A stretch of DNA of 32,638 nucleotides from Actinomycetes bacterium (GTDB lineage: Bacteria > Actinomycetota > Acidimicrobiia > Acidimicrobiales > RAAP-2). The stretch covers positions 1 through 32,638 of the forward strand of contig JAJYPY010000014.1 in NCBI GenBank assembly GCA_021794995.1, written 5' to 3'. Below, one piece after another: positions 1-32,638 of this stretch (its first letter is position 1; each line of letters begins with the position of its first letter). The notes beneath the pieces were generated by a model that did not search any database, was not told the origin of the DNA, and worked only from the letters and a program-made list of their open reading frames with translations. The translations under genes were made by a program, and so were the position numbers.

Positions 1-504
1 GTCACCGCGCACGAGGGCCATGCGCTCGAGGCCTTCGAGGTCGGTGCGGCGGGCTATCTCTTGAAGCCCGTCGACGGGGAGCGCCTCGACCGGGTGCTCC
101 GGCGCGCGGTCGACCGGGCGGCGCACGCGGGCAACGGCGCTGCCGCGGACAACGGCGCTCCCGACGTGGTGGCGGTGGAAGCCGGGAACCGGATCCTGAT
201 GGTGGGGCGCTCCGAGATCGCCTGGGTGGAGTCCGCCGGCGACTACGTGCGGCTGCACCTTCGAGACGGGACGAGCCACCTGCTGCGCAGCCCCATGTCG
301 GCGCTCGAGGAGGACTGGAGCGCATACGGCTTCGCCCGGATCCACCGCAGCTACCTGGTGTCGCTCCAGGACATCACCGAGCTGCGGACCGACGGGTCCC
401 ACACCGCGGTGCAGGTCCTCGGCGAGACGCTGCCGGTGAGCCGCCGCCACGTGCACGACCTCCGCGAGCGCCTCGTCCGCCACGCGCGCCCGAGCGGGCG
501 CTGA
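1..504 (+). CDS. LytTR-family response regulator, C-terminal part (5' end outside window)
   Basis: The reading frame is already open at base 1, so the start and most of the receiver domain lie upstream. The first residues (VTAHEGHALEAF, then GAAGYLLKPVDGERL) are the end of a CheY-like receiver, including the conserved lysine of the KPV motif. The phospho-acceptor aspartate is not in the window. A short alanine-rich linker follows, then a LytTR DNA-binding domain (IAWVESAGDYVRLHL, then FARIHRSYLV and LPVSRRH). LytTR regulators bind direct repeats in promoters and usually answer to a membrane histidine kinase; that partner is probably upstream. The next gene starts 57 bases downstream on the same strand but has no evident functional link. 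Confidence 0.9.
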   Translation, partial: VTAHEGHALEAFEVGAAGYLLKPVDGERLDRVLRRAVDRAAHAGNGAAADNGAPDVVAVEAGNRILMVGRSEIAWVESAGDYVRLHLRDGTSHLLRSPMSALEEDWSAYGFARIHRSYLVSLQDITELRTDGSHTAVQVLGETLPVSRRHVHDLRERLVRHARPSGR

Positions 505-561
505 GCACGCCCGACGGCGCGCCCGCGCACCGCCCCTGAGAGCGGTCGTAGTCTCGATCCG

Positions 562-1446
562 ATGGCGGACCGCACCAGCCAGGTGCTGCACGCATCCGAC
601 GGCCGGGCACTCAGCGTCGCGCAGTGGGGCGACCCATATGGGACCCCGGTCCTCCAGCTCCACGGCACCCCCGGGTCGCGTCTCGACCGGCACCCCGACG
701 AGGCGCTCGTGCGCGCGGCCGGCGTCCGCCTCGTCACGTTCGACCGCCCCGGGTACGGCGGATCGGACCGCCATCGGGGCCGGAGGGTGGTCGAGTGCGT
801 TCCCGACGTCGAGGTGATCGCCGACGCGCTCGGCATCGCACGCTTCGCCGTCACAGGGCGCTCCGGTGGCGGCCCGCACGCGCTCGCGGTGGCGGCGGGG
901 CTTGCCGCGCGCGCAACCCGGGTGGCGTGCACCGGCGGCATCGCGCCGTACGACGCGTTGGGCGACGCGTGGTTCGCCGGCATGGACCCAGAGATGGTCG
1001 AGGAGTTCCGCCTGGCCCTCGAAGGCGAAGAGCCGCTCGCCGAGCTGCTCCGTCGACGAGACCATCGCCAGCGCGAGGCCGTGCTCGCCGACCCGCCGCG
1101 GCTGCGCGGGGACGTCGCCCGCGCGGCCTCGGATCGGCCTGTCGAGTCCGGGGACGACGACGCGGAGATCCTTCGCCACTCCACCTTCGAGCAGACCCGC
1201 AACGGCGTCTGGGGCTGGGTGGACGACGACCTGGCGTGCACCTTGCCGTGGGGGTTCGATCCGTCGTCGATCGCGGTGCCCGCCCGCATCGAGTACGGCA
1301 TCGCCGACGTCCTCGTGCCCCCGAGCCACGGCGAATGGCTCGCCCGCCGGGTCACGGGCGCAGAGGTCAAGGTCCACGGCGCCGGGCACCCGGGCGACGC
1401 CGACGCCGACCACGTCGAGCGCCTGGCCTGGTTGACGGGCCCCTGA
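562..1446 (+). CDS. alpha/beta hydrolase
   Basis: This 294-residue protein has a full alpha/beta-hydrolase layout. An oxyanion-hole HGTPGSR motif lies at about residues 34-40, a strand with FDRPGYGGSD at 60-69, and a nucleophile elbow GRSGGG with Ser101. An acid Asp249 lies in GIADVLVP and His276 in GAGHPGD. Length and motif spacing are normal, and no signal peptide is seen, so it should be cytoplasmic. The substrate cannot be told from sequence; relatives include lipases, esterases and haloperoxidase-like enzymes. The ATG at 562 begins right where homology-like sequence starts. Confidence 0.9.
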   Translation: MADRTSQVLHASDGRALSVAQWGDPYGTPVLQLHGTPGSRLDRHPDEALVRAAGVRLVTFDRPGYGGSDRHRGRRVVECVPDVEVIADALGIARFAVTGRSGGGPHALAVAAGLAARATRVACTGGIAPYDALGDAWFAGMDPEMVEEFRLALEGEEPLAELLRRRDHRQREAVLADPPRLRGDVARAASDRPVESGDDDAEILRHSTFEQTRNGVWGWVDDDLACTLPWGFDPSSIAVPARIEYGIADVLVPPSHGEWLARRVTGAEVKVHGAGHPGDADADHVERLAWLTGP

Positions 1447-1540
1447 GGAGGGACGCAGCCGTTGCTCCCCACTGCTGGGCCGGGCCGGGCCGGGGTTCGC
1501 TATGTCAATGGGATCGCCTCACTGGCCGCCGCGGGTACCG

Positions 1541-1572
1541 TTAGTTTAGTCAACGGCGTATGGCTAAACTAG
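1541..1572 (+). promoter_or_regulatory. inverted repeat overlapping a putative Fic promoter
   Basis: TAGTTTAG at 1542-1549 and CTAAACTA at 1564-1571 are perfect 8-base arms separated by 14 bases. Allowing two mismatches the match extends to about 13 bases per arm. The right arm contains TAAACT (1565-1570), which fits a -10 hexamer, and the Fic start codon follows 18 bases later. An operator that lets the Fic winged-helix domain repress its own gene is a reasonable reading, but it is inferred. Confidence 0.5.
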
Positions 1573-1588
1573 CGGCAGGGGAGACCGC

Positions 1589-2773
1589 ATGCCAGGAACC
1601 GAGAGATCCGGGTACTACGTACGTCAGCCGGCAGGGTACTCGGCATTCATCCCAAGACCGCTGCCGCCGGCTCCAGCCCTCGATCTGGGGCGCCTGGCCG
1701 GACCGTTGTCGCATGCCGACCAGGCTGTCGGCCGCCTCGATGGTGTGACCCGACTCCTCCCCGACCGAGACCTTTTCCTCGCCATGTACGTGCGACGGGA
1801 AGCCTTGCTCAGTTCCCAGATCGAGGGCACCGAATGCACCCTGGACGACGTGCTCTCCTTCGACCTCGATCCATCGACGAAGGCCATCCCGCACGTCGAT
1901 GTGCGAGAGGTCGTCAACTACGTCGCGGCCATGTCCGAGGGGCTCGAACGGCTGGCAACCCTCCCGATGAGCAGTCGCCTCCTGCGTGAGGTCCACGCAC
2001 GCTTGTTGGCTGTGGGACGTGGTTCGGACCGGCAGCCGGGTGAGTTCCGCTCGTCGCAAAACTGGATCGGGCCGCCCGGATGTTCGCTCGCGCAGGCGGC
2101 GTTCGTGCCGCCGCCCGTCGACGACATGAAGGAGGCGATGAGCAACCTGGAGCAGTTCATCGGGGGCGAGCCCGGCCACGCGCTGCCGCTTCTCGTGCTG
2201 TGCGGCCTCGTCCATGCGCAGTTCGAGACGATTCATCCGTTCCTCGACGGCAACGGAAGAATCGGGCGCCTGCTCGTTACCCTGCTTCTCTGCGAGCGTC
2301 GCGTCCTGTCCGCACCCGTGCTGTATCTCAGCACGTATCTGCGGCGCGAGCGGACCCGCTACTTCGACCTCCTTACGAACATCCGTTTCCAGGGCGACTG
2401 GGAGGCATGGCTCGAGTTCTTCTTCGAGGGTGTGAGGCAGACCGCGGACGACGCCGCAGCGACGGCGCAGCGAATCCATGGTATTCGGGAAGACCACCGT
2501 CGAAAGCTCGACGTGCGCGGAGCCACGATCAACGACCTTTCCCTGCTGGACCACCTGTTCACGCAGCCGCTTGTGAGTGCAAAGTGGGTGGCCGATCAGT
2601 TGCACGTCACCTCCGCCACCGCGAATGCCATCTTGTCTCGGTTCGTGAAGGTCGGCGCGCTGAGAGAAGTGACGGGCCGTGCTCGCAACCGAGTGTTCCG
2701 ATTCGACGAGTATCTGGCCCTTTTCGACCAACCGGCGACCGATCGTGTCCACGACGAGACGGGATCAGCGTGA
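1589..2773 (+). CDS. Fic family AMP-transferase-like protein with C-terminal winged helix
   Basis: Fic proteins transfer AMP or related groups from nucleotides to target-protein hydroxyls. The active-site motif HPFLDGNGRIGR is intact, with catalytic His216 and the phosphate-binding GNGR. An N-terminal auto-inhibitory helix is visible as SSQIEG at residues 75-80, matching the class II (S/T)xxxE(G/N) pattern, so activity is probably self-restrained and no separate antitoxin is needed. The last 90 residues look like a winged helix (SAKWVADQLHVTSATANAIL), typical of the large DNA-binding Fic subgroup. The ATG at 1589 is preceded by a GGGGAG ribosome site. The gene lies just downstream of an inverted repeat that could be its operator. 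Substrate is unknown. Confidence 0.93.
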   Translation: MPGTERSGYYVRQPAGYSAFIPRPLPPAPALDLGRLAGPLSHADQAVGRLDGVTRLLPDRDLFLAMYVRREALLSSQIEGTECTLDDVLSFDLDPSTKAIPHVDVREVVNYVAAMSEGLERLATLPMSSRLLREVHARLLAVGRGSDRQPGEFRSSQNWIGPPGCSLAQAAFVPPPVDDMKEAMSNLEQFIGGEPGHALPLLVLCGLVHAQFETIHPFLDGNGRIGRLLVTLLLCERRVLSAPVLYLSTYLRRERTRYFDLLTNIRFQGDWEAWLEFFFEGVRQTADDAAATAQRIHGIREDHRRKLDVRGATINDLSLLDHLFTQPLVSAKWVADQLHVTSATANAILSRFVKVGALREVTGRARNRVFRFDEYLALFDQPATDRVHDETGSA

Positions 2774-2962
2774 GGGCCCCGTCGTGCAATGCACAAAGGT
2801 CGTGTCGTCGCACACGTGCGGGACGGACACCTGCGCCAGGCGCTCACCAGCGCCATCGATCTCGCGGACGCACAGGGCTGCAGGCTCGTGGTGGGCCCGG
2901 CCCCTGGTCGGGCGGGCACTCGTGCTGCCACCCGCGACGCGCGTGTTGATAGGAACAGAAGC

Positions 2963-3172
2963 ATGGCGTCTGGACGCACCACCGTGAGCCTCGGCGAGGA
3001 CCTCGCGCGACGGGCTCGCCGACTGGGCATCAATGTCTCCGCGGCGGCTCGTCAGGGCGTCCTCGATGCCGTAAAGGAGGCCATGGCTCGCTCCGACCGG
3101 GAGGCCTACCGACGCCACCCGGAACGACCGACGGAGCGCTGGGACGAGGTCGAGGCCTGGAGCGACGAGTGA
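2963..3172 (+). CDS. CcdA-like type II antitoxin
   Basis: This small protein of 69 residues opens with a ribbon-helix-helix type strand and helices (TTVSLGEDLARRARRLGI, then NVSAAARQGV). It ends in an acidic, tryptophan-rich tail (RWDEVEAWSDE), the pattern of CcdA antitoxins, whose tail wraps the toxin. The ATG at 2963 is preceded by AGGAACAG. The frame stays open upstream to 2789, but that extension has no recognisable sequence and I leave it out. The stop codon overlaps the GTG of the next gene by four bases, the usual toxin-antitoxin arrangement. The partner is PemK/MazF-like, not CcdB-like by motif, so this is a mixed pairing. Confidence 0.8.
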   Translation: MASGRTTVSLGEDLARRARRLGINVSAAARQGVLDAVKEAMARSDREAYRRHPERPTERWDEVEAWSDE

Positions 3173-3476
3173 GACGCGCTGAGGTCTGGGTGACTCACGT
3201 GGGGGCGAGCGGCGGCCTGTCCTTGTCCTCACGAGGTCCGAGGTGATCGACGTCCGCCGGCTCGTGACGGACGCTCCGGTCACGACGCACGTCCGCGGCC
3301 TCGGCACCGAGGTCGAGCTGGACCCCCTGGGAGTGGGGCTGGACGCGCCGTCGGTCGTCAACGGTGACGGGATCCACACGATCGAGCAGCGGGCCTTGAC
3401 GGGCCCCTTGGGGATCGTCGCCGACGACACGATGCGCGACGTGTGCGCAGCAGTCGGGTACGCGCTCGGCTGCTGA
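3169..3476 (+). pseudogene. PemK/MazF-like endoribonuclease toxin, split by a -1 frameshift
   Basis: The first part, from GTG at 3169, reads VRRAEVWVTHVG, the normal start of a MazF/PemK toxin, but the frame stops at 3246. The rest is in the frame one base back: RRPVLVLTRSEV, then APVTTHVRGLGTEVEL, VVNGDGIHTI and a final CAAVGYALGC, all standard PemK features. The two halves join exactly at a run of five G (3201-3205). One extra G, or a -1 ribosomal slip on that run, restores a 102-residue protein of normal length. So it is an inactivated toxin, a sequencing error, or a frameshift-expressed toxin. Intact PemK toxins cut mRNA. It overlaps the antitoxin stop by four bases. Confidence 0.8.
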
Positions 3477-3517
3477 CCGGTTCGGGCCAGGCAGTTCGGA
3501 GCCGCGTCGAGCCGTCC

Positions 3518-5221
3518 TCAGGAACCCGGCGGCGTGACGCTCGCCGTGTTGCCGATGGCCGGCTGGCGCAGGCCGGCCGGTCCCTGGCCGAAGAGCCGCA
3601 GGAGGTTCCCAGTGATGCGCGCGACGGCATGTGCGGGGCACGCACCCGGCGGGGGCGCACACACTGTCAGCCGCGAGATCCAGCTCACCGTCCCGCTCTG
3701 GAAGACCCCCGCATGGCTCTGCGGATCGGTGTAGTAGGTCATGTCCGAGTACGTGTTCCCTGTCCACGCACCCTGGTTCGAGTACGCCTCGGTGAGCGGG
3801 ATCGGCGAATGGCCGAGGACTTGCAGGTTGCTCGGCGACGCTGTCGGGTTGACGTGCTGGATGTCGGAGCTGATCACGCCGGGGATCGCGGATCCGTTCT
3901 GCAGGCCGGTGCCCTTGAAGATCCACGACGACGCGTCATAGACGACGAACGGTGCCGGGGGGGCTGTTGTGTAGAGGTACCCGCTGTACTCGCCGCCCAC
4001 CAGCAGTGTGGGCGGGGCGTTCGTCGGGGGTGTGGCAAAGGTGTTGCCGGTCACTGTGGCTGTGTGCCCCGTGCCGTTGAGCGGGTCCTCGGCCGCGTTG
4101 CGGTAGTCGACCTCCTCGCGGTCGGGCCCGATGCTCGATGGCTGCAGGCGCGCGTGGCGGACCATCGGGGCGGCGCTCATGAACGCGAGGTTCACGCCGT
4201 GCGCCAGCCCGTTCTCCGCGGCGTTGCGCTCTGCGGTGGTCCACGTCTCGTCGTGGCCGAGCGAGAGCAGCACCCGGTGGTGCAGGACGATCGACGGATG
4301 CTGGCTGAGGGTGATGTCGGTGACGTACGCCGCGTCGAGGCCGTGCTCTTCCATGAAGCGCACGAGCGGGTACTCGTCGCCCAAGAAGTCCGACGCCCCT
4401 GTCCCCGACGCGTACGGCCGGTCGAAGGACACGACGCGCGCGCGGTTGCACGGCGGGTACGAGCTGGTCTGTCCGAGGGTGCAGGGCCCCTGCCCCTGGT
4501 AGTAGGAGTAGCCGCCGTAGGTGTTCCAGCCTTGCTCGGTCAGGCTGCGTGCGACGACGAGGTACGCCGCCGTGCTCGTCGGGTCCCAGACGGTGAGCAG
4601 CACGTAGCTCTGCTGGCCGTGGCTCGCGGTCAGCTTGAACAGATAGTCGCCCTGGACGAAGGCCTTGGTGATGCGCACCGTGAGCGACCGGTGCCAGTTG
4701 GCGCAGCTCACCATGTTGATCCCCGGGGTGACCGGGCACGCGGGCTGCACCTGGCCGGCGACCACCCCCGACTGCCAGATCTTGCGGGCGCCCTTTCCCC
4801 CGTAATAGCCCATCCGGTACGCGACCACCCGGAACGACGGCGCTGTGGTGGTGACGTAGAGCCCGACCTGCTGACCCGGGGCCGCGTAAGTGGTGCTCGC
4901 CCAGCCCTGGATGTAGCCGCTCGGAGGCTGGGAGGTGATCTTCCACGCGGTGGTGCCCGCGAGGGCGTTCTCCGCGACGATCGCGGGCGACACCACGCCG
5001 TCGGGCCCGAGGTACGGCGCGGCGCTCGCCGGCCGCGCGTGGTGCGAGGTGTGGTGTGCGACCGCGGCTCGCGACGCGGCGGGGCTCACCGGTGCGCTCG
5101 GGCGGAGGAAGTGCACGCCGGCCCCCGCGGCCGCTGCCACGATCACGACCAGGACGACGAGCACGAGCCCACGCCGGCGAGCGCGCCGGCGCCTCCGTCT
5201 GCGACGCTCCCCTGCGACCAT
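3518..5221 (-). CDS. membrane-anchored N,N-dimethylformamidase beta-subunit-like protein
   Basis: This protein of about 567 residues starts with an arginine-rich stretch and one hydrophobic segment (GLVLVVLVVIVAAAAGAG), a signal anchor placing the rest outside the membrane. The body resembles the large subunit of N,N-dimethylformamidase and related uncharacterised proteins: YRMGYYGGKGARKIW near residue 135, FKLTASHGQQSYVLLTVWDP, a VSFDRPYASGTG stretch, and SLGHDETWTTAERNA. Several cysteines in the mature part could form disulfides. The catalytic role is not certain; many homologues are annotated only by this resemblance, and no small subunit gene is nearby. ATG at 5221 is preferred over the GTG at 5224; neither has a clear ribosome site. 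Confidence 0.75.
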   Translation of the reverse strand: MVAGERRRRRRRRARRRGLVLVVLVVIVAAAAGAGVHFLRPSAPVSPAASRAAVAHHTSHHARPASAAPYLGPDGVVSPAIVAENALAGTTAWKITSQPPSGYIQGWASTTYAAPGQQVGLYVTTTAPSFRVVAYRMGYYGGKGARKIWQSGVVAGQVQPACPVTPGINMVSCANWHRSLTVRITKAFVQGDYLFKLTASHGQQSYVLLTVWDPTSTAAYLVVARSLTEQGWNTYGGYSYYQGQGPCTLGQTSSYPPCNRARVVSFDRPYASGTGASDFLGDEYPLVRFMEEHGLDAAYVTDITLSQHPSIVLHHRVLLSLGHDETWTTAERNAAENGLAHGVNLAFMSAAPMVRHARLQPSSIGPDREEVDYRNAAEDPLNGTGHTATVTGNTFATPPTNAPPTLLVGGEYSGYLYTTAPPAPFVVYDASSWIFKGTGLQNGSAIPGVISSDIQHVNPTASPSNLQVLGHSPIPLTEAYSNQGAWTGNTYSDMTYYTDPQSHAGVFQSGTVSWISRLTVCAPPPGACPAHAVARITGNLLRLFGQGPAGLRQPAIGNTASVTPPGS

Positions 5222-5361
5222 CACGACTGGAGGAGCGTACCGGCGCCGGGCGGCGAACTATCGGCGGCTCGGGTCTCGTCCGGCCGGATCTTCGACAGGC
5301 GCCTTGCGGACGTGCGGAGGTTCGGACCTCTTGCGGCAGGTCCGATGGCTCCATTCGGCGT

Positions 5362-5571
5362 GTGTCCAAGGTGATGGTGTCGCTTCCCGACGAGCTGCTC
5401 CAGCGGATCGACGAGGAAGCGCGCCGGCGTTCGCTGCGCCGGAGTGCACTGCTCGCGGCCGCCGCTTCTCGTCGAACCCTCGGTCCTGGTCACGTGGTTC
5501 CACTCCGGCAGCTCGCGGGAGGAGATCGACGGTGTCGCGTGGGGCGGGCGTCCGACCGTTCCGTGACGTGA
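5362..5571 (+). pseudogene. ribbon-helix-helix antitoxin-like fragment
   Basis: From the GTG at 5362 (or ATG at 5374) the frame reads KVMVSLPDELLQRIDEEARR followed by SLRRSALLAAAASR, a textbook ribbon-helix-helix DNA-binding half. After about 40 residues the sequence loses any family character (GPGHVVPLRQLAGGDRRC) and the frame runs into the start of the integrase gene, overlapping it by 40 bases. No toxin gene follows. The natural reading is an antitoxin truncated when the integrase segment arrived, but a short functional regulator of the integrase cannot be excluded. Confidence 0.5.
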
Positions 5572-6578
5572 CGGCACGGCGACCCCCATGTGGCGAACGA
5601 GAGATCAGTACCTTCACGGTCTCTGACCTCCTCGAGCGCCACTGGCTGCCGACCCAGGAGTTCCGGAACCTGAAGCCGTCGACGCTCGCGCAGTACCGGA
5701 CGGTCGTCTCCGCGTGGATCCTCCCCCACCTCGGTGACCTCGACGTCTCGGCGCTCACGCCGGCAACGGTGCGCGACCTCCTCGTGCAGCTGCGCACGAC
5801 GACGACGTCGACGGGCCGCGCCGGGCTCTCGACTCGCTCGCTCCAGCTGACCGTGGGCGTCCTCAAGGCCGCCTGCGCCTTCGGGGTCGAGACGGGCCTC
5901 TTCGAGCGCAATCCCATCGGGGTCGTGCGACGTCCGCGCCCCGAGGAACGGACGCCGACGACGTGGACGGTCGACGAAGCGCGGCGCTTCTTGGCCTCGG
6001 TCGCCACCGACCCGCTGGCGGCCCTGTGGGCGCTCCTGTTCACCCGCGGGCTCCGGCGCGGCGAGGCGGCGGGACTCCGGTGGAGGGACGTCGATCTCGA
6101 GCAGGGCACGATCCGGATCGTGCACACGCTCATCGTCGTCGATGGACGCGTCCAGGAGTCCACGCCGAAGACCACGCACGGACGCAGGACGGTGCCGCTC
6201 GACACCTTCCTGATCGCACTGCTTCACGCCCGTCGTCGCGCGCAGGAGGACGATCGCGCACACGCTGGTGGGGCCTGGATGGCATCGGACTACGTGTTCA
6301 CGAACGGCGTCGGCCAACGGCTCGCACCCGACGGGATCAGGATCAGGTTCCAGAAGCTGGCGGACGCCGTCGGCCTCCCGAGGATCCGCGTGCACGACGC
6401 AAGGCACAGCGCGGCGTCCATGATGCTCGCCTCCGGGGTCCACCCGAAGGTTGTCCAGGAGCTCCTCGGTCACTCTCACGTCGATATCACGCTCGGGCTG
6501 TATGGGCACGTGACGCCGTCGATGGGCCGTCAGGCTGGAGAGGCGCTCAGCTCCAGGCTGCTCGGGCCGACACCATGA
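5532..6578 (+). CDS. tyrosine recombinase / integrase
   Basis: The 348-residue protein has the two-domain layout of phage-type integrases: a SAM-like core-binding domain (about residues 27-125) and a catalytic domain. The catalytic set is complete: Arg175 (RGLRRGE), Lys213, His288 and Arg291 in HDARH, His314 in LLGHSH, and nucleophile Tyr324 in LGLYGHV. I chose GTG 5532 because GGGAGGAG sits seven bases upstream; GTG 5568 is also possible. The gene points toward tRNA-Pro at 8587-8661, a classical integration target, with about 2 kb of mixed cargo between. I found no duplicated attachment core, so the element may be decayed. Confidence 0.93.
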   Translation: MSRGAGVRPFRDVTARRPPCGEREISTFTVSDLLERHWLPTQEFRNLKPSTLAQYRTVVSAWILPHLGDLDVSALTPATVRDLLVQLRTTTTSTGRAGLSTRSLQLTVGVLKAACAFGVETGLFERNPIGVVRRPRPEERTPTTWTVDEARRFLASVATDPLAALWALLFTRGLRRGEAAGLRWRDVDLEQGTIRIVHTLIVVDGRVQESTPKTTHGRRTVPLDTFLIALLHARRRAQEDDRAHAGGAWMASDYVFTNGVGQRLAPDGIRIRFQKLADAVGLPRIRVHDARHSAASMMLASGVHPKVVQELLGHSHVDITLGLYGHVTPSMGRQAGEALSSRLLGPTP

Positions 6579-6967
6579 GCCCCTCGGACCCCCTGCATGC
6601 GCACCGCAAGATCCGCTGCGAACGGCGCCGCGTCGATGGTGACTCGCGGTGACTCGACGATCCGTTCGGCGCACGCAGCCCGGCACGGGACCTCACTTCG
6701 GGGCGGGCGATGCGCAGGACGGTCGGGTCGAGCGTCACCCGCACCAGCGGAGCGGCGGCGCCGGGGTTTCGCTGCAACGGGCTTGTCTGCTCGAGCTCTT
6801 CTGCCAGGAGCGCTCGTGGCACGCGCCGCTCAGACGCGAGCTGGGAGAACGGGACCTCGGCATCCACACGGTGAGCCGTCGACCGGCAGGCGCGCCGTTC
6901 GGCGTCTGGCGACGCCAACGAACGGATGCGCCCTGCCGGCACCGTCTCGCTGTCGATGTCGACGCGC
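6579..6967. other. no recognisable gene
   Basis: This gap downstream of the integrase has long open frames on both strands, as expected in such GC-rich DNA, but none has a recognisable motif. The minus-strand frame spanning it (including VRVTLDPTVLRIARPEVR around 6670-6720) is faintly protein-like but matches nothing I know. I treat it as element debris. Confidence 0.4.
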
Positions 6968-7123
6968 TCAGCCCGCGGCCAAACCGACGATCGGAGCAGC
7001 CAGGTGCTTGCCACCCTCGGAGCCGTAGAACGCGGCGGCGCCGAAGCTGAAGACCCCACCGTCGGCTCCGACGAGCCAGTAGCCCTTCCCTGTCGACGTG
7101 GCAGCCATGCCGACGATCGGAGC
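6968..7123 (-). pseudogene. C-terminal fragment of a surface protein with [13 protein letters not shown] repeats
   Basis: On the minus strand this 51-codon stretch reads [20 protein letters not shown], then [18 protein letters not shown], then a second APIVGLAAG before a stop. That is one full unit plus the start of the next of a repeat common in secreted actinobacterial, especially acidimicrobial, proteins, where units of this kind are thought to form blades of a propeller. No start, signal peptide or further units precede it, and upstream sequence in the same frame loses the pattern, so it is the tail of a broken gene. Confidence 0.7.
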
Positions 7124-7444
7124 GGGCGAAGGCGTACAGCAGCGCTCCTCAGGCCGACATGGGTGGCGTCTGAACCATTGTCGCAGGTGTTTTCCCGTAG
7201 CCCCTACTGCTCGGGGTCGGGTAGACCGAACGCTTGTGGAGCGCGCACGGGCAGTACGCCTTGAAGTAGGCAGACCCCTTCACCACCCGCCACCCGGCAG
7301 ATTTCCTCCAGTCCGGGTTTCGGAACCCGGGGACGGTTCGGGGCCACGATGCGTTCCGAGCGGGTCCAGCTCGTGTCGGAATAGGCGTCTCGAATCCGCC
7401 ATGCGTCGGAGAGCAAAAGTCTGCCCAGCTCTGCAGCGGTTCTG
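7124..7444. other. no recognisable gene; one imperfect hairpin
   Basis: No coding sequence is supported. A GC-rich imperfect hairpin (GTCCGGGTT at 7311-7319 against AACCCGG plus GGAC, ending at 7334) lies about 110 bases beyond the end of the small gene at 7445 on the minus strand. It lacks a T-run, so calling it a terminator would be a guess. Confidence 0.35.
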
Positions 7445-7669
7445 TCAGACTGGCGCTGACAGTTCTGATCGAACCCTGAAGTACCTTGAGTGCGTCTTCT
7501 CGAGAGCCTCCCGGCTGTCAGCGCCAAGCACGACGATCTCGATGTCGGCGCTTGGTGACGCAGCCTCACGAGAGAAACGTTCCTTGAGCGCTACGTTGGA
7601 GTCTTCGTACTCCTCAAGGGCGAGGACCTGCCGGTCAGCCCGGTTGAATACCACCAGAAAATACCTCAT
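7445..7669 (-). CDS. small partner of the RelA/SpoT-domain gene, unknown function (candidate antitoxin)
   Basis: This 74-residue protein starts with the ATG overlapping the upstream gene's stop by four bases (ATGA), so the two are translationally coupled. It begins MRYFLVVFNRADRQVLALEE and contains VVLGADSREALEKTHSRYF. It looks like a small alpha/beta fold with no membrane segment and no DNA-binding motif. I do not know a named family for it. Tight coupling to a stand-alone alarmone-synthetase-like domain is the layout of toxSAS toxin-antitoxin pairs, so a neutralising role is possible, though it could equally be a regulatory subunit. Confidence 0.7.
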   Translation of the reverse strand: MRYFLVVFNRADRQVLALEEYEDSNVALKERFSREAASPSADIEIVVLGADSREALEKTHSRYFRVRSELSAPV

Positions 7670-8463
7670 GGCGTCACCATCGCCGTGCCGCCGAGACGGC
7701 GCTCTTCGAGTACATCCGCGAGTTGCTGTACGTGCGCCTGCAGAGGGGCCAAGTCCGTCTCGACGACGCGACGCAGCTCGACAGCCCGCACATGGTCTCG
7801 ATCACCGCGCGCATCATAGACTGCCAACTCATTCTCAACCTCGGCAAGCCGATGAAGCTGATCGGCGTACTTGATCCAGGAAGTCACCACCTCCGCCCGA
7901 GTGAGCCCAGAGACATAATGGGCATCCGGTGTGCTGGGTGGACCGCCGTACCGCACGTCTCGTCCCCACAGGTCCCCAAACAGCTCCATGGTCTGCGCCC
8001 AGACGTCTTGATAGATGGTGCGGATCTGGATCTCCACCTTGCACCCGTCGACCTTTGGGATGACGTGAACGGCCCGGTAGCCGTGCGAGGGTCTGGTCCG
8101 ACGATCCACCACCTCCGCTGAGGGCCAGATTCCTTTGACCTGGGCCACCAACCCGTCTTGCTCGTCGAGGGTCATTCGCCGAACAACGCGGGCACCGGCA
8201 AGATCCCGGATGGCACGGAGGTTGGACGACGCTGTCCGCTTGAGCTTGTCGACGATGGTCCCGGTGCTCTTGAGTCTGGTGGTCGCCGCCAGCCCGATCG
8301 AACGGAGTCCATCGGCGACCTGAGTCATCGCTCCGTTGTAGCGGATGAGAAGTTCACCGAGGAGGGCGATGTCAGCGGGGTCTGGCGCTGTGCACGTTCG
8401 AAGTCGGTGACCAAGCCGCTCGATCTCCTTGCCAGACAGAGTCACGGCGACCTCATTCAGCAC
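7666..8463 (-). CDS. stand-alone RelA/SpoT nucleotidyltransferase-domain protein
   Basis: The 265-residue protein has only the (p)ppGpp-synthetase-type domain: RLKSTGTIVDKLKR, then RDLAGARVV carrying the metal-binding aspartate, RPSHGYRAVHVI carrying the G-loop tyrosine, and KVEIQIRTIYQDVWAQ carrying the catalytic glutamate. No hydrolase, TGS or ACT domain is present. Helical segments flank the domain, the C-terminal one coiled-coil-like (AEVENELAVYDARGDRD onward). Catalytic residues look intact, so it should transfer pyrophosphate to a nucleotide, or to tRNA as shown for some toxic small alarmone synthetases. It starts at GTG 8463 without a clear ribosome site and is coupled to the small gene at 7445-7669. 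It lies in an integrase/tRNA region, as defence and toxin-antitoxin genes often do. Confidence 0.85.
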   Translation of the reverse strand: MLNEVAVTLSGKEIERLGHRLRTCTAPDPADIALLGELLIRYNGAMTQVADGLRSIGLAATTRLKSTGTIVDKLKRTASSNLRAIRDLAGARVVRRMTLDEQDGLVAQVKGIWPSAEVVDRRTRPSHGYRAVHVIPKVDGCKVEIQIRTIYQDVWAQTMELFGDLWGRDVRYGGPPSTPDAHYVSGLTRAEVVTSWIKYADQLHRLAEVENELAVYDARGDRDHVRAVELRRVVETDLAPLQAHVQQLADVLEERRLGGTAMVTP

Positions 8464-8511
8464 CTGTTGGGATGATCAGCGTTGCTCGGGAATGCGGTCC
8501 TTTCGCATCCG

Positions 8512-8555
8512 GTGACAATTGAGTGACAAGCTCCCCCGTCTCACGCTTGTCACTC
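8512..8555. repeat. inverted repeat between tRNA-Pro and the RelA-like gene
   Basis: GAGTGACAAGC (8521-8531) and GCTTGTCACTC (8545-8555) are perfect 11-base arms with a 13-base spacer, and a third GTGACAA copy lies at 8512-8518. The site is both just downstream of tRNA-Pro and about 60-90 bases upstream of the RelA-like gene, on the minus strand. It could be an operator for the two-gene operon, a tRNA terminator stem (no T-run is seen), or an integrase arm-binding site. Confidence 0.55.
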
Positions 8556-8586
8556 CCCAATCAAGCCGCTGACCTCGTGTTTTGCG

Positions 8587-8661
8587 TCGGGCTGGCGGGA
8601 CTTGAACCCGCGACCTCTTGACCCCCAGTCAAGCGCGCTAACCAAGCTGCGCCACAGCCCG
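8587..8661 (-). tRNA. tRNA-Pro (anticodon GGG)
   Basis: Read on the minus strand, the sequence folds into a complete cloverleaf. The acceptor stem is CGGGCTG paired with CAGCCCG, with discriminator A. The D-arm has GCGC paired with GCGC, the anticodon stem is CTTGA/TCAAG around loop CTGGGGG (anticodon GGG), and the T-arm is GCGGG-TTCAAGT-CCCGC. A leading C with anticodon GGG is standard for proline tRNA. The CCA end is not encoded (CGC follows). The 3' end faces the integrase about 2 kb away. Confidence 0.95.
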
Positions 8662-9083
8662 TATGGCCTTTGATCCTCTGAACTGAACTTTTCTGCCTAC
8701 CCATTCCTCCTCGGGGGTTCCTTCGCCGGTCGGAACGGCCGCCCAGGACCCCGGATTCCTGGAGGATTTCTGGCGAACCCCCCGCTTCTCGAAACCTCGG
8801 GCCGTGGGTGTCCCACCGAGACAATCGGTTCGGAAGGCAGTCAGCCTACCTGACCGAGCCTCGCGGACTTGCGCACAGGTGGACGCCCCCTGTCCCGTCG
8901 GCATCCCAACAACGAGAACGGATCGCCACCGAGGTGATCCCCGCGCGACGTGAGCTCGAGTGACCAGACCTCCACGCGACCCCGGCACCGCGCCGAGCCG
9001 GGAAACCGAAGCACCTGCGGGAACGGCGTCGGCGAGCGGCATCACCGTCGAGATCTGAAAGCCCTCACAAACGCGCCGTCTTG
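8662..9083. other. no recognisable gene
   Basis: This 422-base gap between tRNA-Pro and the RelE-like toxin has open frames without recognisable protein sequence. It includes a loosely inverted pair (GGGGGTTC-CTT-CGCC near 8713 and GGCGAACCCCC near 8773). The tRNA-Pro promoter should lie at its left edge; I cannot point to clear hexamers. Confidence 0.4.
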
Positions 9084-9350
9084 TCAGCTTCGATAGGCAC
9101 TCCGGCGGTGATCGACGTCAAGGACATAGACCGTCTGGGCTTGCTCGTCGATGCGGTAGCGAACGCGGTACTCCCCCCGACGAGCCCGCCACTGGCCGTC
9201 GAACGGTTTTCGAAGCGGAGCACCAACTCGACTTGGGTTCTCGGCCAGAGCTCCGAAGATGAACTCTACGCACGCGCCGGCGACGGCCTCGGGGAGATGC
9301 TCGGCAAGCTGACGGGCAGCCGTTCGGGCCACGACGACCCGAAAGCTCAC
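9084..9350 (-). CDS. RelE/ParE-family toxin
   Basis: This 88-residue protein shows the RelE-fold signature: an N-terminal VVVARTAARQLAEHLPE helix, PLRKPFDGQWRARRGEYRVR, then YRIDEQAQTVYVLDVDHRR and a final AYRS. Basic and aromatic residues of the C-terminal strand (R-x-Y-R-I-D, H-R-R, Y) are those used by ribosome-dependent mRNA-cleaving RelE toxins. It overlaps the upstream antitoxin by four bases (ATGA), so the pair is co-translated. Length is normal and no damage is seen, so it is probably active when freed from the antitoxin. Confidence 0.92.
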   Translation of the reverse strand: MSFRVVVARTAARQLAEHLPEAVAGACVEFIFGALAENPSRVGAPLRKPFDGQWRARRGEYRVRYRIDEQAQTVYVLDVDHRRSAYRS

Positions 9351-9634
9351 TCCGGTGTCCGCCTCGAGCGATCAACCAGCAGGGCACGGACAGCCCCTTC
9401 GTCAAGAACGTCACCATCGGCGACGTCCGCTTCGGAGCGAGCGATCCGCCGCTGCGCCTCGGGATCGCTCAGCAGCTCGAGCGTGGCCTCGATGGACTCC
9501 AGATCCTCCGCAGCCAGGAGCACTACGTAGTCACGACCGTTCTTCGTGATCTTGACTCGCTCATGGGTGGTTGCCACGTCCTCAGCGATCTCAGAGAGCC
9601 GTGCCTTAACCTCAGAAAGTGGGAGCGTCGTCAT
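9347..9634 (-). CDS. Phd/YefM-family antitoxin
   Basis: The 95-residue protein begins MTTLPLSEVKARLSEIAEDV and continues ERVKITKNGRDYVVLLAAED, the Phd/YefM DNA-binding fold. A helical, acidic C-terminal half follows that should bind the toxin. It is the upstream partner of the RelE-like toxin. On its strand a TATGAT hexamer (9648-9643) ends eight bases before the ATG and there is no ribosome site, so the mRNA is probably leaderless. The antitoxin would be expected to repress this promoter with its toxin. Confidence 0.92.
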   Translation of the reverse strand: MTTLPLSEVKARLSEIAEDVATTHERVKITKNGRDYVVLLAAEDLESIEATLELLSDPEAQRRIARSEADVADGDVLDEGAVRALLVDRSRRTPE

Positions 9635-9652
9635 AGACCATGATCATAGTCC
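9631..9652 (-). promoter_or_regulatory. leaderless promoter and repeat of the Phd-RelE operon
   Basis: TATGAT (9648-9643, minus strand) is a near-consensus -10 element eight bases before the start codon. In plus orientation TCATAGACC (9631-9639) and TCATAGTCC (9644-9652) are direct repeats one and a quarter helical turns apart, straddling the -10 and the start, a plausible antitoxin operator. ATGATCAT in the middle (9640-9647) is a perfect palindrome. Confidence 0.5.
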
Positions 9653-10139
9653 GCCGGGTCGTTTCCCCAGGCCTCGCCCCTGAACGAGCTGCCCTCGGGC
9701 TCCGGGGTCGCGCGCGCCAAGCGTCGGCCACGAGGGGGGCAACTCGTCCTCGATCGTCACGGAGCCACGCGCCCTCCACATCTCCGGTGTGATTCCTCGC
9801 GTCCGAGTACCTCAGCATTCGGAGCTCGTTGTCGTTGCGGTTGTCGGGGCGGTGCGTCATCTTTTATCCGTCGGCGACGATGGCCCACTTGTGGCCATGA
9901 TCCATCGGGCGGTGCAGCAACTGACACCAGTCACTCGGTTGCGAGCTCTGGGATTCCGCAGGCGGTGTGCCGCGCCGAGGGCTGACATAACCTCCGTCGG
10001 GTGAGTGGACCGTACGCGGTCGAAGCAGTCCGGACGGCAGTCCATCCCACCCTGGGCGTCGCATCGGCCGTACCATGTACTCAGGATCTTTTCGGGTCTG
10101 GGTCCGTTGATCGATTGTTGGCCTTTGCTGGAGGATGGC
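9653..10139. other. no recognisable gene upstream of pilB
   Basis: Open frames exist on both strands but none has family character or a convincing start. The pilB promoter should be in the right part. I looked for a cyclic-di-GMP riboswitch, common ahead of pilus genes in some bacteria, and did not recognise one. Confidence 0.4.
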
Positions 10140-11978
10140 ATGACCACCCTCCGCGACGATTGCACTCTCGAATGTCTCGGGCGGCTGCCCGGCGGCGTGC
10201 GGGTGAGGAGGGGTGGCGGGAGCCGTGGAACCAATTTGGGGGAAGCTGTGTTCGTGACGGCACAGCACGCTCCGACGACGGACGAAGGTGGGGCGCAAGA
10301 GAGCGCCCGGGTGCCCCTCGGGCAACTGCTCGTGGGTTCCGGGATGATCACGCATACTCAGCTTGCTGACGCACTGGTCCAGCAGACCTCGTCAGGACGG
10401 CGGTTGGGCGCGATCCTCGTGGACCAGGGCTTTCTCACCGATGCGGACCTCGCCGGCGCCCTATCCGAGCACCTCGGCGTCCCGCTCGTCGACCTGTCGC
10501 ACGGGACGCCATTTGCCGACGCGGCCGACCTGCTGCCCGAGAGTGTCGCTCGAAGCCAGCTGGCCGTCCCCGTCATGGCCGACGAAGACGGCGTCACGGT
10601 CGCGGTCGCCGACCCGACCCCTGAGGTCACCGCCGCGGTCCAGGGCGCCATTCGGCGGCCCGTCTGGATCGTCGTGGCGCCGCGCACCGACGTCCAGCGC
10701 GCCATCGATACCGCATACCGCGCCCTCGGAGACATCCAACGCGAGGTCCAGGCGTTTCAAGCGACCGAAGGGCCGAGGCGTCCGCAGGAGCAGACCACCG
10801 CGGCCACCTTTGACGACGACGCGCCCGTCGTCCGCGTGGCTCAGCTCATCGTCACCCAGGCGCTCCGCGACCGTGCGTCCGACGTCCACATCGAGCCCCA
10901 GGGCGAGAACCTTCGTGTCCGTTTCAGGATCGACGGAGCGCTGCAGGACGCCCTGGCGCTGCCGATCTCGATGGCGGCCGCGCTTACGAGCCGCTTCAAA
11001 ATCCTCGCCAACATGAATATCGTCGAGCGCCGTCGTCCACAGGATGGCCAGCTCACGATGGAAGTGGACGGGCGCGAGATCGACATCCGCGTCTCCACCG
11101 TCGCCACGATCTGGGGCGAGTGCTGCGTCCTTCGGATCCTGGACAAGGGCCGGGCACTGATCCGCATGGGCGACCTGGGCATGCCGCAAGACATCCAGGA
11201 TGAGATCGCCCACCTCATCCGGAACCCGTTCGGGATGGTGCTGAGCGCTGGGCCGACCGGGAGCGGGAAGACCACCTCTCTTTACGCAGCACTCGCCGAG
11301 ATTGACGAGCCGCACCGCAACATCATGACGATCGAGGATCCGGTCGAGTACATCTTCCCCACGATCAACCAGATCCAGACCCACGAGCAGGCCGGGATCA
11401 CCTTCGCGACCGGGCTACGCTCGATCTTGCGTCAGGACCCCGACGTCATTCTCGTCGGCGAGATCCGGGACGTCGACACCGCGCGCGTCGCGGTGCAGTC
11501 GGCACTGACCGGCCACTTCGTCCTGTCGTCCATTCACGCGACCGACTGCGCCGCCGCGCTGCACCGCTTCTTGGACATGGGGATCGAGTCCTTTCTGATC
11601 GCGTCGTCCGTTGTCGCCATCGTGGCGCAGCGCCTCGTCCGGAGGACCTGCCCGAGCTGCAAGGTGCCGTACCAACCGACGGCAGACGAGCTCGCGTTCT
11701 ACGAGGAGAGCGGCGGCCAGCCGAAGTCCACCTTCTGGCGGGGCGAGGGCTGCAACTTCTGCGGGGGGACCGGTTATCGCTCTCGCATCGGCGTGTTCGA
11801 GGTCATGCGGATCACCCCGGAGATCAAGCGTCTCGTGGTCGGGTGGGCGACCCAGGAGGAGCTCCAGCGGATGGCCGTCTCACAGGGGATGCGCACGCTT
11901 CGCGAAGAGTCCGTCCATCTCGTCGAGCAGGACGTCACGACGGTCGACGAAGTGCTCCGCACGATTTACGCGCTCTAG
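10140..11978 (+). CDS. pilB: type IV pilus assembly ATPase PilB
   Basis: PilB is the cytoplasmic hexameric ATPase that drives pilus extension. The protein has an N-terminal GspE/MshEN domain (RVPLGQLLVGSGMITHTQLA, then LGAILVDQGFLTDADLAGAL). The ATPase domain follows, with Walker A GPTGSGKTTS near residue 370, an Asp box MTIEDPVEY, Walker B DPDVILVGEIRD, and a His box near SSIHATD. A zinc-type cysteine pair set (CPSC and CNFC) is typical of PilB/GspE and absent from PilT. ATG 10140 has GGAGG five bases upstream, but the first 38 residues are unlike PilB, so GTG 10254, behind GGGGGAAG, may be the true start. pilC follows 12 bases after the stop. Confidence 0.95.
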   Translation: MTTLRDDCTLECLGRLPGGVRVRRGGGSRGTNLGEAVFVTAQHAPTTDEGGAQESARVPLGQLLVGSGMITHTQLADALVQQTSSGRRLGAILVDQGFLTDADLAGALSEHLGVPLVDLSHGTPFADAADLLPESVARSQLAVPVMADEDGVTVAVADPTPEVTAAVQGAIRRPVWIVVAPRTDVQRAIDTAYRALGDIQREVQAFQATEGPRRPQEQTTAATFDDDAPVVRVAQLIVTQALRDRASDVHIEPQGENLRVRFRIDGALQDALALPISMAAALTSRFKILANMNIVERRRPQDGQLTMEVDGREIDIRVSTVATIWGECCVLRILDKGRALIRMGDLGMPQDIQDEIAHLIRNPFGMVLSAGPTGSGKTTSLYAALAEIDEPHRNIMTIEDPVEYIFPTINQIQTHEQAGITFATGLRSILRQDPDVILVGEIRDVDTARVAVQSALTGHFVLSSIHATDCAAALHRFLDMGIESFLIASSVVAIVAQRLVRRTCPSCKVPYQPTADELAFYEESGGQPKSTFWRGEGCNFCGGTGYRSRIGVFEVMRITPEIKRLVVGWATQEELQRMAVSQGMRTLREESVHLVEQDVTTVDEVLRTIYAL

Positions 11979-11990
11979 GGAGGAGCCTCG

Positions 11991-13199
11991 ATGCCCAAGT
12001 TCAAGTATTCCGCGATCGGTGCTGACGGATCCACCGTGTCCGGCGTCGAGGAAGCATTGACGCTGGGTAGCGCTCGCCGGGCACTCGTTGCGCGAGATCT
12101 CGCTCCGGTGGAAGTCAAAGAGAAGCGCAGCCTCCTGCAGCTCGAGCTCACGAAGAAGAAGGTGAAGCGTCGAGACTTGATGCACTTCTCGCGGCAGATG
12201 GCCGTCTTCGTCCGTTCGGGCATCCCAGTGCTCGAAGCGCTCGACGTGATGACTGAAGAGCTCGGCAACAATCGCTTCGCCGTCGTGCTCGCTGAGATGG
12301 CCGACGCGCTCCGTGGTGGTGACACGTTTGCGGGAGCCGCGTCCGCGCATGCCGACGTCTTCCCCTCGTACTACCTCGGAATCCTCAGTTCAGCCGAGCT
12401 CACGGGGAATCTCGACACCGTGCTCGAGCAGTTGGGAGACTACATCGAACGAGATATCGAGGCACGCCGCAAGGTGGTCTCTGCGTTGACCTACCCGGCC
12501 ATCGTGATGTGTGTAGCCGTCATCGCCATCGTCGTCATCGTCGGGTTCGCACTCCCCCGATTCAAGACGTTCTTCACGTCCCTTACAGCGAAGCTTCCTC
12601 TAGCAACCCGGGCGCTTCTCGGAGTCGCCAACTTCTTCACGAACGACTGGCGGGTGATCGTTGCGGTGCTCGCCGTCATCCTCATCTTGGTCACGCTCGC
12701 CATGGTCACGGAGAAAGGTCGAGAGATCCGGGACGTGGTCATGCTGAAGCTGCCGGTCGCTGGCGATCTCATGGTCACCGCGCTCATCGAACGGTTCTGT
12801 CGCATCCTCTATTCGATGGTCGCCGCCGGGGTTCCTCTCCCGGACGCGCTCCTGGTGACCACGCAGACCACCACCAACTACGTGTTCCGCCAAGGCCTAA
12901 CAGCTGTGAGGAGCGCCATGATGCGCGGCGAGGGACTTGCCGGCCCGCTCATCGAGTCGCGGCTCTTTCCGGCCACGGCGCGCCACATGTTCCTGGTGGG
13001 TGAACGTACCGGCACGATGGATAGCCAACTCGAGACGGCAGCCATCTACTACGACCGAGAGCTCGACTACAAGCTGAAGCGCTTCACCGCAATGTTCGAG
13101 CCAGCGGTGGTTGTCTTCGTGGGGCTGGTGGTCGGGTTTGTCGCCATAGCCCTCATCTCTGCAATGTACGGAATTTACCGACAGGTGCACATTACGTGA
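11991..13199 (+). CDS. pilC: type IV pilus inner-membrane platform protein PilC
   Basis: PilC is the membrane platform on which PilB and PilT act. The 402-residue protein has the duplicated T2SSF/GspF domain. The first copy starts RRDLMHFSRQMAVFVRSGIP, and a second set of helices (ERFCRILYSMVAAGVPLPDA) follows membrane segments around residues 165-185 and 220-240. A last segment (VVVFVGLVVGFVAIALIS) lies at the C-terminus. The N-terminal MPKFKYSAIGADGSTVSG is the usual PilC opening. A GGAGG ribosome site precedes the ATG, and the 12-base gap to pilB indicates one transcript. Confidence 0.95.
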   Translation: MPKFKYSAIGADGSTVSGVEEALTLGSARRALVARDLAPVEVKEKRSLLQLELTKKKVKRRDLMHFSRQMAVFVRSGIPVLEALDVMTEELGNNRFAVVLAEMADALRGGDTFAGAASAHADVFPSYYLGILSSAELTGNLDTVLEQLGDYIERDIEARRKVVSALTYPAIVMCVAVIAIVVIVGFALPRFKTFFTSLTAKLPLATRALLGVANFFTNDWRVIVAVLAVILILVTLAMVTEKGREIRDVVMLKLPVAGDLMVTALIERFCRILYSMVAAGVPLPDALLVTTQTTTNYVFRQGLTAVRSAMMRGEGLAGPLIESRLFPATARHMFLVGERTGTMDSQLETAAIYYDRELDYKLKRFTAMFEPAVVVFVGLVVGFVAIALISAMYGIYRQVHIT

Positions 13200-13382
13200 G
13201 GCTCCGTGGAGATTCATGAGTCACAATGGTGAACCATCCAGGTGAGGAGGTGTAGGGATAGGCGGGGGAGGAAGATGCACGCGACGCTCTCCTGTGCCCT
13301 GTAACCGGGGAAGCGCTGATCAAGAGTTCAGAAGATGAAGTGCTGGCATCCAGCAATTAACGAGACAAGGGAGAAGGTACCG

Positions 13383-13790
13383 ATGTTGGAGAGGTTGAAG
13401 GCAAGGAGGGGCGAAGAGGGGTTCACCCTCATCGAACTCCTCATCGTGATCATCATCCTGGCGATTCTCGCGGCGATCGTCGTGTTCGCTGTGGGGACCA
13501 CCACCAAGAACGCCACCGTCGCCGCGTGTAACGCGACAGCCAAGAGCGTCGAGACTGCTGTCGAGGCATACAAGGCGCAGACGGGCTCGTTCCCGGCCTC
13601 AGTCACAGTGCTGACGAGTTCCACGGGCACGAACTCCACAGGCACAACCATAGGCCCGTGGCTACGACAGGTGCCCCGCTCGAAGAGCTACAGGATCGTG
13701 ACTACAACCACCGGTAAAGTTAATGTCGTCATCGGCTCATCGACGTATACATTCGACACGTCAACGACGGGTGCCTGCAAGTCGGCATAG
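13383..13790 (+). CDS. pilA: major-type type IV pilin (PilA-like)
   Basis: This 135-residue prepilin carries a short basic leader ending in EEG and a perfect class III cleavage/methylation motif, G|FTLIELLIVIIILAILAAI, with Glu at mature position 5. The hydrophobic helix continues into a small soluble domain with helix AKSVETAVEAYKAQTGSF, a common actinobacterial and GspG-like feature. Two cysteines (about residues 45 and 132) could close the C-terminal loop. The ATG at 13383 is chosen for the GGAGAAGG upstream and because it gives the leader a normal length. It stands 183 bases after pilC and probably has its own strong promoter there. A prepilin peptidase is required but none is in the window. 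Confidence 0.93.
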   Translation: MLERLKARRGEEGFTLIELLIVIIILAILAAIVVFAVGTTTKNATVAACNATAKSVETAVEAYKAQTGSFPASVTVLTSSTGTNSTGTTIGPWLRQVPRSKSYRIVTTTTGKVNVVIGSSTYTFDTSTTGACKSA

Positions 13791-13827
13791 TCTCACCCGT
13801 TTCCTCCTTTCATGAACGGGCCGTGCA

Positions 13828-15213
13828 GTGTGTCCTGAGGAGGCAGTAGCGCACTCCGCGGGCTGGGACCAACAAGAACCAGCCCGCGGAGTCGCGTCTG
13901 GATCGCACCGGCGCGGGATGGGCCTGTGGATCACTGCCTGCACGGCGGCGGTCGTCGTGATCGGCATGGCGTACAGCCTCTGGTGGCCGGCAGTCGTGCG
14001 ACACGCGTCGTTCTACTGGTTGGTGCCTGGTGACCTCTGGGGAACCGTGCGTGAGGCCCACTGGGTCAGCTCCGGGGCGCTCTCGTACCTCTACAGCTCG
14101 GGTTACCACCTCGTCACGTTCCCGGGTATGGCGATCGTCCTCACGCCATTCGTGGTCGTCGGCACCCAGTTTCACCTGAGCGAGTCGTTCCCCCACATCC
14201 TGCCCATCTTGAAGCCGACCGAGTGGCTGCTCCTCGGACCGGTGACGATGGCGTGCTCCGCGATCGCGCTGGTCGGCTTCAACGCACTGGCAAGAGCATT
14301 GGGCGCCAGCTCCACTCGGCGTCGCATCCTCTGTCTCCTCGAAAGCGCGGCATTCTGGCAGGTCACGGTGATCTGGGGTCATCCAGAGGACGTCATTGCC
14401 GCGGGACTTTGCGCTTTCGCACTCGCCCGAGCGATCGAGGAACGCGACGTCTCAGCGGGCTGGCTCTTCGGCGCTGCCCTGGCTTTCCAGCCCCTCGTGA
14501 TTGCCGCCGTTCCCATCCTGCTCGCGTTTGTCGGTCGCCGGAGGGCCCCCGGCTTGCTGGTACGGATGGCCATTCTTCCTGGCGTGCTGCTTGTCGCAAC
14601 CGTCGTCCCGAACCCGCACGCGACCCTCCATGTCCTCTTGACGCAGCCGAACTTCCCCACCATCGACCATCCGACGCCCTGGGTCCTCGTCGCGCCGAGG
14701 ATCGCTCGAGGCATCGTGGCCGCCGGGCCCGGCCGTGTTGTGGGCCTTGCTGCTGCAGCTGCCCTCGCGATACCGGCGGCTCGCTCGCGCGCGCACCCCA
14801 TGGCGATCGCCTGGCTGGTGGCGGTGGCGCTCGGCTTCCGCTGTTTGTTCGAGTCCGTCATGGACCCTTATTACGTCGCTCCTGCCATCGGTTTCGCGCT
14901 GGTTGCTGCCGTGTCACGGAGGTGGGCATGGATCGCTGTCGCGACCGCCGCGAGCGCTTCCCTGACGGTGGTGTGTCAGCTCCGGCTAGGCATGTGGCCA
15001 TATTGGCTTCAGATGGTGGGAGCGTTCGCCGTTCTGTACGCTGCTGGGTGTCCACTCTGGGGCCGTGTTCCGGTTTCCCGCCCCACGGACCTAATCCCCG
15101 TAGATGCGTCCGCTCAGGCCGGACGGCCAGCAGCTCCCGTCGATCCTGTTCCGGAGTACTTTTCCGCCGCGACTGCCAGGCACGCGCATGATGGAAGTCC
15201 CCTGCTGGATTGA
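13828..15213 (+). CDS. multi-pass membrane protein, glycosyltransferase-like (GT-C type suspected)
   Basis: This 461-residue protein has about ten hydrophobic segments, starting with GLWITACTAAVVVIGMAYSL and ending near MWPYWLQMVGAFAVLYAAG, plus a polar tail of about 50 residues. HPEDVIAAGLCAFALA followed by GWLFGAALAFQPLVIAAVPI resembles the loops of GT87-type polyprenol-phosphate-mannose transferases, and the next gene is a clear GT87. No confident family assignment is possible by eye. The start is uncertain: GTG 13828 gives an odd hydrophilic lead, while ATG 13918 begins right at the first membrane segment. Its stop overlaps the next ATG by one base (TGATG), so the two are an operon. Confidence 0.7.
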   Translation: MCPEEAVAHSAGWDQQEPARGVASGSHRRGMGLWITACTAAVVVIGMAYSLWWPAVVRHASFYWLVPGDLWGTVREAHWVSSGALSYLYSSGYHLVTFPGMAIVLTPFVVVGTQFHLSESFPHILPILKPTEWLLLGPVTMACSAIALVGFNALARALGASSTRRRILCLLESAAFWQVTVIWGHPEDVIAAGLCAFALARAIEERDVSAGWLFGAALAFQPLVIAAVPILLAFVGRRRAPGLLVRMAILPGVLLVATVVPNPHATLHVLLTQPNFPTIDHPTPWVLVAPRIARGIVAAGPGRVVGLAAAAALAIPAARSRAHPMAIAWLVAVALGFRCLFESVMDPYYVAPAIGFALVAAVSRRWAWIAVATAASASLTVVCQLRLGMWPYWLQMVGAFAVLYAAGCPLWGRVPVSRPTDLIPVDASAQAGRPAAPVDPVPEYFSAATARHAHDGSPLLD

Positions 15214-16580
15214 TGGGGCCTTTGTCGAGGCTGCGGCACCCAGTGAAAGGCTTGGTCAAGTCAACCCGCGTCCAGTGGGTGTTCTGGCTGGCCACTCGTG
15301 CTTATGGCGTGGCAGCCCTCCACGGGGTTTTCCCATATAACCGCACGCAGCCCAGCGACACCGACGTGAGGCTCTATTGGCTATGGGCTTATGGGCTGTG
15401 GCACGGCGTCGTTCCCTACGTCACCCGGTTTCCGATTCCGATCGTCTATCCACCGGGTGTGCTCCCCTTTCTCGCTCTTCCCCCCATCTCCCCCGGTGTT
15501 TATCTCGTTGAGTTTCTACTGCTGGCGCTTCTGGTGGATGCGTGGGTGCTGCGTGCCCTGCAGCAATCCACACGCTCATTCGGAGCGGCACTCTGGGTGA
15601 TTGCTGCGCCGCTGCTCGGCCCCATCTTTTGGTCGCGCTTCGACATCTTCGTCGCGGGGATGCTAGTCGCTGGACTCATCGCTTTCGAGCGCAGGCGCTA
15701 TTCGCTGTCGGCCTTCTGGATCACCTTTGCGGCTCTCATCAAACTGTGGCCCGCCCTACTGGTCGTGATGTGGTTCCGGTTCGTGCCGCGAACTCGCCGT
15801 CGAGGCTACATTGTCGCGACTGGACTTGTGCTGTACGCCGTGTTCGGACCCCTCATAGCACTCGGTGCGACGACAGGCCTCTGGGCAGTGGTGCGCGCAC
15901 AGGGCGGGCGTGGCGTGGAAATCGAATCCCTGTACGCCCTACCGCTCTATCTCTTCCACGCGCTGGGGGGGCACGCCCCGATTGTCAAGGAGCTTTCCCT
16001 CGAGTTCACCGGGCACCTGGACGCGAGTCTCGTCATTGCAACCAACGTCCTGCTGTCGTTGGCAGCCGCATACTGTGTCTGGCGGGTGGCGAAGCGTGGT
16101 TGGACAACCCTCACTCCTGCGGCGTGGATCTTGCTGGTCGCCGCGCTGATAATTCTTACCGATCGCGTCCTCTCGCCTCAGTACATGATTTGGGTGGCCG
16201 CTGCCGTCTGCCTTTTCATCGATGAGTGTGCTCGTCGACGACGTCAGCTCGTGGTCGCGACCGCTGCGTTGTTGGCGGCGACGCAACTGCAATTTCCCTT
16301 TGGATTTCGTCAGTTAATGTACGACACGCCCGCCGCGCTCCCGATATCCGCGTTCCATGCCGCGGTCCTGCTTGGATTTTGTGCGGTTGCCCTGAAGGTC
16401 GTCCATCCCCGCGCCGACCCCAAGGAGGTCGGAGCGGCGGAGAGCAACGGGGTGGTCTCCACTCCCCCTTCGGAAGGTGCGCTGTCCGTCAACGTCGGAG
16501 GGCCATCCGTGAGTGCCACGACACGTGGTCGAGAGTGCCCCGCGCATGCCACGGATGGCACTATCGCCCACGACCCCTGA
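15213..16580 (+). CDS. GT87-family (DUF2029) membrane mannosyltransferase-like protein
   Basis: GT87 enzymes use polyprenyl-phosphate sugar donors on the outer face of the membrane. The 455-residue protein has the characteristic parts: SDTDVRLYWLWAYGLWHG with an acidic pair in the first extracellular loop, PIVYPPGVLPF (the YPP motif), FWSRFDIFVAGMLVAGLIAF, then AALIKLWPALLVV (K-x-x-P), and LSPQYMIWVAAA near the end. About ten membrane segments are visible, and a polar tail of about 70 residues follows. The ATG at 15213 shares a base with the preceding stop. Position right after the pilin gene suggests pilin or cell-envelope glycosylation, but that is inferred. Confidence 0.85.
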   Translation: MGPLSRLRHPVKGLVKSTRVQWVFWLATRAYGVAALHGVFPYNRTQPSDTDVRLYWLWAYGLWHGVVPYVTRFPIPIVYPPGVLPFLALPPISPGVYLVEFLLLALLVDAWVLRALQQSTRSFGAALWVIAAPLLGPIFWSRFDIFVAGMLVAGLIAFERRRYSLSAFWITFAALIKLWPALLVVMWFRFVPRTRRRGYIVATGLVLYAVFGPLIALGATTGLWAVVRAQGGRGVEIESLYALPLYLFHALGGHAPIVKELSLEFTGHLDASLVIATNVLLSLAAAYCVWRVAKRGWTTLTPAAWILLVAALIILTDRVLSPQYMIWVAAAVCLFIDECARRRRQLVVATAALLAATQLQFPFGFRQLMYDTPAALPISAFHAAVLLGFCAVALKVVHPRADPKEVGAAESNGVVSTPPSEGALSVNVGGPSVSATTRGRECPAHATDGTIAHDP

Positions 16581-16625
16581 CGTCGTGGTGATCTATGGTC
16601 GAGGACAACTTGGTCTAACGGGTGT

Positions 16626-16644
16626 AGTCCCTTCAGTCGGGACT
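16626..16644 (+). repeat. short perfect hairpin downstream of the GT87 gene
   Basis: AGTCCC (16626-16631), loop TTCAGTC, GGGACT (16639-16644). It lies 45 bases after the stop codon and could help end transcription, but no T-run follows. Related CTTC-x-GGGA strings recur within the next 40 bases. Confidence 0.4.
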
Positions 16645-16715
16645 CGCTAGCTACCGACTTCGGGACCTTCTCGCTTCAGCGGGAATTCGGTGACGTGACC
16701 CGCCGTGCGCAGTTA

Positions 16716-18515
16716 GCCTCGATCCTCGGGAAGCCTTATTTCAGGAGTCGCATTGAGGTTCAGCGGGGCGGAAACCCGAAACGGAGCCTCCTGCCTCCCC
16801 ACCAGGGCACCGGGATGTCGAGCTCGGGGAACCCGGCGTCGATGAGGACCGGCGTGTAGGTCCGCAGGGCCAGATCTATCCGCACATGGTCATCAAAGAC
16901 ATTGACGCTCCCGGTGTCGTCGACGAAATGCCGCCAGAGCCGGTCTGGAGTCGCGAGCTCGTAGCGTGGGAGCTTGCGAGCGAGGAGGCGGTAGCAGTTC
17001 CCCGCCACCACGGTAAGGGTGGTGTCGAGATCGACGTTGAGCGGGAGCCCCGAGCTGAGGGCGTTGAGGTGGAACCCCGAGATGTCCGCGTCGAGCTCGT
17101 TTTCGATGACCATCCGCTCGGCGTAGCGTCCGAAGAGGTCCCTGGCCGAGGTGTCGGTGTCGTTGGTGATGAGCAGCGTCGGCTGCTCGTGGCCGATGTT
17201 GCGCACCGCGATCTGGCGGAGCGCCCGGCTGATGCCCTTCAGCTGCACGACGTCCTCGTGGATCTGGGGATGGCGGTGGCGGCCCGAGCGCTTCAGGTAG
17301 CAGGTCGTCCATGCCGAGGCGGGCAGCGCGGCGAGCGCCTCGATGACCTTCGCTCCGCGCGTGCGCAAGGTGAGGAACCGAAGCCCGCGCTCGCAGAGCT
17401 CGTCGAGCACTTCGTAGGTCGTGAGCTTCGAGTCGAAGACGAGGAGCCCCGGCTCGTCGCCGGAGACCTTTGCCCAGTACTCGGCGAAGGAAAGGACCTC
17501 GCGTGCCTGCTCGGCCTTCGTGCAGTCTGCGTTGGCGTAGACCATCTCCGTCGAGGCGTGGTCCTGAGCGAAGAAGGTGAGGACCGCCCTGGTGCGCTGG
17601 CTGCGCGCCGGCACGTAGTGCTCCTCCAACGGCACCTGTTCACCGTGGTGTCGGATCGCGTGGAAGTCCAGGTTGAACCCGGCCTCGCCGCTGTAGAGCC
17701 CGAGCTCTCGACAGCGCCGGGCGAGGCCCTCCATGAGCGCGACGTTCGCCCGGCGCTCGACCCGGTAGGAGTAGCTCGTGAGATGCGTGGCCTTGGGGAT
17801 CGCTTCGAGGCCAAGGAGGAGACCGAGGCCGGGGTCCGCCCCGAGGGGGAACGCGTTCGCCGCTCGGCCACGCCGGCTCTCTTTCAACAGCAGCAGCGAG
17901 CCGAGCGAGTGGAAGGCGCTCAGCACGCGCGTCCCGGGGTAGCGCGCTGCTTTGACGAGACGGTCGAGCCCGAGCTCGACGATCTCGGGGAGGAGGAGGT
18001 AGAGCCCGGCGTGGTCGCACTCGAAGCGTGCGCCTGCCGGCCAGCCGCCGATGCGCCTGGCCCGCACCGGCTCGAGTCGCGGCGCGGGGCCCTCGTGACG
18101 GCGCCCGAGGCGCTCGATCCCCTCGGCGTGAAGGATCCCCCACACCGTGGGTGCCGACACCGGCGTGCCCTCGGCCGTGATGCGGTCGGCGATGTCTGTG
18201 ACCGAGCGGTCCTCGGCGCGCAGCTGCAGCACCCGATCACGTACGCGCCCGGCCTTGCGGGGCCCTTTGGGTCCGGGCTTGGAGGACCGGAAGAACTCGG
18301 TTCGCCCGGCGCGCAGCTCCGAGGCGAGCTGGTGGACCGTTGCCGTCGAGTACCCGTAGCGGCGGGCGACCTCTGGCGCAGAGACGCCCTCGACGAAGTA
18401 GGAGCGCAACGCTTCGTAGCGCCGCTGGAGCGGTGCCGCCGGTGCGGTGAAGAACTCCGCCCCCGGGCGCATCCTCAACCGATCTCCTGAAAGACCACTT
18501 CGCCAGCATAGAGTC
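16716..18515. mobile_element. insertion sequence with imperfect terminal inverted repeats
   Basis: The transposase gene is bracketed by matching ends. TTTCAGGAG at 16739-16747 is mirrored by CTCCTGAAA at 18484-18492, and the match extends outward to about 16716 and 18515 at 23 of 33 positions, plus TTGAGG just inside. That gives an element of about 1.8 kb. I see no target-site duplication next to either end, so the exact tips or the age of the insertion remain open. It separates the left pilus/glycosyltransferase block from the minus-strand block. Confidence 0.7.
16760..18478 (-). CDS. DDE-type transposase (IS4/IS1634-like superfamily, family not certain)
   Basis: The 572-residue protein starts with a helix-turn-helix region (APEVARRYGYSTATVHQLAS) and a second one near SVTDIADRITAEG. 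The catalytic part has likely DDE residues: Asp in FNLDFHAIRHHG, Asp in LLVFDSKLTTYEVL, and Glu in RYAERMVIENELD, followed by NALSSGLPLNVDLDTTLTVV. This order and the long insertion resemble IS4-superfamily enzymes. The TTG at 18478 is chosen because AGGAG sits five bases upstream; ATG 18472 is the alternative. The gene is intact and more GC-rich than its neighbours, so insertion may be fairly recent. Confidence 0.85.
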   Translation of the reverse strand: MRMRPGAEFFTAPAAPLQRRYEALRSYFVEGVSAPEVARRYGYSTATVHQLASELRAGRTEFFRSSKPGPKGPRKAGRVRDRVLQLRAEDRSVTDIADRITAEGTPVSAPTVWGILHAEGIERLGRRHEGPAPRLEPVRARRIGGWPAGARFECDHAGLYLLLPEIVELGLDRLVKAARYPGTRVLSAFHSLGSLLLLKESRRGRAANAFPLGADPGLGLLLGLEAIPKATHLTSYSYRVERRANVALMEGLARRCRELGLYSGEAGFNLDFHAIRHHGEQVPLEEHYVPARSQRTRAVLTFFAQDHASTEMVYANADCTKAEQAREVLSFAEYWAKVSGDEPGLLVFDSKLTTYEVLDELCERGLRFLTLRTRGAKVIEALAALPASAWTTCYLKRSGRHRHPQIHEDVVQLKGISRALRQIAVRNIGHEQPTLLITNDTDTSARDLFGRYAERMVIENELDADISGFHLNALSSGLPLNVDLDTTLTVVAGNCYRLLARKLPRYELATPDRLWRHFVDDTGSVNVFDDHVRIDLALRTYTPVLIDAGFPELDIPVPWWGGRRLRFGFPPR

Positions 18516-18832
18516 AGATTCTCTCACCGAAGTGGATGGTCATGCAGTGGAGGAGGAAACACCCCTGTAACTACAGCAATGTAGGCAACAACAGACCCAG
18601 CGAAGGGCTCCGTTCCGATGGAACTGACGGCGAACAGCGAGGGCGCTGGCTTCAGAAAACCTATTGGGCCCGTACTTCGGAGCCGCGCAGAAAGCCGCCT
18701 CCCACAACGCAATCTCGGGCCTGGGCCGATCAGCCAGTCCTCAGCAGGAGCCCCAAAACATGTTCCCGAGGATCGAGGTTAGGCGTGACGCCCACCTGGT
18801 GCTCTCAGCGTGAGGAGGGTGCCCTCGCGAGC
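18516..18832. other. no recognisable gene
   Basis: This 317-base stretch lies between the insertion sequence and the end of the DUF2079-like gene. Short open frames exist on both strands without recognisable sequence or ribosome sites. It may contain remnants of what the insertion interrupted. Confidence 0.4.
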
Positions 18833-20437
18833 TCAGTGCGCATGTTCGCGCCCCACTGTCCAGCGCAGTACCCACACCCCCGCTCGGGATTCGAGAATCG
18901 AAGCGCCCCGCGCGTACAGTTGCAGTAGAACAGCGTCGGTTTGTCCGGGAGTGAGGGTCTCGATTCCGACCTCGGGAGTCAGCACCACATACAGTGGGCC
19001 GCGGTCAAGTGGCAACGGTACGTTGAATCCGTGAACCTGTATGAGAAGTTTGCCGTTGCGGCCATTCCCGCGGAACGTCGCAGGGGCGAACAGGGTGTAC
19101 GCCCTCGGCCGCATGGCGAAGCCACCGACAACGCCCTGAGATACGAGGACCGCTGCGTTTGCGGGAACGATGCGCTCTGCGTGCTGCAGCGCTACCGCTG
19201 CCGGCGCTCGGATCTGGAGCCAATACCTGTAGTATTGACTCGCCTGCGAGACGCCCCAGACCCCGGCCCCCAGCGCCACTACCCCGGCAAGCGCGCAGAG
19301 CACGCCCGAGCGCACCGACTTCATGCTCCAGAGCCGACTGAGCACGAGTATGGTTCCAAATACCACGAAGGCGCTCACCGGCGTGTTCTGGAATCCCTGG
19401 GCTGAGAGGAAGCTCCCGTAGCTGAGTACGCTCGGTCCAAGCACGACGAGCGCCATCGCCCAGCCCCACGGGGTCAACAGCCCGAGCAGCCCACTCGGAG
19501 CCAGGTCGTCCCAGATGTGCCAGCGGTTCATCCACACCTGGTGCACGACCAGCTTTGGGTGTCCCAGCATCCCTTTGGCGACCCCGAGCGCGCTGGGATG
19601 GCCACCCCCGGTCAGGTAGCCGTACCCCGCCACCTGCGCACCACGGTCGGCGTGGGTGAACTGGAGCAGCACCGCCCACACAAGAACAATCCCGAGCAGG
19701 TAGACGCCGGTGCCCCACGGCACTTTCGGCCGGCCGGGCCCTCCGCGCGCACAGAGCGCGACGACACCAAGTCCGGCAAGTAAAAGAAGGCACGCCGTGC
19801 CACAGGCCAGGGTCAGAGCAATCCAGATCCACATAGAGCGCCGACCGCGCCACATATCCCGCCCGGCACCAACTGCGAAGAGCGCTCCCAACGGCTCGAC
19901 ATGGAAGTCGAAAGCCTGCGCACTGAAGACGAGTGGATTCGCGACGAGCAGCGCCGCGGCGAGCCCGATGGCGAGCTCTGGGCGAAGCCGTGACTTCCAT
20001 GTGGCGGACCGGACGACGTCGACGATCCAGCTGAGCGTCACCCACGCCGTCCCAGAAAGAGCCACAGCCTGGACGATCTTGAGCCAGAAGGCACCGGGAG
20101 GAAGGTCTCGTAGGATGGCAAGCGGCCACAAGATGAGCTCGCCGTCGTTCTGCCAGGCGCGACTCCCCATGACGGTGGAGTATGGGTTCAGATGCCCATG
20201 TCCGATGAGCCAGGTGACTTGGTTGTAGAAACCGAAGTCGAGCGTCAGCGAGCCTTGGCGGTACTCGAAGAGTCCGAAGACGATCAACCAGACGAGCTGG
20301 GCAAGAATCAGTGCCCGTCCAAGCACGAGGGCAAGCACGAAGCGGTCGCGATCCCACAGAGCCCTGTACAGCCAAGGCCGTTTCACATCTGGCGGGTTGG
20401 AGGTTCGCAAGCTGGAAACGCTCGCAGTGCGGTGCAT
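18833..20437 (-). CDS. DUF2079-like multi-pass membrane protein
   Basis: The 534-residue protein has roughly ten to twelve hydrophobic segments. TLDFGFYNQVTWLIGHGHLN after the first segment and FSAQAFDFHVEPLGALFAVG in the middle match the pattern of DUF2079 proteins (D-x-x-x-x-Q-x-x-W, then FDFH), predicted GT-C-fold membrane enzymes of unknown substrate. The acidic residue in the first loop is where GT-C enzymes keep a catalytic Asp. A C-terminal extracytoplasmic part begins around residue 410 (YYRYWLQIRAPAAVALQHAE). It points opposite to the GT87 pair, with the insertion sequence between. A role in sugar or lipid-linked transfer is likely but not shown. Confidence 0.75.
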   Translation of the reverse strand: MHRTASVSSLRTSNPPDVKRPWLYRALWDRDRFVLALVLGRALILAQLVWLIVFGLFEYRQGSLTLDFGFYNQVTWLIGHGHLNPYSTVMGSRAWQNDGELILWPLAILRDLPPGAFWLKIVQAVALSGTAWVTLSWIVDVVRSATWKSRLRPELAIGLAAALLVANPLVFSAQAFDFHVEPLGALFAVGAGRDMWRGRRSMWIWIALTLACGTACLLLLAGLGVVALCARGGPGRPKVPWGTGVYLLGIVLVWAVLLQFTHADRGAQVAGYGYLTGGGHPSALGVAKGMLGHPKLVVHQVWMNRWHIWDDLAPSGLLGLLTPWGWAMALVVLGPSVLSYGSFLSAQGFQNTPVSAFVVFGTILVLSRLWSMKSVRSGVLCALAGVVALGAGVWGVSQASQYYRYWLQIRAPAAVALQHAERIVPANAAVLVSQGVVGGFAMRPRAYTLFAPATFRGNGRNGKLLIQVHGFNVPLPLDRGPLYVVLTPEVGIETLTPGQTDAVLLQLYARGASILESRAGVWVLRWTVGREHAH

Positions 20438-20672
20438 TGACCGTATCAGTCGTGCGCATTCCGGCAGATGCGGCCGCCTGCTCCGCTAGATTCGGGCCAG
20501 CCTTTCCGGTCGATGCCGACCGAGGTCGAGGACCCCGGTGGAGTGCGAACTTCGCTCCGGAGCAATTGCCGGCACTTGCCCATCAATATCCGAGTCGACG
20601 GAACACAGGACATCCCAGTCCCCCCCATCAATTCCGGGACGAATCGATGGCGCGCTCGTATCCAGAGCGCAC

Positions 20673-21404
20673 TCACCGGACGATCTCCATCCGTAGGCCG
20701 AGCGCGTCCCACTCGGGATCCTCGGGAAGACGGTTAATGGCTCGGGACGCGATGCGTCGTGCAGTCCAGAGGCACGCCGCCGCATCCAGCAGCTGCGCTT
20801 CAGTAGTACCGCGAAGTCTCGAGTCGATCACCCGCTCCACGCCCGGTAGGCGCGCCTCTAGGAGCGCCCTGCGCTCTTCGGCACCAGCCCGGGTGTGCTT
20901 GGGAAAGCGGACAGAGTTATCGCTCGCTAACTGAAAGAAGCTGAGCTCCGGGTGGACCTCGAATACCGTGCGTTGCCAGTACGGCGCAATCGCCTTGTCA
21001 ACTTCCGCGATCTTCGCAAACTGCCGCCACCGGACGGGGCTCAGGTGACCGCCGTTCGCAGCGGCCGCCTCTTCATACGTTGTGCACGAGAGCGCACGCC
21101 GAATCGGAGCCGACGCGATCGCGCTCGCCCGCGGCACGCCAAGCAGCCGCCGGGCGTCACGCTCGCACGCCCGACCCTTTGGAACCGGCTCGTCCAACAG
21201 CCCGATCGGCGCGGACAGCGCGATGATCTGGTACGCCGGTTTGTAGTCGAGCAAATCGATGAACGTGCTCTCGATCCGCGGTTCCTCCGGAGCGATCGTC
21301 GCGCCCTGCAGCTTCGCGCTCGCCACCAACCACCCCGCAGGCACCGGAATCGCCCCTGCCAACAACCGATACGGGAGCTGTGCCCCGCGATTACCACCAA
21401 GCAT
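20673..21404 (-). CDS. DUF429 family protein (predicted RNase H-like fold)
   Basis: This 243-residue cytoplasmic protein shows DUF429 features: LSAPIGLLDEPVPKGRACER with the R-x-C-x-R-x-A-R motif following, APIRRALSCTTYEEA, a central IAPYWQRTVFEVHPELSFFQ, and a late DAAACLWTARRIA helix. The FEVHPE block is the most diagnostic. DUF429 proteins are predicted nuclease-like by fold, with no established reaction. The ATG at 21404 has a GAGG-type ribosome site about six bases upstream. It is not coupled to its neighbours and its link to pili is doubtful. Confidence 0.8.
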   Translation of the reverse strand: MLGGNRGAQLPYRLLAGAIPVPAGWLVASAKLQGATIAPEEPRIESTFIDLLDYKPAYQIIALSAPIGLLDEPVPKGRACERDARRLLGVPRASAIASAPIRRALSCTTYEEAAAANGGHLSPVRWRQFAKIAEVDKAIAPYWQRTVFEVHPELSFFQLASDNSVRFPKHTRAGAEERRALLEARLPGVERVIDSRLRGTTEAQLLDAAACLWTARRIASRAINRLPEDPEWDALGLRMEIVR

Positions 21405-21649
21405 GAGGCACCTCGCCCTCCACCTCGAGTCGGCGCTTCATCCTTGGTTAGCCCAACGACCTCTGTCATGGCTCGATCTTCCCAGAAGTACTCGTCGTGT
21501 TGCTGAACCGTGCAACAGCAGGTTGGAGCGGGCGCACGAGAACGACGGTGCGACGACGAACACAGTCGCGTGCCTCACGAGCGCGGCGCAGCGGTTCTCT
21601 CGCACCCCCAGCGACGCGCCTTGTGAACTAAGAACGACGAGGAAGCCTC

Positions 21650-22363
21650 TCAACGCGATGTCACCGACCCTCGAACGGACCAATTCTGAACCACGATACC
21701 GATCCCGCAGGTCGTAGTCTCCGCAGGCGAGGAGCACGTATTCGGCCGTGGTGTAGTCAGCTGAACCGTGCTGCGGGGCCCATAGTCTTGGAAGCCCACC
21801 GTGGCGGCCACAATTGCCGTTGTCTTCGTGCAGGAGTTCGCACTGATGCTGCAGGCCAGAAATGTGACGACACGCGTGTTCCGCCCATCAGGCTCCACAC
21901 GCCCGACGCAATACACCTTCAGCGTCAGTCGTCGTGACGCTGTTGTCGCATAGAAGGTCATCGTCTGAGTATTGGCGTTCGGATTAACAAGAACATTCCC
22001 GTTAGGGAGACAGTCATCGCCACCGTTGCTAGGGCAGGTATCCTGCGTCTGGGTCGTGCTATTAAACGCATAACATGAGAAGCGTACCGCCTGAATAGCT
22101 GCATCTACTGCACCATCCCCTGCATATTCAACCTTGCGCTCCTGCTGAAAGTTGCCAGCATTCTTGATGTCGTTTGAAGAAAACGTGGCGAGCGCACCGA
22201 GTAACAGTGCCACGACGACCATCACGATCAGGGCAAAAATGAGAATTGCGCCCTCCTCACCCCTTCGCGACTGAAGCCGGCGTACCGGCTCGCGACCTCC
22301 CAGAGACACCTCGCTAGGCACATGTCGGGTATCCGCCAATTCTTGGGCATCCATAGCGATCAC
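21650..22363 (-). CDS. PilX-like minor pilin
   Basis: The 237-residue protein has a long basic leader, then RRGEEGAILIFALIVMVVVA. The hydrophobic pilin helix is present, but the usual Phe after the cleavage Gly is Ala and mature Glu5 is missing, as in PilX-type minor pilins. FSSNDIKNAGNFQQERKVEY follows, the typical PilX continuation. The soluble domain has many cysteines (for example CPSNGGDDC, CSISANSC, CSSPAETTTC), suggesting several disulfides outside the cell. GTG 22363 directly follows the PilV-like stop and has GGGAGG seven bases upstream. It is the last gene of the pilT-pilW-pilV-pilX run. Confidence 0.85.
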   Translation of the reverse strand: MIAMDAQELADTRHVPSEVSLGGREPVRRLQSRRGEEGAILIFALIVMVVVALLLGALATFSSNDIKNAGNFQQERKVEYAGDGAVDAAIQAVRFSCYAFNSTTQTQDTCPSNGGDDCLPNGNVLVNPNANTQTMTFYATTASRRLTLKVYCVGRVEPDGRNTRVVTFLACSISANSCTKTTAIVAATVGFQDYGPRSTVQLTTPRPNTCSSPAETTTCGIGIVVQNWSVRGSVTSR

Positions 22364-23221
22364 TCAGCTACCTCCCTGAGGAGCGGGATCGGTGACAACG
22401 AGAAGCACTGTATCTCCCACCCCGTTCACTGTGCGCGCCGTAATTTGCAGCTGCTGGATACCGCTCCTGCTGAGCGTCGCACTGCATACAGAGGTTGTCG
22501 ACTTCAGAAACATCCACCTTGACCCTGTCAGTCCCCACCAATACACATGTAGGTGTAGCCTCACGTGCGCAACTCCGGCCGCGCCCTTGGAGCCTGTTGT
22601 CGTCGTAACGAGAAACTTCGTAGGGGTCACAACCGACTGGCCACCGGAAGACACGGATACTGAGTACGTCTGACCGGCCGTCAGACCCGCCGGAATCTTT
22701 CCGGATGCCGTAAAGTTAGACGGGTAGTTCGCTGTGGTTACAACTGATAGTGGCTGAACTTGAATAGTCGTCGCCGAAGTCTGTCCAAGGAGCGTCACCG
22801 TCACGCCGGCGTTACTGGAAAATCCCGTGCCGAACACCGTCAGCGTCGATCCAATTGGTCCACTCGATGGATAGTTGCTTGCGAGTAGGTAGCTGTGCGC
22901 ACAGTACTGAAAGCTCGATGTCGTGTTGGGACCCAATTGGATCTCGTACTTGGCCGCTTCCGCGAATGACTTGAGAACGGTGTTGTCCGTCGCCAGACTA
23001 CGGTACTCGGAAGTCGTGGTGATTGCCGTGACGAGCATGCCAAGAATCGCCGAAACGGACAGTGCCAGGATGATGAGTGCTATGAGGACTTCGATCAGGG
23101 TATCCCCCGCGTCTCGTCGCGCGCGTCGGATCGGTGCGATCAGGAGAGGAGCTCTCGCGGTTCGCGGAGCCAGGGGAATGAGTCCACGTTCACGTAGTTG
23201 TCGAAAATATTTGGCTTGCAC
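22364..23221 (-). CDS. PilV-like minor pilin with an IPT/TIG-like domain
   Basis: The 285-residue protein carries a type IV prepilin motif (RRDAGDTLIEVLIALIILAL) after a basic leader of about 37 residues; Asp takes the place of the usual aromatic residue after Gly. After the helix, SSGPIGSTLTVFGTGFSSNA opens a region of about 90 residues that reads like an IPT/TIG immunoglobulin-like fold (GS-x-L-T-V-x-G-T-G-F). A C-terminal part contains VRLHLHVYWWGLTGSRWMFL. Ig-like modules are unusual in minor pilins and could act in adhesion. The GTG start lies six bases after the PilW stop. Confidence 0.8.
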   Translation of the reverse strand: MQAKYFRQLRERGLIPLAPRTARAPLLIAPIRRARRDAGDTLIEVLIALIILALSVSAILGMLVTAITTTSEYRSLATDNTVLKSFAEAAKYEIQLGPNTTSSFQYCAHSYLLASNYPSSGPIGSTLTVFGTGFSSNAGVTVTLLGQTSATTIQVQPLSVVTTANYPSNFTASGKIPAGLTAGQTYSVSVSSGGQSVVTPTKFLVTTTTGSKGAAGVAHVRLHLHVYWWGLTGSRWMFLKSTTSVCSATLSRSGIQQLQITARTVNGVGDTVLLVVTDPAPQGGS

Positions 23222-23227
23222 GAGTGC

Positions 23228-24865
23228 CTAGACCACGTTGATGTGAAAGAAATTGGAGGTGCCGTGCAGGATCAGCGTCTTAGCAATGACCGATCCGACT
23301 CTCATCGGGCTTGTCCGCCCGCCGAGTTTGACGGAGGCTGTGGGTGCCTCGATCTCGCCACCGTAGAGCGTGGCAGAGTTGCCTCCGGTGATTGTGACCG
23401 TTGTCGTGTCAGGTGAGGCTTGGAAGAGAAGTATGTCTTTATAAGTGGATGTGCTCGCGGGGTGTATTGTCGCGCTTGCGTGGCTCGTGATGGCGACCTT
23501 TCCTCCAGCCACGTAAAAGAGAGCACCCTGGCCTATCAGCGTACTGTTTGCCGATATCGACAGCCCGTTGCCGAGAACGATCTTATTGCCTGTACCAAAT
23601 GTGATTGTAGCCCCTTCAATTGTGACACGTGTATGGAAGAAATAAGTGGCGTCGTGTCCGGTAAATACGATGCGTGTCGTGCTGGCGCTTATGTTGACTG
23701 GCTCGGAGTAAGCGCCAGGTGGGAGATGGTAGAGTTTGCCTGTCTTTTGTGGGGTTGCAGCGGGAAGGCCGGTCGTGTCCGGCTGAGGAACGGTTGGTTT
23801 GCGAAATTTAGTGGGCCAGGTCGTAGCATCTTGGGGTGCGATGTCGCTTGAGTTCGCTACTCTCACGACGTGACATGGAGTTGCGCATTTATAGACCTGG
23901 AAGTATGTAGGTGTGCGAGATGTTGGTCCGGTTAGCTGGTTGTTAGAGCCGTTGAGTGTGATGGCATGTGTGGAGTGTGTATTCGTACCTATCCCTGTAA
24001 CTACAACGGCGTTGTGACTTCCCTTGAGGCAGAGCACGCATGTTGTCCCTCCCATCCCTAAGAGCGTGAGCGGCGGATAGAGTGTGAAACCCGATTGATA
24101 CCCACCAAACGGGGAGCTCCAGGTTCGTGGGGTCGCTTCCAACATATATTGATACTTCGATCCGGACTCGACAGGTGAAAGCGCCACTCCTTCGATGCCA
24201 CCCGTGGTTATCCAAGAGGATGTCGGGGCGTTTGTCGGTGTCTGGCAGGCAGGCTGTGTTGTTGTTGGAGGCGGTTGCACGGACGTGCACTTGATGGTGG
24301 CCTGGTAAGCACCGCTGGATGGATCCAGAGCCAGATGTAGGACGCTTTGTGGCGTCGTGTAGGCGGTTGCAGTGCAGTAACTACGGACCAAGGAGTACTT
24401 CACGCGAGGGCCTGTGCTCTGGACCTCCCAGTACGAGACGGTCGCACCGACCGTCGTTCCGGAGGGGCTTTCCTCGAGCGCGACCAGGAGAGTGGAGGTC
24501 CCGGCTGCGCCGGAGGGACAGACGTGTGGCGTCGTTCCGGGAGTGGTTTTGCATGTTGCACTCGCCGAGCTGTCCGTCGTGAGGCAAAGGGCACTCTGAA
24601 CGTCTCTGATGAAGTACGTGGACATGGCTTGCGAATCGGCGGAGTCAGTGATGCGTGTCGCCACTTGGACCGAATCCTTGAAGCTGGTGATCATGGCAAC
24701 AGTCACGCCACCGATGATCACTGGCAGCAGGATCAGCACGATCACGAGCTCGATGAGGGTGAAGCCCTCCTCGCCAGCGGCGCGCAGGCGGCGGAGCGCG
24801 CCCGGCGTCCGGCAGCTGAAGAAGCGGCGGAGTGCCTTACGTGGACGAGACACGAGGTGGCCCAC
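23228..24865 (-). CDS. PilW-like minor pilin with a large beta-rich C-terminal domain
   Basis: The prepilin motif EEGFTLIELVIVLILLPVII, with Glu5 present, is followed by SFKDSVQVATRITDSADSQA, typical of PilW/PulJ. The protein is 545 residues, about twice the usual size. A middle section holds Thr/Pro-rich linkers and cysteine pairs (CVLCLKG, CATPCHVV). From about residue 380 come short regular strands (ISASTTRIVFTGHDATYF, ITFGTGNKIVLGNGLSISAN, ILLFQASPDTTTVTITGG, ATLYGGEIEAPTASVKLGG). This resembles a right-handed beta-helix or the solenoid domain attached to some PilX-type pilins. It could cap the pilus and bind a surface. The GTG at 24865 overlaps pilT by 29 bases; GTG 24853 is an alternative. 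Confidence 0.85.
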   Translation of the reverse strand: MGHLVSRPRKALRRFFSCRTPGALRRLRAAGEEGFTLIELVIVLILLPVIIGGVTVAMITSFKDSVQVATRITDSADSQAMSTYFIRDVQSALCLTTDSSASATCKTTPGTTPHVCPSGAAGTSTLLVALEESPSGTTVGATVSYWEVQSTGPRVKYSLVRSYCTATAYTTPQSVLHLALDPSSGAYQATIKCTSVQPPPTTTQPACQTPTNAPTSSWITTGGIEGVALSPVESGSKYQYMLEATPRTWSSPFGGYQSGFTLYPPLTLLGMGGTTCVLCLKGSHNAVVVTGIGTNTHSTHAITLNGSNNQLTGPTSRTPTYFQVYKCATPCHVVRVANSSDIAPQDATTWPTKFRKPTVPQPDTTGLPAATPQKTGKLYHLPPGAYSEPVNISASTTRIVFTGHDATYFFHTRVTIEGATITFGTGNKIVLGNGLSISANSTLIGQGALFYVAGGKVAITSHASATIHPASTSTYKDILLFQASPDTTTVTITGGNSATLYGGEIEAPTASVKLGGRTSPMRVGSVIAKTLILHGTSNFFHINVV

Positions 24866-26048
24866 TTCCGGCGCCGGCTCGGGTCTCGGTCCCGTCGCCG
24901 AGCCCGACGGCGCCTACTGGTCCCTGCGCACCGTTGCCTGCGGCCATGGCGGCCGCGAGCGCGAAGTGCTCGGGGAGCTTCTTTCCGATCTCCTTCGGGT
25001 ACATGCTGACGTTCACCGCCTCGTCGTAGTCGATGACGTCCTCGTCGACGAGGGTCGAGAGCGCCATCTCGAGCGTCTGCATGCCTTCTGACTGATGGGT
25101 CGTGATGACGTTGCGCAGCTGGCGCGTCTTGCCGTCCCGCACGAGGTTCCGCACGGCGTGGTTGGCCGTGAGCACTTCGTAGGCCGCGACGAGCCCCCCC
25201 TGCTTGCGGCGCACGAGGCGCTGGTAGACGACGCCCTCGAGGACGGCCGAGAGCTGGACCTGGATCTGGTCCCGGCGGTCGGAGGGGAAGATGTCGACGA
25301 TGCGGTCGAGGGCCTGCGCCGAGTCGTTCGTGTGGAGGGTGGCGAAGACCAGGTGGCCGGTCTCGGCGATGGTGATGGCCGTCGCGATCGACTCGAGGTC
25401 GCGCATCTCGCCGACGAGCAGCACGTCGGGGTCCTCACGGAGCACCGACCGAAGCGCCCGGTGGAACGAGTGGGTGTCGGTCCCGACCTCGCGTTGGGAA
25501 ACGGCCGACAGGTGGTTGCGGTGGACGTACTCGATCGGGTCTTCGATGGTGACGATGTGGCACTTGCGGTTCTTGTTGATCCAGTCGAGCATCGCGGCCA
25601 GCGAGGTGGACTTCCCCGAGCCGGTCGGTCCGGTCACGATCACGAAGCCCATCGGGAGCGAGACGAGGCGCCGGACGACCTCAGGGAGCCCGAGCTCGTC
25701 GAAGGTCGGGATCTCGTAGGGGATCATCCGCAGGGCGAGCGAGCAGGTCTCACGCTGGTGGAAGGCGTTGCAGCGCAGCCGCGCCCGGTCCTGCCAGGAG
25801 AACGCGAAGTCGATCTCGCGGTCCTCGATGAAGCGCTCCACGAGGTGCTCCCCCATCACCGCGTGGACGAGCTCCTGGATGGTGTCGGGCGTCAACATCT
25901 CGCCGTCGGTGACCGGGCGCATGTGTCCGTCGACCCGGATGAGCGGCGGGCTCTCGGTGGTAAGGAGGAGGTCCGTTCCACGGGCGTCCCAGAGCTCTTC
26001 GAGCCACGGTTCGATGTCATCGATATGGCGTACGATGGTCTCCAGCAT
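24837..26048 (-). CDS. pilT: type IV pilus retraction ATPase PilT
   Basis: PilT hydrolyses ATP to depolymerise pili, giving twitching and DNA uptake. The 403-residue protein has the PAS-like N-domain (GTDLLLTTESPPLIRVDGHM), Walker A GPTGSGKSTS near residue 135, an Asp box VTIEDPIEYVH, Walker B DPDVLLVGEMRDLE, the His box ATLHTND, and the PilT-specific AIRNLVR-like element AVRNLVRDGK. It lacks the PilB zinc cysteines. I chose ATG 26048 because GGAGGG lies seven bases upstream; longer in-frame starts have no such support. A Gly/Ala-rich C-terminal tail of about 40 residues is unusual. It heads a four-gene operon with three minor pilins. Confidence 0.95.
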   Translation of the reverse strand: MLETIVRHIDDIEPWLEELWDARGTDLLLTTESPPLIRVDGHMRPVTDGEMLTPDTIQELVHAVMGEHLVERFIEDREIDFAFSWQDRARLRCNAFHQRETCSLALRMIPYEIPTFDELGLPEVVRRLVSLPMGFVIVTGPTGSGKSTSLAAMLDWINKNRKCHIVTIEDPIEYVHRNHLSAVSQREVGTDTHSFHRALRSVLREDPDVLLVGEMRDLESIATAITIAETGHLVFATLHTNDSAQALDRIVDIFPSDRRDQIQVQLSAVLEGVVYQRLVRRKQGGLVAAYEVLTANHAVRNLVRDGKTRQLRNVITTHQSEGMQTLEMALSTLVDEDVIDYDEAVNVSMYPKEIGKKLPEHFALAAAMAAGNGAQGPVGAVGLGDGTETRAGAGSGPPRVSST

Positions 26049-26178
26049 CCCCATGCCCTCCGCTTCGCGTCGGCCCGCGTCTCCCCCAAGGCTTCGTGCC
26101 GGACGACCCTCCCTCGGGGTCCTGCAGGGCCGAACCCCAGTTTCCCAGGTCGAGGCCACGGCCACACCTATTGTTTCT

Positions 26179-26214
26179 CAACAGGAGATCAACTTTTCGT
26201 GTACACTCCTGTTG
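26179..26214. promoter_or_regulatory. inverted repeat in the divergent pilT / response-regulator region
   Basis: CAACAGGAG (26179-26187) and CTCCTGTTG (26206-26214) are perfect nine-base arms around an AT-richer 18-base spacer, in the only intergenic space between pilT and the OmpR-type regulator. The arm centres are 27 bases apart. This is where the regulator, or another factor, could control both directions. Promoter hexamers cannot be assigned with confidence. Confidence 0.5.
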
Positions 26215-26305
26215 CGAGGACGGGAGCCGCGCACAGTGGCCAGGGCCAGGGGGTACGGGGATGACGCTCGCAACGCTGGAGCAGCAGCAACGCCGGAGAG
26301 GAACG

Positions 26306-26986
26306 ATGGGCCGGTTGCTGGTGGTGGACGACGATCCGGACGTGCGACGCGTCCTCGTGCGGACCCTCGAGGCCGAGGGCTACACGCCGACCGAAGCCGA
26401 GAGCGGCGCGGAGGTGAAGGAGGCCCTCGCCAGCGGGACCCCCGAGCTGATCCTCCTCGACCTGATGCTGGGGGGCGAGGACGGGTTCGACGTGCTCGCC
26501 GACATCCGGCGTACGAGCGACGTGCCGGTGATCATCCTCTCGGCGAAGATGAACGAGTCCGACCGGGTGCTCGGGCTGCGGCTCGGCGCCGACGACTACG
26601 TGGTGAAGCCCTTCTCGGGCCCCGAGCTCGCCGCTCGGATCGCCTCCGTCCTGCGCCGCTACGCGCACAGCCCGAAGTCGCCCTCGCTCCTCGAGTTCGG
26701 GGACCTCACGATCGACACGACGGCCCGGGAGGTGCACCTGGGCGGCAAGCTGATCGACACGACGATGAAGGAGTTCGACCTCCTGGCGTTCCTTGCCTCG
26801 TCGCCGCGCCAGGTCTTCAGCCGCGAGCAGCTGCTCGACCACGTCTGGGGGTCGTCGTCGGCGTGGCAGGACGACGGCACCGTGACCGAGCACATCCGCC
26901 GGATCCGCCAGAAGCTGCGGGCCACAGAGACCCGCGACCGCTGGATCCGCACGGTCCGGGGCGTCGGCTACCGCTTCGAGCCCTGA
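26306..26986 (+). CDS. OmpR/PhoB-family response regulator
   Basis: The 226-residue regulator has a complete receiver: acidic pocket VVDDDPDVRR, phospho-acceptor Asp52 in LLDLMLGGEDGFD, Ser79 in IILSAKMNE, and Lys101 in DDYVVKPF. A winged-helix DNA-binding domain follows (MKEFDLLAFLASSPRQVFSR, then VTEHIRRIRQKLR and IRTVRGVGYRFEP). ATG 26306 has GAGAGGAA just upstream; an in-frame ATG at 26261 is possible. It is divergent from pilT and converges with the hybrid kinase, overlapping it by 19 bases. A kinase-regulator pair is likely by position, though convergent rather than operonic organisation is unusual. Confidence 0.93.
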   Translation: MGRLLVVDDDPDVRRVLVRTLEAEGYTPTEAESGAEVKEALASGTPELILLDLMLGGEDGFDVLADIRRTSDVPVIILSAKMNESDRVLGLRLGADDYVVKPFSGPELAARIASVLRRYAHSPKSPSLLEFGDLTIDTTAREVHLGGKLIDTTMKEFDLLAFLASSPRQVFSREQLLDHVWGSSSAWQDDGTVTEHIRRIRQKLRATETRDRWIRTVRGVGYRFEP

Positions 26987-29900
26987 GCGCCGGGGTCCGG
27001 CGCCCCGAGTCCTTGCGTCACCACGTCGGCCCGTCCACGGCCCAGCACCTCGCGCACCGTGTGCGTCAGCGCGTCGGGCCCGAAGGGTTTGGTGAGGAGT
27101 GAGGTCTCTTCGGGGAGCGGGCGCGAGACCGACGCGTCGTCGTCGAGGTGACCCGAGACGAGGAGCACGCGCACCTCGGGGTAGCTCCAGCGGACGGCCG
27201 CCGCGAGCTCGATCCCGTTCATGCCCGGCATGACCACATCGGTCACGAGGAGGTCGATGGCCCCGCCGCGAGCGCTCAAGAGGTGCAGCGCCTCGCTCGC
27301 GTTCGACGCCTCGAGCACGTCGTAGCCGGCGGACCGCAGCTCGCGCACCTCGAGGCGGCGCACCTCGGCCTCGTCGTCGACGACGAGCACCGCCGCCGTC
27401 CCGAGCACCGGTCTCTCCGCAGCCGGTGCCTCGGCAACCGGCACCACCGGAGCCGGCGCCTCGGCAACCGGTGCTTCGGCTACCGGTGCTACCGGAGCCG
27501 GGAGATCCTCACCGGGTGCCGCCTCACCGAGCACGTCCGCCTCGGGCGGCCCCCCATCCGATGCCCCCGCATCGAGCGTCCCCGCCTCAACGGCCGCCGT
27601 CTCGAGCGCCACCGCATCCGGCACTAGCACAGCGACCGGAGGGCGCCGGGGCTCGTCGGGCTCGCGCACCGCCCGGCCCGCTGCCACCGGGAAGCGGATC
27701 GTGAACCGTGCGCCGGCCCCGGCGGAAGACGTCACGTGGACCTCTCCCCCGGCCGTCGACACCATCCCGTGGACCGCGGCGAGGCCGAGGCCGGTGCCGC
27801 GTGCCCGGCCCTTGGTCGTGAAGAAGGGCTCGAAGCAGTGCGCGACGGTGTCCTCGTCCATGCCGACGCCCGTGTCGGAGAAGACGAGCTCCACCAGGTC
27901 GGTCCCGCGCTGGCCGGCCCGAGCGACCCGTGCGGTCTCGATCGTGAACCTGCCGCCGTCGGCCATCGAGTCCCGGGCGTTGATGGTGAGGTTGAGGACA
28001 GAGCGCTCCAGCTCGCTGCGGTCCATGAGCACGGTCGTGTCCCCGGCCCCGGCCGAGATCTCGAGGCGGACGTCCTCCCCGAGAAGGCCCGCGAGCATGG
28101 GCTGCATCGAGGAGATCACCTCGTCCACCGCGAGCAGCTCCGGCTGGATCGCGTGCGGCTGCCCCCCGATGTGCACGAGCTGGCTCGTGAGCGACGCCGC
28201 CCGGGTCCCCGCCCGCTGGATGGCGGCGACGTCGGGCCCGAGCTCCTTGTCGTCGCCCAGCCGCCGCATGAGGACGTCGGCGCAGCCGAGGATGACCGTG
28301 AGCAGGTTGTTGAAGTCGTGCGCGACGGCGCCGGCCATCCGCGACATGGCGTTCAGCCGCTCGGCCTGGTGGAACTGCTCGAGCATCCGCTGGCGCTCGG
28401 TCACGTCCTCTGCGACAACGAGGAGGCCCGTGACCGCGCCGGGCGCCCCGAGCGGGGAGGCGGAGACCGACAGCTCGAGCGGTTCGTCGCCGGCGCCCGT
28501 GACCGGCATGGCGACGCCGATGATCGGCGTGCCCGCAAACGCGGATTGGAGCAGTCCCGAGAGCACGAGCTCGGATCCCGCACGCACCGGGATCCTCCGC
28601 GGCACCGAGTGGTCGGCCCAGCCGAACAGCTCGGTCGCGGCCCGGTTCCACCACTGGGCCTCCCCCGTCGCGCGCAGCTCGGCGATGGCGAGCGGCGAGG
28701 AGTCGACGAAGGTCTGCAGGCGCTGCTCGTTGCCGAGCACCTCGGCGTAGAGGCGGGCGTTGCGCAGCGCCACCGAGGCCATCTGTGCGAGGAGGGTGAG
28801 CACCGACTCGTCCTCGAAGGTGAACCGGGTGCCGACCTGGCCCGCCGCCACGACGGCGCGGCGGACCTCACCCTTGGCGTCGGTGATCGGGGCCGCCACC
28901 CAGCCGCGGACCCGGAGGGCGGCGGCCGCGGCCGCGGCGGAGATGGGGCTCGCCGGCACCTCCGGGAGCGCACCGTCCGGGGACCACTCGTCGGGTGTGC
29001 GGACGGCCTCGCCCGAGCGCGCGACCGCCTCGGACGCCGCGAGCACCACGCCGCGGACGTCGTCCTCCCTGCCGGCATGGTCCATCGCCCGGTCGGCGGG
29101 GCACACCTTCTCGGCGAGCTGGCCACCGCTCGGGAGCGCGCTCACGACCGTGACGTCGGCGCCGAGGGCGCGCTGCGCGTGCTCGGCGAGGAGCTGGAGG
29201 ACGTCGCCCTCGCCGAACTTCGCGTTCACCTCGAGGGACGCGTCCACGAGCTGGCGCAGCCGCTGCGCGTACTGGAACGCCATCTCGCCTGCGCGCTGGC
29301 TCGCGCGCCACGACTCCACCCGCTCCATCGCGACGCCGACGCGCTCCGCGAGCTCGCGTGCGGTCTCGAGGTCCGAGGGGCGATAGCCCCGGCGCCCCTG
29401 CCCGGTGACGAACGACAGGGTCGCCACGACGGCACTTCGCACCTGGACCGGGACGACGAGCATCGACGTCACCTCGGGCCACTCCCCGACGCTCTCGGGG
29501 GTGTGGAGCTCGGCGCCGAGCACCTCGTGGCGGATGCGCGCCGTCGGGACCAGCACCTGCGCGCGGCGATCGGCGATCGCCTGTCGGATGAGCTCGTCCC
29601 CGTGCGGGTGGGGATGGCCGGCCCTCTTGAACATGAGCCCGCCGTTCACCTGCGGGCGCGCGCGGACGGCGGCACGGCGGACCTTGCCGGACTCCTCGAG
29701 GATGTGGACGGCGAACCAGTCGGCGAACTCGGGCACCACGACGCCGGTGAGCTCGTGCAGCGCGGCGTCGTAGGACTCGAGCGCGTCGGCGAGCACGGTG
29801 CCCCCCCGGGCGAGCAGCCGCAGGTGCATGTTCGCGTGGTCGGCCCCGAAGCGGTTCCGTTGGGCGAGGTCGTCCAGGCGGGCCCGCTCGACGAGCGCGG

Positions 29901-30684
29901 CCAGGCGGTCGGCCACCACCTGGAGCAGCCGCAGGTCGGCCGGGCCGAAGCTCCGCTGCTTGGTGGACCCGACCTCCACGATCCCAAGGGTGGTGCCGTG
30001 GACGATGAGCGGTGCCGCCATGAGCGACGCGATCGGCTGCTGGAAGTCCGGGAGCCCCCCGGCGCCCTCCTCCCGCACGTCGGCCACCATGACCGGGCGC
30101 GCCCACTGCGCGGCGGTGCCGAGCACGCCCTCTCCGACGCGCACCTGGCTCCCGACCGGGCCCCACTGCGTCTCGCCCTGCGAGGCGCGCACCCGGAGCA
30201 CCGAGCCGTCCTCGTCGGCGAGCAGCACGCACACGACGTCGCCGCCGACCTCGTCCTTCGTGCGGGTGAGCACCGCGGCGAGGAGCTCGTCGAGGTCCAA
30301 GAAGGCGAGGCCGGGGTCGGTGACGGCTTCGATGGACCGCAGGACGTTCGCCGCGTTGCGCAGCTCGGCGTCGAGCCGCCGGTCCGCCGCGCGGCGCTCT
30401 GCGGCGACCGCGAACCCGAGCAGGGCCCCGAGGCCGGCGAGGATGACGGCCACCCCCGCAAGGGCGAGCGTCTGGCCCGGCGCCTGCGTCGCGATGAGGT
30501 AGCACACCCCGACGGAGAGGAACGCCCACGCCGCCATGAGCACGATCGTCGAGATCGGGAGCCGCCCCGAGCGGGACCTGACGCTGCTCGCCGAGAACGG
30601 GTCGGCGACTTCCATCGCCGTGTCGGACGCCGAGCGCGCGGCCGCGTCGGACGCGACCCCCTCCGGGCGCTCGTTGGCCCTCAC
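26968..30684 (-). CDS. hybrid sensor histidine kinase (two TM, multiple GAF, PAS, HisKA-HATPase, REC)
   Basis: This protein of about 1,238 residues begins with two membrane segments (ISTIVLMAAWAFLSVGVCYL and ALAGVAVILAGLGALLGFAV). Three GAF-like domains follow (one includes GEGVLGTAAQWARPVMVADV and VEVGSTKQRSFGPADLRLLQ), then a PAS domain near LQTFVDSSPLAIAELRATGE. The kinase core has the H-box AVAHDFNNLLTVILG near residue 788, N-box NLTINARDSM, and G-boxes DTGVGMD and GTGLGLAAVHGM. A Pro/Ala/Glu linker with APVAEAP repeats leads to a C-terminal receiver with Asp near 1149 (LLVTDVVMPGMNG). GTG 30684 is chosen because TAGCCT lies six bases upstream, suggesting a leaderless mRNA; the frame is open further to 30744. 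Confidence 0.93.
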   Translation of the reverse strand: MRANERPEGVASDAAARSASDTAMEVADPFSASSVRSRSGRLPISTIVLMAAWAFLSVGVCYLIATQAPGQTLALAGVAVILAGLGALLGFAVAAERRAADRRLDAELRNAANVLRSIEAVTDPGLAFLDLDELLAAVLTRTKDEVGGDVVCVLLADEDGSVLRVRASQGETQWGPVGSQVRVGEGVLGTAAQWARPVMVADVREEGAGGLPDFQQPIASLMAAPLIVHGTTLGIVEVGSTKQRSFGPADLRLLQVVADRLAALVERARLDDLAQRNRFGADHANMHLRLLARGGTVLADALESYDAALHELTGVVVPEFADWFAVHILEESGKVRRAAVRARPQVNGGLMFKRAGHPHPHGDELIRQAIADRRAQVLVPTARIRHEVLGAELHTPESVGEWPEVTSMLVVPVQVRSAVVATLSFVTGQGRRGYRPSDLETARELAERVGVAMERVESWRASQRAGEMAFQYAQRLRQLVDASLEVNAKFGEGDVLQLLAEHAQRALGADVTVVSALPSGGQLAEKVCPADRAMDHAGREDDVRGVVLAASEAVARSGEAVRTPDEWSPDGALPEVPASPISAAAAAAALRVRGWVAAPITDAKGEVRRAVVAAGQVGTRFTFEDESVLTLLAQMASVALRNARLYAEVLGNEQRLQTFVDSSPLAIAELRATGEAQWWNRAATELFGWADHSVPRRIPVRAGSELVLSGLLQSAFAGTPIIGVAMPVTGAGDEPLELSVSASPLGAPGAVTGLLVVAEDVTERQRMLEQFHQAERLNAMSRMAGAVAHDFNNLLTVILGCADVLMRRLGDDKELGPDVAAIQRAGTRAASLTSQLVHIGGQPHAIQPELLAVDEVISSMQPMLAGLLGEDVRLEISAGAGDTTVLMDRSELERSVLNLTINARDSMADGGRFTIETARVARAGQRGTDLVELVFSDTGVGMDEDTVAHCFEPFFTTKGRARGTGLGLAAVHGMVSTAGGEVHVTSSAGAGARFTIRFPVAAGRAVREPDEPRRPPVAVLVPDAVALETAAVEAGTLDAGASDGGPPEADVLGEAAPGEDLPAPVAPVAEAPVAEAPAPVVPVAEAPAAERPVLGTAAVLVVDDEAEVRRLEVRELRSAGYDVLEASNASEALHLLSARGGAIDLLVTDVVMPGMNGIELAAAVRWSYPEVRVLLVSGHLDDDASVSRPLPEETSLLTKPFGPDALTHTVREVLGRGRADVVTQGLGAPDPGAQGSKR

Positions 30685-30769
30685 GCGCGAAAGGCTAATC
30701 CAAGATGGGCCGCACCCCACGGTGCACCTCTGAGCCCGCGGCAACGCCCACCTTCGCGCGGCCGGGACG

Positions 30770-31039
30770 TCACGGGTGGGGAAACACCGCTTCGATTCGT
30801 GGACCCTCAGATGACCAGAAGACTTTGTACGGATCGTACGGATCGTGCCCGTCGACGGGCGTGCGGAAGCGGATGCCCTGCGCAGTCATGATCGCGCTAG
30901 AGCGTGACTGTGCGGCCAGCGGGAGGCGGAAAATCAACTCGCAGGGTTCGAGTACAGCGTTACAGAAGTCTGGGTCTGTGCCCGCTTCGAGCTCGTCGAG
31001 CTGGGCGTCGGCGATCTCCGAGTACGAATCGTCATTCAT
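30770..31039 (-). CDS. small toxin-like protein of an antitoxin/toxin pair
   Basis: This 89-residue protein has an acidic helical start (MNDDSYSEIADAQLDELEAG) and a C-terminal strand section ending DPYKVFWSSEGPRIEAVFPH. I recognise the general type from small actinobacterial pairs and the end is compatible with a minimal RelE-like fold, but I cannot assign a family or catalytic residues. Its ATG overlaps the stop of the upstream AbrB-like gene by four bases. A translation-targeting toxin is the leading guess. Confidence 0.65.
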   Translation of the reverse strand: MNDDSYSEIADAQLDELEAGTDPDFCNAVLEPCELIFRLPLAAQSRSSAIMTAQGIRFRTPVDGHDPYDPYKVFWSSEGPRIEAVFPHP

Positions 31040-31263
31040 GCTTGTCGGTGGCGCCTTGCTCGGCGGACCGTCGGCGAGTGCGCCGCTCGTTCGAGCAGAG
31101 CCCGCAGTTCCGGATTCGTGTCGTACTCACGCTGCGCCTCGGTGACGACGACAGCTGGTTGGAGCAGCACGGAGCCGTCGCTGTTTTGTTGGACGAGGAA
31201 CTTCTGATTGGGGTGTCCGGGGATCACCGCTCGGCTTCGGTCGTCCGTCTCGATGAGGGTCAC
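31036..31263 (-). CDS. antitoxin-like small protein (AbrB/SpoVT-like N-terminus suspected)
   Basis: This 75-residue protein starts at GTG 31263, behind a perfect AAGGAGG at good spacing. The first half (DRSRAVIPGHPNQKFLVQQN, then DGSVLLQPAVVV) has the strand pattern and DRSRAVIPG turn of AbrB-type swapped-hairpin DNA-binding proteins. The second half is helical and charged (EAQREYDTNPELRALLERAA), where a toxin would bind. It overlaps the downstream toxin-like gene by four bases. The longer open frame to 31338 has no ribosome site and is not used. Confidence 0.7.
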   Translation of the reverse strand: MTLIETDDRSRAVIPGHPNQKFLVQQNSDGSVLLQPAVVVTEAQREYDTNPELRALLERAAHSPTVRRARRHRQA

Positions 31264-31389
31264 TCGGTCCTCCTTGGGGTCGCCGTCCCTGCCAGAAAAC
31301 CCACTTTCCCACTGTGGGCGCTTCCCCGCCGCATGCACCGGGCCGGGGAGGGCGCAGCGGGCCGCAGCGGTGCCGGCAAAGCGCTGGCG

Positions 31390-31740
31390 CTATCGGCCTC
31401 TGCGCGAGAGGTGGTCGTGGCACTCGGCGACGAGGGTCACGAGGAACAGGCGGTCGCCGTCGGTGAGCGGGTCGTCGCCTCCCCCTTCGAAGATGGTCGA
31501 GCGGCGGGCCAGGTGCCCGAGCCGGGGGGAGCCGTACGCGAGGACGAAGGCGACGACGAGGGGGAAGAAGTCGAGCCAGTCCTCGTGCACGTGCTCGGGG
31601 ATGACGAGCCCCTCGACGAGCGCGACCGCGTAGCACTGGACGCGGCGCAGCGCGCCCGTCGAGATGCCGTCGTCGGGAGAGCGGTAGCCCGCGAGATGCG
31701 AGTCGATCGAGTCGAGGTAGGCGGGGAGGTCGACCCTCAC
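31390..31740 (-). CDS. hypothetical protein
   Basis: I do not recognise this 116-residue protein. It is mildly acidic, contains HVHEDWLDFFPLVVAFVLAY and GDRLFLVTLVAECHDHLSRR, and looks all-helical and soluble. Its GTG overlaps the stop of the upstream 70-residue gene by four bases (GTGA), so the two are translationally coupled. The coupling is the main reason for calling it real. Confidence 0.55.
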   Translation of the reverse strand: MRVDLPAYLDSIDSHLAGYRSPDDGISTGALRRVQCYAVALVEGLVIPEHVHEDWLDFFPLVVAFVLAYGSPRLGHLARRSTIFEGGGDDPLTDGDRLFLVTLVAECHDHLSRRGR

Positions 31741-31949
31741 GTCCGGGTCCTCGCGTCGTGGGCCTCTCCGGTGCCGTCGGACAGGAGCTCGGCGAGCGCC
31801 GCCGCGGCCTGCGCCGCGCGGAGGTGCCGTTCCTCTGCGAGCGTGCGGCTCAGCGCCGCGCGTCGCGAGCGCTCCAGGCGGCGCGACGCGTCCGATGCGG
31901 CGTCCGCACCGGCGCCGGTCCCCGCGGATACCCCCGCCTCAGTGTGCAT
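31737..31949 (-). CDS. small helical protein, unknown function
   Basis: This 70-residue protein has a flexible Gly/Ala/Thr start and a long charged helix (SRRLERSRRAALSRTLAEER, then HLRAAQAAAALAELL) that could form a coiled coil. ATG 31949 is chosen because GGAGG lies five bases upstream. It is coupled to the 116-residue gene downstream. No family is recognised; the low-complexity composition makes the call less certain. Confidence 0.5.
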   Translation of the reverse strand: MHTEAGVSAGTGAGADAASDASRRLERSRRAALSRTLAEERHLRAAQAAAALAELLSDGTGEAHDARTRT

Positions 31950-32102
31950 CTGCGCCTCCACCTCCGTCGCACGCCGGACACTCCCCCGCGATTGTCCGGC
32001 AGCGTCCCCACGCCGGTCGCTATGCACGCTCAACGATTCGCCAACACGACCGGGCGCGGCCCTCGCCGCGCCACCCGTGAGGGCACGCGCGTCCGGGGGT
32101 CC

Positions 32103-32603
32103 TCAGGCCAGGCGCGTGTCGATGCCGCTGGCCTCGATCGCGTCGAGGAGCGCGTCGGCGACCGCGACGGCGTCCTTCCCCGCGGCGATCTCGTGCACGG
32201 CGGGGAACACCAGCTCGGCCGTGCCGATGTTCGGCCCGAGCAACCCTTCCGCGAGCGGCGCCGAGACGCTCGCCCCCTGTGCGCACAGCGTCGTGCGGAC
32301 GCGCACGGTGCCGTCGTGCGCGTCGACCTCGACGTCGCCGGCGAGGAGCGCCCAGTTGACCCGATTGGCGAAGATCGCCGCGGCCTCGCGGCGGTCCTGC
32401 GGCACCGCCGCCAGGACGAAGGAGCGTGCCACGAGCACGTCGCCGGGATACGAGACCACCTGCACACGCCAGCTGATCCCGCGGCGTTCGACCGCTCCCT
32501 CGACCGTCGGGAGCTCCCCGGGGAGCTCGCCGACCGAGATCGCACCCGTCGCCTTGAGGGTCGCGTCGATCACCGACGGCGGCAGCGCGCGCGCGACCGT
32601 CAC
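32103..32603 (-). CDS. YbjN-like / type III secretion chaperone-like fold protein
   Basis: The 166-residue protein resembles actinobacterial YbjN-domain proteins: SWRVQVVSYPGDVLVARSFV, AAAIFANRVNWALLAGDVEV and DGTVRVRTTLCAQGASVSAP show alternating strands and a helix, as in the class I chaperone-like fold. The end (ELVFPAVHEIAAGKDAVAVA) is helical. YbjN proteins are thought to bind other proteins and to affect motility and stress responses, but no definite role is known. Start is GTG at 32603. No partner is visible before the window ends. Confidence 0.65.
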   Translation of the reverse strand: MTVARALPPSVIDATLKATGAISVGELPGELPTVEGAVERRGISWRVQVVSYPGDVLVARSFVLAAVPQDRREAAAIFANRVNWALLAGDVEVDAHDGTVRVRTTLCAQGASVSAPLAEGLLGPNIGTAELVFPAVHEIAAGKDAVAVADALLDAIEASGIDTRLA

Positions 32604-32638
32604 GGGGTCGCCTTGCCGCCGCTGCTAGTGCTAGATCG

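What the first reader, a model, noticed from the sequence alone, without database searches (positions are those of the whole stretch)
7445..8463. RelA/SpoT-domain protein coupled to a small unknown partner: candidate toxSAS-type pair
A stand-alone alarmone-synthetase domain with intact catalytic residues overlaps by four bases a 74-residue gene of no known family, in an integrase/tRNA context and with an inverted repeat upstream. Known toxSAS modules look like this and act in phage defence by making toxic nucleotides or pyrophosphorylating tRNA. The partner does not resemble an antitoxin I know, and here the toxin-like gene comes first.
Basis: partly seen in the sequence, partly recalled or inferred. 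Interest (0 to 1): 0.65.

Follow-up and report, generated by a model that had tools for sequence, protein, structure and literature searches.

The report
PhRel-type toxin–antitoxin pair in Acidimicrobiia
Two overlapping genes beside a tRNA gene form a toxin–antitoxin pair of an already described kind (PhRel:ATphRel, known from mycobacteriophage Phrann), which probably halts protein synthesis in phage-infected cells; it is a new but ordinary member of that family.

Summary
A 265-aa RelA/SpoT-domain gene (8463→7666, minus strand) overlaps by 4 nt (ATGA) a 74-aa gene (7669→7445), 122 bp downstream of tRNA-Pro. Domain trees place the synthetase in one clade with PhRel, away from housekeeping Rel, RelP/YwaC and actinobacterial SASs. 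The small gene follows the synthetase in 47 of 47 genome loci found by the toxin alone, across about a dozen phyla. Its predicted fold matches best the toxSAS antitoxin ATfaRel2 and also the CapRel antitoxin domain; CapRel's YXXY neutralisation site appears as H-x-R-Y-F (His, Tyr, Phe invariant in 44 sequences). CapRel's R79, R116 and Y155 map to invariant R63, R92 and Y129. Most likely mechanism (inferred from characterised relatives, not shown here): the antitoxin plugs the ATP site; on phage infection it is displaced and the toxin pyrophosphorylates tRNA 3'-CCA ends, stopping translation. The pair is accessory (absent from 12 congeneric genomes). New member of a known kind; low surprise.

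The parts
7666..8463 (-). PhRel-type toxSAS toxin (RelA/SpoT synthetase domain), 265 aa, GTG start
   Evidence: Pfam PF04607 3.2e-11; tblastn to Phrann gp29 1e-20; trees; AlphaFold2 model pLDDT 92.9 with CapRel as top Foldseek match
7445..7669 (-). ATphRel-type antitoxin, 74 aa, overlaps toxin stop by 4 nt (ATGA); neutralisation motif T59-H60-S61-R62-Y63-F64
   Evidence: phrog_22117 2.9e-13; tblastn to Phrann gp30 40%; model pLDDT 85 with ATfaRel2 8pu2 Z 5.9 and CapRel 285-349 Z 4.5; conserved downstream of toxin in 47/47 loci
8521..8555 (.). 11-nt perfect inverted repeat GAGTGACAAGC-N13-GCTTGTCACTC upstream of the toxin; possible operator or leader hairpin, function unknown
   Evidence: longer than in any of 300 shuffles, not conserved in relatives
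8586..8661 (-). tRNA-Pro (GGG), immediately upstream; likely genomic island hot spot, 3' end not duplicated in this assembly
5550..6578 (+). tyrosine recombinase (phage integrase family); start codon not fixed; neighbour, membership in the same element inferred only
   Evidence: PF00589 1.2e-24, PF14659 4.4e-8

Best explanation
A bicistronic type II toxin–antitoxin module of the PhRel:ATphRel (unfused CapRel-like) toxSAS family, carried as an accessory pair at a tRNA-Pro locus of an acidimicrobial (actinobacterial) genome. Inferred steps: the 74-aa pseudo-zinc-finger-like antitoxin docks on the synthetase domain and pushes its H-x-x-Y-F turn into the ATP (pyrophosphate-donor) site between R63 and R92, keeping the toxin inert. 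[quoted passage not shown] Shown here: homology of both parts, gene order, conservation of the pair, intact catalytic residues, and predicted folds. Not shown: toxicity, neutralisation, substrate, trigger.
For: Both proteins match Phrann gp29 and gp30, adjacent and in the same order in Phrann and in other phages. Tree: one group (96/97) with PhRel and CapRel, sister to PhRel (96/88), in the first tree; within the PhRel-like clade (100/97), in an actinobacterial subclade with Phrann (99/90), in the wider tree. PDC-S33, a single 349-aa profile, covers the toxin at 7-189 and the antitoxin at 264-329, and also matches Phrann gp29 and a CapRel-like plasmid protein. Small gene downstream in 47/47 genome loci. 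Antitoxin fold: ATfaRel2 first, CapRel antitoxin domain sixth. CapRel R79/R116/Y155 and Y352/Y355 map to R63/R92/Y129 and H60/Y63. Literature: PhRel binds tRNA, and translation-targeting toxSASs (CapRel, FaRel2, PhRel, PhRel2) are predicted or shown to be blocked at the donor site (PMC11782079); tRNA-CCA pyrophosphorylation (PMC11559606); gp29/gp30 defends against phage Tweety (PMC9262239); split pairs are usual in Actinobacteria (PMC9712102). Absent from 12 congeners, so accessory.
Against: Identity to the studied pair is only 30-40%, and the phage-hit E-values for the antitoxin alone are modest. The first Tyr of YXXY is His. The Z-scores of the antitoxin fold match are low (5.9), as can be expected for 61 residues, and not decisive alone. 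tRNA as substrate rests on relatives; a (pp)pApp or (p)ppGpp product is not excluded by sequence. The genome is a fragmented assembly, and no expression or phenotype data exist.
Confidence: 0.9

Rival explanations
1. A (pp)pApp-making toxSAS (FaRel/Tas1-like) that depletes ATP, neutralised at the acceptor site.
For: Some toxSASs work this way (PMC11782079); the window toxin model also aligns with Tas1 at Z 10.3.
Against: The trees put it with PhRel/CapRel, which are described as tRNA-modifying (PMC11559606). The antitoxin resembles ATfaRel2 and the CapRel antitoxin domain, the donor-site class. FaRel itself and Tas1 were not in the trees.
Confidence: 0.06
2. A housekeeping (p)ppGpp synthetase (RelP/RelQ-like small alarmone synthetase) with a small regulatory subunit.
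For: Shared fold; structural alignment to B. subtilis SAS1 at Z 15.9 over 170 residues, tied with CapRel at 15.4 over 214.
Against: The NCBIfam RelQ model scores 17.9 bits against a cut-off of 320. Trees separate it from SASs and long Rel. The genome has its own long Rel. The gene is absent from congeners and paired with a toxSAS-antitoxin homologue.
Confidence: 0.03
3. A decayed or silent remnant of an integrated element that no longer works.
For: A gene fragment lies between the integrase and the pair (6968-7108), no att repeat was found, and no sigma-70-type promoter match was seen.
Against: Both frames are open, with invariant residues intact. In six other loci the toxin frame is interrupted while the antitoxin stays open; here both are whole.
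Confidence: 0.1

Closest known systems
PhRel:ATphRel (gp29:gp30) of mycobacteriophage Phrann
   Same: Same gene order, split toxin and antitoxin, homologous along both proteins (32% and 40% identity), identical THSRYF motif in the antitoxin.
   Different: Chromosomal tRNA-Pro locus in an acidimicrobial genome rather than a temperate phage; genes overlap by 4 nt where Phrann has a 7-nt gap; separate acidimicrobial branch.
CapRel (fused CapRel SJ46 and split actinobacterial CapRel)
   Same: Toxin and antitoxin parts correspond head to tail; catalytic R79, R116, Y155 conserved; antitoxin switch region aligned; related by tree.
   Different: Two genes instead of one; H-x-R-Y-F instead of Y-P-N-Y-F in the antitoxin; sister rather than inside the CapRel group.
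FaRel2:ATfaRel2 (Coprobacillus sp. D7)
   Same: ATfaRel2 is the best structural match of the antitoxin model (Z 5.9, 2.1 A over 61 residues); both are bipartite toxSAS modules.
   Different: Sequence identity only 8% in that match; toxin sequence remote.
PADLOC candidate PDC-S33
   Same: One profile covers both proteins of the pair and matches 21/21 toxins and 35/44 antitoxins of the family.
   Different: The profile is a fused 349-aa protein; no publication naming it was found.

Membership tests
PhRel:ATphRel toxSAS toxin–antitoxin | Synthetase domain groups with PhRel and not with housekeeping RSHs | tested here: met
   96/88 with PhRel; 100/97 PhRel-like clade; 99/90 subclade with Phrann
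PhRel:ATphRel toxSAS toxin–antitoxin | Stand-alone synthetase without hydrolase or regulatory domains | tested here: met
   265 aa, only PF04607 above its Pfam cut-off
PhRel:ATphRel toxSAS toxin–antitoxin | Small antitoxin homologous to gp30 / CapRel C-terminus encoded directly beside the toxin | tested here: met
PhRel:ATphRel toxSAS toxin–antitoxin | Catalytic and ATP-coordinating residues intact (CapRel R79, R116, Y155 equivalents) | tested here: met
   R63, R92, Y129, invariant among relatives
PhRel:ATphRel toxSAS toxin–antitoxin | Antitoxin with pseudo-zinc-finger fold | tested here: inconclusive
   Model pLDDT 85; ATfaRel2 ranks first at Z 5.9 and CapRel 285-349 at Z 4.5, but Z is under 8 and the Foldseek E-values are above 0.1
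PhRel:ATphRel toxSAS toxin–antitoxin | YXXY neutralisation motif as in CapRel/ATfaRel2 | tested here: inconclusive
   H60-x-x-Y63-F64: second Tyr kept, first replaced by His; Phrann gp30 has the same HxxYF, so this is the PhRel form
PhRel:ATphRel toxSAS toxin–antitoxin | Toxicity neutralised by partner; tRNA 3'-CCA pyrophosphorylation | not testable with these tools
   Needs expression and in vitro labelling
PhRel:ATphRel toxSAS toxin–antitoxin | Anti-phage defence | not testable with these tools
   Needs plaque assays; known for Phrann gp29/gp30 (PMC9262239)
Housekeeping RelP/RelQ small alarmone synthetase | Groups with RelP/RelQ; passes the RelQ equivalog cut-off | tested here: not met
   17.9 bits vs cut-off 320; trees
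Integrative element at tRNA-Pro | Duplicated tRNA 3' end (att repeat) flanking the element | tested here: not met
   Only one copy of the 17-nt 3' segment in the whole (fragmented) assembly at up to 1 mismatch, and of a 20-nt one in the window at up to 3

The most novel reading that the evidence does not exclude
The acidimicrobial branch, and the PhRel-like pairs found outside Actinomycetota, work through a switched neutralisation motif (invariant His and Tyr-Phe in H-x-R-Y-F, in place of CapRel's YXXY) and may be triggered by a different phage product, making this a functionally distinct, widespread split toxSAS group rather than a copy of the Phrann system.
Probability: 0.15. Interest if true: 0.4.

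Novelty: new member of a known kind. Interest (0 to 1): 0.22.

Why it matters
It adds a defence-type toxin–antitoxin to a little-studied actinobacterial lineage. It also shows that the PhRel arrangement (synthetase followed by a small HxxYF antitoxin) is widespread: the pairs found here come from Acidobacteria, Pseudomonadota, Myxococcota, Chloroflexi, Planctomycetes, Nitrospirae, Elusimicrobia, Gemmatimonadota and others, whereas a DefenseFinder survey reported gp29-gp30 only in Actinobacteria (PMC10482375). The alignment of 44 antitoxins gives a clean, testable neutralisation motif.

Tried and rejected
Rejected: housekeeping RelQ/RelP. Rejected: partner of unknown family, because PHROGs, PADLOC and the Phrann homologue identify it. 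Not supported: a tRNA-Pro att duplication; the inverted repeat as a conserved family feature, and no further copies of it in the window. A two-chain complex could not be predicted with the tools given.

Full report
What is there. On the minus strand, a GTG-started 265-codon frame (8463→7666) is followed by an ATG-started 74-codon frame (7669→7445), the two sharing the four bases ATGA. tRNA-Pro(GGG) lies 122 bp upstream on the same strand. A tyrosine integrase gene lies about 0.9 kb beyond the pair's far end, on the plus strand. The inverted repeat between tRNA and toxin is real (11 nt perfect; longer than in any of 300 shuffles) but is not seen upstream of 17 homologues.

Identity of the pair. 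tblastn against annotated phages gave Mycobacterium phage Phrann gp29 for the large protein (32%, E 1e-20) and Phrann gp30, next to it, for the small one (40% over 97% of its length). The same two genes in the same order occur in phage WST1, Corynebacterium phage IME1320_01 and a Pasteurella phage (in the last the synthetase is not annotated). gp29:gp30 is the studied PhRel:ATphRel module (PMC9712102, PMC11559606, PMC9262239). PADLOC's PDC-S33, a 349-aa profile, covers the toxin with its first half and the antitoxin with positions 264-329. It also matches gp29 and a CapRel-like plasmid protein, 21 of 21 toxins and 35 of 44 antitoxins of the wider family.

Conservation of the partner. Starting from the toxin alone, a scan of 84,980 species genomes found 47 loci. 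All 47 have a small frame with an H-x-x-Y-F motif just downstream: 42 by the first procedure, one as a 164-residue extended form (L062), and four more where the toxin frame is interrupted. In 39 the gap between toxin stop and antitoxin start is -20 to +60 nt, and in 16 it is the same 4-nt overlap as here. Six loci have an interrupted toxin frame but an open antitoxin frame; sequencing error cannot be excluded. In 44 aligned antitoxins A27, T59, H60, Y63 and F64 are invariant and R62 is kept in 43.

Phylogeny. In a tree of 38 synthetase domains the window protein and a same-family homologue form a pair sister to PhRel (96/88), inside a PhRel+CapRel group (96/97) separate from long Rel (including this genome's own), RelP/YwaC and actinobacterial SASs. 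With 71 rows, the PhRel-like group is 100/97, and the window sits in an actinobacterial subclade with Phrann PhRel (99/90), in an acidimicrobial branch of five (100/96). A sister group (97/86) holds pairs from many other phyla. With few columns the deeper order is unsure, and CapRel is not a clean clade in that tree. FaRel and Tas1 were not included.

Structure. The toxin model (pLDDT 92.9) has the tRNA pyrophosphokinase CapRel as its first Foldseek match. In the second look SAS1 and CapRel tie (Z 15.9 over 170 residues; 15.4 over 214 residues), but CapRel is matched over more of the model, including the N-terminal and C-terminal helices (model 7-260). The antitoxin model (pLDDT 85) ranks the toxSAS antitoxin ATfaRel2 first (Z 5.9, 2.1 A, 61 residues) and the CapRel antitoxin domain sixth (Z 4.5, 24% identity) among 990 chains. 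The Z values are low for general use, but the three best rows are all ATfaRel2, which is hard to ascribe to chance. By alignment, CapRel R79/R116/Y155 correspond to R63/R92/Y129, and CapRel Y352/Y355 to H60/Y63.

Mechanism. For CapRel and FaRel2 the antitoxin's YXXY turn blocks the ATP site (PMC9712102, PMC11782079). The PhRel subfamily acts by adding pyrophosphate to the 3'-CCA of tRNA, and Phrann PhRel binds tRNA (PMC11559606, PMC11782079). Phrann gp29/gp30 blocks unrelated phages such as Tweety (PMC9262239). By homology the window pair should do the same; I put tRNA pyrophosphorylation at about 0.75 and a role in phage defence at about 0.65. The trigger is unknown. None of these steps was shown for this pair.

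Setting. The pair is accessory: no match in 12 genomes of the same genus, one clear homologue in the same family among those sampled. In congeners G397 and G402 the stretch between the same DMFA2_C-domain gene and tRNA-Pro holds other genes, so it looks like a variable spot. Among the 47 homologues, 11 have a tRNA gene within the fetched flanks, and L050, L051, L055 and L081 have a related integrase frame. No att duplication was found here, so an integrated element is plausible but not proved.

Verdict. It is a new member of a known kind. Mildly interesting points are the H-for-Y change in the motif (shared with Phrann gp30) and the wide phylum range compared with a survey that reported gp29-gp30 only in Actinobacteria (PMC10482375).

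Noticed in passing
window 9084-9634 (-): A second toxin–antitoxin pair on the other side of tRNA-Pro: ParE-type toxin (PF05016, 9.1e-10) at 9084-9350 and Phd/YefM antitoxin (PF02604, 5.2e-19) at 9347-9634, overlapping by 4 nt.
   Followed up: partly
window 6968-7108 (-): Short frame with a [17 protein letters not shown]-type repeat between integrase and antitoxin, looking like a remnant of a larger repeat protein.
   Followed up: no
L061, L072, L075, L079, L086, L094: Toxin frame interrupted while the HxxYF antitoxin frame next to it is open; fits toxin decay in toxin–antitoxin loci, though assembly errors are possible.
   Followed up: partly
L060 4863-4951, L088 4812-4882, window 8586-8661: In three homologous loci the toxin starts within about 200 bp downstream of a tRNA 3' end on the same strand, with different tRNAs (Ser, Gly, Pro), suggesting repeated capture at tRNA sites.
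   Followed up: no
L059, L062-L083, L087, L088, L091 (non-actinobacterial loci): PhRel-like pairs in many phyla outside Actinomycetota form their own clade (97/86), although a published survey detected gp29-gp30 only in Actinobacteria.
   Followed up: partly
L007 1-1446: On the Pseudarthrobacter plasmid the PhRel pair lies close to a TIR-domain and a caspase-family gene, possibly a defence island.
   Followed up: no
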